Source of the DNA: an uncultured Bdellovibrionales bacterium
Lineage (GTDB): Bacteria; Bdellovibrionota; Bdellovibrionia; Bdellovibrionales; Bdellovibrionaceae
Direction: 5' to 3'
DNA length: 64,000 bases
Assembly (NCBI GenBank): GCA_903926205.1
Contig: CAIYID010000048.1
Span: 1-64,000, forward strand
Made by a program: the position numbers and the translations under genes. Under the pieces are notes generated by a model. The model saw nothing but the letters and a program-made list of their open reading frames with translations. It ran no database searches and had not been told where the DNA came from. Below are positions 1-64,000 of this stretch, in pieces. Every line of letters starts with the position of its first letter. Positions within the stretch are counted from its first letter, which is position 1.

Positions 1-864
1 AGAACCTCCTACTGCATACTCTACAATTGAATCACTAAAAACACCCATCACAAAGGCCTTTGCTTCATTAAAATTTTCAACAAGAAAAAAACCAATGATC
101 AGAAGCGCTTTCGGTGCTATTTTAATCACTTCAAATAAACTATCAAAATCATAGTTATAGGTTTTCCCAACGCTTCTCTGAAACGTATCGTTCAGTGCGG
201 TCTGAAGGTGTTTCTTGTGAATTTTATCCTGAATCTCCCGAATGAGTATCTGCTCAGGCTTCTTTATTTTTAGCCGGGCGCGAATTCTGCCTGAAAATTG
301 TTTTTCAAGCTCATCCAAGCTATAACGCAAATCAATCAAACGAGTTTTTTCCGCATTCAGAGGTAAACAACTCCGCATTTCTGTCCGATGAAAAATGCTT
401 TCCGCCATCTGTAACATTTCATGCCCAGGAGCATAGGCGTGAACTCTTAAACTCATCATTTTTGTATATTTTCGGCAAAGTTTTGTGAGAGTTCGAAAAA
501 GTGCTTCTTGGTCCTGCTCGTCCTGAAGACGACCCAAAACCTTCAAAAGGGGAATCCAATAGGAAACAACTCCAGATTGAAAAATCTTGAATCGAGAAAC
601 ATTGACGATCACGGCTACTTGATAGAGCTCCTGGGTCTGGCTATTCATCATTTGCAATACAAAATATTTTTGCTGAATATGCTGGAGATACTTAGAACTC
701 TGCCAGAAGGAAAGACGCGGCCAAGGAATTATTACCCCTTGATCCCTCAGAGAAATCATTTGAGTTCCTCTTGCTTTTAATTGAACTTCGAACTGACAAG
801 ATTCTTCATCAAATTCGTCAAAAAACCAGTAGTGATACGGTTCTGATTGAAACGAAATTTTCAC
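1..864 (-). CDS. FemAB/GNAT-like transferase, C-terminus cut by window edge
   Basis: An open frame of 288 codons starts at a GTG (862-864) and runs off the left edge without a stop. The GTG lies 5 nt after the stop of the upstream glycosyltransferase; the ATG just before it is closed at once by TGA. The visible end, around residues 255-288, has a hydrophobic strand (ALLIIGFF) followed by an NFNEAKAF helix and an acidic/aromatic strand ending VGGS. This resembles the second GNAT lobe of FemAB or BioF2-type acetyltransferases often found in exopolysaccharide loci. Position in the EPS operon supports a role in decorating polysaccharide or peptidoglycan precursors, but the substrate is not visible. 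The family call is from fold-like pattern only. Confidence 0.5.
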   Translation of the reverse strand, partial: MKISFQSEPYHYWFFDEFDEESCQFEVQLKARGTQMISLRDQGVIIPWPRLSFWQSSKYLQHIQQKYFVLQMMNSQTQELYQVAVIVNVSRFKIFQSGVVSYWIPLLKVLGRLQDEQDQEALFRTLTKLCRKYTKMMSLRVHAYAPGHEMLQMAESIFHRTEMRSCLPLNAEKTRLIDLRYSLDELEKQFSGRIRARLKIKKPEQILIREIQDKIHKKHLQTALNDTFQRSVGKTYNYDFDSLFEVIKIAPKALLIIGFFLVENFNEAKAFVMGVFSDSIVEYAVGGS

Positions 865-869
865 AACAT

Positions 870-1841
870 TCACCAACCTAAATTTGCTGGTTCCTCAGCA
901 AAAAGCTCAAAAGGAGCTTTTATGCTAGCCAAGAAAGCACTACCCACTTTGGGCATTAACAGAAAAAAAATCGGCAATAAAAAAGTCGAAGCCACAAACT
1001 TACAGGCCAGTGCTAACATCAAACTAATGAATAAGTAGGACCAAAAGACCTTTAAAATCTTTCGACTCAATAAAAGCAACACCAAGGTTCTTTGAAAACT
1101 AAAGAATCTTTTTTCAAAAAAACGAGGGACCATTCGACGAATCCACTGCAAATTTCCTCGCATCATTCGTAACCGTCGTTTTTTTTCTTGCCCGACGGAA
1201 TCCAAACCCAAATCAACAATATTAAAAGTCTTTTGCAATGTGCTTTTTACTAATTTTATTTTTTTGTGTGGAAATAAAAAACGAAGACACAATGGCAATA
1301 TCACATCATCATTCAACCAAGAAACTTCGCCAAATTCAGATCGTAAAAACCGAATTGCTTTCAGCAGTTCTTCCCGACGGAAAAACATGGAGAAACCCGA
1401 CACGGTAACTAGTCCTCCCATTTTTTCTTCAAAGGTTTTCATGGCCGATTCAATCATCCAATAAATTTTTTCAAGCCAGTTCATATTCTGTGCAGCATAT
1501 TCTAAAGTGAATCCCATAACCTCAGGGTCCGACAAATTTGCTTCAAAATCTTTAGACCATACATTTGACCCCCAGACCGTACCAGCATCGACAAAACCAA
1601 TCCATTCTGACTGTGATTGAAAAACGATTTGCTCAATAGTTTTCCATTTTCCAAGGGCAGGCCAACTGTGCACACTGACGCCTTCTTGCCGAGAAAGCTC
1701 TTCGGTCTGATCTGTACAACCGTTACAAGCCACCCCGATAAAAACATTCGACTTTCCTTTGGTTACTAATTGAAGACTAGCAATTGTTTTCACAATCACT
1801 TTTTCTTCATTATGAGCAGGTATCCAAATTTCAAAACTCAT
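870..1841 (-). CDS. Family 2 glycosyltransferase with C-terminal membrane segments
   Basis: This is a GT-A fold transferase of 323 residues. It opens with the GT2 signature strand FEIWIPAHNEE (3-13), followed by NGCTD (40-44), which contacts nucleotide sugar. A D85 in VDAG stands where the metal-binding DxD usually lies. A DD pair (179-180) is the likely catalytic base region, and RMMRGNLQW (225-233) resembles the QxxRW-type acceptor motif. Two or three hydrophobic helices follow (about 252-305), so the enzyme is anchored in the inner membrane with its active site in the cytoplasm. It is the gene before the FemAB-like gene in the same orientation. Sugar and acceptor cannot be told from sequence. 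Confidence 0.85.
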   Translation of the reverse strand: MSFEIWIPAHNEEKVIVKTIASLQLVTKGKSNVFIGVACNGCTDQTEELSRQEGVSVHSWPALGKWKTIEQIVFQSQSEWIGFVDAGTVWGSNVWSKDFEANLSDPEVMGFTLEYAAQNMNWLEKIYWMIESAMKTFEEKMGGLVTVSGFSMFFRREELLKAIRFLRSEFGEVSWLNDDVILPLCLRFLFPHKKIKLVKSTLQKTFNIVDLGLDSVGQEKKRRLRMMRGNLQWIRRMVPRFFEKRFFSFQRTLVLLLLSRKILKVFWSYLFISLMLALACKFVASTFLLPIFFLLMPKVGSAFLASIKAPFELFAEEPANLGW

Positions 1842-2103
1842 GAGTCACTTTCAATGATAACTTTCTAACAAAAAGAATATCAGTAAAATATTACACTGAA
1901 AAAGGATGAGGGCGAGATGTATTTTTCGGGCATTTTTTGAGCACTATGGGGCGTTTTTGTGCTCACTGTCTAAACTTTAGTCACCTCACACGGACCCAAT
2001 GCAAAACTATCCTGACGCCAACCAAAGAAAATCTGGAACGATCTTGGCATATATCAAAAGGCAGTGTAATAGTCCTTCCTCAAGTGAAAAATGGTGACTG
2101 AAA
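1842..2103. promoter_or_regulatory. Divergent intergenic region with an inverted repeat
   Basis: This 262 bp gap separates the minus-strand GT2 gene from the plus-strand glycosylphosphotransferase gene, so both promoters should lie here. A 7-bp inverted repeat, TGAGCAC (1938-1944) and GTGCTCA (1959-1965), brackets a 14-nt loop and could be an operator or hairpin. No convincing -35/-10 pair was identified. Confidence 0.35.
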
Positions 2104-3564
2104 ATGTATCAAAATAAACACAATTTACTTTTGAAAACAGCCTTCCTGTGCCTTTACTTTCCCTTGTCTGTTCTTTTGAACATCAAAATTTCTTCCGCAG
2201 CACTTACCCACACTCCTACAATTGAAATTTTAGTCAGCAGTCTCGCCTCTACTTCATTGATGTTCTTCTTTATGTCTTTCTTTGAACTATTTAGAAATTT
2301 TAGGTTTTTTCCACGAAAATCAGATCTTGCAATTGTCACACTATTAATCCTCTCAGTTGAGAGCTTGATCCGAGTATCTTTAATGAATTTAACGTTAACT
2401 CCGGTGGCTTCCTTACCAATGCTTTTTGAAAAAACTTTAATTTTATCGATCGCCTGGTATTCAACACATCTGTTAATTGCGCAACTACTTAAGCTTTTCA
2501 ACTATCGCCTCAATATTTTATTTTTGGGCCACGCGGAAGATTTGACAGAGCTTAATTCTCTCATAAAGCCATCACCAAATACGGAATTTTTCAAATTTCA
2601 TCTTTGGAACGAATATCAAAATTTTAACTCAAGCGACCTTGTTATCTACAGTCCGCGCTGCACCCAAGACGAAAACCTCAAGTATCACTTGATCCAATTA
2701 ACTATTTCTAATTTACAAGTCCTCGATGCGAGAGACCTCCTTGAAGACATCGAAGGCCATGTTGACCTTTCAAGACAAAGTGAAACTGATATCTTCAAAT
2801 GGGTTCAAAATTTATCAGTCACTAGTAAATTTTATTTGCGAGTGAAAGCCCTCTACGAACCAGTGATAGCGATGGCGCTACTTATTTCGCTCTCACCAAT
2901 TATGTTACTAACAGCTTTGGCCGTAAAATTATCGAGCCCAGGCCCGGTTCTGTTTTTACAAAAACGACTTGGCATCGGCGGCAAGACTTTTAATATCCTT
3001 AAATTTCGCACGATGAGAGTTGATGCGGAAGCGGACGGTGCGCAATGGGCAAAGAAAAATGATCCTCGCATCACTCCCATTGGAAATATTTTGCGAGCCC
3101 TGCATCTCGATGAACTGCCTCAACTGATTAATATCATCAACGGTGACGTCAGTTTTGTCGGACCTCGCCCAGAGCGGCCTGAATTTTACGCTCAGTTGAA
3201 AAATAGCATTCCTTTATTTTACTTAAGAACAGTGATTCGCCCTGGAGTTACCGGGTGGGCTCAGGTCTGGGCCGGCTATGCCGCCACTGTTGAAGCCTCA
3301 AACTTGAAATTATCCTATGATTTATATTATATGAAAAATATGGGTTTACGAATGGACATCAGTTCCGTCCTTTTAACCTTCATTCATGTGATCAGAAAAA
3401 TATTTCTTGCTGAAAATTCTCTTTCCGAGCAGGAAGAAACCTCCATTACGATCTCACTCCCGCCGAATCTGTTGAAAAAAGTTGCCCCCTTTGGAAAAAG
3501 AACTCTCGTCGTGTTAATTCTCACCACCTTGGCAATATCAGTGAGTTCGATTGCATTTGGTTAA
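2104..3564 (+). CDS. Exopolysaccharide polyprenyl glycosylphosphotransferase (WcaJ/WbaP type)
   Basis: This protein of 486 residues starts polysaccharide repeat-unit synthesis by moving a sugar-1-phosphate from a nucleotide sugar onto undecaprenyl phosphate at the inner membrane. About four N-terminal membrane helices (roughly 8-130) are followed by a Rossmann-like linker and then the catalytic Bac_transf domain (about 250-445). The catalytic domain shows the re-entrant hydrophobic helix, the SSPGPVLF stretch, FKFRTM-like ILKFRTM, DELPQL, and GPRPERPEF followed by RPGVTGWAQ. All are standard for the family. An extra hydrophobic C-terminal stretch (about 465-486) is unusual. It faces the export/polymerase operon and stops 10 bp before the convergent GT4 gene. 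Confidence 0.93.
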   Translation: MYQNKHNLLLKTAFLCLYFPLSVLLNIKISSAALTHTPTIEILVSSLASTSLMFFFMSFFELFRNFRFFPRKSDLAIVTLLILSVESLIRVSLMNLTLTPVASLPMLFEKTLILSIAWYSTHLLIAQLLKLFNYRLNILFLGHAEDLTELNSLIKPSPNTEFFKFHLWNEYQNFNSSDLVIYSPRCTQDENLKYHLIQLTISNLQVLDARDLLEDIEGHVDLSRQSETDIFKWVQNLSVTSKFYLRVKALYEPVIAMALLISLSPIMLLTALAVKLSSPGPVLFLQKRLGIGGKTFNILKFRTMRVDAEADGAQWAKKNDPRITPIGNILRALHLDELPQLINIINGDVSFVGPRPERPEFYAQLKNSIPLFYLRTVIRPGVTGWAQVWAGYAATVEASNLKLSYDLYYMKNMGLRMDISSVLLTFIHVIRKIFLAENSLSEQEETSITISLPPNLLKKVAPFGKRTLVVLILTTLAISVSSIAFG

Positions 3565-3574
3565 GAAGACTCCA

Positions 3575-4786
3575 CTAGTTTTTAAGATCTCTTAAAAACT
3601 GTTGAGTTAACACAGTAGAATCGAAATTATTTTTCGCTCTTTCAAATATTGATTCACCCATTTTGAGCCAATCAGAACACTCTAAACCTATTAAGGCGTT
3701 AATCCATTCCTCAGCAGTTTCAGCACTTAAATAATCAGTTTTATCCACAAAAGGCAGCCCTTCAACACCTAAAGCTGTTGTTAAAAAACTTCGACCGAAG
3801 CTTGCAGATTCGATGGCCTTAACGCGCGTACCACTACCAATAAACAGCGGTATGATTGAAGCATGGCAGTCTCGATAATACGGTAAAAGCTCAGGAACAT
3901 TCCTCAGAACTGTGATTGAATCGTTTTTAAGCCATGAACTATCTCCACTTCCGATGACTGTCAGTTCAACCTTTTTTTTCTTTGAAATTTGCGGCCAAAC
4001 GTCATTCAAAAACCACTGAAGTCCTTGCTTATTAGGATACCAATCCAGTCGTCCAATAAATAATAATTTAAGCACGCCTGACGAATTCAATTTTTCAAGT
4101 GGAAGCGGAGACATTTCCATCCCTATCTTTAAGGATTGTACATTAAGATCAGGAGCTAAATTTAAAAATTTATCCTTATCCAATTCGGAAACTGTAAATA
4201 TTTTTTTGGCTATTTTGGCCAGATTCAACTCGTAATCTTTGATTTTTTTATATTCAAAAGACCAAATCATTTTTTTAAAGATATTTTTCTCTAGCACCTC
4301 AAGTTGTCGCCACAACTCGAGTTCCAAATTATGGGCACGATAAACTAACTCTCCCCATTGGTTTTTCTCAACCGGCTGAGGGATCAGCGCAAAAGCATGC
4401 AAGCCATCAATAATAGTAAAATCCCATGATTTATTTATGGACCACTGAGTGAGTTGATTTTGAATTTGGGAATTAGAATACGAATTGACAGTGAATGGTA
4501 ATTTTGAAAAATGAGCCCGGTGAAATATATAGTTGAGCGATTGCATCGGAAAAATAGGATTTGGTTTTTTCAAAAGGAGAATCGATTCAAACTGAATCTT
4601 TTTTTCTAAATCATTAATTTCAATTTTGTCTTGTTTTTCATCAACAATAAAAACAACATCCAGTTTAAAATCATTATCTATTTTTTTCCCTAAGGACTGA
4701 AGATGTCTTAATAAGGCAAGAGTTGCTTTCCTGGCCCCGTCATTATCTGGCAATGGCCACCGCGGACTTATCCATAGAATTCTCAA
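3575..4786 (-). CDS. Family 4 glycosyltransferase
   Basis: This 403-residue GT-B transferase opens with MRILWISPRWPLPDNDGARK, a typical N-terminal nucleotide-binding half. The C-terminal half has LLFIGRLDWYPNKQGL (about 245-260) and SIIPLFIGSGTRVKAIESASFG (near 325-345), the donor-binding E-rich loop of GT4 and EpsF/PEP-CTERM-locus transferases. It is the last gene of the minus-strand EPS run, 10 bp after the previous stop, and converges on the glycosylphosphotransferase gene. It probably adds one sugar of the repeat unit on the cytoplasmic face. Donor and linkage are unknown. Confidence 0.88.
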   Translation of the reverse strand: MRILWISPRWPLPDNDGARKATLALLRHLQSLGKKIDNDFKLDVVFIVDEKQDKIEINDLEKKIQFESILLLKKPNPIFPMQSLNYIFHRAHFSKLPFTVNSYSNSQIQNQLTQWSINKSWDFTIIDGLHAFALIPQPVEKNQWGELVYRAHNLELELWRQLEVLEKNIFKKMIWSFEYKKIKDYELNLAKIAKKIFTVSELDKDKFLNLAPDLNVQSLKIGMEMSPLPLEKLNSSGVLKLLFIGRLDWYPNKQGLQWFLNDVWPQISKKKKVELTVIGSGDSSWLKNDSITVLRNVPELLPYYRDCHASIIPLFIGSGTRVKAIESASFGRSFLTTALGVEGLPFVDKTDYLSAETAEEWINALIGLECSDWLKMGESIFERAKNNFDSTVLTQQFLRDLKN

Positions 4787-4796
4787 GTTGAACTCC

Positions 4797-5990
4797 TCAC
4801 CTTTTCTTATTAAATGATTCGCGTGTTAGATTTATATAATAGGCTTCTAATTGCTCCAGCCATTTTTTTTGAGAAAAATTTTTTGTGACCCAATCTTGAA
4901 AAAGAAGACCTTTTTTTCTTAATTGCTCATGAGATTGGGCAAAATTTAAAAATTTATCAACAAGAGAATGAAAAGGCTCGTCAACTGAAAACAAATCCCC
5001 TAAATTTGAATTTGGTATTAAGTCTTTTACGCCATCGACGGCGCAAGCAAAAACAGGAGTCGCAGCCCAGCCTGCCTCAATAAGATTAATAGGCAAGCCC
5101 TCCGCTTTTGAAAATGAAATCAAAGCATCAAAACCTGCAAATTCTTCGCCTAGATTCGGACGATACCCCATCCAGAGAACTTGCTCCTGAAGATTCATTT
5201 TTTTTGTTTTTAATTGCATCTTAGAAAGCAATGAACCTCTCCCAAAGCATATTACTTGGAAATTCATTTCAGGTTTTCTTTTTTTAATTTCATAGATAAC
5301 CTCTAATAATAAATCATGCCTTTTTCCCTCTTCCACTCTAGCAACGATCCCAAAAATCAAAAAATTATTCTTCAGCTGCCTTGCTTCATTGTTTTCTATT
5401 ACCCATTGCTCTCGAATATTTTTTTGAATTTCATTTCGCTCACTTTCTGCAATAAAATGGCGCGTGACACCGTTCAAATGAACTTTTACGCGCTCAGGCT
5501 GAAGACCTCTTCGAAGCAGTATTTCACGATCATCACTGCAAACAGAAAGAACAAGATCATAGTGAGGTAAAATAAAATATGAATAATATTTTTCATAAAG
5601 TGCTGCTCGGACTAAGCTTCTCGCTCTCACTCCATGATGAGTGCTCACCAGCAGAGGTTTTTTTTGCTTCATTGCACGAACTGCTGAAAGTAAAAACACA
5701 GAAGCTTTCACATCATGAGCATGAGCAATTTGAATATTTTGTTGAACATCTTCCAGAATTTGACGCAACTTCCTTATCGCATTTTTATCCCACCTTGAAT
5801 TCACTTCTATGACTTTGTAGCTTAGTCCCAGTTGACCAAGATACTGCTCAACATGAGTCTGCTTATCTAAAGCAACGCGAGACTCTTTGAGCCAAATGAT
5901 TTGGACATCAAATCGAGCCACGGCTAAAGCAGGCCAAACTAAAGTCTCTGGCCCACTAACAAGACTTGTATTAAAAACATGAACAACCAC
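4797..5990 (-). CDS. Family 4 glycosyltransferase
   Basis: This 397-residue GT-B transferase starts at a GTG supported by an AGGAG site 8 nt upstream. VFNTSLVSGPETL near the N-terminus is the usual 'S-G-(P/A)-E' acceptor loop. The middle shows STHHGVRAR, and the second half shows FGIVARVEEGKRHDLLLE and EGLPINLIEAGWAATPV, the conserved donor-binding E-x7-E-type region. It sits between the sulfatase-fold gene and the last GT4 gene in a tightly spaced minus-strand run, and is likely co-transcribed with them. It is a cytoplasmic or peripheral enzyme with unknown sugar specificity. Confidence 0.88.
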   Translation of the reverse strand: MVVHVFNTSLVSGPETLVWPALAVARFDVQIIWLKESRVALDKQTHVEQYLGQLGLSYKVIEVNSRWDKNAIRKLRQILEDVQQNIQIAHAHDVKASVFLLSAVRAMKQKKPLLVSTHHGVRARSLVRAALYEKYYSYFILPHYDLVLSVCSDDREILLRRGLQPERVKVHLNGVTRHFIAESERNEIQKNIREQWVIENNEARQLKNNFLIFGIVARVEEGKRHDLLLEVIYEIKKRKPEMNFQVICFGRGSLLSKMQLKTKKMNLQEQVLWMGYRPNLGEEFAGFDALISFSKAEGLPINLIEAGWAATPVFACAVDGVKDLIPNSNLGDLFSVDEPFHSLVDKFLNFAQSHEQLRKKGLLFQDWVTKNFSQKKWLEQLEAYYINLTRESFNKKR

Positions 5991-6009
5991 AAATGTTCTC
6001 CTCAGATAT

Positions 6010-7665
6010 TTAATAATCCTGTGCTAAACGCTCATTTCCACATGAGACACATATCTGCCTCCAAATTGGATGAGCACCAAAACTCAAAAAATATCCTGAA
6101 GAAAACATTTGTTCATATAATTTTTTCTCAAAAATCGTCGCATCCATCGTTTTTTGCTCTGGATAACCCATCGCCAACAGCAAAGTTGGAGGCACGTTGA
6201 AATGAGTGGCTTGGTTAAAATGCGCTTTGGCTGCCAACTGCAAATTATGTTGCCAACTTGAATCGCCGGTTAAAGTCAGTAAAGGGACAATACCTTCAGC
6301 ACGAGGTGCATCTCGGTAGGTGCAATGTGTGAGTTGTCGACCATCAATACTACGATCTAAATTTTGACCATGATCTGAAGTATAGAAAATCAATGTGTTA
6401 GCTAAATTTTGTTGTAGAATAGGAACGAAAAACTGTGTCAAATTCCAAGAAACGGCATTGCGGTAAGAGTTTTTGAATTCGATAGAGCCAAAATTATTTC
6501 CATAACTCTGACTTTCAGTTATTCCAGAATTATTTTCTTTTAAATGCGGAAGGTACAAAGCTGCCGATTCAGGATATTTACCCTCATATGGAAAATGTGC
6601 CCCCATTTTATTCACGTAGATAAAATGTTTGCCGGGTTTATGAAGAAATTCGATCAGTTTTTTACTGGCCCAGGCATCCCGTTGCACAACAGAGACTTCG
6701 TCTGCCGAAGGTAACAATAAGATATCAATATGTTTTTTTTCAAGCACGGACATTTCTGCATGAGGCTCACCTTTGGTTCGCTGAGAATCAATATAGATAC
6801 TTTCGTAACCAGCCGCTTTAGCAAATTGCCAAAGGGAAGGATGCGTCCATCGATCCTCAACAAAATGCTTCTGCCTTACCAGAAAATGAAAAGATTCATT
6901 GGAGGCGGCGCTACAATTAGAAAATGATGATGCTAAACCAAAATTACTAACGCGAGGATCTTCTAGTTTTAATGCGGATTGGACACCTTCTTGTGAATTA
7001 ACATCAATAATGTCACCTCGAATACTTTCGTCAATGATTAATACGATGTTTTCAATTCCATCAACAATCGGCTTCACACGCACGTCTTCCCTGGGTAAAT
7101 CAGGCGATGAGTGCAGAATCATGCGATCGAAATAGTAGGCTATAATATGCGAGGGTAAACTCGCAGGCCAGAGTTGCAAACCACTGACGCTACCTTGGCT
7201 TCGAATAAACCAAGTCACGTTGATCAAGATCGCCATAGTCCAAATCAAAGATATTTTTTTCAAACTCCAGTGGCTCTGTTTTTTCCAACGTGACAACAAG
7301 AATAGCACTGACACAATTAAACTTGCTAACAACGTAGCCATTAAAATTTCTTGAAAATAAAATTTAAGAAAACTTCCAACGAAGCCTCGTTCCTGCATGA
7401 GACGGATAAATTCCAAAGTGTTGAGTGGCGTGCGAGTGATCTTGAAATATAGTGCATTAAATAAAAATGAAATAAAAACCAAGGGCAGTAAAACCAAAAG
7501 AGCTAGGCGACGGTTTGATTGAGTCAAAGAGAAGATACATAAAAAACTCGTCCCTCCTGTCAATATCCCCATTAAGCTTAAATCATCAATTTTAAAACCA
7601 GAAAACTGGTAAAAGATCAAAGGACTTAAGTAGACAAAAAAGACAATCCAGTTTCGTGTTTTCAT
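6010..7665 (-). CDS. Membrane sulfatase-fold protein (phosphoethanolamine-transferase-like)
   Basis: A 551-residue protein with about five N-terminal membrane helices (to roughly 165) and a periplasmic alkaline-phosphatase-superfamily domain. NIVLIIDESIRGD (near 208-220) matches the metal-binding strand of EptA-type enzymes. The stretch SNCSAASNESF (near 250-260) occupies the nucleophile region, and YTSDHGQNLD (near 430) gives the downstream metal-binding Asp-His. Such enzymes transfer phosphoethanolamine or glycerophosphate to lipid A or glycans. Membership in the EPS operon suggests decoration of the exported polysaccharide, or of the lipid acceptor. The nucleophile (Thr or Ser) cannot be fixed without alignment, so the exact group transferred is open. 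Confidence 0.75.
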   Translation of the reverse strand: MKTRNWIVFFVYLSPLIFYQFSGFKIDDLSLMGILTGGTSFLCIFSLTQSNRRLALLVLLPLVFISFLFNALYFKITRTPLNTLEFIRLMQERGFVGSFLKFYFQEILMATLLASLIVSVLFLLSRWKKQSHWSLKKISLIWTMAILINVTWFIRSQGSVSGLQLWPASLPSHIIAYYFDRMILHSSPDLPREDVRVKPIVDGIENIVLIIDESIRGDIIDVNSQEGVQSALKLEDPRVSNFGLASSFSNCSAASNESFHFLVRQKHFVEDRWTHPSLWQFAKAAGYESIYIDSQRTKGEPHAEMSVLEKKHIDILLLPSADEVSVVQRDAWASKKLIEFLHKPGKHFIYVNKMGAHFPYEGKYPESAALYLPHLKENNSGITESQSYGNNFGSIEFKNSYRNAVSWNLTQFFVPILQQNLANTLIFYTSDHGQNLDRSIDGRQLTHCTYRDAPRAEGIVPLLTLTGDSSWQHNLQLAAKAHFNQATHFNVPPTLLLAMGYPEQKTMDATIFEKKLYEQMFSSGYFLSFGAHPIWRQICVSCGNERLAQDY

Positions 7666-7852
7666 TTATCTTTTTAATTGCGAAAACGGTGCCAGCCCAC
7701 GGTGCGCAAACCTCACGCTGAGACTGAACTTTTGTTAGTATTTTAGACAGTTGAAAAAATCATAGACAGCCTGACCGCGAGTCTGGGATTTTCGCCTCAA
7801 AATGAGATTTAAGTTTTTGTTCTGAGCTCAAGCGATCTCTGCTCACTCGTTT
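7666..7852. other. Intergenic gap inside the EPS run
   Basis: This 187 bp gap breaks the otherwise tight minus-strand run between the polymerase-like and sulfatase-fold genes. The frame after the polymerase stop stays open for about 30 codons with a GTG start, but the short peptide has no recognisable feature. No terminator with a T-run is visible, so read-through is possible. Confidence 0.3.
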
Positions 7853-9355
7853 TCAAATGTTTTGTGACGAATCCCTTGAATCACAAATCACTTTGCTTGA
7901 AATCGTAGTGAGTGCAAAAAGTATATAAGGAAAAAACAAATAACTGTGAGAAAGAAAACTCATCGCCGTTCCATAGGATACCATAGAAAATAAAAATTCT
8001 GGGTGCTCATCACGAATTTTATAAGCTCGTCTCAGACACAATAAAAACAAACCTAGAAATAATCCTAGTCCCATAAAGCCATTTTCAGCCAGTATCAATA
8101 ACCATGAAGAATGAGCCGTTCGTTTTCCACTTTCGGTGGCTCCTTCATCCATTAAATAATTTTCAAATTGATTCGGAAAATCTCCATAGCCTACGCCGAA
8201 CACTGGATGATGAATGGCCATACGAACAGCGGTTTTCCAAAAAATCATTCGATTCGTTTTTGAAGCACTTAAATCATCAGATTCTCTTTGACTGACAATT
8301 TGAAAGGTCGGCAGAGCTATAAGTGCAGCAAAAAGAGCAATGACAAAACTTTTTCTTCTCCATTCTAATCGATACATAAAAATCAAACCGATAAAAACAG
8401 CCGTGGCCAAAACGGCTCCGCGCGATTGCGCAAGATAAAGCAGAGTCAAAAAGCTAAGCACATAAACAATCAAAATAAGCCAATCTAAAACATGAGGCGA
8501 AGCCTCTTTTTGCCTTAATTCTGTTCGTCTATGTTTTGACCAGCTTCTCCAAACCGGCCAAAGCGCAAAGGGTAGCCCCATCACCGCCAGCGACGTAATA
8601 TCATTGGGATCGCCCAGCATACCAACAAAGACTAATCGTTGGCTGGGATCTTCATTTGAGATTAAAACATTATATAATATGGCTAACACCGAAAGTGAAA
8701 GTAACCCACCCACTAAAACTTTTTTTAACAGTTCCACGTCTTCAATCTTTTTTACAAGATTAACAATTAATAAAAATATAATTCCAGATTTTCCGAGCAC
8801 TTCAAAATATGAGTCGAGGGCTACCTTGGAATCTAAAGCTTGCAATGCTGAAAGAAAGGTCCAAAAAAGAAATAATATCAAAAGTGCACATTCAAAGCTC
8901 CAGAAAATCTTTAGTTTTTTTTCTCTGATCACTCGCGAAGCAAAGACAACAAAAACAAGCAAGCCGGAAGCGCGCGGTAAAATGGCAACAAGGTCGCTCG
9001 GTGGAAGTAGCTCCCAAGGACGAAAAATGATAAGAGACAGAAATAAGGCAAAAGCGAAAATGGGACTCAAGAATGCCATAGACATTCCTAAAGCAAGACC
9101 CAAAGTGAGGGGTAATTCGTCAAGCCCAAACTCCGTAGAAAATATAAAAAAGACTCCGATACCAATGAACACTGAAATAATAATCGACGATTGACGAAGC
9201 TCTGATTGGCTTGCGATAAGTTCTGGTCGCAATTTCCAAAGACGTAACTGTGACCAAGCCACCCAAAGCATTAAAAAGAAAAACAGCAGCGACATACTGA
9301 TCGTCACTTGGTGAAGCAAGCCCTCTTGAACAGAAGAGATATGAATCGACTCCAC
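7853..9355 (-). CDS. O-antigen ligase/polymerase family membrane protein (Wzy/WaaL type)
   Basis: A very hydrophobic 500-residue protein with about a dozen membrane helices. It carries the Wzy_C hallmark HPVFGVGYGDFPNQF in a large periplasmic loop (about 385-400), followed by a conserved AHSSWL stretch. This family joins undecaprenyl-linked repeat units or ligates glycans in the periplasm. Immediately after the Wzz-like gene and upstream of the sulfatase-fold gene, it is best read as the EPS polymerase. The start is a GTG preceded by GAGG at 9 nt. Ligase and polymerase roles are not separable by sequence alone. Confidence 0.85.
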   Translation of the reverse strand: MESIHISSVQEGLLHQVTISMSLLFFFLMLWVAWSQLRLWKLRPELIASQSELRQSSIIISVFIGIGVFFIFSTEFGLDELPLTLGLALGMSMAFLSPIFAFALFLSLIIFRPWELLPPSDLVAILPRASGLLVFVVFASRVIREKKLKIFWSFECALLILFLFWTFLSALQALDSKVALDSYFEVLGKSGIIFLLIVNLVKKIEDVELLKKVLVGGLLSLSVLAILYNVLISNEDPSQRLVFVGMLGDPNDITSLAVMGLPFALWPVWRSWSKHRRTELRQKEASPHVLDWLILIVYVLSFLTLLYLAQSRGAVLATAVFIGLIFMYRLEWRRKSFVIALFAALIALPTFQIVSQRESDDLSASKTNRMIFWKTAVRMAIHHPVFGVGYGDFPNQFENYLMDEGATESGKRTAHSSWLLILAENGFMGLGLFLGLFLLCLRRAYKIRDEHPEFLFSMVSYGTAMSFLSHSYLFFPYILFALTTISSKVICDSRDSSQNI

Positions 9356-9366
9356 CTAATTCATCC

Positions 9367-10530
9367 TCATTTGTGATTTGTCGAACTTTCTTTCATTCGC
9401 GAAGTGACTTTGCCTGCATTTCTTTTAAACTGTGGATGTAAATCTGGCACTTTGCCAAGATAATGAATCTTGTGCGCGACAGCCCACTCCGCTACTGGTG
9501 AAACAACTCTTTCAGAGATTCTTTTCATTGACACGTAAATCATTGAAAGAAACATTCCCATTAACAAACCCCAAAGAATCACCAAACTATAATTCGGAGA
9601 TACGGGAGATAAAGGCTCTAGCGCAGGAGTCGTGACCTCAACTAAACTTTCTGGATTTTTTGACTCGTATTCCAATACGATGTTTAATCGATCGAGACGT
9701 TTTAAAAGATCTGAATAACGATCGACATCTGCGAAACTTGCACCGCTTAATCCTTCTACTTTTTCTTTGCCCACTCTTCCGTTACTTTTCGGAAGCATTT
9801 TCTTATCAGTTAACCATTGTGTCAGTAGTCTCTCTCTTGATTTATAAGTTTTTACCAATGGATGTTCATCTGAAAAACGCGACTTCAAACTCGCTAAAAA
9901 CCCTTGCACTTGCGACAATTCAGATTGAATAACCTCAGGCCGAGCTGTATTGACAGGGACATCAACACCTTTAACATTGAAAGATAAATTATCAATTCGC
10001 CCAATAAGATTATCTCTCAAATCCAATAATTTTTGATGCCGTAAGGTCAATATTTTCTCAACTATCACCCTTTGAGTTTCTTTGGTTACCTCAAAGGTTT
10101 GTTCTGCGGTTGGCCCTAAGTATTCAATTTGAAAACTCGTCAGTCCTAAAGACACAATACCAAAACGATGCTGAAACTTCTGCATCACTATTTCGTATTC
10201 TTTGGCGTCATTCCCAACTGATGGAAAAAGATTAAATTTCGCTCGAATGGCTTCTAAGGCTTCTCGACTTAAGGCTGTTTTTAATAAACTCTCTCGAAGG
10301 GCACGATTTTCAGAGGAATCGCCGGATGATGGAATAATATCTTCCACCACCGGTTGTTGAAAATAACGACTAGGAATTGTGATCACGGCAGAAGATTTAT
10401 ATTTTACTGGCATGAGTAAATAGGCACCCGCCAAGACAAGCCCCACACTCAATCCCACAATGATGCCCATTTTCTTGAAATAGGTTTTCATTGAAAGCCC
10501 AAGGCGAATAATATCCAATTCTTGACTCAT
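9367..10530 (-). CDS. Wzz-type polysaccharide co-polymerase (chain-length determinant)
   Basis: A 387-residue inner-membrane protein with one helix near residues 22-41 and a second near 318-340. They flank a large periplasmic coiled-coil-rich domain, as in Wzz/PCP proteins. The second helix is preceded by the proline-rich PLSPVSPNYSL stretch typical of this family. A cytoplasmic tail follows, but it has no kinase domain. The ATPase-like partner is the separate upstream gene, which overlaps this start by 4 bp (ATGA), implying translational coupling. It should control polymer length together with the Wzy-like polymerase. Confidence 0.88.
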   Translation of the reverse strand: MSQELDIIRLGLSMKTYFKKMGIIVGLSVGLVLAGAYLLMPVKYKSSAVITIPSRYFQQPVVEDIIPSSGDSSENRALRESLLKTALSREALEAIRAKFNLFPSVGNDAKEYEIVMQKFQHRFGIVSLGLTSFQIEYLGPTAEQTFEVTKETQRVIVEKILTLRHQKLLDLRDNLIGRIDNLSFNVKGVDVPVNTARPEVIQSELSQVQGFLASLKSRFSDEHPLVKTYKSRERLLTQWLTDKKMLPKSNGRVGKEKVEGLSGASFADVDRYSDLLKRLDRLNIVLEYESKNPESLVEVTTPALEPLSPVSPNYSLVILWGLLMGMFLSMIYVSMKRISERVVSPVAEWAVAHKIHYLGKVPDLHPQFKRNAGKVTSRMKESSTNHK

Positions 10531-11162
10531 ACTGCTCCCATATTTTCAATAACGCCCACGACTTTTGATTTCAGTAAAGGCTCCACTTGAAACTGATGTG
10601 CTAAATCTCCCGTTTTGGGTGATGTGACCAGTAGAGAAGCGTCCGTCCGAGCGGCAATCACCCAAGGATCAAAGTTTCCCCGATTTGTCGTACGCAATGC
10701 GGCTGAATCAAAAAGAATAAGATCATATCTGTTTTTGTATTCAGCTATAATGTCCTGGATACGGTATTCCTGTGCTTTATGAGCAACGGTTGCCAATCGA
10801 GATAGCTTCAAACCATCCAAATTCGGAGCGAGTGAATAAACCATTCCCTCAGGCTCCAAAACAGGCGAGTCCTGGTGTTCAAAAATATCATCAAGATCCC
10901 AATTGGAAGTAGGATTTCCTGCATCGACCAAAAGAACACGCTGACCCAGCATCTCCGTCATCCCTAATGCAATTGTGGCACAAATAAAACTACGTCCTTC
11001 TTCAGGGTGAAAAGAGAGGATACTTAAACTTCGGATCTGACCGCTATTCAACAAGTGATCTAAATTATCAAAGATTCGTTTAAACTCTGCATAGGAAACA
11101 AAGGTTTTCAGATCTTTGATTGTGACGCCAATATTTTGCATTTTTTCTGGAGTTCTCATCAT
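10527..11162 (-). CDS. CpsD/BY-kinase-like P-loop protein with degraded Walker A
   Basis: A 211-residue protein with the fold order of bacterial tyrosine-kinase ATPases. It has strand SLSILSF (45-51), a P-loop region at 52-59, Walker A' VLLVDAG (76-82) and a Walker B-like strand YDLILFDSAAL (146-156). The P-loop reads PEEGRSF instead of the usual PGEGKST, so the invariant lysine is arginine and the glycine is glutamate. A'-motif Asp80 remains. No C-terminal tyrosine cluster is present. It is coupled by 4 bp overlap to the Wzz-like gene. It may be a non-catalytic or weakly ATP-binding regulator of EPS assembly. Confidence 0.78.
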   Translation of the reverse strand: MMRTPEKMQNIGVTIKDLKTFVSYAEFKRIFDNLDHLLNSGQIRSLSILSFHPEEGRSFICATIALGMTEMLGQRVLLVDAGNPTSNWDLDDIFEHQDSPVLEPEGMVYSLAPNLDGLKLSRLATVAHKAQEYRIQDIIAEYKNRYDLILFDSAALRTTNRGNFDPWVIAARTDASLLVTSPKTGDLAHQFQVEPLLKSKVVGVIENMGAV

Positions 11163-11174
11163 GAACCCTTTCTC

Positions 11175-12206
11175 TTATCTCACGCCAAAAGTGATCAGGA
11201 CCAAGGCCAGAGCCGAAATAATTGTTGCAATATTTGAGGCCTGTGAAATCTTTTTTTCACTCGGAGTCGGCTTATCATAAGGAACAAGAATTAAATCCCC
11301 CGGTTTTACGACAGGACGTTTTTCTTCTTCCATTAAGTCGAGATCAGCGATCAATCGATTTTGAGAGTTTCCTCGAAAGATCTTAACCCGAGAAAGATCC
11401 GCCATTGAGGCTGGACCTCCAGCTTGAAGAAGATAATCATAAATGTCTTTGCCCGGTTGATAAGTCAAAGGGCCAGGTTTACTCACCTCTCCCATCACTT
11501 GAATCGTGGTCAAATTCAACATTGAAATTCCGTTTTGCTCTGGAGTATCGACTTGAAAATAGAGAGTGTCGCCTGCTTTTACTTCTAAACCAGCAAATTG
11601 AGAACCGGCCTTGAAATAATCGATGATTGAAAGAGCAAATTGACTGTGATCTTTGCGCACGATTCGCAAATATTTAGGAGGTAATTCTTTGCTCAGCCCC
11701 CCGGCTTGACTGATCACTGCCTCAAGACTTGCGTGAGGTTCAATGGTGATCTTTCCAGGTTTTTCGACAAGACCGCGCACTTCCAACAGGTAGACTCTCT
11801 TAGTTAATTGCACAGTAAAGGGCGACAAAGACTGAAAAAACTTTCTATAAGCGCCTGATAATTCGTTTTTCAAAGCTGACAGCTTAAGGTCCGTCGTTTT
11901 GATCACTACATTGTACGGCAAATGCAGAGTCTCATCGAATTCAACTTTGAAGGAGCCATTCAATTTTCGATCTTCAATATTGCTAATTTCAAGAACAAAA
12001 CCTGGCTGGAGCAAAGGATCCACCGCAACGGCAGAATCTTCCTTCTCTTTTTCTGCAGGAAAAAGAGGCATTTTCTTCATCTGTTGATTTTGATCCTCTG
12101 AATAAGGAAACTCAGGTCTCTCCTTATTGGTCGAGCAACCTGAAAAACAAAAAATAAAAGAAAAAAACATGATTAGGGTTGCCGATTTTATCAGAGCGAT
12201 ATTCAT
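11175..12206 (-). CDS. Wza/OPX-type polysaccharide export lipoprotein
   Basis: A 343-residue secreted lipoprotein with signal peptide and lipobox ending in Cys24 (CFSGC). A Poly_export-like domain follows (about 65-150, starting LLQPGFVLEISN). Two SLBB-like domains come next: one begins YLLEVRGLVEKPGKI, the other TIQVMGEVSKPGPLTY and contains LLQAGG. A C-terminal hydrophobic helix (about 318-343) matches the outer-membrane-spanning helix of the Wza barrel. It is the first gene of the minus-strand EPS run and should form the export channel for the polymer. The promoter should lie in the divergent gap before 12348. Confidence 0.92.
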   Translation of the reverse strand: MNIALIKSATLIMFFSFIFCFSGCSTNKERPEFPYSEDQNQQMKKMPLFPAEKEKEDSAVAVDPLLQPGFVLEISNIEDRKLNGSFKVEFDETLHLPYNVVIKTTDLKLSALKNELSGAYRKFFQSLSPFTVQLTKRVYLLEVRGLVEKPGKITIEPHASLEAVISQAGGLSKELPPKYLRIVRKDHSQFALSIIDYFKAGSQFAGLEVKAGDTLYFQVDTPEQNGISMLNLTTIQVMGEVSKPGPLTYQPGKDIYDYLLQAGGPASMADLSRVKIFRGNSQNRLIADLDLMEEEKRPVVKPGDLILVPYDKPTPSEKKISQASNIATIISALALVLITFGVR

Positions 12207-12347
12207 ACAAAAATTCTACGGGATTTCTCATTCTCTGTCGTGTATTGCAGAAATTGTACAACTGAAACTAGCCTTAAGATTGAATTCACGAATGAAGGGT
12301 GCTACCGTTTTTAGTGAAATTCATTTAAATCGACAGCGGGAATTATT
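12207..12347. promoter_or_regulatory. Divergent promoter region, wza-like operon / beta-helix gene
   Basis: This 141 bp gap must carry the promoters for the minus-strand export operon and for the plus-strand beta-helix gene. A GGGA site lies about 8 nt before the ATG at 12348. No clear -35/-10 boxes were recognised. Shared location suggests co-regulation. Confidence 0.4.
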
Positions 12348-13535
12348 ATGCTAAACAAAACACAAGTTACGAAGCCCTCAGCAGCAACAAAATTTAAAAC
12401 TTTATTTCAACATAAATTAATAACTAGCCTGCTTATTCTTAGCTTTTCTGCGATAGCCTCGGCTGACGCCACTCCCACAGAGGAGCCCTCCTCCCCGCCG
12501 ATCAATCAGCCTTCGCAAATTGAACTTCCGATCATCACCGTCCATTGCGGAGATCTACTGACCAAAAGTGCTCGAATTGGAAACGATCTCAACTGCCCTG
12601 AAATCACAGAATCGGCAATTTATGTTGTCGGAAATCATATTTTTATCGACGGTCGAGGTCATTCCATCTCCGCTCCCAACGCAAGAAATGGCCTCTTTGC
12701 TAATGGTTCCGAGATAAGCATTACGGGATTTCGCGTGAACGGATTAGTCAAAGGAAATGGGATTCTTGCCTACGATTGTCCAGAGCTCTCTCTTTTTGAA
12801 AATAATTTTTCAAATAATCAAAACGGAATCATGCTGTATGCAGAGCATACAAAAATGAAAAAAGTTTGGGTCGTCGACAATGAAGCTAACCATAATTCAC
12901 TTTTCGGAATTAAAACGGCCTTTGATGGTCAAGGAATTATTGAACGACCTCGTATCACCAACAACGATTTTAAAAATTCGGGAAGTTATGCTCTCTCTGT
13001 TGAAGCCAGCTCTTATGAAATTAATTTCACTGAAATGAATCAAATGAATTTTTCAAAAGGAGGCATTTTCCTCCAAGGTGGGGATTTTTATTTGCACGAT
13101 TTCACCTTAGTTAAAGAAGAAATAAAAAATGTTCAGATTTTTATCGCCAACGCCCATTCCGTCACTGTCAAAAATGTTGATCTCAGTACCAATTATTCGC
13201 ATCAGACCTCTGATGAAGCCATCGGTTTAGATCTGTATCGTGCGCAAAAATTCGATATTTTTAGACTAAAAACGGCCCATAACGATGTCGGCTTAAAGCT
13301 TGAAACTGAGGAACAAGTTCCAAGCTCGGGACGTGTACGCTGCTCACTTTTTGCTGATAATTTTACCGCCGGAATTATGGTGAGTTCCTACGATCAAACA
13401 CCTTATGGGGCTATTTTATTCGATAATGATAAGTTCAAAGAACCACCGTTTTCACGGAATGTATTTATTCAAGAAGGAACCGTGGCCGATCCAAAATTTG
13501 TCTCAGAAACTGATTGTAACGATCATTCATTTTAA
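12348..13535 (+). CDS. Secreted right-handed beta-helix protein, possible polysaccharide-active enzyme
   Basis: A 395-residue protein with a long N-terminal region and a hydrophobic signal segment ending ASADA (about residue 42), then a Pro-rich stretch. The rest is built from short beta-helix (PbH1-like) coils, for example IFIDGRGHSI, GLFANGSEISITGFRV, NGILAYDCPELSLFENNF and NGIMLYAEHTKM. Parallel beta-helices of this kind occur in pectate lyases, NosD-like proteins and alginate epimerases. Divergence from the wza-like gene suggests action on the exported polymer (cleavage, epimerisation or binding). No catalytic residues can be assigned, so the enzymatic role is inference. Confidence 0.7.
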   Translation: MLNKTQVTKPSAATKFKTLFQHKLITSLLILSFSAIASADATPTEEPSSPPINQPSQIELPIITVHCGDLLTKSARIGNDLNCPEITESAIYVVGNHIFIDGRGHSISAPNARNGLFANGSEISITGFRVNGLVKGNGILAYDCPELSLFENNFSNNQNGIMLYAEHTKMKKVWVVDNEANHNSLFGIKTAFDGQGIIERPRITNNDFKNSGSYALSVEASSYEINFTEMNQMNFSKGGIFLQGGDFYLHDFTLVKEEIKNVQIFIANAHSVTVKNVDLSTNYSHQTSDEAIGLDLYRAQKFDIFRLKTAHNDVGLKLETEEQVPSSGRVRCSLFADNFTAGIMVSSYDQTPYGAILFDNDKFKEPPFSRNVFIQEGTVADPKFVSETDCNDHSF

Positions 13536-13577
13536 AAGAAGTCTGAAACCGAGCTTCGCTTCGAAAAATCAAATCAG

Positions 13578-14444
13578 TTAAAACAAGTAACTCAGATTTA
13601 AACCCATCAGATAAGTCTGATTTTCTGGTTCATAAACCGGAGGTCGGCCTTCTCCAATTTCCACATATTCTGACTGTTGAATACTCCAAGAGGTGTAGTT
13701 AAGCGCAAATTGCACCTGGTGAAGATCCGCAAGTTGATGATTGTACTGTATCTCCACCCGATAAGCGGAGCCGGAAGTAAATTTCAACAACACATCAGGT
13801 AAGTCAGATCTCGCATCCGACAAGTGAGTGTTATTCGCACCGGCCACTAAAATATTTTTTTGTGCTCGAAAAATGATACTGGAATGATGGTCCACGGGTG
13901 AAGGTATTTCCAACTGCAAACCTCCAATCACATACAAATAATAATATTCCCTTCGGTAATCACCAGCCGATTCTTTATTTTGAAAAGTTCCTCGAACGCC
14001 TCCACCAACTAACGGAACAAGCGTCGCATTCTGCTGATATAAATTATGAAATTGATACTCGCTCGAAACTTCATAAACACTGAACTGATTACTTGCCGTA
14101 ACGGGTTCTTGCTCCCAAGTCGAACCCGTGTAATCAGTCCGTCCGGTGAGCAACTCAAAATTGACTTGTATCAATGATTCATTTTGCAAATGGTATTGAA
14201 AGTAACCACCGACGCCATAAAGTAAACCTTTAGAGGTCATCACAGGTTCATTGTAGTCAAAGTTTTCAATACGAGCGCCAACAAACAAAAAGCTTCTTTT
14301 TGCCGTCGATGAGGGGTCAAAAGTAATGGAAGACGACTTCTGCTCATTAAGCTCATTAAAAGGTGCCGCAAAGGTCATCAACGAAGCCATTAATAATAAG
14401 CCTGTCAGAGCAAAATTAAGTATCGAAGAAAATCTCATGATCAT
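13578..14444 (-). CDS. Predicted outer-membrane beta-barrel protein
   Basis: A 288-residue protein with a signal peptide (cleavage after FAA, about residue 28). Alternating hydrophobic/polar strands rich in Tyr, Phe and Gly follow, for example GLLYGVGGYFQYHL, LYVIGGLQLEI and VQFALNYTSWSI. It ends MGLNLSYLF, and a terminal Phe is the normal outer-membrane insertion signal. No family was recognised. It converges on the beta-helix gene and precedes a 600 bp gene-free region. Confidence 0.7.
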   Translation of the reverse strand: MIMRFSSILNFALTGLLLMASLMTFAAPFNELNEQKSSSITFDPSSTAKRSFLFVGARIENFDYNEPVMTSKGLLYGVGGYFQYHLQNESLIQVNFELLTGRTDYTGSTWEQEPVTASNQFSVYEVSSEYQFHNLYQQNATLVPLVGGGVRGTFQNKESAGDYRREYYYLYVIGGLQLEIPSPVDHHSSIIFRAQKNILVAGANNTHLSDARSDLPDVLLKFTSGSAYRVEIQYNHQLADLHQVQFALNYTSWSIQQSEYVEIGEGRPPVYEPENQTYLMGLNLSYLF

Positions 14445-15046
14445 CTCTAACTTTCACATCATTTAATGATTCAGTATTGCAATATCTCTCGTTCCCAAAA
14501 TTACAGAGAGACCTCAACACTTTTTCTTCGACATTGAAAGAATTATAGGTTTGTAAACCGGAGAAAAACTAAAAAGCTATTTTACCACTCCTTGTGATTG
14601 AATTAAGTCGTCTTATTCCATGTAGTTATACGAGCTCATCACTCTCTAATTAAGTTCAGCTCATTTTTGACTAATTCATCTACGAAAGGGCCACCCTATC
14701 AATTTTTAGGATTTATTTTTAATTTAGGTTTATAAATATTTACTGTTGACGAAGGTTCTTATCCTTAATAAGAATCGTGTGACGATCTATAAGCCGAAAA
14801 TAGGGTTCGGCGTTTCTACAAGGCACCTTAAATGCCTAACTAAATCGAGGGGAATTTGCGGAGTTCAAACAGGACTGCTCAATTCAAAAGTCACCAAGCT
14901 TCCACCACCTTTCAAGGTCATACCTTCGATTCTAATAACTTCGTTTTAGATAGCATCGTTCACTCAGATTTTTGTTTTTTTTCGATCTTTAAAAAGATCG
15001 ATTCGTCGTCCATCAATTCTAATCCTCATCACAGTTTGGAGAAAAA
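14445..15046. other. Gene-free region with stem-loops, leader of the DUF3465 gene
   Basis: No convincing protein-coding frame lies here; two short open frames overlap each other and the next gene. Three stem-loops are visible in the 3' half: GCCGAA/TTCGGC (14793-14811), AGGCA/TGCCT (14821-14837) and a 9-bp stem with an AA loop (14982-15001, TCGATCTTTAAAAAGATCGA). A possible -35 TTGACG lies at 14746. The region could hold a long structured 5' leader or a small RNA. The first 290 bases show nothing recognisable. Confidence 0.4.
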
Positions 15047-15607
15047 ATGAAAAAGGCCCTTGTCATTTTAGCAACCTTGGTTCTTTCTTTTACGGCGAAT
15101 GCTTACGATTATAACATTGAAAAAGATCACCGTTCTAACCATGAAAATAGTGATTCTATTCACACAGGAGGGGAGCAAGCCTCCAGCAGCCAAGTTTGTA
15201 ATGATCATGGTCGAGCAATGTCGCTCAATAACGATCAAGTGATAAAATGGAAAACCTCCCAACCAAATAATTTTCGCGCTCGAGGATACGTTAACGGAAC
15301 CGTGGATGAAATTTTTCCAGATATGACTGGGCATCATCATTTCTCAGTTAAAATCGGGGAGCAAGCTAATGATCATGTTGAGGTGATCTATCAAATTAAT
15401 TTCGGTCATATGCCAGAACCCCGAATTGGCGACCAAGTTGTGGCTTGTGGCGATTTCATTAATTCCTACGCCCAAAGTGGTGGTTATCAGCCAAGTCCAG
15501 ATGGTGCCATCATTCACTGGGTTCACAGAAATCCAGACGGTCACGGTCACGATGACGGTTTTGTTATCTTAAATGGTACTCTTTTTGGTAATGGAAACGG
15601 ACACTAA
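15047..15607 (+). CDS. Secreted DUF3465-family protein
   Basis: A 186-residue protein with a signal peptide (cut after ANA, about residue 19) and a GGAG site upstream. The core from about residue 75 on matches the DUF3465 pattern: an RARGYVNGTV strand, GHHHFSVKIG, then DQVVACGDFIN, AIIHWVHRNPDG and a final G-rich strand. The HWxH...DPxG-type segment is the family hallmark. The fold is a small beta-barrel, and function is unknown. His clusters (GHHHF, HGHDDG) could bind metal, which is inference. It has a long structured leader and a terminator-like hairpin after it, so it is probably monocistronic. Confidence 0.75.
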   Translation: MKKALVILATLVLSFTANAYDYNIEKDHRSNHENSDSIHTGGEQASSSQVCNDHGRAMSLNNDQVIKWKTSQPNNFRARGYVNGTVDEIFPDMTGHHHFSVKIGEQANDHVEVIYQINFGHMPEPRIGDQVVACGDFINSYAQSGGYQPSPDGAIIHWVHRNPDGHGHDDGFVILNGTLFGNGNGH

Positions 15608-15647
15608 TCCGTTTTCCATCCACCGAACGATGAGCTACCGATTGACT

Positions 15648-15670
15648 AAGGTTACTTCGATAGTAACCTT
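15648..15670 (+). terminator. Stem-loop terminator after the DUF3465 gene
   Basis: A 9-bp perfect stem, AAGGTTACT (15648-15656) and AGTAACCTT (15662-15670), closes a 5-nt loop and is followed by a short T-run. It lies 40 bp after the stop codon. The T tract is short, so termination strength is uncertain. Confidence 0.55.
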
Positions 15671-15807
15671 TTCGATGCGTCAAAAAGAGCTTCAAGCTCA
15701 AGCCATTTGTTAAATTTTCGAAAACTTTCTGTTTCTGCTTGCCTTTAAACTCCACCGGGCATAAATCCAATCTCCCAAAAAACAAAATAGAGGAGAGGAT
15801 TCGATAT

Positions 15808-16323
15808 ATGAAATCCCTTACAAGTAAAATCACGACAATAACACTTATTTTAGCTGCTTCTTTTTTAAGCGCACCCTTGGCTTTCGCTCAAACGGAGACT
15901 TCAAATCAGTTTGATCAAAAAATTCTTGGCGTAACAGGTGACCATGAAATTCTTAAGGATGTTAAAGAGGAAGTCATGAAATGTGCCCTGGAATTAGTAG
16001 CAAGAGGACCCGCTTCTAGCGATACCTCCATTGAGATTAATTCGAATGTCGTAGCTTTTGAGAGCACCTGCCCTTCACTCAAAATTTTATCTCAAAACAA
16101 GGCTCAAATTTTTATCGAAAACGTTTGGTACACGGCTACTATCTCTGATTCAGAAGACTCTGATGGCGGAGATTTAGACAATATGGTTCTTACAAACCCA
16201 GCAGGAAAAGTTGTCGCTACTCGCACAAATGTTGCTGCTTATAACCAAGTGATCTTAGCAATGACCGGTGGTTATTCCAAGCTCCATCAAAAACTTGTTC
16301 CAACTGTTTTAACTGAGTTTTAA
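15808..16323 (+). CDS. Small secreted protein of unknown function
   Basis: A 171-residue protein. The start at 15808 is chosen because an AGGAGAGG site sits 7 nt upstream and the translated N-terminus is a standard signal peptide (MKSLTSKITTITLIL ... AFAQ, cut near residue 28). A longer in-frame ATG at 15739 would add a charged, non-signal extension. The mature part is mixed alpha/beta, with two cysteines (CALEL and STCPSL) that could form a disulfide in the periplasm, and an acidic DSEDSDGGDLD loop. No family was recognised. It converges on the porin-like gene with only 7 bp between the stops. Confidence 0.65.
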   Translation: MKSLTSKITTITLILAASFLSAPLAFAQTETSNQFDQKILGVTGDHEILKDVKEEVMKCALELVARGPASSDTSIEINSNVVAFESTCPSLKILSQNKAQIFIENVWYTATISDSEDSDGGDLDNMVLTNPAGKVVATRTNVAAYNQVILAMTGGYSKLHQKLVPTVLTEF

Positions 16324-16330
16324 GCGCTGA

Positions 16331-18088
16331 TCAAAACTCATACAAGAAAGCAAAAGTTCCAGTCAGCTGAGTCTTACTGGAACTTCCCGTCGATTCCGTG
16401 AAAACCTTTTGATCGGAACTGTCTTCGCGGATTTCAAAAATGGCTTTAGCGCCTTCTTGAACCTCATAGGTATTTGTGAGAGTTGCACTTGTGATGTTTT
16501 GGCCGGTGTAGGGAACCGCTGGAACAGTCCCAAGAACACCCGCAATCGCATAACCTTGGGGATCATAAAATAATTCAAAACGAGGCGATAGCGTGTATTT
16601 TCCCCAGGTTCGTTTGGCTAATACTTCCACAGCATTCCATTGAACATCTTGCCCCACAAAGGCCATGGTCTGATATCCATAAACATACTCTGCTGCGAAG
16701 GATAAATCCTTCGTCGATTTCAAGGTAAAATTCACTTCGTGTTCTTGTCGATTTCCACCATTAGCCATGGGCTGAGCGCCAATGATTAGATTGTAGTTAA
16801 CCAATAAATTATCTCGAACATCCCAATGCAATCGAAGTCCCGACATTTTTTGATTTGTTTGATAAGCCCCACTCCAGCCATTATAGGCATAAAAAGTCAG
16901 ATCCAATTTTTTGGGAACAATTTGAACTTCCAAGGCCGAGCCCATATGCCACAAAGATTCTGCATAAGTGAACAACAGTGATCGAGAATAGTTAAAATTC
17001 TCTGTCGAGAAAGGCTCTTCCAGAGTCACATGAGTGAACATTTTTCCTACGGTTAGTTTCCAGCGTTCACCGAATTTAAAATAAATTTTAGCCTGCAAAA
17101 TATTTTGCGTCGCTACATCATTGGGAGACAAAAGATATGCAGAGTTTCCAAAACCCAGATCAACTCGAGCTCCTGCGTGCTCCAGATCCTTTTGCAAAGT
17201 GAGCTCAGCCAAAGCCAAGCTAAAATCATCGTGGTAAACATCAAACATGCGATAAGGAACATTTCCACCTGGAGGCGATTCGATATTCGTTGTCGAGGTT
17301 CCCGGAGTGACGGCCGCCGGAGCGTTCAGTGAAGATTGATAATAGAAATCAATAAATCCTGAGGTCTTCAGCAACTCCTTTTTGTTTTTTTCACCGTTGT
17401 CATTTTGGTTTTCTGAATGAATAGCTTCTTTTTCAATTTTTATTTCTGATTCGACTTTTAACTCAGTTTCAATGTTTGGTAAAATTACAACTTTTGGTTC
17501 AACTTTTGGTTCCGCCTTTGGTTCCGCCTTTGGTTCGACCTTTGATTCAGCAATAGTTTTTGCATCGACTTTTGGTTTAATTTCAGAATCGGATTTTAGT
17601 TTGGCTTCGGCCTTCAATTCAGGAATAGGATCTTTGATTATTAAGCTGGGTGTAGACACTTCTTCCGAATCTTTCGGTTTGGATTGAGCAAGAACATTGC
17701 CATGGTTTTTTTTAATATGAATCTGCATTTCATCAACAGAATCCGAGGTCGAGTTTGTATTTAATTTTGTTCGAGATTCAGATCTCAATGTCAAAAATCG
17801 CCACTCGCCACCTTCTGCTAAAGGTGCCGCATAAGTCGCAATGTAGTTAAAATCTTGGGCTTTGACCAAGGCCACCGCTTTTTGATTCACACAAGATGTG
17901 CGCACAGATTTGCTTTGAGGGGCCTCCCCTCCGCAATTTGAGAAATCAAAGTCGATCAACAAATTATTACAAGTCGAGCCTCGAAGAATTTTCGTTTTAA
18001 TGCAGGTGACATCCATGGCTCGTAAAACCTCAGGATGAAAGATCATCAAAGAAACAAAAACGATCACGGCAGGCTGAACTCTTCTCAT
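16331..18088 (-). CDS. Outer-membrane porin-like barrel with E/K/P-rich linker
   Basis: A 585-residue protein starting at an ATG 5 nt after AAGGAG. A signal peptide is followed by a small Cys-containing N-terminal region (about 25-110) and a charged low-complexity linker (about 130-240) with repeated EPKAEPKVEPK units. The barrel starts at SGFIDFYYQSS (about 245) and ends FAFLYEF. Its strands (LTVGKMFTHV, LDLTFYAYNGWSG, VNFTLKSTKDLSFAAEYVYG) match the putative beta-barrel porin-2/OmpL-like family. It should be an outer-membrane channel whose N-terminal arm could bridge periplasm and peptidoglycan. The function of the arm is not known. Confidence 0.75.
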   Translation of the reverse strand: MRRVQPAVIVFVSLMIFHPEVLRAMDVTCIKTKILRGSTCNNLLIDFDFSNCGGEAPQSKSVRTSCVNQKAVALVKAQDFNYIATYAAPLAEGGEWRFLTLRSESRTKLNTNSTSDSVDEMQIHIKKNHGNVLAQSKPKDSEEVSTPSLIIKDPIPELKAEAKLKSDSEIKPKVDAKTIAESKVEPKAEPKAEPKVEPKVVILPNIETELKVESEIKIEKEAIHSENQNDNGEKNKKELLKTSGFIDFYYQSSLNAPAAVTPGTSTTNIESPPGGNVPYRMFDVYHDDFSLALAELTLQKDLEHAGARVDLGFGNSAYLLSPNDVATQNILQAKIYFKFGERWKLTVGKMFTHVTLEEPFSTENFNYSRSLLFTYAESLWHMGSALEVQIVPKKLDLTFYAYNGWSGAYQTNQKMSGLRLHWDVRDNLLVNYNLIIGAQPMANGGNRQEHEVNFTLKSTKDLSFAAEYVYGYQTMAFVGQDVQWNAVEVLAKRTWGKYTLSPRFELFYDPQGYAIAGVLGTVPAVPYTGQNITSATLTNTYEVQEGAKAIFEIREDSSDQKVFTESTGSSSKTQLTGTFAFLYEF

Positions 18089-18161
18089 GCTCACTCCTTA
18101 AGCTCATGGCTACTGATAGCTTGAGATAGTTTGAAGACTCTCTCAATTCATTCGCACTGCA

Positions 18162-20033
18162 TTAAAGAAAGAGTTGAATATAGTTTTTACTAAGACTGGT
18201 TTTGGGTACTTTTTGATCGAACCAAGATCGCAAATCTTGCTCTAGGCCCACTTGGTGCATAAAATTGTAAAGCGCCTTCCGCAAACCCACTCCGAGTTGG
18301 TCATGATCGACTCCGGATTCTTCTTCAAAACCAATTTCATAACGCGCAAACAACCCATTCGCAGGAGACTTTTCCTTCTTCAATTTCACCGAATAGTGAG
18401 AGGGCCTTTGACTCACAGGACTGTGACTCGTCAAAAGAAATCGATGCCAATGAGCCGATTGCAAACAACCTGCTTCGAAAAGCTGACGAACTACTTCTAA
18501 GCTATCAATGGTTTCTTGAACTGTTTGAGTGGGAAAGCCATACATCAAATAAGCATGAACCAAAATTCCAGCTTGTGAAAAGTTTTTTGTCACTTGGGCC
18601 ACCTGATCAAGAGTAACACCTTTGTTGATAAGCTTCAAAAGCCTCGGTGAGGCCACTTCCAGACCACCCGTCACGGCCACGCAACCGGCCTCCACCATCA
18701 GCTCACAAAGTTCCTTGTCGAATTGCTGGTCAAATCGCAAATTGCCCCACCAACTAATGACTAAATTTCTTCGCAAAATTTCTTCGCTCATCGCCTTCAT
18801 CAAAGCCGGCGGCACAGCTTCATCCACAAAATGAAAACCTGTTGTACTGGTCTCACAAATAATTTTTTCAATCTGATCGACGATTTTTTTTGCACTCAAA
18901 GGTTCAAACCGGGCAATATAATCTAAATTGATATCGCAAAAAGCACAGCGTTTCCAGTAGCAGCCATGGGCTAATACCATTTTATTCCAGCGAAAATCAG
19001 ACCACAATCGATGCACCGGATTTGGCAATTCCAGCATCGAAACATATTTATCAAAATGAAGTCCTTTGAAATCAGGACCTGGATGCTTTTTAAAAGGTAA
19101 ATTTTCTTTGCTCTCAAAATTAAAATCGACCACTTTTTTTGAACGCAAGCCTTTGCAACGACATAAATTTTTCTCTGAGGCCTTTCCTTCAAAAAACTCC
19201 AGTAACTTCTGAAATGGAAATTCGCCATCATCGTAAACTAAATAATCGGTGAATTCAAAAATACGAGAATCCGTGAGTTCTCGAAGTTCGGTATTAACAA
19301 AACCTCCCCCCAGAACCACGGGTGTCTTTTTGTATTTTTCTTTGATGCATTTTCCCATTCTTAATGCCGCGTACAAGTTTCCAGGAAAAGGAATGGAAAA
19401 ACCCACGATCTCTGGAGAGATTTCTTTCACTCGTTGAACAAAAAGATTCTCAGTCCATTGATCTAACAAAGTTGCTGCAGAATTAAGTTTTTTGTATAGA
19501 GGAGAAAACGAGTTCTGTGACGATGCTAATTTTTCAGCATATCGAGAAAATTCAAAATCTGAGTCAATTCCAGTCTTAATCACATCTGACAAATCATCCA
19601 AATATAAACTGGCGATGTACTTGGCTTTATCTTGGACGCCCAAAGTTCCAAATTGCTCAAAAAGAATCTCAGCGTGTTCGCGAAGCGGTAAAAAACGTGG
19701 TCCTTCTGGTACCAATTTTCTTTCCGCCAAGCGCAAAGCCAAACTTGGATTTTTTCCTTGCAAAAATTGAATCACAGGCTCGATGCATTTTAAATAGTCA
19801 GAAAAAGCTTCAAGAAAAAACAAAACGGAATCTGATTTGTTTTTTTTCTTTTCAAGGACATCTTTAATTTCCGATAGGCCCTGACGACTGAAAATTTTAA
19901 GAAAAAGTTCAAGCCCCAAGTCCATCTGCACCACATCATGACCTCGCTCTTGCAAATAACCTTTAAGATAGGCTGTCGCCGGATAATAGGAATTCACTTG
20001 GGCCATCGGAGGCAGAACTAACAATATTTTCAT
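18162..20033 (-). CDS. B12-binding radical SAM protein
   Basis: A 623-residue protein. The N-terminus (MKILLVLPPMAQVNSYYPA) and the following GHDVVQMDLGLELF resemble the Rossmann-like cobalamin-binding domain of class B radical SAM enzymes. The radical SAM cluster motif is CYWKRCAFC at about residues 356-364, with cysteines that bind the 4Fe-4S cluster and SAM. FHFVDEAVPP and GGLEVASPRLLKLINKG follow in the TIM barrel. Such enzymes usually catalyse methylation or radical rearrangement of unactivated carbons. The substrate is unknown. It is 15 bp downstream of the DUF4337 gene and may be co-transcribed with it. Confidence 0.85.
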   Translation of the reverse strand: MKILLVLPPMAQVNSYYPATAYLKGYLQERGHDVVQMDLGLELFLKIFSRQGLSEIKDVLEKKKNKSDSVLFFLEAFSDYLKCIEPVIQFLQGKNPSLALRLAERKLVPEGPRFLPLREHAEILFEQFGTLGVQDKAKYIASLYLDDLSDVIKTGIDSDFEFSRYAEKLASSQNSFSPLYKKLNSAATLLDQWTENLFVQRVKEISPEIVGFSIPFPGNLYAALRMGKCIKEKYKKTPVVLGGGFVNTELRELTDSRIFEFTDYLVYDDGEFPFQKLLEFFEGKASEKNLCRCKGLRSKKVVDFNFESKENLPFKKHPGPDFKGLHFDKYVSMLELPNPVHRLWSDFRWNKMVLAHGCYWKRCAFCDINLDYIARFEPLSAKKIVDQIEKIICETSTTGFHFVDEAVPPALMKAMSEEILRRNLVISWWGNLRFDQQFDKELCELMVEAGCVAVTGGLEVASPRLLKLINKGVTLDQVAQVTKNFSQAGILVHAYLMYGFPTQTVQETIDSLEVVRQLFEAGCLQSAHWHRFLLTSHSPVSQRPSHYSVKLKKEKSPANGLFARYEIGFEEESGVDHDQLGVGLRKALYNFMHQVGLEQDLRSWFDQKVPKTSLSKNYIQLFL

Positions 20034-20048
20034 CAGTGCCTTATCACA

Positions 20049-20621
20049 TCAATGAAAGCCGCCCAGGGGGGCCAAAAAACCTTGCACAAAAATCACTAAA
20101 CCCACAGCTCCAAAACCAAGACTGACGAACCAAAAACGACGCCGGCGAACCAAAACGCTGATGGCGGAAACGGCAATGGCAATTTGAAAGAAAGTTACTG
20201 CTTTAGCAAAAAAACTATGAACCTGCATATGCCCTTTTGAAAGCTCCTCTTTTTCCTTTGCCACTGCAGAAATTTCTTCTTGGTCGCCTTTGTACTGTTT
20301 AAGTTTTTCAAGATCTTCAGGCTGTACAGTTTTGCCGAGTTCTTTTAACAACTGGACTTTTGAAGACAAGACATTGGATTTAATTCCCTTGGCCTGATAG
20401 TAAGACCATTGATCGGAAGATTGGATTTGTTCAATCAAAGCTTCGTTGGCGTGATGTCCCGCCAAGAGCGCTGAAACTGCGGCAATCACCGCCAACAGCG
20501 CCGAGCTCAACGCAACCCCTTCAAACCAACTGGTGGATTTATCACCATGGGCTTTGGCTTCATGAACTTTTTCCATCAAATTTTCTTGAATTTGTTCAAC
20601 TGGGACTTCGATCTCTGACAT
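20049..20621 (-). CDS. DUF4337 membrane protein
   Basis: A 190-residue inner-membrane protein. A polar N-terminus (KVHEAKAHGDKSTSWFEGVA) leads into a first hydrophobic helix (about 35-53, AVSALLAGHHANEAL). An amphipathic helical middle follows, then two C-terminal helices (about 135-185) separated by RRRRFW. The layout and the GHHANEALIEQIQSSDQWSYYQAKGIK stretch are typical of DUF4337, whose function is unknown. It precedes the radical SAM gene in the same direction. Confidence 0.78.
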   Translation of the reverse strand: MSEIEVPVEQIQENLMEKVHEAKAHGDKSTSWFEGVALSSALLAVIAAVSALLAGHHANEALIEQIQSSDQWSYYQAKGIKSNVLSSKVQLLKELGKTVQPEDLEKLKQYKGDQEEISAVAKEKEELSKGHMQVHSFFAKAVTFFQIAIAVSAISVLVRRRRFWFVSLGFGAVGLVIFVQGFLAPLGGFH

Positions 20622-20926
20622 TGTTTCTCCGTCTGTTTTTCGATTTTAGTTGAGAATTAAAACAACACAAATCAAAAGCATCATAAATGATCGAGCTCCC
20701 CCCTCGTCAACTTCATACTTAATCTTTTATCAAAAGCTATTTAAAAAAGTTTTTTTCGAGTGAAAACACACTCGAACGTCTCATTCTGGGATCATCCCTG
20801 TTATCAAAATCTCTTGCGAGTGACAAATAACAGACAATAAATGTTTTTTTGTTAGCGCTGACCACCTCGCGAATACACCCGTAGTTTAGCTTCAGCTTTT
20901 ACACGCCTAGACCGATAAGTAGCTAG
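20622..20926. promoter_or_regulatory. Divergent intergenic region with stem-loops
   Basis: This 305 bp region should hold promoters for the DUF4337 gene (minus) and the lipoprotein/fibre pair (plus). An 8-bp perfect stem, TTCGAGTG/CACTCGAA with a 6-nt loop, lies at 20755-20776. A second inverted repeat, CTGTTAT/ATAACAG, lies at 20798-20833. Neither is followed by a proper T-run, so they look more like leader structures or operators than terminators. Confidence 0.4.
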
Positions 20927-21250
20927 GTGAAAATAGACAAAGATTTTAAAAAAATAACCCTTTTTTTCTTAAAAAACATCGTTTTTTTTATAGTTATGTC
21001 GTTAACCTCTGGTTGCAATCCTTTTGGAAAAGGACAATCCATTGTGCCTGTGGCCTATGGGCCCATTCCAACAACCGTTCCGGCAGCAACAGGTATTGGA
21101 CCAATTTCCGCCAGTGTTCAGTCAGGGACCTCGGCAAATAACCGCAAGGTGTCCCTCTCCGTGGGAAATCCCACCTCACAAATTAAAATGCCAACAACAA
21201 ATGGGCGACTTTTATTTTTAAGTATTCAAGGGCAGATTCTTTCTGAATGA
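20927..21250 (+). CDS. Small lipoprotein upstream of the fibre protein
   Basis: A 107-residue GTG-start protein with a basic N-terminus, a hydrophobic helix and a lipobox ending SLTSGC at about residue 30, so a lipid-anchored protein is predicted. The mature part is short, Ser/Thr/Pro-rich and has no recognised domain. Its stop overlaps an upstream in-frame ATG of the fibre gene by 4 bp (ATGA), which suggests translational coupling and a joint role at the cell surface. It could also be a membrane anchor or chaperone for the fibre. Confidence 0.6.
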
Positions 21251-23625
21251 TTTTAAAACGGAGGTTATATGATAAAAATAAGGAAGGCGTACAAATGTTT
21301 ATCGCTGCACTTATTTTTTATTTTAGCGCTTTTATTTTTCCATTTCAGTTAGCTCAAGCCGCCCAAAATTTCACTATCCAAGGGCGTATTTTAAATGCCG
21401 ATGGGTCTGTTTTTACTTATAATAGCTCTCAATTCCAAATTTCTGTTTATAGCCCAGGCGCCGAGCATTGTTTGCTTTATCAAGAAATACAAAATTTTGA
21501 TTTATCTTTAACTCAAGGGAATTTCTCTCTCACTGTAGGAACTGGAACAAGAGTCGCTGCGAATGTCGATGGAGGAAATTCTCTCAATCAAGTTTTTTCT
21601 AATTCCAGCTCGCTCTCTTTAGCCGCTGCACCCTCGGCCTGTACTTCCGGAAATAGCTATGTTCCGGGAGTCAGCTCAACACGAATTTTAAATCTTTCTT
21701 ATTACGATGGCAGCGCTTGGGATACCGTGCCTGCCATCCCTTTGAGCTGGGTGCCTCAAGCTTTCTACGCCCAAGATGCAGGAATGCTCGGTGGAGTGGC
21801 TGCGGCCACTTACGTTAAAAGCACTTCTTTACCTTCCTGCGCAGGTGAGGCCATCTCCTGGGATGGATCTAGTTTTAGCTGCGCGAGTCTTTCTTCTGGA
21901 AGTGTCACCAGCGTCGCTGCGGGCACCGGACTTTCCGGCGGAACTATCACTGGCACCGGCACCATCAGCTTAGCCAACACGACTGTTACGGCTGGAAGTT
22001 ACGGCTCCGCGACCTCGGTGCCTACGTTCACCGTGAATGCCCAAGGACAATTAACTGCGGCGGCCAATGTCACAATTTCCGGCGTAGTCCCTGGCGGCTC
22101 AGCCGGAGGAGATCTCACCGGAACTTATCCAAGTCCAACTCTTGTTACTTCAGGAGTTACCGCCAACACTTACGGTTCGGCTTCCGCCGTGCCAAGCTTT
22201 ACTGTTGATGCCAAAGGAAGAGTCACGGCCGCTTCTGCCAATGCTTATCAAGATGCCTCTGCTCTGGGAAAAGGCATTGTGCAAGTGGGTTCAAATATTT
22301 CTATATCTTCTGGCGTGATCTCGCTAGCGGGCTCCGATGTCATTAGCGCTTTAGGCAGCACTCCAAATTCAGGAGCTGGCACCAACGGTTATGTCACGCA
22401 ATACACTGGCGCAAATACGCAGGGAAATTCACCCCTCTACATTAGCGGCGGGAATGTGGGGATAGGAACGACAACTCCAACTTCTACTTTTCAAATAGAT
22501 GGAGGAACCGCCGCAGTAGGAATTTCAGGCCAAGATATCACACTTAACGCTCAGAATGGTGGTACAGGCGGAGCCTCGGGAGGTAGCATTGTTCTTAATC
22601 CTGGCGATGGAACTTCAAGCTGGCCAAGAGGGAAAATTGATTTAAAAGGAATAACCCAGATAGACCGCTGGGGTTCAGATGGTTATGCCACCAGTGACTC
22701 TTGGAACAGATATCCGATGTCATCAAGTCTTGTTATTAAAAATGGCTGGTCTGTTGATGGGAATTCCTCCCTTATTGCAATGACTGTTAATAACTCTCAA
22801 ACAAAAGCTCAAGCGGCTTATTTCGGAATCGTCACAGTACCAGGGGCTTCGAGTTATACTCCTGCAATTGTCTGGGGACAATCGAACGGTAGTAGTTCCT
22901 ATTCAGAAACAATGAGATTGGACCCCTCGGGAAACCTTGGAATCGGCACCAATTCTCCCAAAAATACTTTAGCAGTAGTCACCGGAACCGCTTTTGGAAA
23001 AAATTTCCAGTCAGGGTTCAAAACTCTTAATGGTGGCGGTGATTCTGGAGGACTCTTTTTTGAAACTGATCATACAGGATGGCTCTTTCATTTTGGAGCC
23101 CAGGACGCCTCCAGCGGAGTCTACACAAAATTATTATCCCTAAAAGATGATGGAAAATTCGGAATTGGCGTGACAGGTCCCACTGCAACAGTGGCTATCC
23201 ATTCTGATGGAACGAACTTAGCCAAAACTTATCCTGCGACTGAAGCCGATGCCTTTCTCATAAACCACTATTACCAAAGTGATGTCTCCTATGCTCGAAT
23301 CACTGACCTTGTTTCAAGCACCTCAGATGTCACCGAAGGACAACTGAGAATATTAACCAAACCCTTTGGCGGAGATCCGGCAGAAGCACTAAGAATTTTA
23401 GGCAACGGAAACGTCGGAATCGGCACGACAAATCCAGCGACCACCTTGGATGTTGCGGGCACAATGAGAATGACAAAAAACTCCTCAGAGCCTTATTCTT
23501 GTGATGCCACTCATGACAGTGCTCTGGCTGTGACTTCGAAATATACAATGTGTATCTGCAACGGAAGCCAAAGCTCGCCCGCCTGGGTAAAAACAATCGA
23601 TGGTATTACTCCCTGTGGCTGGTAA
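21247..23625 (+). CDS. Secreted phage-tail-fibre-like surface protein
   Basis: A protein of up to 792 residues. After a signal segment ending LAQAAQNF, a beta-rich N-terminal domain with few cysteines (to about 180) leads to Gly/Ser/Thr-rich repeats. One is seen twice at about 245-330 ([20 protein letters not shown] and [20 protein letters not shown]). Several NVGIGTT-type units follow ([31 protein letters not shown]), as in tail fibres and trimeric surface proteins. It ends in a Cys-containing tail (CDATHDSAL ... MCICNGSQ ... PCGW), not an S74 peptidase domain. Start is uncertain: the ATG at 21295 has GGAAGG, but the 21247 start gives a better charged signal peptide. A role in surface attachment is inferred. 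Confidence 0.78.
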
Positions 23626-23629
23626 TTAA

Positions 23630-24625
23630 TTATTTGTTTGAATTTTTAAGTTCCCACTCGTAAGCGGTTTTGCAAATTATCTCTAAAGAATCATTTTTTG
23701 GAGCCCACAGAAGTTCAGTTTTTAATCGTCGTGGATCAGAGACTAGAAGTTCAGGATCACCAGGTCGACGAGCTGTCTCGATTGTTTTGATTTTTTTGCC
23801 TGAAACTTTTTCCACCATACTTATCACTTCGCGCACGGAGGCGCCCCGACCATAGCCACAATTATAAATACCACCGACATGGCCTTTCTTCAGAGCCGAA
23901 AGCGCCACCACATGAGCGTCCGCCAAATCCTGAACGTGCACATAATCGCGCACGCAAGTTTTATCCGGTGTTAACCAATCAGTCCCAAAAATTTGAATAC
24001 TATCACGCTGCCCGGTGGCGACTTCGCAGGCCACTTTGATTAAATGAGTGGCACCTTTTGTGCGTTGGCCATTATTCCCTTCAATGGACGCACCGGCCAC
24101 GTTAAAATATCGAAGGGCGATAAATTTAAAATTTGGATCAGCGAAAGATTGATCCGAAAGAATTTGCTCCACCATTTTTTTCGAAGCCCCATAAGGATTA
24201 ATTGGGCGAGTTAAATCGGTCTCTTGCAAAGCACAGCCCGTTCCTTCGCCATAAACGGCAGCAGTCGATGAAAAAACAAAAAAACTCACTCCCGTTTGCT
24301 GACAGGCTTGAATCAACCTTAAACTTCCCAACACATTATTATCATAATAATCCAGCGGATGAGACACCGATTCAGGAACAATCAGCTTCGCCGCAAAGTG
24401 TACAATTCCTTCGATTTTTTTATTTCGCAAAATTTCCTTGATGGTCTCAATATGACGAATATCTTCTTGGATAAAAGTTACCCCTTGATTAATAGGGGTT
24501 TCCAACGCTTTTTTGAAACCCGTGGACAAATTATCCACAACGGTGACTTCATGTTGAGCCTTCAAAAGCTCAGTCACACAATGACTTCCAATATATCCAG
24601 CTCCACCAGTTACTAATAAGCGCAT
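23630..24625 (-). CDS. galE: UDP-glucose 4-epimerase
   Basis: A 331-residue short-chain-dehydrogenase-type epimerase. The start at 24625 is chosen because MRLLVTGGAGYIGSH is the normal GalE N-terminus; an upstream in-frame start would only add a non-conserved tail. NAD-binding GGAGYIG lies at 7-13, the catalytic Ser region is SSTAAVYGEG and the YGASKK motif supplies Tyr and Lys. The stretches HFAAKLIVPESV, RYFNVAGAS and RDYVHVQDLADAH are GalE-typical. It interconverts UDP-glucose and UDP-galactose in the cytoplasm and could feed the EPS locus. It converges closely on the fibre gene with 4 bp between. Confidence 0.93.
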   Translation of the reverse strand: MRLLVTGGAGYIGSHCVTELLKAQHEVTVVDNLSTGFKKALETPINQGVTFIQEDIRHIETIKEILRNKKIEGIVHFAAKLIVPESVSHPLDYYDNNVLGSLRLIQACQQTGVSFFVFSSTAAVYGEGTGCALQETDLTRPINPYGASKKMVEQILSDQSFADPNFKFIALRYFNVAGASIEGNNGQRTKGATHLIKVACEVATGQRDSIQIFGTDWLTPDKTCVRDYVHVQDLADAHVVALSALKKGHVGGIYNCGYGRGASVREVISMVEKVSGKKIKTIETARRPGDPELLVSDPRRLKTELLWAPKNDSLEIICKTAYEWELKNSNK

Positions 24626-24726
24626 GAATTCATTATTCAGAACATTGAAAACCAAGTCAACTGAGGACTCCCCTTGACTTTGCAAATACCTACGTCGAAT
24701 TTAAATACCCAGCAGGAAACATAAGA

Positions 24727-25422
24727 GTGAAACAAAACATTTTGATTTTTAAACATTCCATGGATTGCCCACCAGGGACAACCACTGATTTTTTCAGTCA
24801 GAACAATTGGAAATTCCAAGAACTCTACTGGCCAGAGCAATCAGAACCAGGACTTCCCACGACTTTTTTAGACGCTTATACTGGCCTCGTCATATTAGGA
24901 GGACCACAAAATGTGGACGAAGAAGCTCAATATCCCTGGCTAAAAATGGAGAAACAAGCCATTGAAAAATTTATAGAACTTAATAAACCTATTCTTGGGA
25001 TCTGCTTAGGAGCACAATTAATCGCTGAAATATTAGGCGCTGATGTTCGTCGCCACACCCACACCGAGGCTGGCTGGCAGCAAGTACAACTTCATCCCGA
25101 AGTTTCTGACTTGATTCCAAGCCAACCGCCTTCCCTGCATTTTTTTCAATGGCATTCCTATCGTTTTCTCACTCCGCAACAGGCCACTCGTTTTGCTGAG
25201 AATGAAATTACCGCTGACCAAGGCTTTGTCTACAGAAATAATATCGTCGGTGTTCAGTTTCATCCAGAGGCTGATCGTGATTGGATTGAAAAATGTTCAC
25301 AGGATTCTGATTACCCTCAAGGTCCTTTTGTTCAAAATCCGAGCGAACTCTTGAACGATGAAACACAAAATTCCCAAATGACCAGTTGGTATTTTCAATT
25401 ATTGAAAAAACTTTTTCGATAA
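24727..25422 (+). CDS. Class I glutamine amidotransferase-like protein
   Basis: A 231-residue GTG-start protein with the GATase1 fold. The nucleophile elbow GICLGAQ carries Cys93, and QFHPEAD supplies His179 and Glu181. LVILGGPQNVDEE precedes it as the usual oxyanion strand. It resembles GuaA-like stand-alone amidotransferases or gamma-glutamyl hydrolases such as PuuD-like enzymes. No synthetase partner is nearby, so the amide acceptor is unknown. It is divergent from galE with about 100 bp between them. Confidence 0.85.
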   Translation: MKQNILIFKHSMDCPPGTTTDFFSQNNWKFQELYWPEQSEPGLPTTFLDAYTGLVILGGPQNVDEEAQYPWLKMEKQAIEKFIELNKPILGICLGAQLIAEILGADVRRHTHTEAGWQQVQLHPEVSDLIPSQPPSLHFFQWHSYRFLTPQQATRFAENEITADQGFVYRNNIVGVQFHPEADRDWIEKCSQDSDYPQGPFVQNPSELLNDETQNSQMTSWYFQLLKKLFR

Positions 25423-25609
25423 ATTTTCTTTTTTTCAAAAAAACTTAAGCGGTGTAATTTTTTTCTGTCATAAAAAAAACAGCTGAAGATTTTTTCACCA
25501 ACAGACACTATGCGCCCAGATAAAAATTATTTATTAAAAAACCGAGCCTCAAGCGTCACCAGCCAGGAAGTACGGAAGATATTTTCAAAGCTGCACAGAA
25601 GGTGGAAAA

Positions 25610-26914
25610 ATGAAATTTTTGAGAAGAAAAATATCTGTTTTTTTGGCATTCGCTTTATCTTTTCTACTGACGATCCAATCGTGGGCCATTTCAAGAGAAA
25701 TGAATGCCTTAGTCAAGTTTGAGACGGGATCCAATGCGGTATCAACAAGAAGCTCCACTAAAATTTTGGTAGAGCATTATGAAATTCCGTTGAGATTGGT
25801 AGAATCTGATGTCGCCCTTCGAATCGATCCAAAGATAATGCAGTCTTTGATCTTTGAAAAAAATGGTGAAAAATACATTCGCTGGATTATAAATCCTGAA
25901 GACACCACTTGGTATAAAGAAGTCGAAACCTTGATGCTGAAAAATGAAATACCTGTGGAACGAAAACAATATTTTGAAGGATATCAAACCGCCTCTCGAA
26001 GTTATATTATTGTTGATCCTGTAAACAAAGCCGAGTTCTCCGCTAAAGTTTCCACTGACAAAACTGGCGGAAATTGGACGGATAAAAAACAAACCTATGA
26101 AGATGCTTGGCAAATTCGTATGGTTGCGGACTATGTGAACGATCTTGTTAAGAAAGGTCCTGAATTAAAGAACATTATTTTACTTGATGAACCGGCTATT
26201 TTCGGACTGAAAGAAATTGATCATGGAATGGTGATTAGGGAGTATGGAAAACTTGCTAAAAGTGGTCACTATTATGTTCCGGGCTTTTCGATCATGCATG
26301 ATGAGACTGGACGCAAACTTGCCAAATTAAATGGTTCTGATGATCCTGCGGCCTATTGGAATGAAAATTACAATAAGCCGCTGGCGCGCGCGATCGCTGA
26401 ATTTGTTGCTTTGACCGGAATGACTTATGATTCTCCTCACTCACAAAATTTCTTGGTGGAATTGGATAAAAATAAAAAACCCACTGGGAAAATTGTGTTT
26501 CGTGATTATGGCGACACTTATTTATCAGAAGATTTTTTTACAGCCATCGGAAGACCAGACATTCCTCAACGATGGGAACTTCAGAATGTTTTAAAAGACA
26601 GATTTTCAATCTCAGTTGGCATTCTTCACGGAAACAAAGCACCTTCTTGGATCAATCCCCTACAAGATTTGGAATCAAAAGAAAGTTACAACCAATGGGG
26701 AAGGGATTTTTACTCAGAATTTAGTAGTGAATTTTCTAATCAAACAGGAGTTTCATTAACTAGTCCGTCTACTCATTTGCGAGCAGGAATGTATTTTCAA
26801 AAAAGATTCGATCTCAATGATAAAAATGGATTGGAATTTATGGAGCTCGTGAAAGCCGGTAAACAACGTGCGCACCTGAACTACGGTAAATGCAGTCATG
26901 TCTTAGCGATGTAA
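25610..26914 (+). CDS. Secreted protein with kinase-like / NIS-synthetase-like motifs
   Basis: A 434-residue protein with a signal peptide (KFLRRKISVFLAF ... SWA, cut near residue 26) and a GGTGG-like site upstream. The rest looks enzymatic. TASRSYIIVDP (127-137) resembles a nucleotide loop, followed by a lysine in FSAKVS (146) and an LLDEPAIF strand (191-198). DSPHSQNFLVEL (274-285) and IVFRDYGD (295-302) match the H-x-x-N and (D)F(G)D-like catalytic and metal motifs shared by IucA/IucC siderophore synthetases and aminoglycoside-kinase-like folds. A secreted enzyme of this fold is unusual. It lies 89 bp before a secreted phosphatase. Function is not established. Confidence 0.5.
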   Translation: MKFLRRKISVFLAFALSFLLTIQSWAISREMNALVKFETGSNAVSTRSSTKILVEHYEIPLRLVESDVALRIDPKIMQSLIFEKNGEKYIRWIINPEDTTWYKEVETLMLKNEIPVERKQYFEGYQTASRSYIIVDPVNKAEFSAKVSTDKTGGNWTDKKQTYEDAWQIRMVADYVNDLVKKGPELKNIILLDEPAIFGLKEIDHGMVIREYGKLAKSGHYYVPGFSIMHDETGRKLAKLNGSDDPAAYWNENYNKPLARAIAEFVALTGMTYDSPHSQNFLVELDKNKKPTGKIVFRDYGDTYLSEDFFTAIGRPDIPQRWELQNVLKDRFSISVGILHGNKAPSWINPLQDLESKESYNQWGRDFYSEFSSEFSNQTGVSLTSPSTHLRAGMYFQKRFDLNDKNGLEFMELVKAGKQRAHLNYGKCSHVLAM

Positions 26915-27003
26915 TTGAGTCATGAACTTTGAGTTAACAGTGAAAAAGTCATGCTCTTGAAAAAGCCTGGACTGAACTGGCTAATACTTTTACAAGTGAG
27001 GAA

Positions 27004-27705
27004 ATGATGACAGCTTCATGGTTTCTTAAAACGCTCATTGTACTTCTTCCAAATTTTGGTTTTGCTCTTAGTCATCAATGCCAAAGTCCTATTGTTGAGA
27101 TTGAAGCCCCCGAGCTAACTCCTTCCTTGAACCAAAAACTTCCCGTTAACTTCCGCAAAGTGACTCACTTTTTGTATCGCGGTGGTCGCGTTGAAAATCT
27201 CACTCAAGCTCAATCCTTAGCTCAATTGGGAATTAAGACTGTTATCAATTTACAAGGTGGAGATTACAATGACCCTACAGGTATAAATTTTTTGGGTGAA
27301 AACAATTGGCATGAATGGCTTCCAAAAATGGAACCTGGCGAGGCGCCCTCTGAAATTTCCGCCGAGAACCAGAGATTCATCGTAGCAAATATTCCAGGCC
27401 TTAATTATTATTCTTTTCCGTTGAACACATTTTCCTATATCAGACCTGAGGCCGCAGACAAAATCCAACAAGTGTTGAAAATTCTTAATGATCCCAAAAC
27501 CCCTCGACCTATTTATCTTCACTGCGCTCATGGCATAGATCGAACCGGCTTGCTTATTGCGATGTATCGAGTGAGCACGCAGAATTATTGCGTGGCAGAC
27601 GCTCACCAAGAATGGTTTGACTATGGTCACAATTATTCACGCGCTCTTTTTACGGGCGGTCTAGACTACTTTTTTTATTCATACTTTTCCAGTCACGAGC
27701 AATAG
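27004..27705 (+). CDS. Secreted Cx5R dual-specificity/tyrosine phosphatase-like protein
   Basis: A 233-residue protein with a signal peptide (cut near residue 22) and an AGTGAGGAA site before the ATG. The signature HCAHGIDRTG (173-182) gives catalytic Cys174 and Arg180, as in DSP/PTP phosphatases. FLYRGGRVENL (56-66) and IKTVINLQGG (77-86) are the usual upstream strands. The general-acid Asp of the WPD-type loop is not obvious in FPLNTFSYIRP (138-148). It is predicted to act in the periplasm or outside the cell on phosphoproteins, phosphoinositides or inositol phosphates. The preceding gene encodes the kinase-like protein. Confidence 0.78.
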   Translation: MMTASWFLKTLIVLLPNFGFALSHQCQSPIVEIEAPELTPSLNQKLPVNFRKVTHFLYRGGRVENLTQAQSLAQLGIKTVINLQGGDYNDPTGINFLGENNWHEWLPKMEPGEAPSEISAENQRFIVANIPGLNYYSFPLNTFSYIRPEAADKIQQVLKILNDPKTPRPIYLHCAHGIDRTGLLIAMYRVSTQNYCVADAHQEWFDYGHNYSRALFTGGLDYFFYSYFSSHEQ

Positions 27706-27770
27706 ATTTAATTTTAAACTAACAATTTCATATCGTTGCTGCATAAAACCACTCCTCCTACTAAATATCA

Positions 27771-27805
27771 CTTAGTACTTTACATCACATAGTACCTAGT
27801 ATAGT
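27771..27805. promoter_or_regulatory. Candidate PadR operator upstream of the padR-HAAS-DUF4097 operon
   Basis: Two direct TAGTAC copies (27773-27778, 27790-27795) are 17 bp apart. A third related unit, TAGTATAG (27798-27805), follows, all within 85 bp of the PadR start. PadR genes are commonly autoregulated from such nearby AT-rich repeated sites. This is an inference from position and repetition. Confidence 0.4.
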
Positions 27806-27855
27806 TACGTAGTCAATGAAGGCTTGCGACGAAGCAATCCTTGGACGAGGACTCT

Positions 27856-28173
27856 GTGAACCCACAATTTAAAAAAGGCGTCTTAGAGCTTTGCGTGCTC
27901 AATATGATCGAAAAAAAAGACTACTACGGATATGAGTTGGTGGAGGATATTTCAAAAGTATTTGAAATATCCGAAGGAACGCTCTACCCGATTCTTCGTC
28001 GCTTGACCGAGGAAAAATATTTCGAAACATACTTGAAAGAGTCCTCAGAAGGTCCCTCCCGAAAATATTACCGAATCACAAAGTTAGGAAAAGCCTTTCA
28101 AAAAGAACAATTCAAACAGTGGATCGAATTTAATCAACAAGTTGAAAAATTAATTGGCAAGGAAATCAAATGA
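27856..28173 (+). CDS. PadR-family transcriptional regulator
   Basis: A 105-residue winged-helix regulator. GTG at 27856 is preferred over TTG at 27841 because a GAGGA site sits 6 nt upstream and the PadR consensus starts at NPQFKKGVLELCVL. YGYELVEDI and EGTLYPILRRL form the recognition region, and the wing is KYYRITKLG. A short C-terminal helix (WIEFNQQVEKLIG) is the dimer arm. Overlap of 4 bp with the next gene marks an operon whose products are membrane and envelope proteins. It probably represses that operon. Confidence 0.9.
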   Translation: MNPQFKKGVLELCVLNMIEKKDYYGYELVEDISKVFEISEGTLYPILRRLTEEKYFETYLKESSEGPSRKYYRITKLGKAFQKEQFKQWIEFNQQVEKLIGKEIK

Positions 28174-28742
28174 CAAAACAAGAGTTTTTAAAGTCACTCG
28201 AAGACAACCTTAAACTTAATCAAGTGCATGACATCAAAGAAATTCTTTCAGATTACGAGGAACACTTCCAACATGGACTCAGTAAAGGAAAAATAGAGGC
28301 CGAAATTGCGGCCAACCTCGGTTCCACCAGAACGATTGCCAAGGCCTACCAAACTGAGAATATGATCAAAGTCGTTAAAAATACGAATTCAAAATTTAGT
28401 TGGAGTTTAGCTCTCACCGTGATCTGTCGACTCTTAATCATTGCGCCTTTTAATTTTATCGTGCTTTTTGTTCCAGGAATTTTGCTTTTTACTTTCCTCG
28501 TCATTGGCTGGAGTTTTTCGGCGGCGCTGGGTTCTGCTAGCTTAGCGCTTTTTGCAACCCTTCCCGCTGTTGGAGCACTTATGACGAGTGCCTGGCTGTG
28601 GCTCGCAGGAATCTCCGCTGGTTTTAGTTTACTTGGACTTGCCGCCATCGGAGGAATGATTATGTTTCTCTTGTCGAAGTTCATTCTATTGGGGCTTATT
28701 AGCTACCTTCAATGGAACCTGAAATTTATCTTAGAAAAATAA
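28170..28742 (+). CDS. HAAS-domain (DUF1700-like) membrane protein
   Basis: A 190-residue protein. A short helical HAAS-like domain (1-65) contains the typical MTKQEFLKSLEDNL, EILSDYEEHF and IAANLGSTRTIAKAY motifs. Four or so membrane helices follow (about 80-185). PadR-DUF1700-DUF4097 is a known gene arrangement in many bacteria, and the 4-bp overlap with padR supports co-translation. It acts at the inner membrane; the molecular role is unknown, with envelope-stress sensing often proposed. Confidence 0.85.
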   Translation: MTKQEFLKSLEDNLKLNQVHDIKEILSDYEEHFQHGLSKGKIEAEIAANLGSTRTIAKAYQTENMIKVVKNTNSKFSWSLALTVICRLLIIAPFNFIVLFVPGILLFTFLVIGWSFSAALGSASLALFATLPAVGALMTSAWLWLAGISAGFSLLGLAAIGGMIMFLLSKFILLGLISYLQWNLKFILEK

Positions 28743-28798
28743 GTTCGTCACACTTGTATTTTTAAAATTAAATCACACTTAATATATCTGGAGAAATA

Positions 28799-29665
28799 AT
28801 GAAGTCACTCAATTCCTTTTCAAAAATATTTTTAATCCTTATTCTTTCGACAGTGGCTTTTCTCAGCCTCACCGCTTATGCCGCAAAGCAAGCTTATAGC
28901 GCCGACCCGGATTTTTTAAAAAAAGTTGAAGAAAAGTATCACTGGAAAATTCATCTCAATAATAATGGCTTCTTAGCGGAAGAAAGTTCCGGCCCAAAAG
29001 AACTGACTCACGATTCCTGGAACTTTACTCCGCCTAAAAATAATTTAAGCATTAAAATTCTCAGTGGTGACATTGCACTTAAAACAACGACTGCAAAGGA
29101 AATTAAAATCTCTGCCGAAGGCCTCTTGAATTCAAAAGTCGCTCCTCGACTTTTGAAAACGGAGATCACAGAGTTTCAGCTTGCCATTAGTCAACCTGAA
29201 AACGGAACTGAAAACCTTCGAGTACAAATTGAAATCCCAACCTCTTTCACTAAAAATTTAAGCGTGATAACAGCTAGTGGCGATATCACGGCAGAAAGTT
29301 TGAGCCTTAATTCCGTCGAACTTAAAACTGTGTCAGGCGCAATCACGCTCAATAAAGTGACGATTAAAGATTTAGCACTAAAAACCGTTTCTGGAAACTT
29401 TCAGGCAAGAGAATCTTCTATCGCAGATTTATCAGGAAAATCAGTTAGCGGGGATATCGAAGTCTATGATTTGATTCCGGCAAATGTGGATTTCGCTTCT
29501 GTTTCTGGCAACATCAAGCTCAAAATTATTCCGAACGAAAAAACAAATTTTTCCCTCAACTCGGTTTCTGGTGATATTTTTAATAAACATGAACATCAGC
29601 TAAGCAACAATTATGATCTTCAAGTGAAAGCCTCAACCATGAGTGGAAATATTCAAATTGAATAA
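28799..29665 (+). CDS. DUF4097-family beta-repeat envelope protein
   Basis: A 288-residue protein with a signal/anchor segment (about 9-28). The C-terminal half is a repetitive beta structure in which VSGDI/VSGNI-type units recur: LSGDIALK, ASGDITAE, VSGAITLN, VSGNFQAR, VSGDIEVY, VSGNIKLK, VSGDIFNK and MSGNIQIE. This spacing is the DUF4097 (putative adhesin) hallmark. It is the third gene of the PadR operon and probably faces the periplasm. It is normally linked to the HAAS membrane protein, with unknown function. Confidence 0.88.
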   Translation: MKSLNSFSKIFLILILSTVAFLSLTAYAAKQAYSADPDFLKKVEEKYHWKIHLNNNGFLAEESSGPKELTHDSWNFTPPKNNLSIKILSGDIALKTTTAKEIKISAEGLLNSKVAPRLLKTEITEFQLAISQPENGTENLRVQIEIPTSFTKNLSVITASGDITAESLSLNSVELKTVSGAITLNKVTIKDLALKTVSGNFQARESSIADLSGKSVSGDIEVYDLIPANVDFASVSGNIKLKIIPNEKTNFSLNSVSGDIFNKHEHQLSNNYDLQVKASTMSGNIQIE

Positions 29666-29765
29666 TGAATTTTCAGAAGGATATATTTTCCCAAACTGAG
29701 AAAGTCTCAGAACTGGAATTTATTTTTCAAGTCGCCCTTAATAACTTGCCCGAGATGAAATGAAA

Positions 29766-29814
29766 AACCCCTTGTGAATGAAAATTCTTTCGATAGAATT
29801 TAAGTTGAGGGGTT
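29766..29814 (+). promoter_or_regulatory. Leader hairpin sequestering the Shine-Dalgarno sequence
   Basis: AACCCCT (29766-29772) pairs with AGGGGTT (29808-29814), and the latter contains the GAGGGG ribosome-binding site for the ATG at 29817. Inside the loop is a second perfect 7-bp stem, AAATTCT/AGAATTT with a 6-nt loop (29782-29801). The arrangement would block translation when folded. It could be a thermosensor, a protein target or an incidental fold. Confidence 0.5.
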
Positions 29815-29816
29815 AT

Positions 29817-31310
29817 ATGAAACGAACAAAATTTGTCGTGCTGGCATTTTCTGCACTTGCTGTTGTTCTTCTTTCACAAAATTGCCAAAAAGGATTTGGA
29901 ATCGCCTCGAGACTTTCGACTTCTTTACCTTCTCTCAATTCACCCAATTCCTCTTACAATGCTTTAACAATATCTCAAAATGGGACTTCTTTAAAATATT
30001 TTGGTTTTTTTGCAGACGCTATGACGAACAGCTATATTTCAGAAACCTCCGCCGTCGCTAACATCCACTTTGTGCAAGGTTCTAATGTGAGCGATGTCGC
30101 TGCCAAAGTGAAGCTCGCAGCTAATGCGAATGATTTAGCCGTGATCATGGTTCAGCCGCTCATTTTTACCTGGCAGTCAGCTCGACTCAGCGCCGACTAT
30201 AAGACAACGATTCAGCAACTCTACCAAACTTTACTCAACCAACAATTACTTGGTTCGGTACTTGGTTTTTATGTGATTGATGAGCCTTATTGGGAAAATG
30301 TGAGCTTCAACGTGAATGACTCAAATCAGCAAGTTTATAACAACTTGCAACTGGCCGCCCAAGAGCTCAACTCGGTTTTCGGCAATAAAATTATTATTGC
30401 CACCGAAGCAACTCCGACGATGGATAAATTCATCGCAGGAAATCCTTGGCCTGGATTCCCCCCTGAGTACAACTGGGTCGCTGTCAATTGCTATCTCGCT
30501 CAAGGCCCCACCTGTGATACAAACGAAAAATTCATTAACTACACGTCTGCTCTTTTTAGCACGATGACAAACAAACCCAACCAAAATCTTATTTTCACTC
30601 TTGATAACTATTGGAACTCAGACGCAGGAAAAACAGCGACTATCCAGCAACAGCTCATTCAACGGACTCAGCTTCAATACAATTTAGCCGTGCAATATAA
30701 TTCTCCAGCGCTTATCTCTTTTATCTACCAAAGCATTCCATCGAGTTCAGACAACCTCGTCGGCCTTATGGATATGCCTCTATTGAAGCATGAAATCTTT
30801 GATTTGGCTCGATCGATAACGCAGAAATTTTCGAATCTAACACCAACGCCCACGGCTACAGCGACTCCAGTGCCGACTCCGGCGTCAACACCAACTCCGG
30901 TTCCAACAACAACACCCGCAACACAAAATAATTATCGTTTTTTTAAAGCTGTTAATGGCGAACACTTTATTACTTTGAATCGCACCGAACCGCCCCCTTC
31001 AACTTACACTTATGAGTTTATTGCTTACGTTTCCTTTGTTTCACAATTAAGTACAAATTCAGCTCAGATTTTTCGTTGTTATTCAGCTGGTCTTAGTATG
31101 CATTTTGTTTCCAGAGATCCTGCATGCGAGGGCACAGCCCAAGAAGGCTCGCTAGGATTTATCTATGCCACTCAAACGACGAATAGTACGGCTCTCTATC
31201 GCTTCTTTAACTTACAAACGGGTGATCATCTAATAACGACTAATTATAGTGAAGGAATTAATGCTGGCTATACCTTGGAAGGCACACTTGGCTTTGTGCC
31301 AACGAATTAG
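29817..31310 (+). CDS. Lipoprotein with TIM-barrel-like domain and C-terminal DUF5648-type repeats
   Basis: A 497-residue lipoprotein. The ATG at 29817 is preferred because of a strong GAGGGG site and a signal peptide ending LLSQNC. The N-terminal domain (about 45-340) resembles a glycoside-hydrolase barrel, with FGFFADAM, VLGFYVIDEPYW (a possible catalytic Glu) and WVAVNCYL strands. A Thr/Pro linker (TPTATATPVPTPASTPTPVP) joins it to a C-terminal part with YRFFKAVNGEHFIT and YRFFNLQTGDHLITTN. These match the DUF5648 'YRF...GDHFYT...E' repeat pattern seen in secreted lipases and glycosidases. It should sit in the outer membrane, with substrate unknown. Confidence 0.65.
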   Translation: MKRTKFVVLAFSALAVVLLSQNCQKGFGIASRLSTSLPSLNSPNSSYNALTISQNGTSLKYFGFFADAMTNSYISETSAVANIHFVQGSNVSDVAAKVKLAANANDLAVIMVQPLIFTWQSARLSADYKTTIQQLYQTLLNQQLLGSVLGFYVIDEPYWENVSFNVNDSNQQVYNNLQLAAQELNSVFGNKIIIATEATPTMDKFIAGNPWPGFPPEYNWVAVNCYLAQGPTCDTNEKFINYTSALFSTMTNKPNQNLIFTLDNYWNSDAGKTATIQQQLIQRTQLQYNLAVQYNSPALISFIYQSIPSSSDNLVGLMDMPLLKHEIFDLARSITQKFSNLTPTPTATATPVPTPASTPTPVPTTTPATQNNYRFFKAVNGEHFITLNRTEPPPSTYTYEFIAYVSFVSQLSTNSAQIFRCYSAGLSMHFVSRDPACEGTAQEGSLGFIYATQTTNSTALYRFFNLQTGDHLITTNYSEGINAGYTLEGTLGFVPTN

Positions 31311-32641
31311 TTTGCCCCTCCGCGATCTATTTCTAGACTGCGTTTAAGGCTGCGACGAACAAAATCGATATGTTCCCGAAGCACATAGACATGTTCGGCA
31401 AAATCCAGAGGTACCTTCATGGCATTCACACGAGACTCAATCTCATCCAGTTGAAATAACTGTTCTTGATATTTTTCGAGAGTTTTTTCTTTGGAAATCT
31501 GAGTCTCTAAAAATTTTAATTCCCCATATCTTTGCAAAATCTTGTTCTTTGTACGACGCTGAAAAAAGCGAGGAATAAGCTTTGCCGTCGGATAAATCAT
31601 GACCAATAAGGGAAATATAACAAGAATAAACCGGTCTACCAATGTAGCAAACCAAAATGGAAAATAGCGCTGCCAAAAAGGGGCTCCAGATTTGTAGAAC
31701 TGCTTTGCTGCGTCTGCAAGAGGCAGTTCGTAATCTTTTTCTGTTGGAAACTCATTTTTCTTTTCAAAAATTCCTGGCTCACGATGAACTTCAGTTGCCG
31801 CTTTTAATAGCAAGTAGATCAGGGCCGGATGAAAGTCATCTTTCGCCACCAAGGTCGTGGTCGCCGCAACTAAATCAACATTTTTTTCTGGTAAATTTTT
31901 TGAAAGATTCATTGCACCTTGAGGGAGTTGCAAATGATGAAGATAGGGTAAGTGCTTGATGATCGCATCCGCCTGAGCCATAGACATCAAGCGAATAGAG
32001 TGATCATTCATCAACTCTTCAACTTCTGGATCTTCAGGTGTTGCCACAAAAAAAGCCACATCTACTTGTTTGGCTCTCAACGCCGCCGCTGAAGCATCCC
32101 AACCCAATTCCAAAAAATGAGTATTTTTAGAATTCACGCCACTGGCTTCTAGCAAACGAACAGCGAGAGCTTCCGTTCCCCCGCCCGTCTGACCAATCGC
32201 AATTCGAAGTCCCTTCAAATCATTAAGACGAGAGATTTCTTTTAACCCTCGGTAAAAAATCCAAATAGGCTCGTAATACAAACTACCCAAGGAAACCAAA
32301 TCAGGGTCTTGCTCCGAAGAGGCTAATCCATCTATCACAAATCCAACATCTGCGTCTGAGCTTGGATCTTGGAGTGCTTTCAGATTAGCCATAGTTCCCG
32401 AAGACTCTTTGATAACCAAATCAATGTTCTCGTCTTGGATTATTTTTTTATAAGCTTTGGCATAATGGAGATAATCACCTTCACCATCGCCTGTCATGAT
32501 GACAATTTTTTTGGGTGGTGCTGGATTAACATATTTGTAAGCTAAAATCAGAATACAAAAAATAATTCCGACATAAATTCCAAGAGAAAAGATCATTTTT
32601 TTCATTGGCTTTTTAACTCTCACTTTCGCAGAATGTCTCAA
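31307..32641 (-). CDS. TAXI-family (TRAP-type) solute-binding protein with C-terminal membrane segment
   Basis: A 444-residue protein. The TTG start is supported by GAGGAG at 5-6 nt. An N-terminal membrane anchor (about 15-35) precedes a TAXI binding domain: KIVIMTGDGEGDYLHYAKAY, ESSGTMANLKAL, IAIGQTGGGTEALAVRLLEA and FFVATPED. After it comes a second membrane helix (about 340-365) and a charged helical tail (about 375-440). A typical TAXI protein is free in the periplasm, so the membrane-tethered tail is atypical. No TRAP permease genes are visible nearby. It may be a sensor or scaffold. The stop overlaps the convergent lipoprotein stop (31307-31310). Confidence 0.8.
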   Translation of the reverse strand: MRHSAKVRVKKPMKKMIFSLGIYVGIIFCILILAYKYVNPAPPKKIVIMTGDGEGDYLHYAKAYKKIIQDENIDLVIKESSGTMANLKALQDPSSDADVGFVIDGLASSEQDPDLVSLGSLYYEPIWIFYRGLKEISRLNDLKGLRIAIGQTGGGTEALAVRLLEASGVNSKNTHFLELGWDASAAALRAKQVDVAFFVATPEDPEVEELMNDHSIRLMSMAQADAIIKHLPYLHHLQLPQGAMNLSKNLPEKNVDLVAATTTLVAKDDFHPALIYLLLKAATEVHREPGIFEKKNEFPTEKDYELPLADAAKQFYKSGAPFWQRYFPFWFATLVDRFILVIFPLLVMIYPTAKLIPRFFQRRTKNKILQRYGELKFLETQISKEKTLEKYQEQLFQLDEIESRVNAMKVPLDFAEHVYVLREHIDFVRRSLKRSLEIDRGGAN

Positions 32642-32664
32642 AACAGCTCCTCAGTTGGCTCCAC

Positions 32665-33513
32665 TTAATGATAATAAGAAACAGCAGCAACAACGACGGA
32701 AAAAGTAAGGCAATAAATTCCAAAGAAATGCCATTTTCCATTTTCAAGCCAGCTGGATAACCACTTAAGAGCAAAGAGTCCTGCCACAAAACTAAATACC
32801 GCACCAAGCAAACCTGGAACCATCATTGAAGTCAAACTCATGTCCGAAGTACGAGTCTCCATGAATCTTTTTAGCTCGCGCAAAATCACTGGTGGCGTCA
32901 AGACAACAGCTAAAGCAAAGCTAAACTCTTCACAAATCTGTCGACCTTTACCTAAGAGCAAACCTACGGAAATGGTGGTGCCGGAACGAGACAAACCCCG
33001 AAAAGGCAAAACCAATCCCTGAGATAAACCGATCCATAGGGCCTCCTTGTTCGTCATTTGTTGATTCGTTGTTGAGGTTTTTTTTAGCCCGGCATAAATT
33101 ATCAACAATCCCACCACAAAAAGGCAGCCTGCGATGAGAGGCAACATCTTAAACAGATGTTCGATTTCCCCTTTTTCTACTCCCATTATTCTTTCCAAAA
33201 AAACTTTTTCGATAAGAATTTTAAGGCCAAAGCCTAAAATCCCTGTTGCGATTGTGGCGATCAGAATCTGTTTAATAAATTTTTTAAATTCTTCCCGGTC
33301 TGAAAATATTTTTTTCCATCGTGACCAAAAATAAATAAGTACGGCAAACATCGTTCCTGTGTGTAACATCACCAACAAAAAGGTCATGTCTGGACGACTG
33401 GGATCATAGCCCATCAGATATTGAGCCAAAATAACGTGAGCAGAACTCGAAACAGGTAAAAGCTCCGCCAAACCTTGTATCACCGCCAATAAAAACACTA
33501 TATATAAACTCAT
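32665..33513 (-). CDS. uppP: Undecaprenyl-diphosphatase UppP (BacA)
   Basis: A 282-residue polytopic inner-membrane enzyme that dephosphorylates undecaprenyl pyrophosphate to regenerate the carrier lipid for peptidoglycan, O-antigen and EPS synthesis. The family motif QGLAELLPVSSSAH lies at 13-26 and PFRGLSRSGTTIS near residues 167-179, giving the E-x3-E-like and SRSG catalytic residues. Length and helix pattern are normal for BacA. It ends 23 bp before the TAXI gene start. It is functionally tied to the 1-12 kb EPS locus but not linked in an operon. Confidence 0.95.
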   Translation of the reverse strand: MSLYIVFLLAVIQGLAELLPVSSSAHVILAQYLMGYDPSRPDMTFLLVMLHTGTMFAVLIYFWSRWKKIFSDREEFKKFIKQILIATIATGILGFGLKILIEKVFLERIMGVEKGEIEHLFKMLPLIAGCLFVVGLLIIYAGLKKTSTTNQQMTNKEALWIGLSQGLVLPFRGLSRSGTTISVGLLLGKGRQICEEFSFALAVVLTPPVILRELKRFMETRTSDMSLTSMMVPGLLGAVFSFVAGLFALKWLSSWLENGKWHFFGIYCLTFSVVVAAVSYYH

Positions 33514-33549
33514 AAAAAAATTATGAGTCGAAAAATCATTTTCTGTCTA

Positions 33550-34773
33550 TCAAAAACAATCTTGGCCCCGGTCTTTTAAATGACAGCTAAAAACAATAGC
33601 CCCGGCAGAGTCATGAAATTCCATGGTTGGTTTTTCAGAATCTAATCCCTTAATCAGCGCATATCCAAAATCCTGAAAAACCATTTTTGCCTTTTCATAA
33701 CCAAGAGCAGAAATGTTTTCAGCAGTCAGAGGCTCTTTGTACTTATCAAGCGATGTTCCACCATTTCCTATGACTAACTGCAAAGGGAATCCAAGTGCCC
33801 GCGTTAACTGAGAATTATGAATATGCCCACCAAGAATTAATTCAATCTTGTTTGCCCAAGAAGTGGCTTCAAAATATTTCCTTAAATTAATATTGAGCGG
33901 TGCATAAGCTTTCCCCAAAGAAACCAGTCCATATATCGGCTTATGCGTCACGAGCCAAATCCGCTGCACCTTCATCGTCTTCAATTTTTCCGCTAGCAAA
34001 TCCAGTCGCTTTTTCCAGAGCGTATCCGTACCGACCGCGATTTCTGGCATATCACTAATACTTGAAGAGTCTAAATTGATGATAGCCAAGTCTCCTAGAA
34101 CAATCACTTGAGGTTCTTCATATTCTTCGCATTCAGACTTCCATTCACTATTCCTCAACAATAATTTATAACCTAAAAATGCTCGACTACAATCTTCATG
34201 ATTCCCACGAACCATCACCCAAGGTGCAAAGCTAAAAGCCTTTCGTGAAGGCTCAAAAAAATCGAGTTTCCATGGCGCCCAATCATAGCCAGTCTCTGGC
34301 GACATTTTATTACAAGGTTTACCTGGCGAACATTGCTCTCGATAATGATAATCACCGACATGAATGATCAAATCCGGTTTGTCCTGAATCAGGCTGTTAA
34401 TGACTTCTGGATATCGCCATTGAAGAGGGTCTGAACAGTCTTGATAAGATGATTTGATCTTTGACTCTTTCAGGCGACAACCTGTATCGCCGATCAAGGC
34501 TATGCTTTTAGGATGAGCTAACGAGGGATTTTTCTTAATGGCTTGTGTCAGCGCAATTACTTTTTTAGAAACATTCAGCTCTGTAAATGGTTTTTTAAGC
34601 CGTTTTTCAGGTGTGGATTGTTTGGGCAAGGGATTCTGTACCTGGACATTCCACTCTGAAAGACCAGCCTCACTTATCGTTCGATAGGTGTAAACATCGC
34701 TTTTCTTAGCCCAAGCTGAGTATACAACCAAATTTATTGAGAAAAACAAGACCACCCGAGTGTAATTCAACAT
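33550..34773 (-). CDS. Secreted metallophosphoesterase
   Basis: A 407-residue protein. The start at 34773 gives a signal peptide (LNYTRVVLFFSINLVVYSAWA); upstream in-frame codons give only non-signal sequence. Calcineurin-like motifs occur in order: SIALIGDTGC (metal Asp), DLIIHVGDYHY (GD), MVRGNHEDC (GNHE), LVTHKPIYG and LGGHIHNSQL (GHxH). This is a binuclear-metal phosphatase predicted to be periplasmic or secreted. The target could be nucleotides, sugar phosphates or phosphoproteins. It is monocistronic and ends 36 bp after the UppP start in the same direction. Confidence 0.85.
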   Translation of the reverse strand: MLNYTRVVLFFSINLVVYSAWAKKSDVYTYRTISEAGLSEWNVQVQNPLPKQSTPEKRLKKPFTELNVSKKVIALTQAIKKNPSLAHPKSIALIGDTGCRLKESKIKSSYQDCSDPLQWRYPEVINSLIQDKPDLIIHVGDYHYREQCSPGKPCNKMSPETGYDWAPWKLDFFEPSRKAFSFAPWVMVRGNHEDCSRAFLGYKLLLRNSEWKSECEEYEEPQVIVLGDLAIINLDSSSISDMPEIAVGTDTLWKKRLDLLAEKLKTMKVQRIWLVTHKPIYGLVSLGKAYAPLNINLRKYFEATSWANKIELILGGHIHNSQLTRALGFPLQLVIGNGGTSLDKYKEPLTAENISALGYEKAKMVFQDFGYALIKGLDSEKPTMEFHDSAGAIVFSCHLKDRGQDCF

Positions 34774-34945
34774 CCTAGGAATTGTGAAACGATTTTTGAA
34801 AATTGTAAAGACAGTTATTGGTCTCGCAAATATGAAGTTTGATAAACTGTGAGATCGCTTTGAGTTTTTTCGTGCACAGCTAGTCAAAAGCCTAATCGTC
34901 CAATGAAATATTCTCGAAAGAATCAATTCGTGTCATGCTTATTCA

Positions 34946-35776
34946 ATGAAAATTCGCATTGGGCTAATTACTGAAGACAAAACGGCACAAGATCAGATCA
35001 AAAAAGATTTCGAAAATATTCATATTTACCAGGCTCCGAATGTGATGGATTTTTATCAAGTGGTGGGTACGAATAAAATTGATGCCATTGTCGTTACTGG
35101 TGATCAAAAACTGGCGAAGGAATTTCCAAGTTATTATTCCTATATCCGGCAAAAATCCCAATTCAATTCGACGCCAGTCGCTTTTATCTGTTCGCAACCA
35201 CTCCTCAATAATTACCCGATCTCAGACACTTTAGTTCGTAGTTACACCATGGATGGTGGATATTTTATGGCCTTGATTGATTTTCTAAGAGTTATTCAAG
35301 ACAGCCAAGCCATAACTAAAGTCATCGATAATAAAAAAATTGAAACTATTTTTTTAAAAGCTATGAGCAAAAAAGTCGGACTTGGACAAAACTTTAGCTC
35401 ACGACCCGCCACCGATGAAGAAGCTCATTCAGAGTTTCTTATCCAGCACTCTGACGAAATTGCCACAAATTTACTTTGGGTCAAGTTTTCAGCCAGGATT
35501 TTGATGAGTGGAAGTAAAACGCTCTTGCAATTATTAAAAAGTATCTCCGAAGAGGAACAATCAAAACTTGCAAAACAAATTATCACTGCCGTTTTTACAG
35601 AATTTCATGCGGAAATGGTCGCTCTACTTAACAAAGAGGGGGCCCTTTTCTTTAGCAAATCAGAGGCGATTCCAGTCGCAGAAAAAACACCCTATTTAAA
35701 AAAATCCAAGTCTCAGGCTTTGCTCTTTGAATCCTCTTATTGTTCATTTCTAGTGGAATTCAATCGCTATATTTAA
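34946..35776 (+). CDS. Protein with receiver-like N-terminal domain, function unknown
   Basis: A 276-residue cytoplasmic protein. Residues 1-110 follow the alternating strand/helix pattern of response-regulator receivers (IRIGLITED, DAIVVTGDQK, TPVAFICSQP, RSYTMDGG). The phospho-acceptor Asp is not obvious, since the expected position reads TGD, so it looks like a pseudo-receiver. The second half is alpha-helical (about 165-240), with TEFHAEMVALLNKEG. No family was recognised. It converges with the FliG-C-like gene, sharing stop codons (35773-35776), which hints at a chemotaxis or motility role. Confidence 0.45.
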   Translation: MKIRIGLITEDKTAQDQIKKDFENIHIYQAPNVMDFYQVVGTNKIDAIVVTGDQKLAKEFPSYYSYIRQKSQFNSTPVAFICSQPLLNNYPISDTLVRSYTMDGGYFMALIDFLRVIQDSQAITKVIDNKKIETIFLKAMSKKVGLGQNFSSRPATDEEAHSEFLIQHSDEIATNLLWVKFSARILMSGSKTLLQLLKSISEEEQSKLAKQIITAVFTEFHAEMVALLNKEGALFFSKSEAIPVAEKTPYLKKSKSQALLFESSYCSFLVEFNRYI

Positions 35777-36207
35777 ACCATAGGATTATTTCGATGAGCA
35801 CTTGGGATTGCCATTTTACCTAGCCTCGCGAAATGACGAATGGTCTCACAAATCTCATTCTGAGCCCGAAGAACTTGAGCTGCAGGTTGCGGCCCCTGAT
35901 TAGAGAGCAATTCAGAAAATTCTTGAAAAGCCCGTTTGGACATATGGCGTTCGAGCATTTTCAAAACCCCAGAAGGAGCTTTTCGCAAAGCTAGCTGCCA
36001 AGTGATTCGTGGCACTTCCCACCAAATGACTTTAAAATCCGTCGCCAGAAGAAATTGCAAGTCAGAAAAATCAAAGAGACCTTCTTTGAGCCGTGCGGCC
36101 AAACGAGGATCTTTTTCTGCAATATCCGCTAAAATGCGAGCTCGAGATTCTTCATCTAAGAATTGTAACGTTTCAAGCGCTTCTTTAAATCCATCGATAT
36201 TACTCAT
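35773..36207 (-). CDS. Short FliG-C-like protein
   Basis: A 144-residue all-helical protein. The order of helices and the final part, RHMSKRAFQEFSELL followed by PAAQVLRAQNEICETIR, closely follow the C-terminal domain of the flagellar switch protein FliG (usually SKRAAE...E.L...GP.R..EVE.AQ..IV). The FliG N and middle domains are absent, since normal FliG is about 330 residues. It may be a partner or inhibitor of the switch, or a chemosensory adaptor. It sits between a decayed heme synthase gene and the receiver-like gene. Confidence 0.6.
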   Translation of the reverse strand: MSNIDGFKEALETLQFLDEESRARILADIAEKDPRLAARLKEGLFDFSDLQFLLATDFKVIWWEVPRITWQLALRKAPSGVLKMLERHMSKRAFQEFSELLSNQGPQPAAQVLRAQNEICETIRHFARLGKMAIPSAHRNNPMV

Positions 36208-36859
36208 TCACTTTTATCCTGAAATAAATATTAAAATAGCAAAGAAACAACAACCTTGCTAGCAATTGATGAAGCACCGCCAAGGAAGTCGGAACCACTA
36301 AGACAATATTCAATATTCCTAAAATCACTTACCCCCAGCCAACGATGAGTCCATTGAATAGTTGCTGAATTTTCAAAAAAATTCAACCACCATGGTTCTT
36401 TTAGCCATCAATCAACCAACCAACTAACCCTTGAGCGGCAACAAGACCAGAAAAAAGCAAAACTAAAGAAGCTGAAAGTGCCTTCTTCTTCCAGAAAATA
36501 AGTCCCGGAATCAAGGAATATAAAAAAATCAAACGTCCCAATAAACGCTGAAAAAATTCCCATATAAAAATATTTTGATAATCTTCAAGACTGAATTTGA
36601 AATTGATCTGCTGGTATTCTGGTGACTGCTGATAAAGGGAAAATTGCTCTTGCCATTCCTTTGGACCGATCGGCGGAATAATCCCTGAAACTGGAGGCCA
36701 CTCCCCGATTGAAAGCCCTGAGCGAGTCAACCGAGTCACACCACCCACCACAATCATTACTAACAATAAAAAAACAAAACCCAGGAGCCAAGGCTTCACC
36801 CACTTTGATGGTGATTTATCAGGCATAAGAACCTCTTTAACCAGCATTTTTGAGCCCAC
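36200..36859 (-). pseudogene. Decayed heme A synthase (COX15/CtaA-like) gene
   Basis: The first 141-152 codons, from 36859 or from a better-placed ATG at 36826, encode a clear COX15 N-terminus: VGGVTRLTRSGLSIGEW, then WEFFQRLLGRLIFLY and LVAAQGLVGWLIDG. The frame then stops at 36401-36403. Downstream, in other frames, the C-terminal half persists as fragments: EPWWLNFFENSATIQWTHRW (about 36340-36395) and LGILNIVLVVPTSLAVLHQ (about 36245-36300), ending at a TAA (36200-36202). Intact family members are about 340 residues, so well over 100 codons in the middle are deleted and at least two frameshifts are present. No heme A synthesis from this copy is expected. Confidence 0.85.
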
Positions 36860-37096
36860 AACCCTGGCCTGTCATCAAAAAAGCAGCCCCTCTTCTACTC
36901 CTTCTTTTTTAGAGAAGCAGAATGTCAAGAAAAGTGATTTTTTCATCCACGCCTCTGAATCGCTTAAATCGCGCTAAGGCACGTCTTCAACTATGAAATA
37001 TTGTATTCCTGACAATCAAAATTTGCGAAAAGGCCCTTTCTCAAGTACAACCAGGGCGCCCAAAAAAATGGGATTTAATGAGGGAGTGACAAATCA

Positions 37097-38644
37097 ATGG
37101 ATGCAATAATTATTGGTCTTATCATATGTATAGTCATCGCTATTTATTTCAAATCAAATCCCATGGCTCACTCAAAAAAATTCTTGCTTCGTCGATTCAT
37201 CAATTGGTTTCCGCTGGGAATGACTTATGCCTTTTTGTACATGGCTCGCTACAACCTCAGTGTCACAAAAAATGCCCTAGGCACAACGATGGACAAAGAA
37301 TCCTTTGGCTTGATCTTCGGAGCGGGCACCGTGGTTTATGGTTTTTCATTTCTGCTCAATGGTCCATTGGTTGATAAAATTGGTGGAAAAAAAGGTATGC
37401 TCATCGCCGCATTGGGCTCTTCAATCGCCAATATTTTAATGGGCGTAGTGACTTTCTTACTTCTAAAAGGGCAAATTCAGGTCAAAAATAACTTGGTTTT
37501 GATTTTCTCAATTCTCTATTCCATCAATATGTTCTTCCAAAGTTATGGTGCGGTATCAATTATCAAAATCAAATCCTATTGGTTTCATGTGCGGGAACGG
37601 GGTCTCTTTGGAGCCATCTTCGGCACTTTAATTTCCGTTGGACTTTATTTGGCCTTTGGCTGGGGCCAAGGCATTGCCGACGCCGCCGTCGTCAATCAGA
37701 CTCATGAATTAAATTTCACTCAAAAGGCCATTCGAACGATCTTTGCTGTTGATACGGGCACACAAGATGCCATTTGGCTGGTCTTTTTTATTCCCGCTTT
37801 TTTACTTGTGATCTGGGCTCTTCTCGATGCTTGGCTTTTAGCGGACACTCCTGCTGATGCAAATCTAGAGGATTTTGACACTCATGACGCCTCTTCGGAT
37901 GAAATGGAAAAAGATTTCACGATGAAAGAGCTCTTGGTTAAAATTTTTACGCATCCGGTGCTTTTGACAGTGGCCGCCATTGAATTCACTTCTGGAGTTT
38001 TAAGAAACGGAATCCTCACCTGGTATCCAATTTTTTCCAAAGAAGTTCCGCAAACTGGTGGTGAATTTTTTAATGTGCATTGGGGAGTGCTTATCACCAT
38101 CACGGGAGTCATCGGCGGTTTCTTAGCCGGCTGGCTCTCTGACCATGTTTTTCACTCTCGACGAGGTCCTCCTGCTGCTATTATGAATGGAGTGATGATT
38201 CTCATCACCGTCACCATGTGTTTTGCTCTGACCACTTCGCCTTTTATTGTTGGAGCTTGCGCGGTACTGATGCAGCTGACCGTGATTGGAGTGCATTCCA
38301 TCATGTCTGGAACCGCTGGTGCTGATTTCGGCGGCAGAAAAGCCTCGGCCACCGCGAGTGGAATTACTGATGGTTTTGTTTATTTAGGAACAGGTTTGCA
38401 ATCGATTTCTTTGGGCTACCTCACCTCAAAAAGCTGGCAATTATGGCCCATTTTTCTTGTTCCATTCACCATTATTGGTTTGGTCCTCGCTCTAAGAATT
38501 TGGAAAGCCATTCCTGAAGCTACTCGTCGTTATTTATTGCAGGTGGAGAAAATTTCACTTGTTATCGACAGCGATGACAAACTGACAACCATCACAACAA
38601 CGATAGAGACAAAAACTGAAGTGGGTGAATTGCCTTCCGTGTAA
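37097..38644 (+). CDS. Organophosphate:phosphate antiporter-like MFS transporter (GlpT/UhpT type)
   Basis: A 515-residue inner-membrane transporter with about 12 helices. The N-terminal FINWFPLGMTYAFLYMARYNLSV stretch contains the conserved Arg (MARYN) used by OPA-family glycerol-3-phosphate or hexose-phosphate antiporters. MFS motif A appears as GPLVDKIGGKKGM. The C-terminal extension after the last helix is charged and Thr-rich (about 480-515). A GGGAG site precedes the ATG. It probably imports an organophosphate in exchange for phosphate; the exact ligand is not visible. Confidence 0.82.
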   Translation: MDAIIIGLIICIVIAIYFKSNPMAHSKKFLLRRFINWFPLGMTYAFLYMARYNLSVTKNALGTTMDKESFGLIFGAGTVVYGFSFLLNGPLVDKIGGKKGMLIAALGSSIANILMGVVTFLLLKGQIQVKNNLVLIFSILYSINMFFQSYGAVSIIKIKSYWFHVRERGLFGAIFGTLISVGLYLAFGWGQGIADAAVVNQTHELNFTQKAIRTIFAVDTGTQDAIWLVFFIPAFLLVIWALLDAWLLADTPADANLEDFDTHDASSDEMEKDFTMKELLVKIFTHPVLLTVAAIEFTSGVLRNGILTWYPIFSKEVPQTGGEFFNVHWGVLITITGVIGGFLAGWLSDHVFHSRRGPPAAIMNGVMILITVTMCFALTTSPFIVGACAVLMQLTVIGVHSIMSGTAGADFGGRKASATASGITDGFVYLGTGLQSISLGYLTSKSWQLWPIFLVPFTIIGLVLALRIWKAIPEATRRYLLQVEKISLVIDSDDKLTTITTTIETKTEVGELPSV

Positions 38645-38699
38645 CATTGGTTTTTTTATTTCTAAAGATATTAAAACTTTCTGTCTTTTGAGAGCTTAT

Positions 38700-38939
38700 T
38701 TATTGATCGGATTGATCTTGCAATTGTTGCAAAGCTTTTTGCCAAGCCGTCACTTGCAAGTTCAACTCTTCTTTGCCTTTGTCCGTTAAGGAATCCAAGG
38801 CAAGGTCACCATTATTATTGCGAATTCGGAAATTCCCAGAATACTTTTTTAAAAAAATTTGAATCAATTGCAGATGATCTTGAATGGCCTTTTCTAGATC
38901 TTTTTGGCTATAGATCTCCTGATTTCGACTCCAGCCGAA
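38700..38939 (-). pseudogene. 5'-truncated gene remnant, unknown family
   Basis: A minus-strand frame of 79 codons ends at a TAA (38700-38702) and is bounded upstream by a TGA (38940-38942). It has no plausible start codon at its head. The peptide is hydrophilic and helical (KAIQDHLQLIQIFLKKYSGN, then ALDSLTDKGKEELNLQV). This is coding-like composition without an initiation site, so it is read as the 3' end of a lost gene. No family was recognised. Confidence 0.45.
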
Positions 38940-39022
38940 TCAGTCGTTGGAATTTCTATCGGCTACACTTTTAATACTCATCGAAAACTTGTGAGTTTAT
39001 TCAGCGCGGAGCAAGAAAAATG
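38927..39022 (+). pseudogene. Possible 3' remnant of a barrel-protein gene
   Basis: On the plus strand, directly across the junction with the minus-strand remnant, a frame encodes ESVVGISIGYTFNTHRKLVS and ends in TGA at about 39022. The VGISIGYTF strand looks like the end of an outer-membrane barrel. No start is available in this frame. It is a short stretch, so this could be chance. Confidence 0.3.
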
Positions 39023-39193
39023 ATAAGCCCAACTTCTCTTGTCTAATTTCTAGACAGTCGCTGTGAAAGCTTTTCAAATAGATCCGCCTTTTCAATCATT
39101 TTCGAAGCATTCTTGGCACTAATCAAATTCTGACTTACATTTTCAAGTTCCCTATTTTAAGACTATTCAACAAAGTCAACCGGGGAGGCTTTT

Positions 39194-40183
39194 TTGATCA
39201 CCAAATCTATCACTCAACAGATGAATATATCTTTGGTCATGGCTTGCTTACTTTTAACTCACCAAGTAGCTACGGCGCAATCGAGTTCAACCAATTCTGA
39301 AAACGAAAATTCAACCACACTCAAAAATTTTACGGGTGTCACTGAATCTTCAAGCACCAGTAGTTCCCTCAAAGGGATTCTTCGTCAGAAAAAATTTGAG
39401 GATGATTCCGTTATCACTGACACAAAGTTAAAAGCCGATGAGGGATCTCGTTCAGAGTACTCAATGAAATTCAATTTGTCTTTTTCAGGCCCACCCATTG
39501 GAGATTTGAATAATCGTAAACAACCAAATCCCGATGGCTCGATAGGCACTTATGATACTCGCATCAGTGGTTCAATCAGTGGCCGATATCGCATCAGTCC
39601 AGAAACGGCACTTTCCCTTGGTTCTGGAGTTACCGCTCTTAATCCCATTCAAGGCGTTACTCGATATGACATGAACAATCCTTTTATCGGCTATGACATC
39701 AGCTCTAAATGGATGAACCTTCAATTGAGAAATGCTTTTTCTTTGATTGATGCCACTAATCCTGACTACATGGCGGTGGGCGAAACTGGTGGTGTGACTT
39801 ATGCGAACTACGCAGTCTACAATGTGAACCAATCTAAACTTGCCTTGGCTTTAGAATCTTCTTTAAGCTACTGGTTTTTTAATCGTGGATATGTAAAATC
39901 CGACAAAACCGCAGGAACGTACTCATTGGCATTTTATCCTTACTTGAAATACAATGCGACATCGAAATTGAACATTAATACATCATTAGCAATTCAGTAC
40001 ATGAATCCCCGTGCTGCTGATAACCCAAGCGTTTTATCAAATAAGACAATCTCTCAGCAGCTAGCTCTCGGGTATGCTTTTTCTAAAGATGTGTACTTCA
40101 GTCCGAATATTAATTTTTATCCAGCCAAACTGACTGCGGATTCAACGACTATTAATTTTTCAACAACATTTTCACTTTTATAA
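39194..40183 (+). CDS. Predicted outer-membrane barrel protein
   Basis: A 329-residue protein with a TTG start placed 5 nt after a strong GGGGAGG site. A signal peptide ends near VATA (residue 28) and a low-complexity Ser/Thr region follows (about 30-65). Then come amphipathic strands such as YSMKFNLSFSG, GSISGRYRI, TALSLGSGV, LNINTSLAIQYM and QQLALGYAFS. It ends TINFSTTFSLL. The pattern suggests an outer-membrane barrel of about 12-14 strands. No family was recognised. Confidence 0.65.
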   Translation: MITKSITQQMNISLVMACLLLTHQVATAQSSSTNSENENSTTLKNFTGVTESSSTSSSLKGILRQKKFEDDSVITDTKLKADEGSRSEYSMKFNLSFSGPPIGDLNNRKQPNPDGSIGTYDTRISGSISGRYRISPETALSLGSGVTALNPIQGVTRYDMNNPFIGYDISSKWMNLQLRNAFSLIDATNPDYMAVGETGGVTYANYAVYNVNQSKLALALESSLSYWFFNRGYVKSDKTAGTYSLAFYPYLKYNATSKLNINTSLAIQYMNPRAADNPSVLSNKTISQQLALGYAFSKDVYFSPNINFYPAKLTADSTTINFSTTFSLL

Positions 40184-40552
40184 AGTGTTGCGCCAAGGAC
40201 CGGCATTGTACACGTTGGTGAATCCTGCACGGCGAAGAATTTTCGCTGCCATTTTACTCCGTGTACCACTCCTGCAACAAAGAATTATTGGTTTAGTTTT
40301 ATCAAAATCTTTTAATTTTCCATTCAACTCATCACTGATTTGATGAAGTGGAATATTAAGACTTCCAGGTTTTGCCACTTTGATATATTCTGCTTGCGTG
40401 CGCACATCGATGACCACCGCTCCTTGCGAAATCAAAAGTGGAATCTGTTTTTTGATTCGATGAAAGCGAAGGAACCTCAGTCCAAAAATTAAAATCAGAA
40501 TAGACCAAACAATCAAACCTTGCATGTTTTCGGTGGTAAAAAATGAACTCAT
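40178..40552 (-). CDS. Membrane-anchored rhodanese-domain protein
   Basis: A 124-residue protein; an in-frame TTG at 40594 would extend it to 138. One N-terminal membrane helix (IVWSILILIFGL) precedes a rhodanese domain with VVIDVRTQAEY and GSLNIPLHQI, and active-site loop CCRSGTRS holding the catalytic Cys (the second of the pair). Such proteins move sulfane sulfur or serve as regulatory modules at the membrane. The stop overlaps the convergent barrel gene by 6 bp. Confidence 0.85.
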   Translation of the reverse strand: MSSFFTTENMQGLIVWSILILIFGLRFLRFHRIKKQIPLLISQGAVVIDVRTQAEYIKVAKPGSLNIPLHQISDELNGKLKDFDKTKPIILCCRSGTRSKMAAKILRRAGFTNVYNAGPWRNTL

Positions 40553-40616
40553 AAGAAAAGAGATAGTCGATTCATTTGTCGAGAGCAAGATCAACTGTGA
40601 TTAATTTATCACAACG

Positions 40617-40690
40617 GCAGTTCCGGAAAATGTGGGAATGACCCCAGTCGCCATCTCTGAACGACAGAGATTTAACATTTTCCGGACTGC
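40617..40690 (-). ncRNA. 74-nt multi-branched structured element 3' of flagellin
   Basis: A 16-bp outer stem with one bulge pairs 40617-40633 with 40675-40690. Enclosed are two hairpins: TGGG/CCCA (40633-40646) and a 7-bp perfect ATCTCTG/CAGAGAT stem (40653-40671). It begins 21 nt after the flagellin stop on the minus strand. No T-run follows on either strand, so it is not a standard intrinsic terminator. It could stabilise the flagellin mRNA 3' end or be a small RNA. Confidence 0.45.
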
Positions 40691-40711
40691 AAAGAATATT
40701 TTAAATAATAA

Positions 40712-41545
40712 TCAACCCAATAGTTTCAGTGCAAGTTGAGTTGACTGATTGGCCTGAGCCAAAGTCGCAGTTCCCGCTTGCAATAAGATATTATTGCGCG
40801 TCATCTCTGAGGAAGCTTGGGCGACATCAGTGTCACGAATACGACTATTCGCTGCACTCATGTTTTCTTCATAGACAGCTAAGTTATCGACCGTAGAAGA
40901 CAAACGATTTTGCAAAGCTCCCAAATTCGCACGAGATCCATTGACCATGTTCTGAGCATTATCCAACTGACTAAGAGCCGACTGTGCGCCCTCTTTAGTT
41001 GTATAATCAAGCCCGCTCAAGCCCAATTTATCCACAGTTGCGACGTTCTCTGACGCATTAAAACTGATTCTATCTTCTTCAGCCACGTTATGAAGACCGA
41101 TTTGGAAATCATAATTAGGAGTTGAACCATCAAGAAGTTTGGTATTACCCCAAGAAGTCGTACTCGCAATTCGCTGAATCTCTGATGAGAGTTGACTGAC
41201 CTCTTTATGAATAAATCCACGCTCTGTATCGCCGATAGTGTCTGAAGAAGCTTGGATACCCAATTCGCGCAATCGCGTAACGATATTGCCGATTTCATTG
41301 AGTCCGCCTTCAGCCGTTTGCACCAATGAAATACCGTCATTGGCGTTTCGATTCGCCTGTCTGGCTGATCGAATACCTGCTTTTAATTTTTCAGAAATTG
41401 CTAATCCTGCAGCATCGTCTGCGGCGATATTGATGCGGCTTCCACTGGCCAATTGACTCATGGATTTACTCATGACCCTTTGACTGCCAATTAAGTTCCG
41501 CTGCGCATTGATAGCTGCTAAGTTTGTTGATACCCTCATTCCCAT
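40712..41545 (-). CDS. Flagellin
   Basis: A 277-residue flagellin. The N-terminal D0/D1 part runs MGMRVSTNLAAINAQRNL then MSQLASGSRINIAADDAAGLAIS (about 30-52). The C-terminal part has SANSRIRDTDVAQASSEMTR and ILLQAGTATLAQANQSTQL. The variable D2/D3 region is essentially missing, giving a short filament protein of a type common in predatory Bdellovibrionota. It is exported by the flagellar apparatus. No sigma-28 box was recognised upstream. No other flagellar structural genes are in the window, so this is an isolated flagellin locus. Confidence 0.95.
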   Translation of the reverse strand: MGMRVSTNLAAINAQRNLIGSQRVMSKSMSQLASGSRINIAADDAAGLAISEKLKAGIRSARQANRNANDGISLVQTAEGGLNEIGNIVTRLRELGIQASSDTIGDTERGFIHKEVSQLSSEIQRIASTTSWGNTKLLDGSTPNYDFQIGLHNVAEEDRISFNASENVATVDKLGLSGLDYTTKEGAQSALSQLDNAQNMVNGSRANLGALQNRLSSTVDNLAVYEENMSAANSRIRDTDVAQASSEMTRNNILLQAGTATLAQANQSTQLALKLLG

Positions 41546-41855
41546 ACGATTTCATTCCCCTTTGTGTATTCGTCCCTGAGTTTATCTTTCCCTGCTACCG
41601 ATTCTGCATCCAGCGAATCAAAGCTCATTCACTTCTTCGGAGTTGGCGTCAAATATTTAACGCGACTCAAGTTCGGAAAAAGTCTCGTCGAGGACATTTC
41701 GTCAATTTTTTTACACGTGGAGTCCTGAAAATTTATTGATTTTAAAGCTGACAAAATGAGGCGTCTTTCTCTTTAAATCTTTATTCTAAAATAATTGTTT
41801 TTATCTAAATCTCTTTGACGTAGGATTATTCCATAACAAATTTAGGAGGTTACTC

Positions 41856-42077
41856 ATGTCTCAAAATCATCCGCACAAAGCGACCCTTGAAAAAGGGAAA
41901 GAATATTACTATTGCACTTGTGGAAAATCCACGACTGGACCTTTTTGCAGTGGCGCCCACAAAGGCACGGATAAAAATCCAATAAAATTTAAAGCCGAAA
42001 AAGATGGCGACGCCTACCTCTGTGGCTGTCAGAAATCAGGAAACTCTCCGTTTTGCGATGGTTCCCACAAAAAATAA
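41856..42077 (+). CDS. CDGSH iron-sulfur protein with two motifs
   Basis: A 73-residue protein with an AGGAGG site 7 nt before the ATG. Two iron-sulfur motifs are visible: CTCGKSTTGPFCSGAH (about 25-40) and CGCQKSGNSPFCDGSH (about 56-71). Each has the C-x-C-x2-(S/T)-x3-P-x-C-D/S-G-x-H pattern that binds a 2Fe-2S cluster. It is a soluble small redox or cluster-transfer protein of the mitoNEET-related bacterial type. It converges on the EmrB-like gene. Confidence 0.9.
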   Translation: MSQNHPHKATLEKGKEYYYCTCGKSTTGPFCSGAHKGTDKNPIKFKAEKDGDAYLCGCQKSGNSPFCDGSHKK

Positions 42078-42085
42078 GCAAGAAG

Positions 42086-43660
42086 CTAGTGTGCATCAAT
42101 AGGGCCAGTGGGTTTATTTTTTAATCGAATCAAGTACCAGGGTATGAAGGCGAGAGAAAAAATAATCATCATTGTCCAAATGAGCTGATTGAAGCTCATC
42201 ATAAACACTTGAGCCCGCAAACGGTAAAAAAGCGTTTTTGTCGCGGCTTCGGCTGCCGTGGCCATTCCCAAATTTCCACTGCTCTTCGTCGCTAAACCTT
42301 GTTGAGCAGATGAATAGGCCAATTGAGTATTGTGGTTGAGCAAGGAAACTTTAGCCGCGAGATCTACATAATTTTGATGACTATAAGAAGAGAGCAAAGT
42401 CGCTACCAAGGCGACACCCACCGATCCACCTATTTGCCGGAAAAGATTTAAAAGCCCAGAAACCTGACCCATATGAACGCCGTGGAACTGGCTTAAAATA
42501 GAAGAATTGATAGGCACAAAAAGAAAAGCCATTGCTGCGCCACGAATATAAAGCGCAAAAAGAATTTCAGATTCTGAAGACAGCGGAGACAACTTCGTAA
42601 AAAAGAAAAGACATAATTCAATGGTCGCAAAACCAATAAAAATGAGCGTCTTGGGATCTCTCCCCGCAGACAAGGATTTCCCAATGAAGGGCATCAGCAT
42701 CGCTGTCAGCAAGGAACCTGGAATAAATAAAATTCCAACTTGCGTCGCCGTGTAATGATAAGTTTGCACCAAAAATACTGGCAAAAGAAAAACCAATCCG
42801 TAAAGAAAAAATCCTACACTACCCATCAAGAGAACTCCGTAAACCACAATTTTCTCTTTAAACAAGCGCACATTTAAAATAGGATTTTTAATTCGTAATT
42901 CCCACCAAATAAAACTCGGAATACAAACAACAGAAATCAAGGCATTCGCTAAAATGACTTTGGATTCAAACCAATCATCGGACTCTCCCCGCTCCAGAAC
43001 AAACTGCAAGCAACCAATACCTAAACACAAAAGGGCTAGACCGACGCCATCAAAACCACGGTGTTCATGAATTTCACCCAAATCTTTTTCTTGCTGACTT
43101 TTTTCACGATCAAAAATCACTGTGAGCCCCAGAAAGAAAGCCAAAATTCCTAAGGGCAGATTGATATTAAAAATAGACCGCCAGCCAAAATTGTCCGTGA
43201 GGTAACCTCCCAGCACAGGCCCAAGAGCCGGTCCAATCATCACGCTCATGCCAAACAAGGCACCAGCCATGCCGGCTTTTTCTCTGGGAAATTGTTCGAA
43301 AATCAAACTCTGTGAAGTCGGAAGAAGAGCTCCGCCCATCATCCCTTGAATGATTCGAAAAACGATAAGAAAAAACAAATTAGGAGCCAAACCGCAAGCC
43401 ACTGAAGACACCGTGAAAGCCACGATGCAACCAAGGTAATAACGACGTCGTCCCAATCGTTCACTCACCCAGGCCGACACTGGGAGCACGATCGCATTTG
43501 CAATCGCATAGCCTGTGATAATCATACTGATGTCTTCGAGAGTGCAGCCAAGATTTCCCATCATCGTCGGCAAAGCCACGTTGACAATGGAAGTGTCGAT
43601 GATTTCTAACAACGACGCTAAAACGGCTACAAAGACAATGAGTTTGGACTTCGTCGACAT
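42086..43660 (-). CDS. DHA2-family MFS drug efflux pump (EmrB-like)
   Basis: A 524-residue, 14-helix inner-membrane antiporter. It has IDTSIVNVALPTM (motif D1), SERLGRRRYY (motif A) and GPALGPVLGGYL (motif C, antiporter signature). It abuts the membrane-fusion gene with no gap, the start codon following the preceding stop directly. It should export hydrophobic drugs through the EmrA-like adaptor and the TolC-like channel encoded in the same operon. Confidence 0.93.
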   Translation of the reverse strand: MSTKSKLIVFVAVLASLLEIIDTSIVNVALPTMMGNLGCTLEDISMIITGYAIANAIVLPVSAWVSERLGRRRYYLGCIVAFTVSSVACGLAPNLFFLIVFRIIQGMMGGALLPTSQSLIFEQFPREKAGMAGALFGMSVMIGPALGPVLGGYLTDNFGWRSIFNINLPLGILAFFLGLTVIFDREKSQQEKDLGEIHEHRGFDGVGLALLCLGIGCLQFVLERGESDDWFESKVILANALISVVCIPSFIWWELRIKNPILNVRLFKEKIVVYGVLLMGSVGFFLYGLVFLLPVFLVQTYHYTATQVGILFIPGSLLTAMLMPFIGKSLSAGRDPKTLIFIGFATIELCLFFFTKLSPLSSESEILFALYIRGAAMAFLFVPINSSILSQFHGVHMGQVSGLLNLFRQIGGSVGVALVATLLSSYSHQNYVDLAAKVSLLNHNTQLAYSSAQQGLATKSSGNLGMATAAEAATKTLFYRLRAQVFMMSFNQLIWTMMIIFSLAFIPWYLIRLKNKPTGPIDAH

Positions 43661-44512
43661 TTAGTGTTTGTGAACTTTCACCATGACCGACAAGCCGGCT
43701 CGTAGGGACATCACATCTTCTTCTGATAAATGGTCAATAACAATTTTCACCGGAATACGTTGAACGACTTTGGTGAAATTCCCCGTGGCATTGTCTGGAG
43801 GCAAAAGGGTAAAGGCCGCTCCTGTTGCCGAGCTAATACTTTCCACATGACCTTCAAAGTTTTTCTTGGAAATTGCATCCACGCTGATATCAGCTTTAGC
43901 TCCAATTTTTATATCTTCTATTTGAGTCTCTTTATAATTAGCCACCACCCAGCGCGCCTCTGAACTAACAAAACCGAAAAGTGGCACTCCAGAAGCTGCC
44001 AATTGGCCTTGTTCCACACCACGTTTCGCGATGTATCCATCGGAGGGGGCTTTGATTTTGGTGTTTTCTAAATTTAACTCCGCTTGCGCAAATTGAGCGG
44101 AAACGGCCTCAAATTTAGCTTTTAATTCAGAAAAAGAAGAACTAGCGGTCTCATACTGTGCTTGCGAAACGGCGCTCTTGTGATAGAGCTCTTGCAAACG
44201 ATCAAAATTCTTTTTCGCATCGCCCATCCGCGCTTGCATGGAAGCCATTTCGCCCTTCACCTGCGCTAAAGTATTATTATAATCTCGAGAATCAATCTCT
44301 GCCAACACGTCATCTTTCTTTACTTTTTGACCTTCATCGACCTTCACTAAAGTCACGTAACCCGGCACTTTGGCGGCCAGCATGACCACGTGCGCTTCAA
44401 TCTGCGCATTGTCTGTTTCCATGTACATAAAATGTTGGTAGAGAAAAAAACTGGTGATCAGAGCCCCTACGCCACCAATCAAAAATAAAATCTTTTTACG
44501 TTTTGGATTCAT
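43661..44512 (-). CDS. EmrA/HlyD-type membrane fusion protein
   Basis: A 283-residue adaptor with an N-terminal membrane helix (about 7-26, ILFLIGGVGALITSFFLY). The lipoyl-like half-motif is VPGYVTLVKVDEGQKVKKDD, followed by a coiled-coil pair (about 80-150). The second lipoyl half is APSDGYIAKRGVEQGQL and the beta-barrel is FEGHVESISSATGAAF. It joins EmrB in the inner membrane to the TolC-like channel. Confidence 0.93.
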   Translation of the reverse strand: MNPKRKKILFLIGGVGALITSFFLYQHFMYMETDNAQIEAHVVMLAAKVPGYVTLVKVDEGQKVKKDDVLAEIDSRDYNNTLAQVKGEMASMQARMGDAKKNFDRLQELYHKSAVSQAQYETASSSFSELKAKFEAVSAQFAQAELNLENTKIKAPSDGYIAKRGVEQGQLAASGVPLFGFVSSEARWVVANYKETQIEDIKIGAKADISVDAISKKNFEGHVESISSATGAAFTLLPPDNATGNFTKVVQRIPVKIVIDHLSEEDVMSLRAGLSVMVKVHKH

Positions 44513-44525
44513 ATCTTCCTTCTAT

Positions 44526-45956
44526 CTATTTGAGTAAACGTTGCCCTGTTGCGAGCTCCAAATTAATCAGAGCCTCTATCGCTCCAATCTGGGCATTAAT
44601 AACGCCAGCTCGCGCGCGAAACAATTCACTTTCTGCATCAAGAATATCTGTGTTGGTGCGCGCACCGACCCGATGGCCTTCTCTTGCCAAGCGCACGCTT
44701 TCAGAGGACTTATCAACATCACCGACTCTGGATTGATAAACATTGCAATAATACAAATATTTTCTCTTCCACATTTCAAAATCATTCATCGCGGCTAACC
44801 GCGCCATGCGCAGTGATTTTTCGGCTTGATAACGACGTTCAACACTTTCTTTCGAACGTGAGATCGAAAGCATACCATCGAATAAATTCCAGGTGAGAGT
44901 CACTCCCACCTGATAGGCATCACGAAAAGCCGCGCTATCGGGAAAATTGGTATTGATATTATTGTAATAACTATAATTTCCAAAAAGACTAATTTTTGGT
45001 GACCAGAACCTCGAAGCGGCGGTCTCTGAGAACTCCAGACTTTCCTTTTTTTTCTCGAGGCTCAATAAATCAGAACGCTGCCGAAAAGAATCCAAATTGG
45101 TCGCGCGAATTCGATCCGCTTTCAAAACGGGCAAGTCCCCATTGAGCGCTCGAATCTCACGTTCTTCACCAAGAATTTCTGCCAATTTTTGTTTGGCGAT
45201 TTCACTATTATCCTGGGCATTCATGACTTCTGATTTCGCCTCACTCACCTGGACTTCCACTCGCAAAACATCGTAGTTAGTGGACACCCCGGCTTTTTTA
45301 AATAGCAAAACATCCCGAAGGTGGTCCTCGATCGTTTTTAAATTTTGCTCAGCGACATCCTTCAAAATCTGAGAGCCCAGTGCTTTGAAAAATTGCAAAG
45401 TGATTTCTTTTTCCACCTTGAATTGAGTCCAGGAATAATCATTGGCGACAGCCTCCTCACCAGAAGAAGCGGCTCGGTAATTATTGGTGCTCGCAAAACC
45501 ATCAAAAATTGGCAACTGAGCTGAAAGCGTGTAATTCCATGAAGGCACCACATTAGCAATAGTCATTGTCCCTAGAGTTGGCATCGTGAAATTGGACACC
45601 ATATAATTTTGACTAGTAATATCTGTTCCGACGAGAGTGACATTTGGCAAAAAACCGGAAAGACTTTCTCTTTTTTTCCAGCGAGCTTCCTCACTCGCGG
45701 AACGCGCGACTTCAATTTTCGGAGAATTTACAGCCCCTTCTGAAATGGCTTGTTCTAAGTTTAAATAAGTTGTTCCAGAAGAGATTTTTGATGCCCTGTC
45801 AGCGCGATTCGTGCTTTCAAAACTCTCTATGCCAAGAGCTTGTGCTGACGCCAAGACGCTGACAAATAGCATTCTAAATAACCCACTCAATAAGCTTCTC
45901 GATAACTTTGAAATCAAAAAATTCGTGGGTCCTTGGCAAAATGCATTTAAATCCAT
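44526..45956 (-). CDS. TolC-family outer-membrane efflux channel
   Basis: A 476-residue outer-membrane factor. Start at 45956 is chosen because CGAGG lies 8 nt upstream of a double ATG and the N-terminus then carries a signal peptide (LSRSLLSGLFRMLFVSVLASAQA). Two related halves show the OEP pattern, with amphipathic helices and strands such as WNYTLSAQLPIFDGFAS and YQVGVTLTWNLFDGM. The repeated 'L-F-DG' strand ends are typical of TolC. It is first in the efflux operon and 13 bp before the adaptor gene. Confidence 0.92.
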   Translation of the reverse strand: MDLNAFCQGPTNFLISKLSRSLLSGLFRMLFVSVLASAQALGIESFESTNRADRASKISSGTTYLNLEQAISEGAVNSPKIEVARSASEEARWKKRESLSGFLPNVTLVGTDITSQNYMVSNFTMPTLGTMTIANVVPSWNYTLSAQLPIFDGFASTNNYRAASSGEEAVANDYSWTQFKVEKEITLQFFKALGSQILKDVAEQNLKTIEDHLRDVLLFKKAGVSTNYDVLRVEVQVSEAKSEVMNAQDNSEIAKQKLAEILGEEREIRALNGDLPVLKADRIRATNLDSFRQRSDLLSLEKKKESLEFSETAASRFWSPKISLFGNYSYYNNINTNFPDSAAFRDAYQVGVTLTWNLFDGMLSISRSKESVERRYQAEKSLRMARLAAMNDFEMWKRKYLYYCNVYQSRVGDVDKSSESVRLAREGHRVGARTNTDILDAESELFRARAGVINAQIGAIEALINLELATGQRLLK

Positions 45957-46091
45957 CATTTCGAAAACCTCGCGCGGGGAAAATCTCCCAGAATTCATCT
46001 GATTAGTCCATCAAATATTGTTCATTCACAAAATGCCATTCCCTGACAATATTCCATGACAAATCTTAGGTTCCCAGATTACTGTTGACGC

Positions 46092-47228
46092 ATGGAATGG
46101 ATCCCATTGGTCAGGCCCAGCTACGGGGCTACTGAAGAAAAAGAACTTTTGAACTGTTTCCACCAAGGACGCTTGGAGGGCGATGGTCCCTACACCAAAA
46201 AGATTCATCAATTTTTTCAACAAACTTATCAAATTGAAAAAGCTCTGTTCACTACCTCCTGCACGGATGCCCTCGAACTCGCAGCCCTCTTGCTAGATAT
46301 CAAACCCGGCGATGAAGTTATTATTCCATCCTACACCTTCGTTTCGACCGCTCATGCTTTTGCTCTGCGAGGTGCAAAAATTGTTTTTATCGACAGTCAA
46401 CCCGATCATCCAAACGTGAGTATTGAGGCCATTCGAAAAGCACTGACACCTCGGACCCGTGCGGTTGTCCCTGTTCATTATGCTGGTTTTTCCTGTGAGA
46501 TGGATCAGCTCATGAAACTCTCCGCAGAAAAAAACTTTATTGTGATTGCGGACGCCGCTCAAGCCATCGAGTCCAAATATTTGGGCAAGCCCGCCATTGC
46601 CTGGGGGCATATGAGCACCCTTTCTTTTCATCAAACCAAAAACATTTCCTGCGGTGAGGGCGGAATGTTGATCATTAATGATAAAAAATTTGCGAAACGC
46701 GCTGAAATTCTCCGCGAAAAAGGCACCAATCGCAGTGCCTTTTTCCGAGGAGAGGTCGATAAATACAATTGCATCGATATTGGCTCTTCCTATTTAGGAT
46801 CTGATCTTTTGGCGAGCATTCTTTGGGCACAACTTGAGCGGCGTGAGGAATTGCAACTGGCTCGCCATAAAATTTGGAAGGCTTATCATGAGAAACTCGC
46901 CCCGCTTGCAAATGCTGGTAAAATTGTCTTACCAAAAATCCTGCCCAACACCGAACACAACGCCCATTGCTATTATGTGATTTGCAAAGATCTGGAAGAA
47001 AGAACTCAACTTATTACATTTCTAAAGGATCGACAAATCGGAGCCGTTTTTCATTATTTATCGCTACACAAGAGTCCTTATTATTTGCCTTTGCATGACG
47101 GACGAGACTTACCGATGTCCGACCACTACACAGACGCCCTCTTACGTTTGCCGCTTTTTCCAACGATGACCGAAGCCGAACTCGATCACGTCATTCGATC
47201 AATTCACGATTTTTTTCGGAAACTTTAA
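46092..47228 (+). CDS. DegT/DnrJ/EryC1 aminotransferase, dTDP-4-oxo-6-deoxyglucose transaminase (WecE/RffA-like)
   Basis: A 378-residue PLP enzyme. It parallels E. coli RffA/WecE along its length, including PGDEVIIPSYTFVSTAHAF, VVPVHYAG, SFHQTKN with the Schiff-base Lys183, and REKGTNRSAFFRGEVDKY. The reaction would make dTDP-4-amino-4,6-dideoxy-sugar from the 4-keto sugar, using glutamate, for O-antigen, ECA or EPS precursors. No dTDP-rhamnose-type neighbours are close; the sugar genes at 1-12 kb are 34 kb away. Its last 30 bp overlap the convergent Hsp20-like gene. Confidence 0.9.
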   Translation: MEWIPLVRPSYGATEEKELLNCFHQGRLEGDGPYTKKIHQFFQQTYQIEKALFTTSCTDALELAALLLDIKPGDEVIIPSYTFVSTAHAFALRGAKIVFIDSQPDHPNVSIEAIRKALTPRTRAVVPVHYAGFSCEMDQLMKLSAEKNFIVIADAAQAIESKYLGKPAIAWGHMSTLSFHQTKNISCGEGGMLIINDKKFAKRAEILREKGTNRSAFFRGEVDKYNCIDIGSSYLGSDLLASILWAQLERREELQLARHKIWKAYHEKLAPLANAGKIVLPKILPNTEHNAHCYYVICKDLEERTQLITFLKDRQIGAVFHYLSLHKSPYYLPLHDGRDLPMSDHYTDALLRLPLFPTMTEAELDHVIRSIHDFFRKL

Positions 47229-47738
47229 AGTCAAAGTTTCAGGGGAATTATCAATTTCCACCTTTTTAGTGTCAGTATTTTCCGGAGCGGGAAAACTTCG
47301 ATTGAAGCTCTCAACGAGGACTCCCCCATGATTATTTTCATTATGAATTTGACCCTTCAAATTGACCTGCCCGTCCACCACCTCAACATTCAAGCTATGC
47401 CCATCAAGACCTTTGATTGAAACATCCAAATAAACATATTGATCATCCTCCCTTTGCTTGACCGCTCCAGGTGCCTCCGTCGCAGAATCCATTCCAAGAC
47501 CTAAGCCGGAATCTGAATCCATTTCAGACTCGAAGTCTGAAAATGGAAAATTCGGAAGCTTTGGCATTCTTGACCCGCTGAAGGGCGCCAGTCGCGCTGA
47601 GGGAAAAACCCAAGAAAGCGCAATCCGGGGAATATTGGAAAAACAGCTTTGCCAACCTAGACAGACAAAAATACCTAAAAAAAAGCCCATCAAGCCGGTG
47701 AGAAAACTTCGTGGTTTTTTGCTGGATTCTTTGATCAT
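47199..47738 (-). CDS. Membrane-anchored Hsp20/alpha-crystallin-like protein
   Basis: A 179-residue protein. An N-terminal hydrophobic segment (about 11-28, SFLTGLMGFFLGIFVCLGW) precedes a variable region and then an alpha-crystallin-like domain (about 95-175): DDQYVYLDVSIKGLDGHSL, VEVVDGQVNLKGQIHNE and ESFNRSFPAPENTD. It ends KVEIDNSPETLTLKFPKK. Small heat shock proteins are normally soluble, so the anchor suggests a periplasmic or membrane-facing chaperone. The family call rests on strand order and the NSPETLTLKFPK terminus. Confidence 0.7.
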   Translation of the reverse strand: MIKESSKKPRSFLTGLMGFFLGIFVCLGWQSCFSNIPRIALSWVFPSARLAPFSGSRMPKLPNFPFSDFESEMDSDSGLGLGMDSATEAPGAVKQREDDQYVYLDVSIKGLDGHSLNVEVVDGQVNLKGQIHNENNHGGVLVESFNRSFPAPENTDTKKVEIDNSPETLTLKFPKKIVN

Positions 47739-47894
47739 TATTAATTATTGAATCATTCTTACACCTAAGGTCAAAGATTCACCCGCTGAGTCATTACTCA
47801 TAAATACAAGTCATTCTGTGATCCCACTTAAAAACTATGTTACTCTCTCAGAAGTTGCTTTTTTTTGAAAGCCTTGATCTGAAGGAGCCCTGCT

Positions 47895-49481
47895 TTGACT
47901 CTTAATTTATTCCTTATTTTTTTAGTCTGCTTATTCTTTGGTGCCCTCCTTGGGTGGTTCTCTTATCGTCTTTATCGCGCCGGAATTCGCTATGCCGCTG
48001 AGCTCGAAGCTGAAGAGCTTTTGCGAGAGGCCAAAGATCGTCTGGAGCTACAAGAGCTCGAGGAAAAAGAATACCTACAAGAAATTGAAGCAGAACTTTG
48101 GACTAAAGATGAACCGGGCATGATGAAAACCGAAGAGCGAATTGAAGAACTTCAAGAACTCTCTGATGAAAAAAAACAAAAATCCGACAATCTATACAGT
48201 GTCGAACGACAAAAAACTCTGACTTTTGAGACGGAAATTCAAAAGGGAGAACTTGAGGTCGCCAAGTGCGAAAAAGAACAAACAACTCTCAAAGCGGCCA
48301 TTGTTGACCTTAATAAGAAATACATCGAAAAACTCTCTGGTCGAATTGGAGTCGAAACGGACTCCGTTCAAAAAGATTTGGTACAAGAAATTCTTCGCGA
48401 AGCTGATGAACGAGCAAAAAAATACATTGATTTTCAAGAAGAAGAAGCCAAAGAACACTCTGAAGATCGTGCCAAGTATTATATCGACATTGCGATGGCG
48501 CGATTTGCGCGGCCTTACTGTGGCGAGCGCGGAATAGCTTCAGCTTATTTTGAAACTGCTGAGCAGCGCCAAGTCCTCTGCGATCCTGAAGGTAAAAATC
48601 TTAAAACCATCGAAGAAATCACGGGTTGCGATATCATTGTTGAACCTGATTCTGAACTTGTCGGCGTTGCGGGCTTCGATCCTGTTCGTCGCGAACTGAC
48701 TCGAAGATTGATTGAACGAATTCTCAAAGAAAAAAGAACTGTAACTTCAGAGTTTATCAAAGATAAGGCCGAGCACATCAAACGGGAACTCTTTGCTTTG
48801 ATCAAACGAGATGGCGATGCGATTGCCAAAGAGCTTGGCCTTCATGGCTTGCATCCAGAGATTCGTCAGATGATGGGAAGTCTTCGATATCGGTACTCTT
48901 TCACACAAAATCAATATTTTCATTGTGCGGAGGTGGGCTGGCTCTGCGGTCTTTTGGCTCAAGAAATGGGAGTCGTGGACCCTCGAAAAGCTCGTCGTGC
49001 AGGAATGCTGCACGATCTTGGCAAATCCATGGACCATGAGTTGGATGGAGGACACGCAATGATTGGTGCCAACTTCATCGAAGCTCGCAACGAAGCGCCA
49101 GACATCGTCCATGCTGTACGCGCCCATCACTTTGACGAAGTCCCTAGCACTAATTTGGCATTCTTGGTCATCACTGCAGACGCGATCTCTGGCGCCCGCC
49201 CAGGAGCCCGTCGCTCCACGATGGAAACTTACACTCAAAAAATCACCGAACTCGATGGCATTGCGCGCTCCTTCAATGGAGTCACCGATTGCTATGTTCT
49301 CAACGGCGGTCGGGAGCTTCGAGTGATGGTGAACGGCAAAAAAATCGATGACCTTGAGGCGATGAAAATCGGTCGAGAAATGGCGGCACGAATCGAAGCT
49401 GAGTGTAGCTATCCAGGACAAATTAAAGTCGTCGTGGTTCGAGAAACTTTGGTGGTTGAAACCACGCGCGCTCATAATTAG
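47895..49481 (+). CDS. rny: Ribonuclease Y
   Basis: A 528-residue endoribonuclease starting at a TTG with AAGGAG 8 nt upstream. It has an N-terminal membrane anchor (about 4-22), a long coiled coil (about 30-215) and a KH domain with DPEGKNLKTIEEITGC (about 230-245). The HD domain has LHDLGKSMDHE carrying His373 and Asp374. The C-terminus is typical (SYPGQIKVVVVRETLVVET). It cleaves mRNA at the inner membrane to start decay. Residues 90-170 look more charged than usual. An antisense open frame on the minus strand is a composition shadow. Confidence 0.93.
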   Translation: MTLNLFLIFLVCLFFGALLGWFSYRLYRAGIRYAAELEAEELLREAKDRLELQELEEKEYLQEIEAELWTKDEPGMMKTEERIEELQELSDEKKQKSDNLYSVERQKTLTFETEIQKGELEVAKCEKEQTTLKAAIVDLNKKYIEKLSGRIGVETDSVQKDLVQEILREADERAKKYIDFQEEEAKEHSEDRAKYYIDIAMARFARPYCGERGIASAYFETAEQRQVLCDPEGKNLKTIEEITGCDIIVEPDSELVGVAGFDPVRRELTRRLIERILKEKRTVTSEFIKDKAEHIKRELFALIKRDGDAIAKELGLHGLHPEIRQMMGSLRYRYSFTQNQYFHCAEVGWLCGLLAQEMGVVDPRKARRAGMLHDLGKSMDHELDGGHAMIGANFIEARNEAPDIVHAVRAHHFDEVPSTNLAFLVITADAISGARPGARRSTMETYTQKITELDGIARSFNGVTDCYVLNGGRELRVMVNGKKIDDLEAMKIGREMAARIEAECSYPGQIKVVVVRETLVVETTRAHN

Positions 49482-49857
49482 AAATTAATATTGCTCCAAT
49501 GACTTATATCAAGTTAGAAATTACGAACTGGAAGCCAAACAATTTGCTATCAAAATTAGATTTTTTAAGAGGCCTACGTCTTAACTCGCACTCGACACCA
49601 TCTAACGCACTCACTTGGCTTTCTAACGATAAAAGTTAATCCACAAAAAGAAGAAAGAACCAAAATACTGTTTAGAAATTTGACAATCATGAATTTTTAA
49701 CAGATTTCTCCTCATAAAATGAGCAAAATACTCCTGAATAAAAATAAATTACTGAAAAATTCAATTTAATAACTATAATTCTTTCACTTATAAAAAGTGT
49801 TCTAACTGAATTAAAAAAATCGTTTTTAAACTTTTTTTAAAAACAACTGGAGTACAA
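49482..49857. promoter_or_regulatory. AT-rich gene-free region with a stem before the next start
   Basis: No coding frame is convincing in this 376 bp AT-rich gap. A 9-bp stem, GTTTTTAAA/TTTAAAAAC with a 5-nt loop, lies at 49822-49844 and ends 4 nt before the GGAG ribosome site of the gene at 49858. A smaller CACTT/AAGTG stem lies further upstream. No -35/-10 pair was assigned. Confidence 0.35.
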
Positions 49858-50358
49858 ATGAAAACCTTCAACACGTTAATGATTATTCTCGGTATTATGC
49901 AAAGTGGTTTGGCTTTAGCCAACGAACTGCCTAGCGAATCTATTCACAAATCTGTCGTTAGTGTTCACTACAATTCACAAGCGAACTTTGTATTTAAAGG
50001 AAGTCAATTCGAGTTGGATGTCCCTCTCACTAGCACAGGAGCTATCGATTGGTCTGCAGCAGTCGGTGTTGATGAAACCCATCTCAATGCTTTTCTCAAT
50101 TCCAACAATATTTCTATTGAGGTGGACGGTCGTATTTACGTCATTCCGGGCAGTCATATTCTTGATGCTCTTCTTGCTGTCGGTTACTCTGATAAAGTGG
50201 GAGGAACCGCAGGATTCGATCCCAACGGTGGTCCCTATGTCGGAGTTGGCTTAGAGACAGTGTTGAATGATATTGTGGTCATTGGAGCAAAAGTGACTCA
50301 AGGTTTAAAAGGCCCTCCTCGTATTTTGTTTTCTTTCGGTTTCCGATTACCACAATAG
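49858..50358 (+). CDS. Secreted protein of unknown function
   Basis: A 166-residue protein with a signal peptide (cut near LALA, residue 21) and a GGAG site 5 nt before the ATG. The mature part is beta-rich, with a C-terminal Gly-rich part (GGTAGFDPNGGPYVGVG) and a final stretch ending FSFGFRLPQ. It might be a small barrel or adhesion domain. No family was recognised. It is followed by the gene at 50399 after 40 bp, and the two could be an operon. Confidence 0.55.
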   Translation: MKTFNTLMIILGIMQSGLALANELPSESIHKSVVSVHYNSQANFVFKGSQFELDVPLTSTGAIDWSAAVGVDETHLNAFLNSNNISIEVDGRIYVIPGSHILDALLAVGYSDKVGGTAGFDPNGGPYVGVGLETVLNDIVVIGAKVTQGLKGPPRILFSFGFRLPQ

Positions 50359-50398
50359 AACAACATAGCTTGATCCGCTAATTAGCAAGGAGCAATTC

Positions 50399-51640
50399 GT
50401 GTTGCGTGTATTGATGGCCATTATGTTCATCATGGTTGGGTTTTCAACTGGCCCTTCTTTGGCGATCACTGAGCCATCAAATCCAGAGAAAAACATCTCT
50501 GCAAAATCGTCTGAGCCCACCGCGACCATTGTTAAAGTTAACAATTCTGAGAATTTTTCCGCTGATACGGACTTCACACCCCGCTCGATTGTGACCACCC
50601 GAGTGGAAAACCTCTCCCTGCCGCAATTGAATGCCGCTCTTATGGGGCTCAGTGATAATTCACAGGGAGAGGCCGTTTTAGCGACCGACAACGATCAGAT
50701 TGTCAACTCACTGATAGCGCATGAAAACTCTGGTAAAAAACCTTTTGCTAAAACTGTTTTATTTTTTAAAAATGTTGAGCAACAAGTAAAACAAGCTAGC
50801 TCCGACATGAAGCATTCTGCAACAAATGATAAATTTGGACTCATCTTTACGGTGATCAGTTTTGCTTATGATTCTCTGGTATGGATACAAGCGAGCAATA
50901 TGACAAATCTTCAAAAAATAGATATGATTTCCTTCAATCTGCTGATCGCGGCGAGCTTTGGAATAAATAAAGATCTTTGGGCAAGAGCGACAAAGCCGGT
51001 TGAAAATCGTGTGAAACAATTGCTCGAGCACATCGGGTCCTATTCAGAAAAAACACTCAGCTCTGCGGGACAAGTTCGGATTGATCTAGCCGCTAAATTT
51101 TCGGGGAGCTTTGCTCTGAGTCTCGGAATTCAAGTGGGTCGAATGATCATCTACAACGGCAATGAATTATTTTCGTCCAATAACCTTCTTCATATGGCAA
51201 GTGCTTCCGCCTTGCTCGCAGGAGTTCTCTCCTTGTCCCAATTTGCCTGGGATGAACAGATTGCTTTGGTCGATAGTGATCTGAATCCTTCAGCAAAATT
51301 TCTTCTCCGTCGCCTCAAGGAAATTCGTGGTTTAACTATGGGTTTATTGGCTCCCTCGAGCAAACTCATTCAGACAGGAAGTCTCGATGCGTTCCCGTGG
51401 ATTATTTCTGTTGTTCATGGTGGATTAGGAATATTGACTTACCTCAACTCAAGCTGGCTAGCAAAAGAGCTTGAGAGTATTAATTTAAAAAGATTTTTTA
51501 TTCCTCGCGAGGCCTCCCCGGAGGCTCCGCCAATCAATTCAGATTCGAAAAATCCAGTTTCAACCAATCCTGAGTCTTTCAACTCAGGATCAGTCAGACT
51601 GCGCTGTGAAAGTGTCCTTTTATCAAGCTGGGTTCATTAA
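50399..51640 (+). CDS. Membrane protein of unknown function
   Basis: A 413-residue protein starting at a GTG placed 6 nt after AAGGAG. The first 25 residues are a signal or membrane segment. A Ser/Asn-rich stretch (to about 100) leads to several hydrophobic segments (about 140-160, 175-190, 235-260, 265-290, 335-355). A charged stretch RRLKEIRGLT lies between them, and a Pro/Ser-rich tail with DSKNPVSTNPESFNS follows. Four or more membrane helices are likely. No family was recognised. It converges on fadE with 2 bp between stops. Confidence 0.5.
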   Translation: MLRVLMAIMFIMVGFSTGPSLAITEPSNPEKNISAKSSEPTATIVKVNNSENFSADTDFTPRSIVTTRVENLSLPQLNAALMGLSDNSQGEAVLATDNDQIVNSLIAHENSGKKPFAKTVLFFKNVEQQVKQASSDMKHSATNDKFGLIFTVISFAYDSLVWIQASNMTNLQKIDMISFNLLIAASFGINKDLWARATKPVENRVKQLLEHIGSYSEKTLSSAGQVRIDLAAKFSGSFALSLGIQVGRMIIYNGNELFSSNNLLHMASASALLAGVLSLSQFAWDEQIALVDSDLNPSAKFLLRRLKEIRGLTMGLLAPSSKLIQTGSLDAFPWIISVVHGGLGILTYLNSSWLAKELESINLKRFFIPREASPEAPPINSDSKNPVSTNPESFNSGSVRLRCESVLLSSWVH

Positions 51641-51642
51641 CC

Positions 51643-54102
51643 TCAAGCTTTATTCGACAGGTATTGCTCTTGATTAAAGTCATCAACTTGAATGACATCC
51701 CAACGAGCCGCTGCCGATTTTTTGATTAAATCATATTCTTCTGCAGTGATAATTGATTTCTCTTTCGCGGCCAAGAGAAGCGCATCGCCTTTTAATTTAG
51801 GCAAGATTTTCTCTCTGCGGGCTTTGCTTACTTTTTTCTGAACGGACTCAGATTTAAGTGACAAAGTCATTGCTAGTTCTAAGCGTGCAAAATGTTCTTT
51901 CTCATCTTTAGGAATATAAATACCTTCCGTCAAATGATCCCGAACATCTCCACCTTTCAGCACCGCTTGACACATCACCTGCTGCAAATGATCGGAAGCT
52001 TGCGAGCCTATTGAATTGAATCGTGACCACAAGCCAAAAATTTCTTTAAACACAAATTGAAAAGTTCCGAAAATCAATTTGCCTGACAGACTTTTTTGAC
52101 GAACTCCGTAAATATTATCGAAAATGCCATCGAAGCTGTGTTGAATTTCAGTCAGTGCATGTTTCAAAACAAATTTTGCAAAGGGAAGATCTTGCTCTCG
52201 ATGTCCTTCGGCCTCGAAACGACGTAACGTCGCTGATGCGATGTACATCCATGCCAAAATATCCGCGAATCTTCCGGTGATTTTTTCTCTGAATTTCAGC
52301 GTTCCACCCAAGGTCCCCATCGCCAAATCTGACAAAATGGCAAACGTCGCTGACGCCCAAGTTAAGCGCCGAACATACATTTTCAGTTCGCGATGCACAG
52401 GTGCTGGCGCTAAATATCCCCGAGTGATTGAGAGCACGATACTTCGGAAAGAATTTCGCACCACATGCCCAATATGACCCCAGAAAGCTTCGTCGAAACC
52501 CACCACATCGCCTTTATCCATTGAGTTCACTTCTTTAAAGGCATAAGGATGAGCCCGCAAAGCCCCTTGTCCAAACACCATCAAAGTTCGAGTCAAAATA
52601 TTCGCGCCTTCCACGGTGATACCAATTGGCATCGCTACATAAATTTGGCCGATCAAATTGCGCGGACCAAAAGAGATTCCGGTTCCGCCCATCACATCCA
52701 TGGAATCGTTGATGAGTTTACGTCCAAGCTCCGTCGAATAATATTTCGACATCGCCGTGATCACCGGTGGCTTAATGCCTTTATCCAAAGCACCCAGAGT
52801 GAAAACACGCATCGCTTCGAGTCCATAAGTGAATCCGAAAATTCGCGCCAATGGTTCTTCCACTCCTTCGAAAGAGCCAATGCTCACACCGAATTGTTGA
52901 CGAACCACCGCATGCGCGGAGCACACGCGAGTTCCCAATTTTGCGCCCCCCACACTTTGCGCTGGCAAGCTCACGCCTCGACCGGCGGCCAAGCACTCCA
53001 TCAACATTTTCCAACCTTTGCCGGCATTTCCTAGTCCACCAATGACTGCATCGACAGAAATTTCGACATCTTTACCTTGCGTCGGACAGTTGTAGAATGG
53101 CACGCCTAAAGGATCATGACGTTGACCAATCGAGACTCCTGGCAAGTTCGTAGGAATCAAGGCACAAGTAATACCGAGTTCTTCACCTTTGCCCAAGAGA
53201 TTTTCGGGATCTCGTAGTTTGAACGCGATACCTAAAACTGTGGCAATGGCCGCCAGAGTGATCCAACGTTTATTCCAATTCAGTCGCATGTACAATTTGC
53301 CGTCTTGACCTTTAAAGATCACACCTGAAGCTTGAATCGCTCCAGCGTCAGAACCCGCTGCGGGCTCTGTCAAAGCGAAGGCTGGAATTTCCCGGCCATC
53401 CGCCAATCTTGGTAAATAATGTTTTTTCTGCTCATCAGTTCCGTAGTGAACTAACAATTCCGCAGGCCCCAAAGAGTTTGGTACCATCACCGTGACACAA
53501 GCTGGAATTGAACGGCTGGAAATTTTTTGAATCACTTCCGAGTGCGCCAAAGCGCTAAAACCCAAACCGCCATATTCTTTGGGGATCACCATGCCGAAGA
53601 ATTTTTCTTTCTTCATGATCTCCCAAACTTTTTCATCAAAATCACGCTCTTTCCAAATTTTCCAAGCGTCGATTTGGGCACAAAGTTTTTCAACCGGGCC
53701 ATTTAAAAAAGCTTGCTCCTCGTCGGTCATTTTTGGATAAGGTTCTGCGAGAATCTTTTTAAAATCTGGTTTACCAGAAAAAAGATCGGACTCCACCCAC
53801 ACCACTCCCGCTTCCAGAGCCGTTCTTTCGGTCTCTGAAATTTTTGGCATAAAGTCTTTCATCAAAGCCATGACCGGCTTTGTCGCCAACAATCGTCGGA
53901 TGGGTGGAATAATAAAGATGGCAAAAAAGACGGCCACCGCAATCAAGGCCGGAACTGGCGCACCAAATCCGAACATGATAAATAGCGTGGCTAAGGCCCA
54001 CACGATTAAAGGACTCCCTAAATACCCCACAATGAGTATGAGTAATATAGAGCCCACAGTACTAAGGGCACAATAATGTTCAAAGAAACCTGCGTATTCC
54101 AC
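51643..54102 (-). CDS. fadE: Acyl-CoA dehydrogenase FadE
   Basis: An 819-residue long-form acyl-CoA dehydrogenase starting at GTG with AGGAG 7 nt upstream. E. coli FadE is 814 residues. N-terminal membrane segments (about 10-65) are typical of FadE. The flavoenzyme core shows MVIPKEYGGLGFSALAHSEV, PAFALTEPAAGSDAGAIQ and VMGGTGISFGPRN. A long C-terminal extension follows, as in the FadE subfamily. It catalyses the first step of fatty-acid beta-oxidation. No fadB/A genes are adjacent, and no FadR site was identified. Confidence 0.95.
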   Translation of the reverse strand: MEYAGFFEHYCALSTVGSILLILIVGYLGSPLIVWALATLFIMFGFGAPVPALIAVAVFFAIFIIPPIRRLLATKPVMALMKDFMPKISETERTALEAGVVWVESDLFSGKPDFKKILAEPYPKMTDEEQAFLNGPVEKLCAQIDAWKIWKERDFDEKVWEIMKKEKFFGMVIPKEYGGLGFSALAHSEVIQKISSRSIPACVTVMVPNSLGPAELLVHYGTDEQKKHYLPRLADGREIPAFALTEPAAGSDAGAIQASGVIFKGQDGKLYMRLNWNKRWITLAAIATVLGIAFKLRDPENLLGKGEELGITCALIPTNLPGVSIGQRHDPLGVPFYNCPTQGKDVEISVDAVIGGLGNAGKGWKMLMECLAAGRGVSLPAQSVGGAKLGTRVCSAHAVVRQQFGVSIGSFEGVEEPLARIFGFTYGLEAMRVFTLGALDKGIKPPVITAMSKYYSTELGRKLINDSMDVMGGTGISFGPRNLIGQIYVAMPIGITVEGANILTRTLMVFGQGALRAHPYAFKEVNSMDKGDVVGFDEAFWGHIGHVVRNSFRSIVLSITRGYLAPAPVHRELKMYVRRLTWASATFAILSDLAMGTLGGTLKFREKITGRFADILAWMYIASATLRRFEAEGHREQDLPFAKFVLKHALTEIQHSFDGIFDNIYGVRQKSLSGKLIFGTFQFVFKEIFGLWSRFNSIGSQASDHLQQVMCQAVLKGGDVRDHLTEGIYIPKDEKEHFARLELAMTLSLKSESVQKKVSKARREKILPKLKGDALLLAAKEKSIITAEEYDLIKKSAAARWDVIQVDDFNQEQYLSNKA

Positions 54103-54333
54103 GATGCTTCTCCTGTTATGTAGTAGATATGCTCTGACTTAATCATCAGCGCTTTCAATTAGATATTAGAAACCTGCAAAGAATTTCGTGCAAGCCTTTT
54201 AGAATTTCTTTACCCGACTAGTAGCGACTGATTCATAATAAATTCCCCCCAAAGGTAGAGACCCCATGGCCCTTGTCAGCATTCTCATAAGAATGGTGTT
54301 GGTTTTTTATATCTATGCTAGTGTACCACCATT
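54103..54333. promoter_or_regulatory. Divergent gap between fadE and the lipoprotein gene
   Basis: This 231 bp gap must hold promoters for fadE (minus) and the lipoprotein (plus). A 6-bp stem, CATTCT/AGAATG with a CATA loop (54280-54295), is visible 40 nt before the lipoprotein start. No operator was recognised. Confidence 0.3.
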
Positions 54334-55752
54334 ATGACTAAGAATGTGGCGCCTCGGATTGCCTTTAGATTTAGTCTTTCTTGTTTTTCTCTCAGCCTGT
54401 TGGCTGGACTTTTGTCTATAGGTTGTTCGAAACAAAATCACCTGCAGTCGGTCATTTGGACTTCCTCATCAAATCAAAACCAGCCTGCTTTACTGAAAAG
54501 TTCTCAGTTTACGAGTAAAGAGATTTCTCTGATGGGAAGAGAGGAGACTATTGAACGCGCTCCTCAGAAAATTGGGGCTGCAGAAATCGATGGCACTTTT
54601 CTACAAAAAATCACCGACAATAAAGGACAGTTGATTTTTGTTAAATCTCTCTATGACGTTAACGATCTCTCAAAATTACTTCCGGAAATTCAAAAGCTCG
54701 ATACCCTGAAATTTGCCACCCTCGAAAAACTAAAAAAAACAAATCAGACACTCCAGTCTGCCGCTCATGTATTTGCTCCGAAAGTTTTAGTTCTCACGAA
54801 CGAAGGAACTCCACAGGTTGTTTATCAGCTTGATTTCATTGATAGCTCAAAAGCAGGAATTTTCAGAATGCTCGTGAGCCCAAGCACCGGTGTTTTTTCC
54901 ATACAGCGCAGTAGTTCCGCCTTCGAAGAAGGCAAAGCAAATATTTTTCCGGTGGGGCCAAAATCCAGCCAATTAGCAGAGGTGATACTCGCGAACTTAA
55001 CCGGCGACGGAACTTTGACTAAAGAAAACCTCAAGTTAACATCACAAATCAGTGAAAAGGCGCACAGCCCAAATTTGGTTTTTGACTACGATCCCCAGGA
55101 CGTTCGCTTTGATCAAGTTCAGTCTTTTTTCTACGTCGACCGCGCTCTCAATTTTTTTCAAACTCGCTTAGGCATTAGCTTACCATTTAGTCTCGAAATT
55201 CAGACTCACTTTGGCGCGCCAGAAAAATTAAACGCCATGTTTTACTATCACGGACAAATTCGTTTAGGCACCGGAGATGGTGTCAGCTACAACAACGTCA
55301 TGAAAGATCCTAGCATTGTCATCCATGAGACTTGCCATGGCTTGATTGATGCGCTGGCTAGACTTCCACTGGGAACCGGTGAAGGAGGCTCGCTGAACGA
55401 AGGTTTTGCCGACTTCTTTACCACGGTTTACTTGAATAATCCCAATTTGGGCGAGGTGGCCTACTTAAAAGGTCCTTATAAAAGAACCGTTCAAAATGAT
55501 CTGAAAGTCTCAGACAAAAATGGTGGACTTTACCATGACAGTCTTATCCTCAGTGGCACTTTTTGGGAGATTCGCCAAAAACTCGGTGACCAAAAAACTC
55601 TTAATCTTGCCGTAAAAACTTTACCACGCTTAGGTCCAAATGGAAATTTTGATTCTTTGAGCACTTCAGTGCAATATGCTCTTGTCACTGGTTTCATGGA
55701 AACGGACAAAATCGCTGTGACTGACATTCTGAAAAAACGCGGCTGGAACTAA
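54334..55752 (+). CDS. Lipoprotein with HExxH-type metallopeptidase domain
   Basis: A 472-residue protein with a signal peptide ending in a lipobox (LLSIGC, Cys about residue 32). The C-terminal half carries the zinc-peptidase motif HETCH at 331-335 and the second Glu in GSLNEGFADFF (Glu356), the M4/M36-like (gluzincin) arrangement. A propeptide-like N-terminal half with FVKSLYDVNDL and QVVYQLDFIDS strands precedes it. It should cleave proteins at the outer membrane or cell surface. No strong ribosome site is visible before the ATG. The stop overlaps the convergent MgtA-like stop. Confidence 0.75.
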   Translation: MTKNVAPRIAFRFSLSCFSLSLLAGLLSIGCSKQNHLQSVIWTSSSNQNQPALLKSSQFTSKEISLMGREETIERAPQKIGAAEIDGTFLQKITDNKGQLIFVKSLYDVNDLSKLLPEIQKLDTLKFATLEKLKKTNQTLQSAAHVFAPKVLVLTNEGTPQVVYQLDFIDSSKAGIFRMLVSPSTGVFSIQRSSSAFEEGKANIFPVGPKSSQLAEVILANLTGDGTLTKENLKLTSQISEKAHSPNLVFDYDPQDVRFDQVQSFFYVDRALNFFQTRLGISLPFSLEIQTHFGAPEKLNAMFYYHGQIRLGTGDGVSYNNVMKDPSIVIHETCHGLIDALARLPLGTGEGGSLNEGFADFFTTVYLNNPNLGEVAYLKGPYKRTVQNDLKVSDKNGGLYHDSLILSGTFWEIRQKLGDQKTLNLAVKTLPRLGPNGNFDSLSTSVQYALVTGFMETDKIAVTDILKKRGWN

Positions 55753-58268
55753 GACTTTGCATACCGCTGGTAAAACCAGCGCTTAATTCCCTCGACACAA
55801 AACAGATAAGTTACAACTGTTCCAGCTAAAATCGCAAAAAAAGAAAAATTCAAAGGCACAAAACCTAAGGCCTGAGCCAAAGGTGTGAAAGGCAAAAGCG
55901 CGGCGAAGCCTACCACTGAAAACGACGTCACAACAAGAGCCCTGCTCGGACGGCTCTGCCAGGGGCGAAGTCTGGTTCTAATCACAAAAATCACAAGCAC
56001 CTGAGTGGCGATGGATTCCACAAACCAACCCGTGTGGAAGAGGGACTCGTTCGCCTGAAAAACAGTCCGCAAGATATAGAAGGTGAAAAAATCAAAAAGA
56101 GAACTCACAAGACCAATTGCCCACATAAAGCGATGAACAAAACCGATGTCCCAACTTGTCGGATGAGTGATTTGCGAGGGATCCACACTGTCCATCGGAA
56201 TGGTCACCTCAGAAATATCATAAAGAAAATTATTAAGTAATATTTGAAAGGGCAACATCGGCAAAAAAGGCAAAAACAGTGTTGCTCCGGCCATGCTGAA
56301 CATATTCCCAAGGTTAGAGCTAGCCCCCATCATGATGTATTTCATAATATTGGTGTGAGTGCGCCGGCCTTCTATAATTCCAGCATTCAGCACACTTAAA
56401 TCTTTCTTGAGTAAAATAATATCGGCCGCATCTTTGGCGACATCGACGGCCCCTTCCACCGAAAAACCGACATCTGCAGAATGAAGCGAAGGGGCATCAT
56501 TCACGCCATCACCGATATAGCCCACCGTGTGCCCTCGGGATTTAAGAGCTAAAATAATTCGATTTTTTTGAGGGGGACTTACTCGGCAAAAAAGATTCAC
56601 AGTTTCAACTATCGCCAGCAAGGTCGGATCATCCATTTTTTGCAATTCAGTTCCGCTCAAAGTCGCGGTGACGGTAATATTCATTTGAGAAAACAAGTGC
56701 CTTGTCACTAGCTCACTGTCGCCAGTAACCACTTTCAATTGCACATGATTTTTTTCGAGCTCGCGAATCACTTCCTGAATCCCTGCCTTTGGAGGATCAT
56801 GAAACGCGGCGATTCCGGCAAAGACGAGCTCCGCTTCATCACTGATCACAGCATGAAGATGATCCATCGGAACTTCCTTCCAAGCTACGCCAATAGCTCG
56901 AAAGCCATCGGCTTCAAGTTGATTTCGTAAATCAATCACTTTTTGATGTATCAATTCATTAAAAAGGATTGGCTTTCCTAAATCGCCAAGTTCGTAACTT
57001 TGGGAAAGACTCAAAATTTCATCAGTAGCGCCCTTGACGATTAAAAATCTTTTTTCACCTTGATCGACCAAAACTGAAACACGGCGACGCTCAAAATCAA
57101 AAGGAACCTCGTCAACCTTTTTCCATTCTGATATATCAACTTCCTTATGTTCAAGAATGGCGCGGTCAATGGGGCTCTTTAATCCTGTTTCAAAAAAACT
57201 ATTTAAGTAAGCTAATTTTAGAACTTGCGAGCTCTCCCGTCCTTCTATATCAACATGTCGTTCAAGAAAAATCTGCCCTTCCGTGAGTGTTCCCGTTTTA
57301 TCAGAGCAGAGTATATCCATATCTCCAAAATTTTGAATGGCTGTTAATTTTTTTACAATCACTTGTTTCTTGGCCATTCGTAAAGCTCCACGCGACAAAG
57401 TGACCGTGATGATCATTGGCAAAAGTTCTGGCGTAAGTCCCACCGCGAGCGCGATAGCAAAAAGAAATGACTCGAGCATTGGACGATGAAAGAAAAAATT
57501 AATAAATATAACAAAAAGAACCAAAGCCACCGTTAGGCGCATAATAAGATAACCAAAACGCCGAATGCCGATATCAAAACTTGTTGGAGGAGCTTGCTCA
57601 CTCAGTGACTCAGCAATTTTTCCAAAACTTGTTTTAGCTCCTGTTTGCACGATGAGAGCTCGCCCTTGACCACTGACAACAGAAGTTCCCATAAACACCG
57701 CGTTAGTAGCGAGACTCAAGTCCTCACCACTCGTACCTCCCGCTGTGAATGTTTTTTCTACTGGATAACTTTCACCAGTCAACATCGCTTGATTAAGAAA
57801 TAGATCTTTGGCAGTTAGGATTATTCCATCGGCAGGAACCAAGTCTCCCGCTGAGAGCTGCACAACATCTCCAGGAACAATTTCTGAAAAGGGAATTTCT
57901 TTTAATTTTTTATCTCTGTAAACGCTCGCGTTAACCAATACAGATTTTTTTAATGATTCAGCCGCTTGCTCGGCACGGTAATTTTGAACAAAATCAAGAA
58001 TGACACTTAAAAGCACAATAAGAATAATCAGGACAAAGCTTATTGCTTCGCCAGTCAAAGCTGAAACACCACTGGCAAAAAGAAGAATCAGAACTAGAGG
58101 ATTTGAAAATTTCATTAAGAATTGCCAAACAGGATGACGCCGTTGAATAATTAAAGAGTTTGCACCATATGTTTTCAGCTGATCAGTCGCTGACTGCGTC
58201 GAAAGTCCTTCAAGGGTGGAATTCAATTCTATAATTAATTTTTCTGATGAATTATTCCAAAATGACAT
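55749..58268 (-). CDS. P-type ATPase, magnesium-translocating MgtA type (P3B)
   Basis: An 839-residue inner-membrane pump. Start at ATG 58268 has AGGA 8 nt upstream. The actuator loop is MLTGESYPVEK, phosphorylation motif SDKTGTLTEG carries Asp323, and the hinge is VGYIGDGVNDAPSL. The C-terminal part has LLNNFLYDISEVTIPMDSVD and WDIGFVHRFMWAIG, which are specific to MgtA/MgtB-type Mg2+ importers. MgtA genes often have a regulatory leader; none is evident in the 70 bp gap upstream. Confidence 0.92.
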   Translation of the reverse strand: MSFWNNSSEKLIIELNSTLEGLSTQSATDQLKTYGANSLIIQRRHPVWQFLMKFSNPLVLILLFASGVSALTGEAISFVLIILIVLLSVILDFVQNYRAEQAAESLKKSVLVNASVYRDKKLKEIPFSEIVPGDVVQLSAGDLVPADGIILTAKDLFLNQAMLTGESYPVEKTFTAGGTSGEDLSLATNAVFMGTSVVSGQGRALIVQTGAKTSFGKIAESLSEQAPPTSFDIGIRRFGYLIMRLTVALVLFVIFINFFFHRPMLESFLFAIALAVGLTPELLPMIITVTLSRGALRMAKKQVIVKKLTAIQNFGDMDILCSDKTGTLTEGQIFLERHVDIEGRESSQVLKLAYLNSFFETGLKSPIDRAILEHKEVDISEWKKVDEVPFDFERRRVSVLVDQGEKRFLIVKGATDEILSLSQSYELGDLGKPILFNELIHQKVIDLRNQLEADGFRAIGVAWKEVPMDHLHAVISDEAELVFAGIAAFHDPPKAGIQEVIRELEKNHVQLKVVTGDSELVTRHLFSQMNITVTATLSGTELQKMDDPTLLAIVETVNLFCRVSPPQKNRIILALKSRGHTVGYIGDGVNDAPSLHSADVGFSVEGAVDVAKDAADIILLKKDLSVLNAGIIEGRRTHTNIMKYIMMGASSNLGNMFSMAGATLFLPFLPMLPFQILLNNFLYDISEVTIPMDSVDPSQITHPTSWDIGFVHRFMWAIGLVSSLFDFFTFYILRTVFQANESLFHTGWFVESIATQVLVIFVIRTRLRPWQSRPSRALVVTSFSVVGFAALLPFTPLAQALGFVPLNFSFFAILAGTVVTYLFCVEGIKRWFYQRYAKS

Positions 58269-58342
58269 CAATAAATCCTATCGAAAAATCATGCTCTGCA
58301 TATTTTGTATACAAACCAACTTTAACGTTATAGAAGGAACTT

Positions 58343-58630
58343 ATGTTCATTCTACCACCTGAAATGCGAGAGACTTATCTAAAACGACGTTTGGGTGACT
58401 TGGCAACGTTAAGATTTTCCCTCGAAACAAATTCACTCGAGGCCTTTCATAAAATTGGCCATCAAATCATCGGCACGGCAAAGAACTATGGATTTTCCAG
58501 CCTAGAACCAATAGCAGCTCGAATGGAAAAACTTTCAGCAGCGGAGCTTATTCATCAGGGACCTCTATTAATTGAAGAATTTTCTACCTGGCTAAATAAT
58601 CAAAATTTGAAACAGTCGATTAATCAATAG
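58343..58630 (+). CDS. Stand-alone HPt phosphotransfer-like protein
   Basis: A 95-residue helical protein with an AAGGAA site before the ATG. KIGHQIIGTAKNYGFSSL (about 37-54) matches the HPt pattern H-x-L-K-G-x-A-x3-G, with His40 as candidate phospho-acceptor. A final helical hairpin follows. Single HPt proteins relay phosphate between hybrid kinases and response regulators in the cytoplasm. It is about 550 bp upstream of a sigma-54 response regulator. Confidence 0.65.
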   Translation: MFILPPEMRETYLKRRLGDLATLRFSLETNSLEAFHKIGHQIIGTAKNYGFSSLEPIAARMEKLSAAELIHQGPLLIEEFSTWLNNQNLKQSINQ

Positions 58631-59177
58631 ATCAATCGTGGTGAAAAATATTGGCATTCTATTTTTCGCACTGTCTCAATCTCAGACTGCAACATTTGAA
58701 ATGTAGACTAAATTGACGTGTTAATTTGATCTACTTGCTCAAATATATTTTACGAGCAATTCAGGCTCAATAATCTTTAGCCTTAAGTTTTTTTGCTGCA
58801 AAAAAGAACGTTTTAATTCTTTTTGAATTTTTTTACTGTTCCTTAAAAAGGCAACTGTCAATTTAAACAACAGCTCTCCACGTCTATAGCGACTTTCAAT
58901 AAGTATATGAAGAAAGGACCCCTTGGCGCGAATTGTGCTCTAACAATACTTCGAAGAATCTATAAAAATGTTTTATTCTTTCCTGGGGGAGGAAAGGTCT
59001 TAGTTGAGTCATTCTGTCTCGACTATTTTACATGAATATATATGTACGCACAGACAATGTACGTGATCTTGAGGATTTTTTGGTCATTCACTGTACGAGT
59101 GGTGAAATTGGTGTATACGTATACTCTCAGTTGCGAAACGTTCCTAATAAAAAGAACATCACAATAAAGGAGTCTTT
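58631..59177. promoter_or_regulatory. Regulatory gap with sigma-54-like promoter, hairpin and repeated TGTACG
   Basis: No gene is seen in this 547 bp gap. TTGGCGCGAATTGTGCT (58923-58939) keeps the sigma-54 GG-N10-GC spacing, with two mismatches to the -24/-12 consensus. About 40 bp later is a 7-bp perfect stem, CTTTCCT/AGGAAAG with a GGGGG loop (58978-58996). TGTACG occurs at 59043, 59058 and 59092. A 12-bp palindrome, GTATACGTATAC, lies at 59113-59124. AAGGAG lies 6 nt before the start at 59178. Confidence 0.45.
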
Positions 59178-60590
59178 ATGACTACGACCGAAAACAATCG
59201 GAAGTTAGTGGTGATCGATGATGACTTAGATACTCAAGATCTTGTTTCTGCTTATTTTAAACCTAAAGGTTTTGAAGTTATTTGCTTTAGTGATGCAGAA
59301 TCTGCACTGAAGGAAAGTCCACACTCGAGCCGTCAGTGGGATGTTCTCTTGACGGATCTGAGTTTACCTAAAATGTCTGGTTTAGAGTTAACAGTGCAAA
59401 TGAGAAAAATTTTGCCAAACCTACCAATTATTTTAATCACTACGACAAAATCAGCTGAGACCGCCGTTGAAGCGATCCAAAAAGGGGCTTACGATTTTAT
59501 CGTCAAACCGATTCATTTTGCTCAATTACAAATTTCAATTGAACGCGCATTACATTTAAAGTCACTGAAAGGTGACCTCTCCGAGCTTCGCGAGTTAGTA
59601 AAAACAACAAGATCTAATCAAGGGCCAATCATTGGTCGAAGCCCTGGCTTCCTAAAAGCCCTCGATATTGCAAAACGGGTTGCAAAAAGCAGTGCGAGTA
59701 TTTTTATTACCGGGGAAAGTGGAACCGGGAAAGAGGTTTTTGCAAAATTCATTCATACCTCAAGTAAGCAACACAAGGGTCCCTTCGTCGCAATTAATTG
59801 CTCGGCAATTCCAGAAAACTTGCTTGAATCTGAACTTTTTGGCCATGTTAAAGGAGCTTTCACTGGTGCTATTGAAAAAAAGATTGGTCTTTTTGAAGAG
59901 GCTGAAAATGGCACTCTTTTTTTAGATGAAATTGGCGATCTTTCCCTTTCCCTCCAAGCTAAATTACTGAGAGTTTTACAAGAACGAAAAATTAAACGCG
60001 TTGGAGAAAATCAAGATCGCAATATCAATTGCCGAATTATTTCTGCCACTCACCGGAACTTGCCCTTAGAAGTGAATGAGCATCGTTTTAGGGAAGATTT
60101 GTTTTTTAGACTCAATGTCATTCAAATTGACATTCCACCTCTTCGTGAAAGAAAAGAGGACATCTTGCCCTTGGCGGAATCTTTTTTAAGGAAATTTGCT
60201 TTAGAAAATGGCTCTCACGTTACTTCTTTTTCAAAAGATGCGATTAGTTTTTTGATTGAAAACCCTTGGCGAGGCAACGTTCGGGAACTTGAAAATACCG
60301 TTGAAAGAGCCGTGATTCTTTGCGCAGAGCCTCAAATTTCGCTCGAACATTTCTTATCTTTCGGAGCTGGCTTGAAATCTTTAGTTTCCCTCTCCGAAAA
60401 TATGAGTCATAATCAATCTTTTAAAATTGATTATGAAAAAGTGCTTCCCACTTTAGATGAAGTCATTTTAAAATACATCGAGTTTGCGGTGAAGAAAAAT
60501 GACGGCGCTCGCGATAAAACCGCAAAAGAAATTGGAATCGATAGAAAGACTTTATACAAGCGGATGAAACAAGACGCTCGAATGAATTAA
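59178..60590 (+). CDS. NtrC-family sigma-54-dependent response regulator
   Basis: A 470-residue protein with an AAGGAG site 6 nt before the ATG. The receiver domain (1-120) has acidic residues DDD at 14-16, phospho-acceptor Asp60 and Lys110. The AAA+ domain (about 150-390) has Walker A GESGTGKE at 179-186, the sigma-54 contact GAFTGA at 226-231 and Walker B LFLDEIG at 247-253. The Fis-type helix-turn-helix is at the C-terminus (TAKEIGIDRKTLYKRMK). It activates sigma-54 promoters on phosphorylation; the cognate kinase is probably the downstream hybrid or another sensor. Confidence 0.95.
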   Translation: MTTTENNRKLVVIDDDLDTQDLVSAYFKPKGFEVICFSDAESALKESPHSSRQWDVLLTDLSLPKMSGLELTVQMRKILPNLPIILITTTKSAETAVEAIQKGAYDFIVKPIHFAQLQISIERALHLKSLKGDLSELRELVKTTRSNQGPIIGRSPGFLKALDIAKRVAKSSASIFITGESGTGKEVFAKFIHTSSKQHKGPFVAINCSAIPENLLESELFGHVKGAFTGAIEKKIGLFEEAENGTLFLDEIGDLSLSLQAKLLRVLQERKIKRVGENQDRNINCRIISATHRNLPLEVNEHRFREDLFFRLNVIQIDIPPLRERKEDILPLAESFLRKFALENGSHVTSFSKDAISFLIENPWRGNVRELENTVERAVILCAEPQISLEHFLSFGAGLKSLVSLSENMSHNQSFKIDYEKVLPTLDEVILKYIEFAVKKNDGARDKTAKEIGIDRKTLYKRMKQDARMN

Positions 60591-60624
60591 AAAATAATAT
60601 CAGCTGCTAGGAGTGAGTGCTCTT

Positions 60625-63600
60625 GTGATGAAGAACAGAATAACGAACAGACCCTCGTCGAAATTTTCGAAATCTGAAAAAACTTCGAAAATATTAAAAG
60701 GAAATAAGATCATTAAAAAAATAACAAAAAAGGGAAAGATATCGTCTTCCTCGTTAAATTCAAACAAGCTCGATCTTCGCTCAAAAAAAAAATTGTTTAC
60801 TGTCGGTATTGGCGCTTCGGCTGGTGGTCTAGAAGCTTTTAAGGATTTACTTAAGGCGCTACCGATTAATACTGGCATGGTCTTTATTTTCGTCCAACAT
60901 CTTGACCCGACCCATGAAAGTTTAGCTCCAGAAATTTTTTCTCGGAGCACAAAAATGCCAGTTCATGAAGTTGAAGACGGCATGAGTGTACTTCCGAACC
61001 ATGTTTATCTCAATCCTCCAAATTTCAGTATGGAGCTTTCAAAAGGCCTACTGAGACTACATTCGCGGGAACAAACAAGCCAACACATGACGATTGATTT
61101 TTTCTTTCAATCTCTGGCTAAAGATCAAAAAGATAAATCCATTGGCGTGATTCTATCTGGAACTGCCGATGATGGAACAAAAGGAATTAAAGCCATCAAA
61201 GATGAAGGCGGGCTGGTGATGGTTCAAGATCCAAAATCGGCAAAATACGATGGCATGCCAAAAAGTGCCATTGCCGCAGGTCGCGTTGATTATATTCTTC
61301 CACCAGAAAGTTTAGCCAAAGCTCTCACAAAAAAAGCAAAATATCCTCATCTCACTTTTTCAACTAAAACCTCACACGAAGTCCTCGCCTCTCATGAAGT
61401 TTTGCCCGAAGATTCCATGTCCCTTACGGATAAGACTGTCGCCTCTCTTCAATCCGCAGCCAATCCAATTGAAGAAATTCTTCGCTCAATTTTCGACTTG
61501 CTTCGGGCGCAGACACATGTCGATTTCTCAAACTACAAATTGACGACACTCAAAAGACGTATTCAGCGCCGAATGATGGTGCGAAAAGTGGAAAGCCTTG
61601 CCGCTTACGCTAAAGATCTTCAGGAGCACCCAGAGGAAGTGAAAGCTCTTTATGATGACATGCTTATCAATGTCACTGAGTTTTTCCGAGACCCAGATTC
61701 CTTTAAAGTTTTAACGACGCAGGTTTTCCCTAAGCTTCTTAAAAACAGACCAGCTCACTCGCCCATTCGAGCGTGGACTCCTGGCTGCGCCAGCGGTGAA
61801 GAAGTTTATTCACTGGCGATCTTACTTACAGAGTTTTTAATCAAAACGAAAAATAAATTTCCTGTTCAAATTTTTGGTACTGACATTAGCGAATCTGCTA
61901 TTCAAAAAGCAAGAGCAGGATTTTATTCCGAAGCGATTGAAAATTCTGTCAACAAAGAACGACTTCAAGTTTTTTTTGACAAGGTCAAGGGCGGCTACAA
62001 AATCAAAAAAGAAATTCGTGATATGTGCATGTTTTCAAAACATGATGTCACAAACGATCCGCCGTTTTCAAAACTCGATTTCCTCTCTTGTCGAAATGTC
62101 TTTATCTATTTTACACATCATTTGCAAAAACGCATTATTCCTGTTTTTCATTACGCCATAAAACCTGGTGGTTTTCTTTTTTTAGGAAAATCGGACAGTC
62201 TCGGCGGTGGGACAAAACTATTTAAGCTCGTCAACAAAAGTCACAAAATTTATGTTAACACTTTTGCTCGAGCTCCAATGGTTATTGATTTTCCTTTGAG
62301 CTCTTATAGATCTAAAGCTTTAGAACAGTTTCCAAAAAGTATTGTGACTCATATGAGTACTGCGCCGATGGCCTCTGCTGATAGGAACAAAGGTGCTGTT
62401 GATTTTGAAAAAAATATTGATCGAATTGTTCTTGCCAAATACGCCCCCCCCGCAGTTGTTATTAATTCTGATTTTGAGATCGTACAGTTTCGAGGTCGAA
62501 CCTCACCCTATCTTGAACCTGCCTCAGGTGTTCCCAGTACGAACTTACTTAAAATGGCAAAACAGGAGCTTCGCCATCCTCTTCGTGCAACAATCCTTGC
62601 TGCACAAAAGCAAAATAAAAGTGTTCGACAAGAAGCTCTCACTTTTGAAGTGGATGACAAACTTTTAACTGTTAATATCGAGGCACTACCCGCAAATCCC
62701 CTGGCTTCGCCAAAAATGCGTCATTATGTGATTTTTTTTGAAACGATGACCACCAGTAAATCTCTGGAAAAATCATTAAAAGGAATTCCGTTCAACAAAA
62801 GAAACATCCATCGACAGCCAACAAAGAATCTCGAGAACAAATTAAGAAACCGAATTGAGCGACTCGAGCAAGAGGTCACGACAGACAAGTTGTACCATGA
62901 GTCCATGATCGAAGAATTTGAAGGTGCACAAGAAGAACTGGTCTCAACCAACGAAGAGCTACAAAGCACCAACGAAGAACTTCAAAGTGCGAATGAAGAA
63001 ATGGAAACGGCTAAAGAGGAAATTCAGTCATCCAATGAAGAGCTCACCTCTGTCAATGAAGAGCTCCAAAGCCGAAACAAAGATCTTTTTAACTTGAGCA
63101 GTGATCTCAATAATATTTTAGGTTGCGTGGAAATACCTATCTTGATCGTGGGAAATGATCATCGTCTTCGTAAATTCACCCCAATGGCGGAAAAATATTT
63201 TAAACTTATTTCTAGCGATGTAGGGCGACCCCTCCGCGACATCAAAACTGAGTTTGATCTTAATTTAGAAACATTGATAAACAAAGTGATTCAATCTTTA
63301 ATTCCTTTAGAAAAAGAAATCCAGGACCATCATGGACGCTGGGTGCGACTTCAAATTCGACCATACAAAACCATCGACAATAGAATCGACGGCGCAGTGA
63401 TCACTCTGATTGATATTGAGTCACTCAAACAACAAATTATTATCTCTGAAAAAGCTCGAAATTACTTATCTTCTATCTCTGAAACGGTGCCCCTGCCGCT
63501 GGTGATCCTGGATGATCACTTGCTTATCAGATCTGCTAATCGTGCTTTTTGGGAACATTTTAAACCTTCACAAAAAGCCACAGGAAAAGATTTTTTTGCT

Positions 63601-64000
63601 ACTTTGGAAGTACAAGGTGTTTCGTTGCTGAACCTACGAAAACTTCTGACTGAAACCCTCACCCTAAATAAAAAAATCGTAAACCTTGAAATGTCCTGTG
63701 ATTTTCCAAAAATTGGCACTAGAATTATACTCATCTCTGCAAACCTTATTCAGTGGATAGGGGAACTCTTTCAAGACACCAAAGAATCCCAAGCGATTCT
63801 TCTTAGTTTTGAAGATATCACCGAACGAAGATTGATTGAAATTACTTTAAAAGAATCTGAAGAAAAGTTTCGTAGCTTTTTGACAAGTTTTCCGGAAGCT
63901 ATCGTTATCACGAACAATAAAAGAGTTATCACCTTTGTGAATACAAAAGCGGAATCTATCTTCGAATATGAGCCCCAAGAACTCGTTGGACTCAATCACG
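60625..64000 (+). CDS. CheB-CheR-PAS hybrid signalling protein, C-terminus beyond window
   Basis: An open frame of about 1,125 codons runs off the right edge. Start is GTG 60625 or ATG 60628; AGGAG lies 11-14 nt upstream. CheB-like methylesterase: GIGASAGG with Ser64 (from the ATG), QHLDP with His91, and GTADDGT with Asp182. CheR-like methyltransferase: TTLKRRIQRRM, TEFFRDPDSF, WTPGCASGEE and SCRNVFIYF. A long coiled coil (about 735-828) with STNEELQSTNEELQSANEE follows, then PAS-like domains. Such CheB/CheR fusions often end in a histidine kinase, probable but not seen here. It lies 34 bp after the sigma-54 regulator. Confidence 0.92.
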   Translation, partial: MMKNRITNRPSSKFSKSEKTSKILKGNKIIKKITKKGKISSSSLNSNKLDLRSKKKLFTVGIGASAGGLEAFKDLLKALPINTGMVFIFVQHLDPTHESLAPEIFSRSTKMPVHEVEDGMSVLPNHVYLNPPNFSMELSKGLLRLHSREQTSQHMTIDFFFQSLAKDQKDKSIGVILSGTADDGTKGIKAIKDEGGLVMVQDPKSAKYDGMPKSAIAAGRVDYILPPESLAKALTKKAKYPHLTFSTKTSHEVLASHEVLPEDSMSLTDKTVASLQSAANPIEEILRSIFDLLRAQTHVDFSNYKLTTLKRRIQRRMMVRKVESLAAYAKDLQEHPEEVKALYDDMLINVTEFFRDPDSFKVLTTQVFPKLLKNRPAHSPIRAWTPGCASGEEVYSLAILLTEFLIKTKNKFPVQIFGTDISESAIQKARAGFYSEAIENSVNKERLQVFFDKVKGGYKIKKEIRDMCMFSKHDVTNDPPFSKLDFLSCRNVFIYFTHHLQKRIIPVFHYAIKPGGFLFLGKSDSLGGGTKLFKLVNKSHKIYVNTFARAPMVIDFPLSSYRSKALEQFPKSIVTHMSTAPMASADRNKGAVDFEKNIDRIVLAKYAPPAVVINSDFEIVQFRGRTSPYLEPASGVPSTNLLKMAKQELRHPLRATILAAQKQNKSVRQEALTFEVDDKLLTVNIEALPANPLASPKMRHYVIFFETMTTSKSLEKSLKGIPFNKRNIHRQPTKNLENKLRNRIERLEQEVTTDKLYHESMIEEFEGAQEELVSTNEELQSTNEELQSANEEMETAKEEIQSSNEELTSVNEELQSRNKDLFNLSSDLNNILGCVEIPILIVGNDHRLRKFTPMAEKYFKLISSDVGRPLRDIKTEFDLNLETLINKVIQSLIPLEKEIQDHHGRWVRLQIRPYKTIDNRIDGAVITLIDIESLKQQIIISEKARNYLSSISETVPLPLVILDDHLLIRSANRAFWEHFKPSQKATGKDFFATLEVQGVSLLNLRKLLTETLTLNKKIVNLEMSCDFPKIGTRIILISANLIQWIGELFQDTKESQAILLSFEDITERRLIEITLKESEEKFRSFLTSFPEAIVITNNKRVITFVNTKAESIFEYEPQELVGLNH

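Follow-up and report, generated by a model that had tools for sequence, protein, structure and literature searches.

An exported protein of the NIS synthetase fold predicted from a Bdellovibrionales genome

Genes and motifs at the locus

The window, a 64,000-nucleotide stretch of one contig from an uncultured Bdellovibrionales bacterium (genome of 3.34 Mb in 94 contigs), carries a gene for a 434-residue protein, here called K. Going by its structural model and predicted signal peptide, K is best described as an exported protein with the NIS (siderophore) synthetase fold. A phosphatase gene follows in tandem on the same strand, 89 bp away, and an amidotransferase gene lies 187 bp upstream, also on the same strand. 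The K and phosphatase reading frames are both intact, and each is preceded by a purine-rich, Shine-Dalgarno-like stretch. The features are as follows.

24727..25422, + strand: class-I glutamine amidotransferase-like protein, no signal peptide (PF00117, E 1.1e-23)
25610..26914, + strand: K, exported NIS-synthetase-fold protein, 434 aa, ATG start (model, fold, alignments)
25610..25687, + strand: predicted signal peptide of K, about residues 1-26 (sequence; hydrophobic N-terminus in 26/26 homologues)
25994..26002, + strand: S129-R130-S131, opposite the S-x-R-T motif of NIS synthetases (alignment)
26045..26047, + strand: K146, opposite the conserved ATP-site Lys of NIS synthetases (alignments)
26084..26086, + strand: K159, opposite the invariant Arg of cytosolic NIS synthetases (alignment; AcsD R305 numbering inferred)
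26438..26449, + strand: H277-x-Q279-N280 motif (alignments)
26501..26515, + strand: R298-D299-Y-G-D302, opposite KDF..GD of NIS synthetases (alignments)
26891..26893, + strand: C428, conserved Cys near the C-terminus (alignment, Cys count)
27004..27705, + strand: dual-specificity/PFA-DSP-type phosphatase, 233 aa, probably exported, ATG start (Pfam, sequence, fold)
27520..27549, + strand: HCAHGIDRTG signature of the phosphatase, residues 173-182 (sequence, alignment)

An earlier, sequence-only reading of this DNA had described the first protein as carrying a signal peptide together with H-x-x-N and RDYGD motifs, and all of these are present. The hydrophobic N-terminal stretch ends in SWA, followed by ISRE, and residues 1-31 comprise signal peptide plus linker. 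The motifs occur as H-x-Q-N at residues 277-280 and RDYGD at residues 298-302, and they are not chance matches, because they are invariant or nearly so across the homologue alignments. In particular, a 26-row alignment of K homologues shows no variation at H277, Q279, R298, D299 or D302.

Other exported or envelope-related genes occur in the window. The product of 21247-23625 is a 792-residue exported protein, fibre-like, in which GIGTT-P motifs recur; it matches no Pfam family and presumably resembles the chimeric fibre proteins of Bdellovibrio. Downstream of the phosphatase, a PadR regulator, a HAAS protein and a DUF4097 'toastrack' protein stand in a row (27841-29665) that looks like an ordinary envelope module, and a 510-residue lipoprotein-like exported protein with a C-terminal DUF5648 lies at 29778-31310.

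Fold and ATP site of K

The AlphaFold model of K, built from the 26-row alignment, has a pLDDT of 90.9 and a pTM of 0.88. The best 50 Foldseek matches listed from the PDB are all NIS synthetases, with AcsD first (best E 1.9e-11), at modest TM-scores of 0.39-0.54. VIA-align places 22 NIS entries at Z 16.1-22.3 against the model, again with AcsD on top at 22.3. The sequence-only reading had likened K to NIS synthetases and kinase-like folds and proposed this kind of fold comparison, which did find synthetase similarity; the likeness is specifically to NIS synthetases, on which fold, profile similarity and ATP-site residues agree. The best non-NIS matches, the AMPylase YdiU/SelO (Z 11.8) and the Bud32/PRPK kinases (Z about 10.5), have a kinase-like core in common with K at Z 10-12, although this similarity is far below that of the NIS synthetases. 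HipA, Fam20 and CotH kinases are absent from the best 50 VIA-align and best 50 Foldseek matches listed. The accessible portion of one study includes IucA_IucC among the kinase-like families used for clustering (PMC9758233).

At the sequence level the relationship is faint. Pfam returns no family for K at E <= 1, leaving it below the cut-offs of PF04183 and PF06276, the NCBIfam search gives no meaningful match, and a PDB sequence search yields a single meaningless match for K (E 0.057) and none for its profile. PF06276, which we take to be the C-terminal domain common to IucA/IucC-type enzymes, is matched by 15 of the 26 aligned K homologues at E values up to 1 (best 3e-5). Profile-profile comparison of K with 10 cytosolic NIS synthetases from the same phylum gives E 2.9e-5 and a probability of 73.5, a moderate match limited to K residues 165-308.

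Aligning K with AcsD provides a view of what K lacks. The alignment spans 348 residues and pairs residues 32-394 of the K model with AcsD 157-564; since it begins at AcsD 157 and model residue 32, the N-terminal (thumb) domain of NIS synthetases, about 150 residues long (AcsD 1-156), is missing from K. K thus has the fold of AcsD, IucA, IucC, AlcC and DesD (PF04183 plus PF06276), at Z up to 22.3, and their motif order, SxR(T/S)...K...(R/K)...R...HxQN...(K/R)D...GD, but unlike them it is exported, has no N-terminal domain and has no Pfam match. For these three reasons K is not a NIS synthetase in the strict family sense, even if it plausibly works like one.

The ATP sites were compared in an alignment with 79 rows: 50 for K and its homologues (the K rows), 19 for distant paralogues and 10 for cytosolic NIS synthetases. 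Conservation among the K rows is nearly total at identities down to 23%: R210, H277, Q279, D299 and D302 are each present in 50/50 rows and N280 in 49/50, while R130, K146 and K159 are each found in 49 rows with one gap. The distant paralogues keep R130, R210, Q279, N280 and D299 throughout (19/19), K146 in 17/19 and H277 in 15/19; their D302 column has Asp in 6/19. R210 is also invariant in the cytosolic NIS rows. The exception is the column of K159, where Arg is found in 10/10 cytosolic NIS synthetases, but Lys in all 49 K rows that have a residue there; the distant paralogues have Arg in 12 and Lys in 5 of 19.

By alignment, the K159 column would correspond to R305 of AcsD, an Arg that is crucial for adenylate formation according to the available part of the AcsD study (PMC3323832). 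Arg at this position in NIS synthetases is replaced by Lys in K. A hand alignment had placed D158 opposite R305; this assignment was dropped, as the 79-row alignment places K159 there. Model confidence is lower in the loop around K159, with a pLDDT of about 75 for residues 151-160. The same portion of that study describes AcsD E442, two residues before H444, as needed for activity (PMC3323832). D274 of K may correspond to E442, with an alignment gap adjoining the column, which holds Asp in 46/50 K rows, Glu in 13/19 paralogues and Val in 9/10 cytosolic NIS synthetases.

The replacement of R305 by Lys and the absence of the N-terminal domain make adenylation by K uncertain, and both can be read in favor of a different activity, in which K is an exported protein kinase or AMPylase that places phosphate or AMP onto a protein or envelope glycan and adenylates no carboxylate. 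YdiU/SelO and Bud32/PRPK, the best non-NIS folds, would fit such an activity as well. However, the best NIS match scores about 10 Z units higher, the motif takes its NIS form, H-x-Q-N, and the NIS-invariant R210 is kept in every K row. We therefore regard a kinase or AMPylase as an unlikely identity for K.

Export, distribution and neighbours of K

NIS synthetases are cytoplasmic, ATP-consuming builders of siderophores. K departs from this typical location, as it and its homologues have predicted signal peptides. A hydrophobic N-terminal stretch is found in 26/26 K homologues, at a level reached by 0/10 cytosolic NIS synthetases. In a wider set the stretch is present in 49/50 K rows and 17/19 paralogues, but also in 270/458 background open reading frames, so our case for export is built on where the stretch lies and on the comparison with cytosolic NIS synthetases. 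A stricter export rule accepts 40/50 K rows, 17/19 paralogues and 0/10 cytosolic NIS synthetases; it is still lenient, letting 175/458 background frames through while failing 10/50 K rows. K itself passes, and the amidotransferase and phosphatase are rejected. Predicted export of K from the cytoplasm is well supported by these comparisons, and the earlier description of K as secreted holds in the sense of export across the inner membrane, as judged from the signal peptide.

A K profile searched against Bdellovibrionota found matches in 73 of 290 genomes, spread over the phylum. A GTDB-wide scan with two short K-specific patterns located 36 K loci, almost all in Bdellovibrio, Bacteriovorax or relatives. 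Three of the 36 are titled otherwise (a Streptomyces griseus MAG, Betaproteobacteria and Proteobacteria) and are probably mislabelled MAGs. No K homologue was found in plasmid and phage records. In a tree of 47 proteins, which contains several very long branches, exported proteins and cytosolic NIS synthetases are split by a 100/100 branch. K belongs to this exported branch, which is spread across Bdellovibrionota. Nine of 10 distant paralogues scanned exceed the Pfam cut-off of PF04183 and/or PF06276 (IucA_IucC and/or FhuF), and one has no match; some distant paralogues have lipobox-like N-termini. In the genome of the window nothing matches PF04183 at E <= 0.001, but one paralogue, with a hydrophobic N-terminus, lies above the PF06276 cut-off. 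We found no paper on exported NIS-fold proteins in the open-licence PMC literature.

We also noted a larger family of NIS-fold paralogues than K itself. These proteins (L143-L162) are diverse, ranging from 360 to 1026 aa; most have signal-peptide- or lipoprotein-like N-termini, and many contain (E)xHxQN and RD(L/F)(D/G)G motifs.

The phosphatase downstream of K is, by its Pfam matches and HCX5R loop, an ordinary dual-specificity phosphatase. It exceeds the Pfam cut-offs of Y_phosphatase2, PTP-NADK, Y_phosphatase3 and Tc-R-P (PF03162, 41.1 bits against a cut-off of 27; PF13350, 39.1 against 22.2), and H173, C174, G177, R180 and G182 are invariant in an 18-row alignment. Its model is moderate (pLDDT 77.2). 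The top sequence and fold matches, the PFA-DSPs AtPFA-DSP1 and SIW14 together with TpbA, have the same HCX5R loop, although identity is only about 20-23%. The sequence-only reading had called this protein a secreted HCAHGIDRTG phosphatase. The reading frame and motif are present as described; the phosphatase is probably exported, its signal peptide being plausible by eye and rejected under the stricter rule. Relatives often encode Cx5R phosphatases whose N-termini are hydrophobic, as in 27 of the 28 matches listed (L033-L061).

The tandem arrangement of two probably exported products, 89 bp apart, is what suggested a writer/eraser pair, in which K would phosphorylate a target outside the cytoplasm and the adjacent phosphatase would strip the phosphate off. 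The gene-neighbour survey proposed with that idea speaks against it. Among 99 related genomes, 41 have K-like proteins and 23 have phosphatase homologues; the two occur together in 9, against 9.5 expected by chance (p = 1), and they are adjacent in only one of these nine, the window's own. No phosphatase homologue lies beside K in any of the 36 pattern-scan loci (flanks up to 6 kb) or in 29 other K loci (L003-L031; flanks up to 1.5 kb), some flanks ending at contig ends. An operon of K with the phosphatase was likewise discarded: the linkage is not conserved, and a promoter and terminator scan found nothing above shuffled sequence (promoter-like sites, 7 with 7.8 expected; terminator-like sites, 1 with 3.0 expected). 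The phosphatase appears to be a chance neighbour of K, and the writer/eraser pair is extremely improbable.

In contrast to the phosphatase, whose co-occurrence with K is at chance level, the amidotransferase repeatedly stands next to K within the family. It is present in 41 of the 99 related genomes and together with K in 26, against 17.0 expected (p = 3.6e-4, a value that ignores the relatedness of the genomes). Of the 26 genomes with both, 17 have the two genes side by side, in three orders (convergent, same-strand downstream and same-strand upstream) and in five genera, although 13 of the 17 genomes are from one genus. These counts raise the idea of a functional pair, in which an amine or glutamyl compound made or recycled by one protein would be used by the other. 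However, the amidotransferase carries no export signal, which would put it in a different compartment from K and makes direct joint catalysis unlikely. Most loci from beyond the family lack the link: the amidotransferase stands beside K in 5 of the 36 pattern-scan loci, is missing from the other 31, and is missing from 11 of 12 further loci (L116-L127). Such a pair, while compatible with our best explanation of K, seems doubtful to us.

Possible functions of K and its C-terminal cysteine

Taken together, the comparisons make it probable, in our judgment, that K is an exported, ATP-dependent NIS-fold enzyme without the N-terminal domain, part of an exported branch found across Bdellovibrionota, and that the phosphatase is unrelated to its function. 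In this model, K would bind Mg-ATP in the NIS manner and activate a carboxylate as the adenylate, with Lys standing in for the Arg at the position of AcsD R305, and the activated carboxylate would then be joined to an amine or hydroxyl. Alternatively, K might pass AMP or phosphate to its target. This would take place in the periplasm or, where the bacterium is a predator, within the prey or in its surroundings. The periplasm is not, to our knowledge, a compartment that holds much ATP, and we know of no ATP pool there, so the ATP might come from the prey or from leaking cytoplasm.

The same consideration, along with the missing N-terminal part, could point to a periplasmic pseudoenzyme that binds a nucleotide or siderophore-like ligand without catalysis. 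Near-total conservation of the ATP-site residues across such divergent sequences argues against this, and we consider a pseudoenzyme quite improbable. If K is instead the active enzyme that we favor, then a lineage noted for preying on other bacteria would possess a phylum-wide, exported, N-terminally shortened NIS branch whose ATP site is intact, and would carry out ATP-dependent reactions beyond the cytoplasm.

The C-terminus of K offers one further feature that may distinguish it from NIS synthetases, a conserved Cys. A more speculative proposal, to which we give little credence at present, is that K represents an ancient exported NIS-fold family whose members spend ATP in the periplasm or in prey on ligating or adenylating molecules of the envelope or of the prey, with the Cys near the flexible C-terminus as acyl carrier or attachment point. 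C428 is the sole Cys of mature K, and it might serve in a disulphide dimer, in covalent attachment or as an acyl carrier. The Cys count covered K-like proteins, distant proteins and background open reading frames: a Cys falls within the last 15 residues in 48/51 K-like and 17/20 distant proteins, against 93/458 background frames, and a single Cys follows residue 40 in 32/51 K-like and 13/20 distant proteins, including a few in which that Cys lies elsewhere.
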